From an uncultured Oscillibacter sp. (GTDB lineage: Bacteria; Bacillota; Clostridia; Oscillospirales; Oscillospiraceae), in assembly GCA_946530565.1 (NCBI GenBank), contig CAMNAE010000038.1, positions 1-10,083 on the forward strand: a stretch of 10,083 nucleotides of DNA, written 5' to 3'. The notes under the pieces were generated by a model, which had not been told where the DNA came from, ran no database searches, and saw only the letters and a list, made by a program, of their open reading frames with translations. A program made the position numbers and the translations under genes. Below, piece by piece: positions 1 through 10,083 of the stretch. Position 1 is the first letter of the stretch. The number at the start of each line of letters is the position of its first letter.

Positions 1-34
1 AGAAGATCTTTTCCGGCAGATCTTACTACGGATA
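1..34. other. host chromosome, left flank
   Basis: AT-richer sequence than the element, ending where the shared 21-bp att core begins at 35. It contains a perfect 7-bp inverted repeat, AAGATCT at 3-9 and AGATCTT at 18-24, around an 8-nt loop. This could be the end of a host transcription unit, but no T-run follows it. Too short to identify a host gene. Confidence 0.6.
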
Positions 35-55
35 AAATCTCGCATAATATAAATT
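35..55. other. attL (21-bp core, first of three)
   Basis: The core is identical to 5032-5052 and 10029-10049. It contains an 11-bp arm ATCTCGCATAA (37-47) and the 6-bp centre TATAAA (48-53). The base before the core (A) is host, and the sequence from 56 on (AATTAGCTG) is element. The partner arm here is therefore the degenerate element version TTAATTAGCTG (54-64), not the host arm seen at attR. Strand exchange must lie inside the 21-bp identity. Confidence 0.88.
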
Positions 56-72
56 AATTAGCTGTTTTTTTG

Positions 73-118
73 AGCGCTGCTCACGTCCCTATGACAGGGA
101 AGTGGGCGGCGCTTTTTT
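73..118 (+). terminator. strong hairpin plus T-run in left-end leader (terminator or attenuator), copy 1
   Basis: Arm AGCGCTGCTCAC (73-84) pairs with GTGGGCGGCGCT (102-113) over 12 positions with two T-G wobbles. Inside, TCCCT (86-90) pairs with AGGGA (96-100) around loop ATGAC. The stem runs into TTTTTT (113-118). This is a convincing intrinsic terminator between the att core and the first gene at 152. The 5' arm can also fold on itself (TGAGC/GCTCA, loop GCT), a possible weak antiterminator. In this copy it would insulate the operon from host read-through. Confidence 0.75.
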
Positions 119-151
119 GCGCCCCGCAGCCAGTAGAAAGGGGAGGTAATC

Positions 152-334
152 ATGCAATACTGGTGTGTCATCTGCAAGGACCATCTCAACCGGGAGGGCG
201 TCACCGTCGGCGACATGTTGAGCCGATCGGAGGCGCTGCGCCTCGCTCGCACGATCAGCGAGTTTCAGGCGTGCGAGGTCTACATCATGGAGAGCGCCTT
301 TTGTGCGCCCGGTCAGAAAGGAGGGCGGCGCTGA
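152..334 (+). CDS. 60-aa CxxC small protein, copy 1
   Basis: First gene of the left operon. The start is set by GGGGAGG about 5 nt before the ATG. Residues C5 and C8 form a CxxC pair near the N terminus with H11 close by; C41 and C51 could complete a metal site, so a small zinc-binding or redox protein is plausible. The middle, about residues 22-40, is an Ala/Arg helix after a short beta-rich start. Its TGA overlaps the next ATG (TGATG), so the two genes are translationally coupled. I do not recognise the family; function unknown. Confidence 0.75.
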   Translation: MQYWCVICKDHLNREGVTVGDMLSRSEALRLARTISEFQACEVYIMESAFCAPGQKGGRR

Positions 335-618
335 TGCTGCGCATCTGCTGGAAATGCTGGTACTTCACCAACCGTCGCGGCCTGTTCGGCCTGTGCTATG
401 AGCCGGGCCACTTCCTCGCCGGCATGAGGACGCGCGGCCATGCTCCGTATAAATGCGCCCTGTGTCCGGCCTGTGATCACTTTTTTTTCTTTGAACAACA
501 GCCGCGCAAGCGGCAGGGGTCGAGGCTTTCGTCCCTGCTGCCGAGGCTGCAGCCCCGGCGGGTCATCGTGCGCCCCCGCGCACAGTATGACAGCGCCGGA
601 CAGACAAGGGAGGTCTGA
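334..618 (+). CDS. 94-aa Cys/His-rich zinc-finger-like protein, copy 1
   Basis: Starts at the ATG that overlaps the upstream stop, with GGAGG about 9 nt before it. It has two Cys clusters, C5-x2-C8 with C21 and H26, then C41-x2-C44-x2-C47 with H49. This suggests one or two zinc knuckles in residues 1-50. The C-terminal 40 residues are Arg-rich and may contact nucleic acid. An eight-T tract at 481-488 encodes a run of Phe between the two parts and could be slippage-prone. High third-position GC continues after the tract in the same frame, so I keep one continuous protein. No family recognised. Confidence 0.7.
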   Translation: MLRICWKCWYFTNRRGLFGLCYEPGHFLAGMRTRGHAPYKCALCPACDHFFFFEQQPRKRQGSRLSSLLPRLQPRRVIVRPRAQYDSAGQTREV

Positions 619-620
619 TC

Positions 621-782
621 ATGGCCGAGTGGTGCGGATGGTGGGACGTGGCTTGTGATGATCTGACGCCTGATGAGAAATACGATTGTCGCGCCGAGGG
701 TTTGTTCTGCTGCCCCGAAGAGTGCGAATTTTGCCTTGCCGGGTATGCAGCGGCCGAAGCCGCAGCGGAGGCCGAAGCATGA
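621..782 (+). CDS. 53-aa Cys-rich acidic protein, copy 1
   Basis: ATG at 621 with an excellent AAGGGAGGT site ending 6 nt upstream, only 2 nt after the previous stop. The protein has seven Cys (C5, C12, C23, C30, C31, C35, C38), including a CPEEC and a CxxC near residues 31-38. It then ends in an Ala/Glu-repeat tail (43-53) likely to be helical. This points to a compact metal-bound domain, perhaps a protein-interaction module. Its TGA overlaps a following ATG (ATGA at 779-782), continuing the coupled operon. Function unknown. Confidence 0.7.
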   Translation: MAEWCGWWDVACDDLTPDEKYDCRAEGLFCCPEECEFCLAGYAAAEAAAEAEA

Positions 783-805
783 GCGGCGGCAGATAGCGCG
801 ACGGC

Positions 806-1057
806 GTGATCGTGCGCCGCGTGTATGGCCAATCATACGGCGGCCGGAATCTCTACCGCGTATGGAGGGACAACGGCGAATGCTTCAGCATCGACGCAGC
901 CGACGCGGCGGAGGCGAAAGCCGAAGCCCGGCGGCGCTGGGCGCGGCTGGACGCAGAGCGAGCGGAGCGCGAAGCGCGCAGGGAACGCGAGCGCGGCGGA
1001 CTTGTCGAGGACTGGCACGAACTGGCCGCCGTGATGTGGGCGGCCGTGTTGGGATAA
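806..1057 (+). CDS. 83-aa charged helical protein; start disputed (in-frame TAG upstream), copy 1
   Basis: From GTG at 806 the protein has a short beta-rich start (residues 1-28) and then a long Ala/Glu/Arg helix (about 29-65, possible coiled coil). The GTG has no good ribosome-binding site. The better start signals belong to the in-frame ATG at 779, which has GGAGG about 9 nt upstream and overlaps the previous stop as ATGA. That frame meets TAG at 794-796 (codon 6) and then continues open into this gene. Either GTG is the true start by reinitiation, or the gene is nonsense-mutated, or TAG is suppressed. Function unknown. Confidence 0.6.
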   Translation: MIVRRVYGQSYGGRNLYRVWRDNGECFSIDAADAAEAKAEARRRWARLDAERAEREARRERERGGLVEDWHELAAVMWAAVLG

Positions 1058-1150
1058 AGGCCGGAAGCCCTTGCAAAAGCCGGAAGCCCAAGCAAAGCCG
1101 GGCAAAGCCCGGCAGCCTGGGCGACGGCAGCCAGGGCGACGGCCGAAAGG
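1058..1150 (+). repeat. intergenic mosaic repeat module A, copy 1
   Basis: Directly after the TAA of the 83-aa gene is a unit containing GAAGCCCTTGCAAAAGC (1064-1080). A degenerate version, GAAGCCCAAGCAAAGC (1083-1098), follows. Then come AGCCTGGGCGACGGC (1114-1128) and AGCCAGGGCGACGGCCGA (1129-1146). The same pieces recur at 1371-1541. No coding potential seen. Confidence 0.7.
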
Positions 1151-1164
1151 AAAGGGGGGACAGC

Positions 1165-1371
1165 ATGGCGAGATTTCAAGACTTGCCGCTTTTGAAGTGG
1201 GAAGTATATCACCCGACGCAGGGGCTGTCGATCGTACGAGCGCGCGATCAGATCGACGCGATACGCGAGGCGGCGCTTGCGTGGGGCGTCGATCCGTACA
1301 ATGACAGCTTTCTTGATGAGGTCATGGTCGGCGTTCATGTCGAAGACCATACCGGCCCGATGAGCATTTGA
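1165..1371 (+). CDS. 68-aa uncharacterised protein, copy 1
   Basis: ATG at 1165 with AAAGGGGGGA about 4 nt upstream. The predicted order is a beta-hairpin (residues 10-25), an amphipathic helix (about 27-40), and an acidic C-terminal half ending in a beta segment (53-61). The layout resembles the front part of the 83-aa and 60-aa gene products: a short beta-hairpin followed by a helix with spaced Ala. They may share a fold, which is inference only. Mosaic repeats lie on both sides and the gene is still in the left operon orientation. Function unknown. Confidence 0.7.
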   Translation: MARFQDLPLLKWEVYHPTQGLSIVRARDQIDAIREAALAWGVDPYNDSFLDEVMVGVHVEDHTGPMSI

Positions 1372-1560
1372 GGCCGGAAGCCCTTGCAAAAGCGCGACGC
1401 TGCGGCGGGCCCCGCAAGGCGGGAGGGCCGCATCGACGCGCAGCCAGGGCGACGGCCGATAGAGGCAGCGCGCACGACCCGAAGCCCTTGCAAAAGCCGG
1501 GCGCGCCGGCGACAGCCAGCGAAGCCCGGCAGCCAGGGCGAGGGGCAACGGTGCGCGCAG
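1371..1560 (+). repeat. intergenic mosaic repeat module B, copy 1
   Basis: Starts at the last base of the TGA of the 68-aa gene with the same 23 bp that follows the 83-aa gene (1058-1080 equals 1371-1393). GAAGCCCTTGCAAAAGC recurs at 1377-1393 and 1481-1497. AGCCAGGGCGACGGCCGA recurs at 1442-1459, and a shorter form at 1531-1541. Rearranged, T-poor GC-rich sequence lies between. Open frames across it exist only because stop codons need T. Confidence 0.7.
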
Positions 1561-1581
1561 CCGAGGAAAGGAGGGGAGGAC

Positions 1582-1863
1582 ATAGCCGAGACGAACAAGG
1601 CAGCCGTCACGCGCGTGACGCGGAAACTGCTGCAAAGAACGGAGGAGCTGCTCGACGCGGAAGTGTTGAGCAGCGCCGACCTTGATAAGCTCTCGAACGT
1701 AATCAAGGACGCGGCCGCGGTGCTGGGCGTCAAAAGCGCCCTTGACGCCCGAGAGCAGCGCGGCAAGATCGCGGTCTTGCTTCGACGCGCAGAGGGCGAG
1801 GACAGGAAGAACGAGCCTGTCGAGATTCTTTTCGCGCCCGATGTAGAAGACGCCGCGAAATGA
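1582..1863 (+). CDS. 93-aa helical protein with apparent ATA start, copy 1
   Basis: A very strong site, AAAGGAGGGGAGGA (1568-1581 region), is followed by ATA-GCC-GAG at 1582, where ATG would be expected. The next canonical in-frame start is GTG at 1615, which has no comparable site. The ordinary alternative would remove 11 residues. The product is helical: helix 1 about residues 5-28, helix 2 about 33-50, helix 3 about 55-75, and an acidic tail with a hydrophobic VEILF segment near 81-85. It is last in the left operon, followed directly by large hairpins. I do not recognise a characterised family; a small phage-type regulatory or DNA-binding protein is possible. Confidence 0.65.
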   Translation: MAETNKAAVTRVTRKLLQRTEELLDAEVLSSADLDKLSNVIKDAAAVLGVKSALDAREQRGKIAVLLRRAEGEDRKNEPVEILFAPDVEDAAK

Positions 1864-1874
1864 GAGCGTCCCTT

Positions 1875-1953
1875 GTTGAGCGCGCGCCGCGCTTGCGCGG
1901 CGCGCTTGTTCTCAACCTTCGCCCGCCCCGCGGAAACCTCGCGGGGGCGGGCG
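1875..1953. other. pair of very stable GC hairpins after the left operon, copy 1
   Basis: Hairpin 1: outer stem GTTGAG (1875-1880)/CTCAAC (1911-1916) and inner perfect 11-bp stem GCGCGCCGCGC (1882-1892)/GCGCGGCGCGC (1895-1905). Hairpin 2: CGCCCGCCCCGCG (1920-1932) pairs with 1940-1953, one bulged G, loop GAAACCT. There is no T-run after either, so they are not standard intrinsic terminators. They may protect the 3' end of the mRNA or act on single-stranded DNA during replication. Confidence 0.7.
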
Positions 1954-2318
1954 GGAGGAAAAGGGGCGCGGGGACAAGCACCAAGCTCGCGACCACGCAC
2001 CAGCCAGCGCGCCAGCCGACGCGCGAAAACGCACCCAGCCGAGACGAGCACAGACCACCGGCGCGGAGGGAACCGCGCCCGCGCGTTTCGAATATAGAGG
2101 AACGCGGGGCGCGGCTGGCCGAAGGCGGCCCCCCGCACCTTGTTGGCCCCCGCGCCGACCGCGCGCCCGCGCCGGGCGCGCGCCCCGGCGGCGCCGAAGA
2201 GCAGAGCGCCGGAAACAAAGGCGCGAACAACAAGCACAGCCCGGCGACGGCGACGGCGGGGCAGCGCACCCGAGCGCGGGCAAGACGGCGGCAAGGGGGA
2301 CTCCGGGGGGCCGCCGAA

Positions 2319-2340
2319 GCCCTTTTTCGGGCGCTTTTTT
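2319..2340 (+). terminator. weak terminator-like hairpin with T6, copy 1
   Basis: GCCC (2319-2322) and GGGC (2329-2332) flank TTTTTC, followed by GC and TTTTTT (2335-2340). The stem is only 4 bp, so the call is weak. The T-runs stand out because the surrounding several hundred bases are almost T-free. Confidence 0.25.
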
Positions 2341-2754
2341 GACGGGCGCCAGCACGCGCGCCATGGCGCTACGCGCCGGGCAGCGCGCGCCAGCCCGGCA
2401 AAAAGTGGAGGGCGCGAGAGACAGGGCGCGGAAAGACAGCGAACAGGAACAGCCGCGCCCGAAGAGCGCATACCGCTTTGCCCCCTTTGGGGGCAAGCGA
2501 CGCGCAGGACACGCCCCCCGACGCAGGAGAGGGGGCGCGCACAAGCGGCGCACGAGCGCAGCGAGCGTATCGACGAGCACCCAAAGCTGCACGCGAACGC
2601 CGAGGCACCCAGCCAGCGCGGGCCGCCGGAGCCTCCGCGACGGCGGCGCGCCGCGCAAGCGGCGCTTTGCCGCGCGGCCGATCTTCGGCCGCCGGTCGCC
2701 GGTCATCGGTTGGCCTCGTCTCAAAAGTGGGACGCTCAATCTGGCAGCAGCCGG

Positions 2755-2845
2755 AGAGGGCGGGCGCCGTACTTACGGCGCCTGTCCCTCTACTTGATAG
2801 AGGGACATTATTCCGTCAGTGGCGTCCACTGTGGAAGAGTGTCCC
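2755..2845 (+). promoter_or_regulatory. candidate double-strand origin and structured rep leader, copy 1
   Basis: Perfect hairpin GTCCCTCTA (2784-2792)/TAGAGGGAC (2798-2806) presents TACTTGATA across its loop. ACTTG/ATA is the sequence cut by phiX174 gpA and resembles the pC194-family nick site (CTTGATA), so a nick between 2796 and 2797 is predicted. Upstream is a perfect 9-bp hairpin GGCGCCGTA (2763-2771)/TACGGCGCC (2774-2782). Downstream is CAGTGG (2817-2822)/CCACTG (2826-2831). Alternative pairings AGAGGG 2755-2760 with CCCTCT 2786-2791, and GGGACA 2802-2807 with TGTCCC 2840-2845, exclude the origin hairpin. It lies immediately before the rep ribosome-binding site. Confidence 0.72.
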
Positions 2846-2860
2846 GGAGGAAAAAACAAG

Positions 2861-3739
2861 ATGTATCAAGGCACGGAAGCCCGGGCGATCATGCATAACG
2901 CCCTGACAAAGATATACCCCGATGGGGGAACAAAGACTCTTGTCGCAGATCGTCCGATCTTCCGGGAGAGGGGATGGGAGGAGCGCGGCAGCCTGGGCGG
3001 CCATGGCCGCCGCAAGCTGTCGCGCGGACGCTGCAAGCTGTCCCGACGCCTGCAAGGCAAGGGACGTCTTCGGGTAGTCCGGCGCTCGTCGCCGGACAGG
3101 GAAGAGCGCGCGCGCGACAATCTCGAGCGCAGCAAGAGACGGGCGCGCAGCGCCGTCTATGATCTCGCTCGATCGACGGACTTCCGGTATTTCGTGACGC
3201 TCACCGTCAGCCCGGAAAAGGTCGATCGACTGGATGATGGAGCTGTCTTCAAGAAGCTGCACAACTGGCTCGATAACAATGTCCGGCGGCATGGGCTGAC
3301 CTATGTCTTGATACCGGAGTATCACAAGAAGGGCGGCTTGCACTTTCACGCGTTTTTCAATGATGCGCTCCCGGTCGTTGATTCCGGGACTTTGTCTGTG
3401 CCGGGTGTCAAGCGGCCACGCAAGCCGCGCAGCGAAGCAGAGCGGCGGCGGCTGCTTGACGGCGGCGCTCATATCGTTTACAATCTCCCCGGATGGGATT
3501 TCGGTTTCACGACCGCGCTCGAGCTGTACGGCGATCGCCGGGCAGCCGTGGGCTATGTCGTGAAGTACATCACAAAGGCCGAGCGCAAGATCGGCGGCCG
3601 CTGGTATTACAGCGGCGGCAATCTGCGCCGGCCAGAAGTCCGGGCGCTCGATCTCGACTTCGACGCCGCGTATGGCGAGGCCGGCAGCGGCTTCGAGATC
3701 GGCAGCCTCGGCGCTATCTGCTGCAGCTTGGAGGGCTGA
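2861..3739 (+). CDS. rep: HUH rolling-circle replication initiator (phage/plasmid Rep), copy 1
   Basis: A 292-aa protein predicted to nick the origin and drive rolling-circle replication of the element. GGAGG (2846-2850) is 10 nt before ATG 2861. The N-terminal 95 residues are very basic. Motif I is FVTLTV (111-116). The metal-binding HUH motif is HFH (H161, H163) in a GLHFHAFF strand. The catalytic motif is GYVVKYITK, with Y232 and Y236 spaced as YxxKY, like the paired tyrosines of phiX174 gpA-type enzymes. No helicase domain follows, so a host helicase is needed. It overlaps no neighbour, and the next gene starts 4 nt after its stop. The family (G2P/ORF2-like Rep) is recognised from motifs; the exact subfamily is uncertain. 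Confidence 0.93.
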   Translation: MYQGTEARAIMHNALTKIYPDGGTKTLVADRPIFRERGWEERGSLGGHGRRKLSRGRCKLSRRLQGKGRLRVVRRSSPDREERARDNLERSKRRARSAVYDLARSTDFRYFVTLTVSPEKVDRLDDGAVFKKLHNWLDNNVRRHGLTYVLIPEYHKKGGLHFHAFFNDALPVVDSGTLSVPGVKRPRKPRSEAERRRLLDGGAHIVYNLPGWDFGFTTALELYGDRRAAVGYVVKYITKAERKIGGRWYYSGGNLRRPEVRALDLDFDAAYGEAGSGFEIGSLGAICCSLEG

Positions 3740-3743
3740 CACA

Positions 3744-4241
3744 ATGGAAGATCTACCATACACCACCGCGCAAGAGTTCCTTGCGCTGTTCGATATCGAC
3801 ACGGAGCGCAAGGGCGCGCGGGACTTCTGCGAGCTCGTTCGCCGGATGGCGCTGCTGCGCCGGTTTCCCGATCTGCGCGTCGGCTCTCACGAGATCGCCG
3901 CCTATGACATGAGCGTGCGCCACTGTTCGCCGCTTGTGTACTGGTCGAACATGAAGCGCGCGATCGCTCCGGCGGTCGAAGCTGATCGGGACACGCTGCG
4001 CGCGCTGCTCGGCTTCTCGCTGCCGGGTGACGGCAAGATCACGGTCTACGCCTTGGCCGTCGCTCTGTCCGGCTCGCTGTCGCTGATGCAGGCCGAATGG
4101 TATCGGCGGTTGATGGAGCACCACAGCCGGAAGGATATCCCGGATGACATGGCCGCGCCCATATACCTCGCGCAAGATTCTGATCGACAGGAGGCCGAGC
4201 AGCTCGCCGCAGCCATCCGGGGGAGGGGTAAGAAAAAATGA
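3744..4241 (+). CDS. 165-aa Rep-partner protein, possible Spo0A-C-like DNA-binding domain, copy 1
   Basis: Starts 4 nt after the rep stop with GGAGG inside the rep end, so it is co-transcribed and probably coupled with rep. Residues about 10-80 show a helical pattern like the Spo0A C-terminal domain: a KG pair near 23, helices, Y54, then a Ser-x2-V-x4-MKRAI segment near 62-73. This would be a helix-turn-helix DNA-binding domain. Residues 95-125 form a more hydrophobic helical part, and the C terminus is basic (GRGKKK). It could regulate rep or help origin recognition. The domain match is by eye only; the protein is otherwise uncharacterised. Confidence 0.8.
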   Translation: MEDLPYTTAQEFLALFDIDTERKGARDFCELVRRMALLRRFPDLRVGSHEIAAYDMSVRHCSPLVYWSNMKRAIAPAVEADRDTLRALLGFSLPGDGKITVYALAVALSGSLSLMQAEWYRRLMEHHSRKDIPDDMAAPIYLAQDSDRQEAEQLAAAIRGRGKKK

Positions 4242-4448
4242 TCGGACTCCCGGGGGGGTACCCCGGGAAAATTTGGTACCATATAACTGTGTTTTGCCTT
4301 GTGCCGCAATCGCTTGCCGAAAAAGCGGATTTTGCAATTTACAGTTCGGGAAAGTAAAGCCGGGCGCGAAAGCCGCCCGGCGCAGTTTACCGCAGCACCG
4401 GCGGGCGCCGGTTTGCGGACAGGAAAGGAAACAGGAGGGGAGAAGACT
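4242..4448 (+). promoter_or_regulatory. structured leader of int, copy 1
   Basis: A 207-nt gap with four good stem-loops: TCCCGGGG (4248-4255)/CCCCGGGA (4261-4268); an imperfect stem within 4306-4335; GCCGGGCG (4359-4366)/CGCCCGGC (4374-4381); and ACCGGCG (4397-4403)/CGCCGGT (4406-4412). None is followed by a T-run. A strong AGGAGGGG site lies at 4433-4440. I see no good promoter, so int may be read from rep transcripts, with this leader controlling its translation or mRNA stability. Confidence 0.5.
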
Positions 4449-4979
4449 ATCAGAACACAATATCTCGTAGAGGCACAGCTTGAGTTGCTGCTTGCCGGTC
4501 TGACCGTAGACAACCGGCTTGTTTGTCGCGTGATGCTCTGGACGGGTTTACGCGTGGGGGACGTGCTGGCGCTCCGGCAAGAGCAGCTTGCCCGGTGCTT
4601 TTGGATCACCGAGCAGAAGACCGGCAAGCGGCGAAAGGTGGGCTTGCCGGACACGCTGATTCATCAGATCAAGACACGGGCGGGCGGATCGCCGTGGGCG
4701 TTTCCGTCGCCGCGCAATCCGCAGCAGCCGCGCACGCGGCAGGCTGTGTGGTCTGACATCAACCGGACGGCGAAGGCGCTCCGGATCAAGGCCAACGCCG
4801 GGACGCACTCCATGCGGAAGGACTACGCCGTTGATCTCATGCACAAGTACGGCGACCTGCCGAAGGTGCAGCGCGCGCTCAATCACAGCAATCCGACGAT
4901 CACGGCGCTGTATGCGCTGGCCGATCAGCTTGTTGAAACATACCCGGAGCGCGCACAGCTTTTCCGGCGCCGTCGGTAA
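4449..4979 (+). CDS. int: catalytic-domain-only tyrosine recombinase (integrase), apparent ATC start, copy 1
   Basis: Predicted to recombine the att sites for integration and excision. From ATC 4449 it is 176 aa with the full catalytic set: R35 (TGLRVGD), K57 in the beta-hairpin, H120-x2-R123 (THSMR), H146 (ALNHS) and nucleophile Y155. There is no N-terminal core-binding or arm-binding domain; usual phage integrases are 300-400 aa. AGGAGGGG sits 8 nt before ATC, exactly where ATG is expected, and I associate related gut-Firmicute proteins with an N terminus like MRTQYL. An in-frame TTG at 4299 would add 50 unnatural residues encoded by the hairpin leader, so I reject it. It lies next to the right att site. 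Confidence 0.9.
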   Translation: MRTQYLVEAQLELLLAGLTVDNRLVCRVMLWTGLRVGDVLALRQEQLARCFWITEQKTGKRRKVGLPDTLIHQIKTRAGGSPWAFPSPRNPQQPRTRQAVWSDINRTAKALRIKANAGTHSMRKDYAVDLMHKYGDLPKVQRALNHSNPTITALYALADQLVETYPERAQLFRRRR

Positions 4980-4987
4980 AAAAACAG

Positions 4988-5017
4988 TTGACAGGAGAGG
5001 TGGCCTTGTGCTACCAT
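4988..5017 (+). promoter_or_regulatory. strong promoter at element right end, reading across the junction att site
   Basis: Perfect -35 TTGACA (4988-4993), 18-nt spacer, and -10 TACCAT (5012-5017) with an extended TGC before it. It points right across the core at 5032-5052, through the terminator-like hairpin at 5070-5115, into the left operon of copy 2. In the circular element it would do the same. Confidence 0.7.
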
Positions 5018-5031
5018 ATTTGCGGGGCGTG

Positions 5032-5052
5032 AAATCTCGCATAATATAAATT
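5032..5052. other. inter-copy att junction (attP equivalent)
   Basis: The same 21-bp core flanked on both sides by element sequence, with GGGGCGTG before and AATTAGCTG after. This is the joint expected in the excised circle. It places ATCTCGCATAA beside the degenerate partner arm TTAATTAGCTG. Confidence 0.88.
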
Positions 5053-5069
5053 AATTAGCTGTTTTTTTG

Positions 5070-5115
5070 AGCGCTGCTCACGTCCCTATGACAGGGAAGT
5101 GGGCGGCGCTTTTTT
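5070..5115 (+). terminator. left-end leader terminator or attenuator, copy 2
   Basis: Same 12-bp plus 5-bp stem and T6 as 73-118. Here it sits about 50 nt downstream of the -10 of the junction promoter (5012-5017), so it would decide whether transcripts from that promoter reach the operon. No leader peptide with its own ribosome-binding site is visible before it. Confidence 0.75.
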
Positions 5116-5148
5116 GCGCCCCGCAGCCAGTAGAAAGGGGAGGTAATC

Positions 5149-5331
5149 ATGCAATACTGGTGTGTCATCTGCAAGGACCATCTCAACCGGGAGGGCGTCA
5201 CCGTCGGCGACATGTTGAGCCGATCGGAGGCGCTGCGCCTCGCTCGCACGATCAGCGAGTTTCAGGCGTGCGAGGTCTACATCATGGAGAGCGCCTTTTG
5301 TGCGCCCGGTCAGAAAGGAGGGCGGCGCTGA
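5149..5331 (+). CDS. 60-aa CxxC small protein, copy 2
   Basis: Translation identical to the gene at 152-334: C5-x2-C8, C41, C51, GGGGAGG before the ATG, TGATG overlap with the next gene. In this copy it is the first gene after the junction promoter and attenuator, so it should be expressed more readily than copy 1. Function unknown. Confidence 0.75.
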   Translation: MQYWCVICKDHLNREGVTVGDMLSRSEALRLARTISEFQACEVYIMESAFCAPGQKGGRR

Positions 5332-5615
5332 TGCTGCGCATCTGCTGGAAATGCTGGTACTTCACCAACCGTCGCGGCCTGTTCGGCCTGTGCTATGAGC
5401 CGGGCCACTTCCTCGCCGGCATGAGGACGCGCGGCCATGCTCCGTATAAATGCGCCCTGTGTCCGGCCTGTGATCACTTTTTTTTCTTTGAACAACAGCC
5501 GCGCAAGCGGCAGGGGTCGAGGCTTTCGTCCCTGCTGCCGAGGCTGCAGCCCCGGCGGGTCATCGTGCGCCCCCGCGCACAGTATGACAGCGCCGGACAG
5601 ACAAGGGAGGTCTGA
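5331..5615 (+). CDS. 94-aa Cys/His-rich zinc-finger-like protein, copy 2
   Basis: Identical to 334-618, with two Cys clusters (residues 5-26 and 41-49), the Phe run from an eight-T tract at 5478-5485, and an Arg-rich tail. It is coupled to the upstream gene by a 1-nt overlap and followed 2 nt later by the 53-aa gene. Confidence 0.7.
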   Translation: MLRICWKCWYFTNRRGLFGLCYEPGHFLAGMRTRGHAPYKCALCPACDHFFFFEQQPRKRQGSRLSSLLPRLQPRRVIVRPRAQYDSAGQTREV

Positions 5616-5617
5616 TC

Positions 5618-5779
5618 ATGGCCGAGTGGTGCGGATGGTGGGACGTGGCTTGTGATGATCTGACGCCTGATGAGAAATACGATTGTCGCGCCGAGGGTTT
5701 GTTCTGCTGCCCCGAAGAGTGCGAATTTTGCCTTGCCGGGTATGCAGCGGCCGAAGCCGCAGCGGAGGCCGAAGCATGA
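5618..5779 (+). CDS. 53-aa Cys-rich acidic protein, copy 2
   Basis: Identical to 621-782: seven Cys in the first 38 residues and an Ala/Glu tail, AAGGGAGGT upstream. Its TGA overlaps ATG 5776, the apparent but TAG-interrupted start of the next gene. Confidence 0.7.
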   Translation: MAEWCGWWDVACDDLTPDEKYDCRAEGLFCCPEECEFCLAGYAAAEAAAEAEA

Positions 5780-5802
5780 GCGGCGGCAGATAGCGCGACG
5801 GC

Positions 5803-6054
5803 GTGATCGTGCGCCGCGTGTATGGCCAATCATACGGCGGCCGGAATCTCTACCGCGTATGGAGGGACAACGGCGAATGCTTCAGCATCGACGCAGCCGA
5901 CGCGGCGGAGGCGAAAGCCGAAGCCCGGCGGCGCTGGGCGCGGCTGGACGCAGAGCGAGCGGAGCGCGAAGCGCGCAGGGAACGCGAGCGCGGCGGACTT
6001 GTCGAGGACTGGCACGAACTGGCCGCCGTGATGTGGGCGGCCGTGTTGGGATAA
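5803..6054 (+). CDS. 83-aa charged helical protein; same in-frame TAG upstream, copy 2
   Basis: Identical to 806-1057. The coupled ATG at 5776 again meets TAG (5791-5793) at codon 6 and stays open afterwards. The presence of the TAG in both copies argues against a random base-call error, unless one copy was assembled from the other's reads. Confidence 0.6.
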   Translation: MIVRRVYGQSYGGRNLYRVWRDNGECFSIDAADAAEAKAEARRRWARLDAERAEREARRERERGGLVEDWHELAAVMWAAVLG

Positions 6055-6147
6055 AGGCCGGAAGCCCTTGCAAAAGCCGGAAGCCCAAGCAAAGCCGGGC
6101 AAAGCCCGGCAGCCTGGGCGACGGCAGCCAGGGCGACGGCCGAAAGG
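6055..6147 (+). repeat. intergenic mosaic repeat module A, copy 2
   Basis: Same arrangement as 1058-1150: GAAGCCCTTGCAAAAGC at 6061-6077 and AGCCAGGGCGACGGCCGA at 6126-6143, directly after the TAA of the 83-aa gene. Confidence 0.7.
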
Positions 6148-6161
6148 AAAGGGGGGACAGC

Positions 6162-6368
6162 ATGGCGAGATTTCAAGACTTGCCGCTTTTGAAGTGGGAA
6201 GTATATCACCCGACGCAGGGGCTGTCGATCGTACGAGCGCGCGATCAGATCGACGCGATACGCGAGGCGGCGCTTGCGTGGGGCGTCGATCCGTACAATG
6301 ACAGCTTTCTTGATGAGGTCATGGTCGGCGTTCATGTCGAAGACCATACCGGCCCGATGAGCATTTGA
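6162..6368 (+). CDS. 68-aa uncharacterised protein, copy 2
   Basis: Identical to 1165-1371: beta-hairpin, amphipathic helix and acidic C-terminal half, with AAAGGGGGGA before the ATG and mosaic repeats on both sides. Function unknown. Confidence 0.7.
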   Translation: MARFQDLPLLKWEVYHPTQGLSIVRARDQIDAIREAALAWGVDPYNDSFLDEVMVGVHVEDHTGPMSI

Positions 6369-6557
6369 GGCCGGAAGCCCTTGCAAAAGCGCGACGCTGC
6401 GGCGGGCCCCGCAAGGCGGGAGGGCCGCATCGACGCGCAGCCAGGGCGACGGCCGATAGAGGCAGCGCGCACGACCCGAAGCCCTTGCAAAAGCCGGGCG
6501 CGCCGGCGACAGCCAGCGAAGCCCGGCAGCCAGGGCGAGGGGCAACGGTGCGCGCAG
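6368..6557 (+). repeat. intergenic mosaic repeat module B, copy 2
   Basis: Same as 1371-1560, with the 17-bp unit at 6374-6390 and 6478-6494 and the 18-bp AGCCAGGG unit at 6439-6456. Confidence 0.7.
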
Positions 6558-6578
6558 CCGAGGAAAGGAGGGGAGGAC

Positions 6579-6860
6579 ATAGCCGAGACGAACAAGGCAG
6601 CCGTCACGCGCGTGACGCGGAAACTGCTGCAAAGAACGGAGGAGCTGCTCGACGCGGAAGTGTTGAGCAGCGCCGACCTTGATAAGCTCTCGAACGTAAT
6701 CAAGGACGCGGCCGCGGTGCTGGGCGTCAAAAGCGCCCTTGACGCCCGAGAGCAGCGCGGCAAGATCGCGGTCTTGCTTCGACGCGCAGAGGGCGAGGAC
6801 AGGAAGAACGAGCCTGTCGAGATTCTTTTCGCGCCCGATGTAGAAGACGCCGCGAAATGA
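6579..6860 (+). CDS. 93-aa helical protein with apparent ATA start, copy 2
   Basis: Identical to 1582-1863, including the strong GGAGGGGAGGA site followed by ATA at 6579. The first canonical in-frame alternative is GTG at 6612. Last gene of the left operon, followed by the GC hairpins at 6872-6950. Confidence 0.65.
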   Translation: MAETNKAAVTRVTRKLLQRTEELLDAEVLSSADLDKLSNVIKDAAAVLGVKSALDAREQRGKIAVLLRRAEGEDRKNEPVEILFAPDVEDAAK

Positions 6861-6871
6861 GAGCGTCCCTT

Positions 6872-6950
6872 GTTGAGCGCGCGCCGCGCTTGCGCGGCGC
6901 GCTTGTTCTCAACCTTCGCCCGCCCCGCGGAAACCTCGCGGGGGCGGGCG
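6872..6950. other. pair of very stable GC hairpins after the left operon, copy 2
   Basis: Same stems as 1875-1953: a perfect 11-bp GC stem inside a 6-bp outer stem, then a 13-bp GC stem with one bulge. No T-run follows. Confidence 0.7.
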
Positions 6951-7315
6951 GGAGGAAAAGGGGCGCGGGGACAAGCACCAAGCTCGCGACCACGCACCAG
7001 CCAGCGCGCCAGCCGACGCGCGAAAACGCACCCAGCCGAGACGAGCACAGACCACCGGCGCGGAGGGAACCGCGCCCGCGCGTTTCGAATATAGAGGAAC
7101 GCGGGGCGCGGCTGGCCGAAGGCGGCCCCCCGCACCTTGTTGGCCCCCGCGCCGACCGCGCGCCCGCGCCGGGCGCGCGCCCCGGCGGCGCCGAAGAGCA
7201 GAGCGCCGGAAACAAAGGCGCGAACAACAAGCACAGCCCGGCGACGGCGACGGCGGGGCAGCGCACCCGAGCGCGGGCAAGACGGCGGCAAGGGGGACTC
7301 CGGGGGGCCGCCGAA

Positions 7316-7337
7316 GCCCTTTTTCGGGCGCTTTTTT
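7316..7337 (+). terminator. weak terminator-like hairpin with T6, copy 2
   Basis: Same as 2319-2340: a 4-bp stem then TTTTTT. Weak call. Confidence 0.25.
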
Positions 7338-7751
7338 GACGGGCGCCAGCACGCGCGCCATGGCGCTACGCGCCGGGCAGCGCGCGCCAGCCCGGCAAAA
7401 AGTGGAGGGCGCGAGAGACAGGGCGCGGAAAGACAGCGAACAGGAACAGCCGCGCCCGAAGAGCGCATACCGCTTTGCCCCCTTTGGGGGCAAGCGACGC
7501 GCAGGACACGCCCCCCGACGCAGGAGAGGGGGCGCGCACAAGCGGCGCACGAGCGCAGCGAGCGTATCGACGAGCACCCAAAGCTGCACGCGAACGCCGA
7601 GGCACCCAGCCAGCGCGGGCCGCCGGAGCCTCCGCGACGGCGGCGCGCCGCGCAAGCGGCGCTTTGCCGCGCGGCCGATCTTCGGCCGCCGGTCGCCGGT
7701 CATCGGTTGGCCTCGTCTCAAAAGTGGGACGCTCAATCTGGCAGCAGCCGG

Positions 7752-7842
7752 AGAGGGCGGGCGCCGTACTTACGGCGCCTGTCCCTCTACTTGATAGAGG
7801 GACATTATTCCGTCAGTGGCGTCCACTGTGGAAGAGTGTCCC
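7752..7842 (+). promoter_or_regulatory. candidate double-strand origin and structured rep leader, copy 2
   Basis: Same as 2755-2845, with the predicted nick between 7793 and 7794 in the TACTTGATA loop. It lies exactly 4,997 nt after the copy 1 nick, so initiation at one origin and termination at the other would release one unit-length single-stranded circle. Confidence 0.72.
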
Positions 7843-7857
7843 GGAGGAAAAAACAAG

Positions 7858-8736
7858 ATGTATCAAGGCACGGAAGCCCGGGCGATCATGCATAACGCCC
7901 TGACAAAGATATACCCCGATGGGGGAACAAAGACTCTTGTCGCAGATCGTCCGATCTTCCGGGAGAGGGGATGGGAGGAGCGCGGCAGCCTGGGCGGCCA
8001 TGGCCGCCGCAAGCTGTCGCGCGGACGCTGCAAGCTGTCCCGACGCCTGCAAGGCAAGGGACGTCTTCGGGTAGTCCGGCGCTCGTCGCCGGACAGGGAA
8101 GAGCGCGCGCGCGACAATCTCGAGCGCAGCAAGAGACGGGCGCGCAGCGCCGTCTATGATCTCGCTCGATCGACGGACTTCCGGTATTTCGTGACGCTCA
8201 CCGTCAGCCCGGAAAAGGTCGATCGACTGGATGATGGAGCTGTCTTCAAGAAGCTGCACAACTGGCTCGATAACAATGTCCGGCGGCATGGGCTGACCTA
8301 TGTCTTGATACCGGAGTATCACAAGAAGGGCGGCTTGCACTTTCACGCGTTTTTCAATGATGCGCTCCCGGTCGTTGATTCCGGGACTTTGTCTGTGCCG
8401 GGTGTCAAGCGGCCACGCAAGCCGCGCAGCGAAGCAGAGCGGCGGCGGCTGCTTGACGGCGGCGCTCATATCGTTTACAATCTCCCCGGATGGGATTTCG
8501 GTTTCACGACCGCGCTCGAGCTGTACGGCGATCGCCGGGCAGCCGTGGGCTATGTCGTGAAGTACATCACAAAGGCCGAGCGCAAGATCGGCGGCCGCTG
8601 GTATTACAGCGGCGGCAATCTGCGCCGGCCAGAAGTCCGGGCGCTCGATCTCGACTTCGACGCCGCGTATGGCGAGGCCGGCAGCGGCTTCGAGATCGGC
8701 AGCCTCGGCGCTATCTGCTGCAGCTTGGAGGGCTGA
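7858..8736 (+). CDS. rep: HUH rolling-circle replication initiator, copy 2
   Basis: Translation identical to 2861-3739: FVTLTV, HFH and YVVKY motifs all intact. Two intact rep genes in cis could raise Rep dosage and act on either origin. Confidence 0.93.
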   Translation: MYQGTEARAIMHNALTKIYPDGGTKTLVADRPIFRERGWEERGSLGGHGRRKLSRGRCKLSRRLQGKGRLRVVRRSSPDREERARDNLERSKRRARSAVYDLARSTDFRYFVTLTVSPEKVDRLDDGAVFKKLHNWLDNNVRRHGLTYVLIPEYHKKGGLHFHAFFNDALPVVDSGTLSVPGVKRPRKPRSEAERRRLLDGGAHIVYNLPGWDFGFTTALELYGDRRAAVGYVVKYITKAERKIGGRWYYSGGNLRRPEVRALDLDFDAAYGEAGSGFEIGSLGAICCSLEG

Positions 8737-8740
8737 CACA

Positions 8741-9238
8741 ATGGAAGATCTACCATACACCACCGCGCAAGAGTTCCTTGCGCTGTTCGATATCGACACG
8801 GAGCGCAAGGGCGCGCGGGACTTCTGCGAGCTCGTTCGCCGGATGGCGCTGCTGCGCCGGTTTCCCGATCTGCGCGTCGGCTCTCACGAGATCGCCGCCT
8901 ATGACATGAGCGTGCGCCACTGTTCGCCGCTTGTGTACTGGTCGAACATGAAGCGCGCGATCGCTCCGGCGGTCGAAGCTGATCGGGACACGCTGCGCGC
9001 GCTGCTCGGCTTCTCGCTGCCGGGTGACGGCAAGATCACGGTCTACGCCTTGGCCGTCGCTCTGTCCGGCTCGCTGTCGCTGATGCAGGCCGAATGGTAT
9101 CGGCGGTTGATGGAGCACCACAGCCGGAAGGATATCCCGGATGACATGGCCGCGCCCATATACCTCGCGCAAGATTCTGATCGACAGGAGGCCGAGCAGC
9201 TCGCCGCAGCCATCCGGGGGAGGGGTAAGAAAAAATGA
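8741..9238 (+). CDS. 165-aa Rep-partner protein, possible Spo0A-C-like domain, copy 2
   Basis: Identical to 3744-4241, 4 nt after the rep stop with GGAGG inside the rep end. The DNA-binding assignment rests only on the helical pattern and the MKRAI segment near residues 69-73. Confidence 0.8.
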   Translation: MEDLPYTTAQEFLALFDIDTERKGARDFCELVRRMALLRRFPDLRVGSHEIAAYDMSVRHCSPLVYWSNMKRAIAPAVEADRDTLRALLGFSLPGDGKITVYALAVALSGSLSLMQAEWYRRLMEHHSRKDIPDDMAAPIYLAQDSDRQEAEQLAAAIRGRGKKK

Positions 9239-9445
9239 TCGGACTCCCGGGGGGGTACCCCGGGAAAATTTGGTACCATATAACTGTGTTTTGCCTTGTG
9301 CCGCAATCGCTTGCCGAAAAAGCGGATTTTGCAATTTACAGTTCGGGAAAGTAAAGCCGGGCGCGAAAGCCGCCCGGCGCAGTTTACCGCAGCACCGGCG
9401 GGCGCCGGTTTGCGGACAGGAAAGGAAACAGGAGGGGAGAAGACT
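9239..9445 (+). promoter_or_regulatory. structured leader of int, copy 2
   Basis: Same four stem-loops as 4242-4448, at 9245-9265, 9303-9332, 9356-9378 and 9394-9409, then AGGAGGGG at 9430-9437. No clear promoter. Confidence 0.5.
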
Positions 9446-9976
9446 ATCAGAACACAATATCTCGTAGAGGCACAGCTTGAGTTGCTGCTTGCCGGTCTGA
9501 CCGTAGACAACCGGCTTGTTTGTCGCGTGATGCTCTGGACGGGTTTACGCGTGGGGGACGTGCTGGCGCTCCGGCAAGAGCAGCTTGCCCGGTGCTTTTG
9601 GATCACCGAGCAGAAGACCGGCAAGCGGCGAAAGGTGGGCTTGCCGGACACGCTGATTCATCAGATCAAGACACGGGCGGGCGGATCGCCGTGGGCGTTT
9701 CCGTCGCCGCGCAATCCGCAGCAGCCGCGCACGCGGCAGGCTGTGTGGTCTGACATCAACCGGACGGCGAAGGCGCTCCGGATCAAGGCCAACGCCGGGA
9801 CGCACTCCATGCGGAAGGACTACGCCGTTGATCTCATGCACAAGTACGGCGACCTGCCGAAGGTGCAGCGCGCGCTCAATCACAGCAATCCGACGATCAC
9901 GGCGCTGTATGCGCTGGCCGATCAGCTTGTTGAAACATACCCGGAGCGCGCACAGCTTTTCCGGCGCCGTCGGTAA
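9446..9976 (+). CDS. int: catalytic-domain-only tyrosine recombinase (integrase), apparent ATC start, copy 2
   Basis: Identical to 4449-4979, with the R/K/HxxR/H/Y catalytic set complete and the same ATC at the expected start (9446). This copy lies beside attR and the host flank. Confidence 0.9.
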   Translation: MRTQYLVEAQLELLLAGLTVDNRLVCRVMLWTGLRVGDVLALRQEQLARCFWITEQKTGKRRKVGLPDTLIHQIKTRAGGSPWAFPSPRNPQQPRTRQAVWSDINRTAKALRIKANAGTHSMRKDYAVDLMHKYGDLPKVQRALNHSNPTITALYALADQLVETYPERAQLFRRRR

Positions 9977-9984
9977 AAAAACAG

Positions 9985-10014
9985 TTGACAGGAGAGGTGG
10001 CCTTGTGCTACCAT
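9985..10014 (+). promoter_or_regulatory. right-end promoter of copy 2, pointing outward through attR
   Basis: Same TTGACA, 18-nt spacer and TGC-TACCAT as 4988-5017. Here it reads through attR into host DNA, so it may express a neighbouring host gene until the element excises. Confidence 0.7.
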
Positions 10015-10028
10015 ATTTGCGGGGCGTG

Positions 10029-10060
10029 AAATCTCGCATAATATAAATTTAGCGAGATTT
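10029..10060. other. attR: 21-bp core plus intact host arm, dif-like inverted repeat
   Basis: The core (10029-10049) continues into host sequence to give an inverted repeat, AAATCTCGC (10029-10037) and GCGAGATTT (10052-10060). It has the XerCD/dif layout of 11-6-11: arm ATCTCGCATAA (10031-10041), centre TATAAA (10042-10047), arm TTTAGCGAGAT (10048-10058). The CATAATATA middle matches Firmicute dif sites. The full site is kept at the right end, as in dif-integrated elements. Whether this is the host's real dif is unproven. Confidence 0.75.
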
Positions 10061-10083
10061 ACAATGGCTTTTTTTATAGTTGT
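10061..10083. other. host chromosome, right flank
   Basis: A short AT-rich stretch with a T7 run. ATG at 10064 opens a frame but has no ribosome-binding site and runs off the window, so no gene is called. Confidence 0.5.

Follow-up and report, generated by a model that had tools for sequence, protein, structure and literature searches.

A 5-kb rolling-circle element with its own short tyrosine recombinase at a dif-like site in Clostridia

Organization of the locus

The window, i.e., the whole stretch of 10,083 nt analyzed here, is an entire contig. Its positions 35-5052 and 5032-10049 form a direct repeat with a period of 4,997 nt and zero mismatches over 5,018 nt, in agreement with the two direct 4,997-bp copies described in the initial annotation. 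Outside 35-10049 the self-similarity ends sharply, and all the chromosomal flank present amounts to exactly 34 nt per side (1-34 on the left, 10050-10083 on the right). The left flank has no second occurrence in the bin at up to 3 mismatches. A core of 21 nt occurs three times in the bin, at positions 35, 5032, and 10029, all on the + strand. The first copy (35-55) is the putative attL, where the left half of dif is followed by the element's own AATTAG, and the second (5032-5052) is an attP-type junction between the two units. Only the right copy runs on into a palindrome, AAATCTCGCATAATATAAATTTAGCGAGATTT (10029-10060), in which core and flank together make up a complete dif-like site, the putative attR. 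By their sequence, the ends of the element are site-specific. A duplication by homologous recombination was rejected because the ends of the repeat are attachment sites. A tRNA could be discarded as the attachment site, since there is none in the window, nor in the loci L029, L030, L031, and L033.

Each unit encodes a predicted rolling-circle initiator of the HUH type (rep, 292 aa, 2861-3739 and, in identical form, 7858-8736, + strand), which matches PF23343 (E=1.1e-13) and phrog_3419 (E=3.2e-12) when scanned as the translation from the start at 2819. Upstream lies a candidate double-strand origin (2786-2819, second copy by sequence match at 7783-7816, + strand), made of a 7-bp hairpin, CCCTCTA-CTTGA-TAGAGGG, and ACATTATTCCGTCAG. 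The sequence TACTTGATA is found on the + strand at 2791 and 7788 only, and is absent from the - strand. Nicking is expected at 2796/2797, directly after the G of TACTTG^ATA. The motif TACTTGATA is located upstream of rep in 27 of the 33 loci examined and was not found in the remaining 6. The rep gene and the candidate origin that had been annotated in each copy both stand, and the pairing of a known Rep family with a predicted nick site upstream is that of a rolling-circle replicon.

The second recognizable gene, int (4449-4979, with an identical copy at 9446-9976, + strand), encodes a tyrosine recombinase of about 175-176 aa reduced to the catalytic domain (PF00589, E=6.4e-20). All the catalytic residues are present and are invariant across 22 aligned sequences; the AlphaFold model of the protein has a middling mean pLDDT of 69.6. 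The rest of the unit includes a 165-aa ORF (3744-4241, + strand) without significant family match and small + strand ORFs of unassigned function (152-334, 334-618, 621-782, 806-1057, 1165-1371, and a frame ending at 1863, with second copies 4,997 nt downstream), which have no Pfam match at E<=1 and PHROG matches only at E>0.05. No capsid gene was recognizable among the nine ORFs scanned, as previously noted, and these nine ORFs include no coat or assembly gene of filamentous phages of the kind expected in a CTXphi-like prophage. The initial annotation had overlooked the three 21-nt cores, the dif-like palindrome on the right-hand side, and the recombinase (4449-4979); nor did it mention that the window is a whole contig with flanks of 34 nt.

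Both proteins belong to large families, with 4,085 homologues of Int and 1,147 of Rep at E<=0.001, few of which carry names among the matches listed. The search with the Int alignment retrieved 47 loci in genomes and 12 in viral contigs; among the latter, a Rep match was also present in L121 only. Isolates with a relative include Flavonifractor sp. An82, Flavonifractor sp. AGMB03687, and Oscillibacter ruminantium GH1. Scans with single sequences revealed no relative, either with Rep in the genome contigs or with Rep and Int in the viral contigs.

A dif-like site that lies close to xer in relatives

Relatives share this anatomy, and in them the palindrome is the dif of the host. Among the 42 loci with enough sequence, 29 have a palindrome close behind int, compared with 4 of 227 control windows, and 13 lack a palindrome with at least 10 paired arm bases. 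A full-length xer gene lies at most 500 nt from the palindrome in 26 of 31 related loci, which is the arrangement of single-Xer modules (XerS/difSL, XerH/difH, or XerL type), where dif adjoins the recombinase gene; in the window the flank extends for just 34 nt. In the closest relative, L074, a homologous site and flank are found with xer 494 nt away. The palindrome of the bin's genus is present in 39 of 42 high-quality genomes and in 64 of 86 genomes (with a single occurrence in 56), and the GC skew flips at this site in genome G108. From these patterns, we conclude that such palindromes in the Clostridia relatives are dif.

The palindrome of the window is not the same as the dif found in the bin's genus; we call it dif-like on the basis of its homology to L074 and to the family. 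Its 32-mer attB was found at up to 3 mismatches only in G000 itself among 60 relatives and has no exact match in the viral contigs. The 28-mer at the same threshold was again restricted to G000 among 394 genomes of the order, and the 22-mer at up to 2 mismatches occurs in 2 of 391 genomes of the class (G000 and G700). The bin has no close xer and only weak matches to this gene, with at best 36% and 31% identity, which makes the binning of the contig tentative.

Taken together, the contig looks like a self-replicating mobile element of 5 kb that encodes a short recombinase of its own and has inserted at a dif-like chromosomal site. We estimate at roughly 75% the probability that it is a rolling-circle replicon of 4,997 bp with site-specific integration at the host dif, beside a recombinase gene of the single-Xer type. 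Recombination between the half-dif of the circle and the chromosomal dif would be carried out by the element's short Int, by the Xer of the host, or by both enzymes. This would rebuild dif on the right side, where further units could then join in tandem. Units may be released by a CTXphi-like process, in which Rep starts with a nick at one origin of a tandem and finishes at the next, and/or by excision through Int or Xer.

A tandem array or an assembly path

The two copies are as printed in the assembly, and the cell may carry two, or one together with free circles. Since the contig contains an attP junction, circles, tandem arrays, or both must be present in the sample, and the two printed copies would be how an assembler rendered the loop that these form. 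We give even odds to the doubling being an artefact, with an integrated copy in some cells, free circles besides, and a loop that the assembler walked twice between chromosomal branch points. The contig stops after 34 nt on both sides, and flank and core add up to 55 nt (34 + 21), a length that recurs in the bin: among its 158 contig ends, there is one pair with an overlap of exactly 55 nt, and another end has a repeat of exactly that length. Both ends thus look like branch points of the assembly graph, which would mean that the same flanks are joined differently in the sample, either as an empty dif or with another element. Moreover, identical copies are beyond the resolution of short reads, 16 of the 17 relatives with both ends visible have a single copy, and circular contigs exist among the relatives (L098 and L110). 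Against an artefact, an independent tandem with the same layout lies inside a 197-kb contig in L084, although that contig, judging by its NODE-type name, may come from a similar assembler. The restoration of dif also makes true tandems likely to arise, and together with L084 it renders CTXphi-like tandems plausible.

The initial annotation proposed a true chromosomal tandem, in which Rep nicks one origin and stops at the next to produce unit circles in the manner of CTXphi, a reading that we hold possible rather than probable. The order attL, attP, attR with a full dif at the right only, the conserved origin, the double unit of L084, and the CTXphi precedent described in PMC4439123 all point to it. 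The window does display the tandem and the dif at one end, but the copy number may be a product of assembly, and the prevalence of single copies among the relatives weighs against this reading. So does the element's own recombinase, which implies that replication from a tandem would not be the sole exit route. As worded, the claims that release occurs without excision and that the array stays in the chromosome are therefore not sustained, given the complete catalytic site of Int and the branch-like ends of the contig. Two features could also suggest a dimer or concatemer of a plasmid without any chromosome, with terminal 34 nt that are mere noise: the flanks are no longer than this, and most of the Rep and Int homologues among the matches listed are on contigs of about 1-5 kb. 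We rejected this very improbable reading because the right flank completes dif; this flank also resembles the one beside xer in L074, and both ends are visible in 17 relatives.

Significance and comparison with known systems

A site-specific rolling-circle replicon at dif gives the large Int and Rep families a defined place in the chromosome and a likely life cycle; the element also marks dif/xer modules of gut Clostridia. We tentatively suggest, while leaning against it for now, that Clostridia harbor a family of rolling-circle elements of roughly 2-5 kb with catalytic-domain-only recombinases at single-Xer-type dif sites. Inovirus-like prophages that lack an integrase would use dif as well and could provide the packaging, and the whole would be a separately evolved satellite system akin to CTXphi/RS1, in which the recombinase and dif restoration build tandems and Rep turns them into unit circles. 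If so, the tandem-plus-rolling-circle strategy of Vibrio phages would have a counterpart in the gut that uses another enzyme for integration. Among the papers listed in our literature searches, none describes dif-targeting elements with Rep and Int in Clostridia in its title or the opening of its abstract.

Several known elements share part of this organization. The circular plasmids pRGF00147, pRGI00952, pRGI00836, and pRGF00030 (2.5-3.8 kb) encode members of the same short Int family (44-54% identity), and two of them show dif-like half-sites in an uncontrolled comparison; none of the four matched the Rep queries. Conversely, bajarodino virus 76, of the gut Inoviridae, has a related Rep (32% identity) but is an 8.8-kb phage with Zot and genes of structural size, and no match to the short Int. 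The microvirus proviruses of Bacteroidetes (BMV) are described as small elements resembling ssDNA viruses, placed between dif-like sequences; they differ in having capsid genes and no integrase gene (PMC3091885).

Like IMEX (integrative mobile elements exploiting Xer), the element has a mimic of dif and occupies the dif of its host; in the window, homology to L074 and to the other members of the family is what identifies the site as dif. IMEX depend on the host Xer and have no recombinase of their own; this element encodes a tyrosine recombinase, and either enzyme may act. The IMEX LME-1 of Legionella, which uses a single-recombinase dif, is reported to have a 22-bp att that matches part of dif exactly, with an intact dif on one side and a modified one on the other, but it relies on the host XerL, is not described with a rolling-circle Rep in the passages compared, and resides in an unrelated host (PMC9765430). 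A further parallel is with CTXphi and its satellite RS1, IMEX of the V. cholerae dif, and it extends beyond that of the initial annotation to the dif-like site and to the full dif at the right end only. According to the accounts in PMC4439123 and PMC4246890, these elements combine a rolling-circle Rep with integration at dif, rebuild a functional dif on one side, which permits tandem insertions (PMC4439123), and are released by replication between tandem copies; tandem formation and this mode of release may be shared by the element described here. CTXphi lacks its own recombinase, uses XerC/XerD, and has capsid genes, whereas the element described here bears a short tyrosine recombinase and has a Clostridia-type host with a dif-adjacent Xer. 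Elements of this kind are already known, and the novelty lies in the element's own mini-recombinase, the dif of single-Xer type, and the occurrence in Clostridia.

The repeated element and its genes

Contig C38, which makes up the entire window (10,083 bp), comes from bin G000 (306 contigs, 69% complete). The initial annotation described two direct copies of 4,997 bp, and this was borne out: the stretches 35-5052 and 5032-10049 are identical at all 5,018 positions, with identity lost abruptly beyond them. A 21-nt core, AAATCTCGCATAATATAAATT, lies at 35 (attL, flank-core-element), at 5032 (attP, element-core-element), and at 10029 (attR, element-core-flank), with no further copy elsewhere in the bin at up to 2 mismatches. 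It extends into the palindrome AAATCTCGCATAATATAAATTTAGCGAGATTT at attR only, and is followed by the element's own AATTAGCTGTT at attL and attP.

The gene rep (2861-3739), whose ORF was scanned from its start at 2819, falls in PF23343 (E=1.1e-13) and, among PHROG families, in the rolling-circle family phrog_3419 (E=3.2e-12). HFH and YVVKY motifs, to which we presume functional roles, can be read off its sequence. The product of int (4449-4979; PF00589, E=6.4e-20) aligns with the catalytic C-terminus of longer recombinases with solved structures, e.g., XerD, XerA, and XerH. The homologues among the matches listed are mostly 150-230 aa long, in a search that admits only lengths near that of the query, and R35, K60, H120, R123, H146, and Y155, which we take to be catalytic, are kept in 22/22 aligned sequences. 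The ATC at 4449 and 9446 aligns with the ATG start of the homologues and follows a good ribosome-binding sequence; isoleucine is also found at this position in the homologues P0121 and P0122, and a TTG lies further upstream in the open frame, at 4299. A non-standard start codon is possible. Each unit also has three copies of a GC-rich motif (CCGGAAGCCCTTGCAAAAGCC...) among small ORFs (1061-1127, 1374-1407, and 1478-1544). The nine ORFs scanned gave no match to Zot, coat, or packaging families, in agreement with the lack of capsid genes noted in the initial annotation.

An Int alignment search of GTDB genome contigs returned 47 loci, 45 of which are by title Clostridia or lower groups of it, the others being L098 ("Bacterium") and L110 (Paludibacteraceae). 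The nick site proposed in the initial annotation, TACTTG^ATA at 2796/2797, is part of a 7-bp hairpin with full pairing that precedes ACATTATTCCGTCAG, and presumably resembles that of pC194-type replicons. In 27/33 loci, window counted, CTTGATA occurs in the 330 nt that precede the Rep match; this leaves out 15 of the 48 loci (47 plus the window), all but one of which (L115) lack a Rep match or have it truncated where the contig starts. The motif was not found in these 330 nt in L078, L081, L105, L108, and L118, and in L074 just 69 nt are available, the contig starting inside the conserved origin motif (1-12). Contigs of several other relatives likewise start inside rep or shortly before it. 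On both strands of the 47 loci (1.14 million strand-bases), TACTTGATA occurs 35 times, for about 4 expected at equal base frequencies. One relative, L085, has a second, distant Rep match (3884-4687) about 2 kb downstream of Int.

Probable integration at dif

We scanned the 42 of 48 loci in which int is followed by 300 nt or more (the window, where only 107 nt follow, is excluded) for palindromes of 26-28 nt with an AT-rich centre, within 1.2 kb. They were found in 29/42 loci vs 4/227 control windows from the same loci when 10 or more of 11 arm bases had to pair, and in 31/42 vs 7/227 when 9 sufficed, one of the 31 (L113) not being at its att. In 26 of 31 loci, no more than 500 nt separate the palindrome from a full-length Xer-like gene; two of the 26 are the loci of the query genes themselves. 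In L081 and L105 this gene lies past the element's other end, in L087 it is 0.9 kb away, in L079 a weak match at 1.4 kb is all there is, and none was found near the palindrome of L095. Proximity between dif and the recombinase gene is presented in PMC5357621 as a possible hallmark of single-recombinase systems. Upstream of the element in L117 there are several extra left half-dif sites (6536, 6580, and 7140), as would be left by the decay of earlier insertions at dif.

Within the bin's genus, the palindrome TTGAACAAAATNNNNATTTTGTTCAA (up to 2 mismatches) is present in 64/86 genomes, as a single occurrence in 56 of those, and in 39/42 high-quality ones; it was not found in G000 at the same threshold. 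It belongs to the host, because any Rep relative is present in just 12/86 genomes, G000 among them. Rep and Int are both present in 4/14 genus loci fetched. In G108, a single contig of 3.58 Mb, the palindrome is at 3,550,507, and GC skew changes from +0.038 over the 20 kb up to 3,545,000 to -0.028 over the 20 kb that begin at 3,556,001; it is positive in all five samples at 2.6-3.4 Mb, negative in 9/10 at 0-1.8 Mb, and mixed at 2.0-2.4 Mb.

The window's own site is of another type. Its 32-mer was found in G000 alone among 60 relatives, its 28-mer (up to 3 mismatches) in G000 alone among 394 genomes of the order, and its 22-mer core has one 2-mismatch match among 391 genomes of the class, in G700. 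The Int of L074 is 75% identical to that of the window, its site is AAATCTCGCATAATATCAATTTAACGATATTTTATACTGGCTTTTT for AAATCTCGCATAATATAAATTTAGCGAGATTTACAATGGCTTTTTT in the window, and 494 nt beyond it begins a 333-aa Xer-like gene with Phage_integrase and SAM-like domains (TIGR02224, E=9e-70, yet under its cut-off). The L105 and L118 cores differ from the window's by 1 and 2 mismatches, respectively, over 22 nt. The best reading, by homology, is that the window's attachment site is a dif. The bin's genus has a different dif, and a close xer of either type was not found in G000; C38 may be mis-binned.

Two inovirus-like prophages, in two genomes of the bin's genus, also occupy dif, beside xer: L038 8916-15163 (about 6.2 kb) and L037 3064-9741 (about 6.7 kb). 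Each combines a full dif with a half dif, gives no match to the short Int, and encodes an ATPase resembling protein I/Zot (phrog_1675, E=4e-8 and 3.5e-7) whose best match is phrog_25712, a family without known function; a Pfam Zot match, below cut-off, occurs in L038 only. The Rep of L038, where this was tested, is of the window's family (PF23343, E=1.5e-7), and 27 phage records match the window's Rep, the one opened being classed as Inoviridae. A satellite-helper relation between elements like the window's and such prophages is conceivable.

Tandem array or assembly loop

The window's flanks are exactly 34 nt each (1-34 and 10050-10083), and 34+21=55. We compared 158 contig ends, from the window and 80 other contigs. 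Two of them overlap each other by exactly 55 nt, a third recurs over exactly 55 nt, and eight more have repeated prefixes of 17-54 nt. These lengths fit a de Bruijn assembly with k=55, a usual assembler setting. Both ends of the contig, each made of flank plus core, would then be branching vertices, with the flanks also linked to the core in one or more other arrangements in the sample, either an empty dif or a different element sharing that core. The assembly graph must also contain a loop through attP, from circles, tandems, or both, and the number of unit turns printed in the contig is the assembler's choice. The 197-kb contig L084, from another MAG, has two exact 3,417-bp units (a run of 3,437 nt), a core of 20 nt, and its only full dif at the right end, which speaks for real tandems, though its name is also of the NODE type. 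It is the only tandem among the 17 relatives with both ends marked by a shared core of at least 12 nt, the other 16 being single (L076, L077, L078, L081-L083, L086, L087, L091, L092, L096, L106, L108, L113, L117, and L118). Int (E≤1e-20) is present in 13/400 family genomes and double in two of them, G000 and G1010, the copies in the latter being 3,417 bp apart, consistent with L084. Circular forms are found as well: L098 and L110 have a 141-nt end-to-end self-overlap and were read as circles, and four circular plasmid records code for an Int of the window's family, 2/4 with dif-like half-sites by a loose pattern used without control.

Proposed mechanism and known parallels

A circle integrating through its half-dif would rebuild the full dif at just one of the two ends, where further units could then be added. 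In a true tandem, nicks at 2796/2797 and 7793/7794 would free exactly one unit with one attP junction, a release that we infer from the anatomy of the element. PMC4439123 and PMC4246890 give the one-sided full dif as the reason for CTXphi tandems, and have free copies of this dif-integrating Vibrio phage arise by rolling-circle replication between tandem copies. The Legionella element LME-1, as described in PMC9765430, is the single-recombinase parallel of the window's element. Unlike CTXphi and LME-1, the latter carries its own short recombinase, and its integration could be carried out by its own Int, the host Xer, or both.
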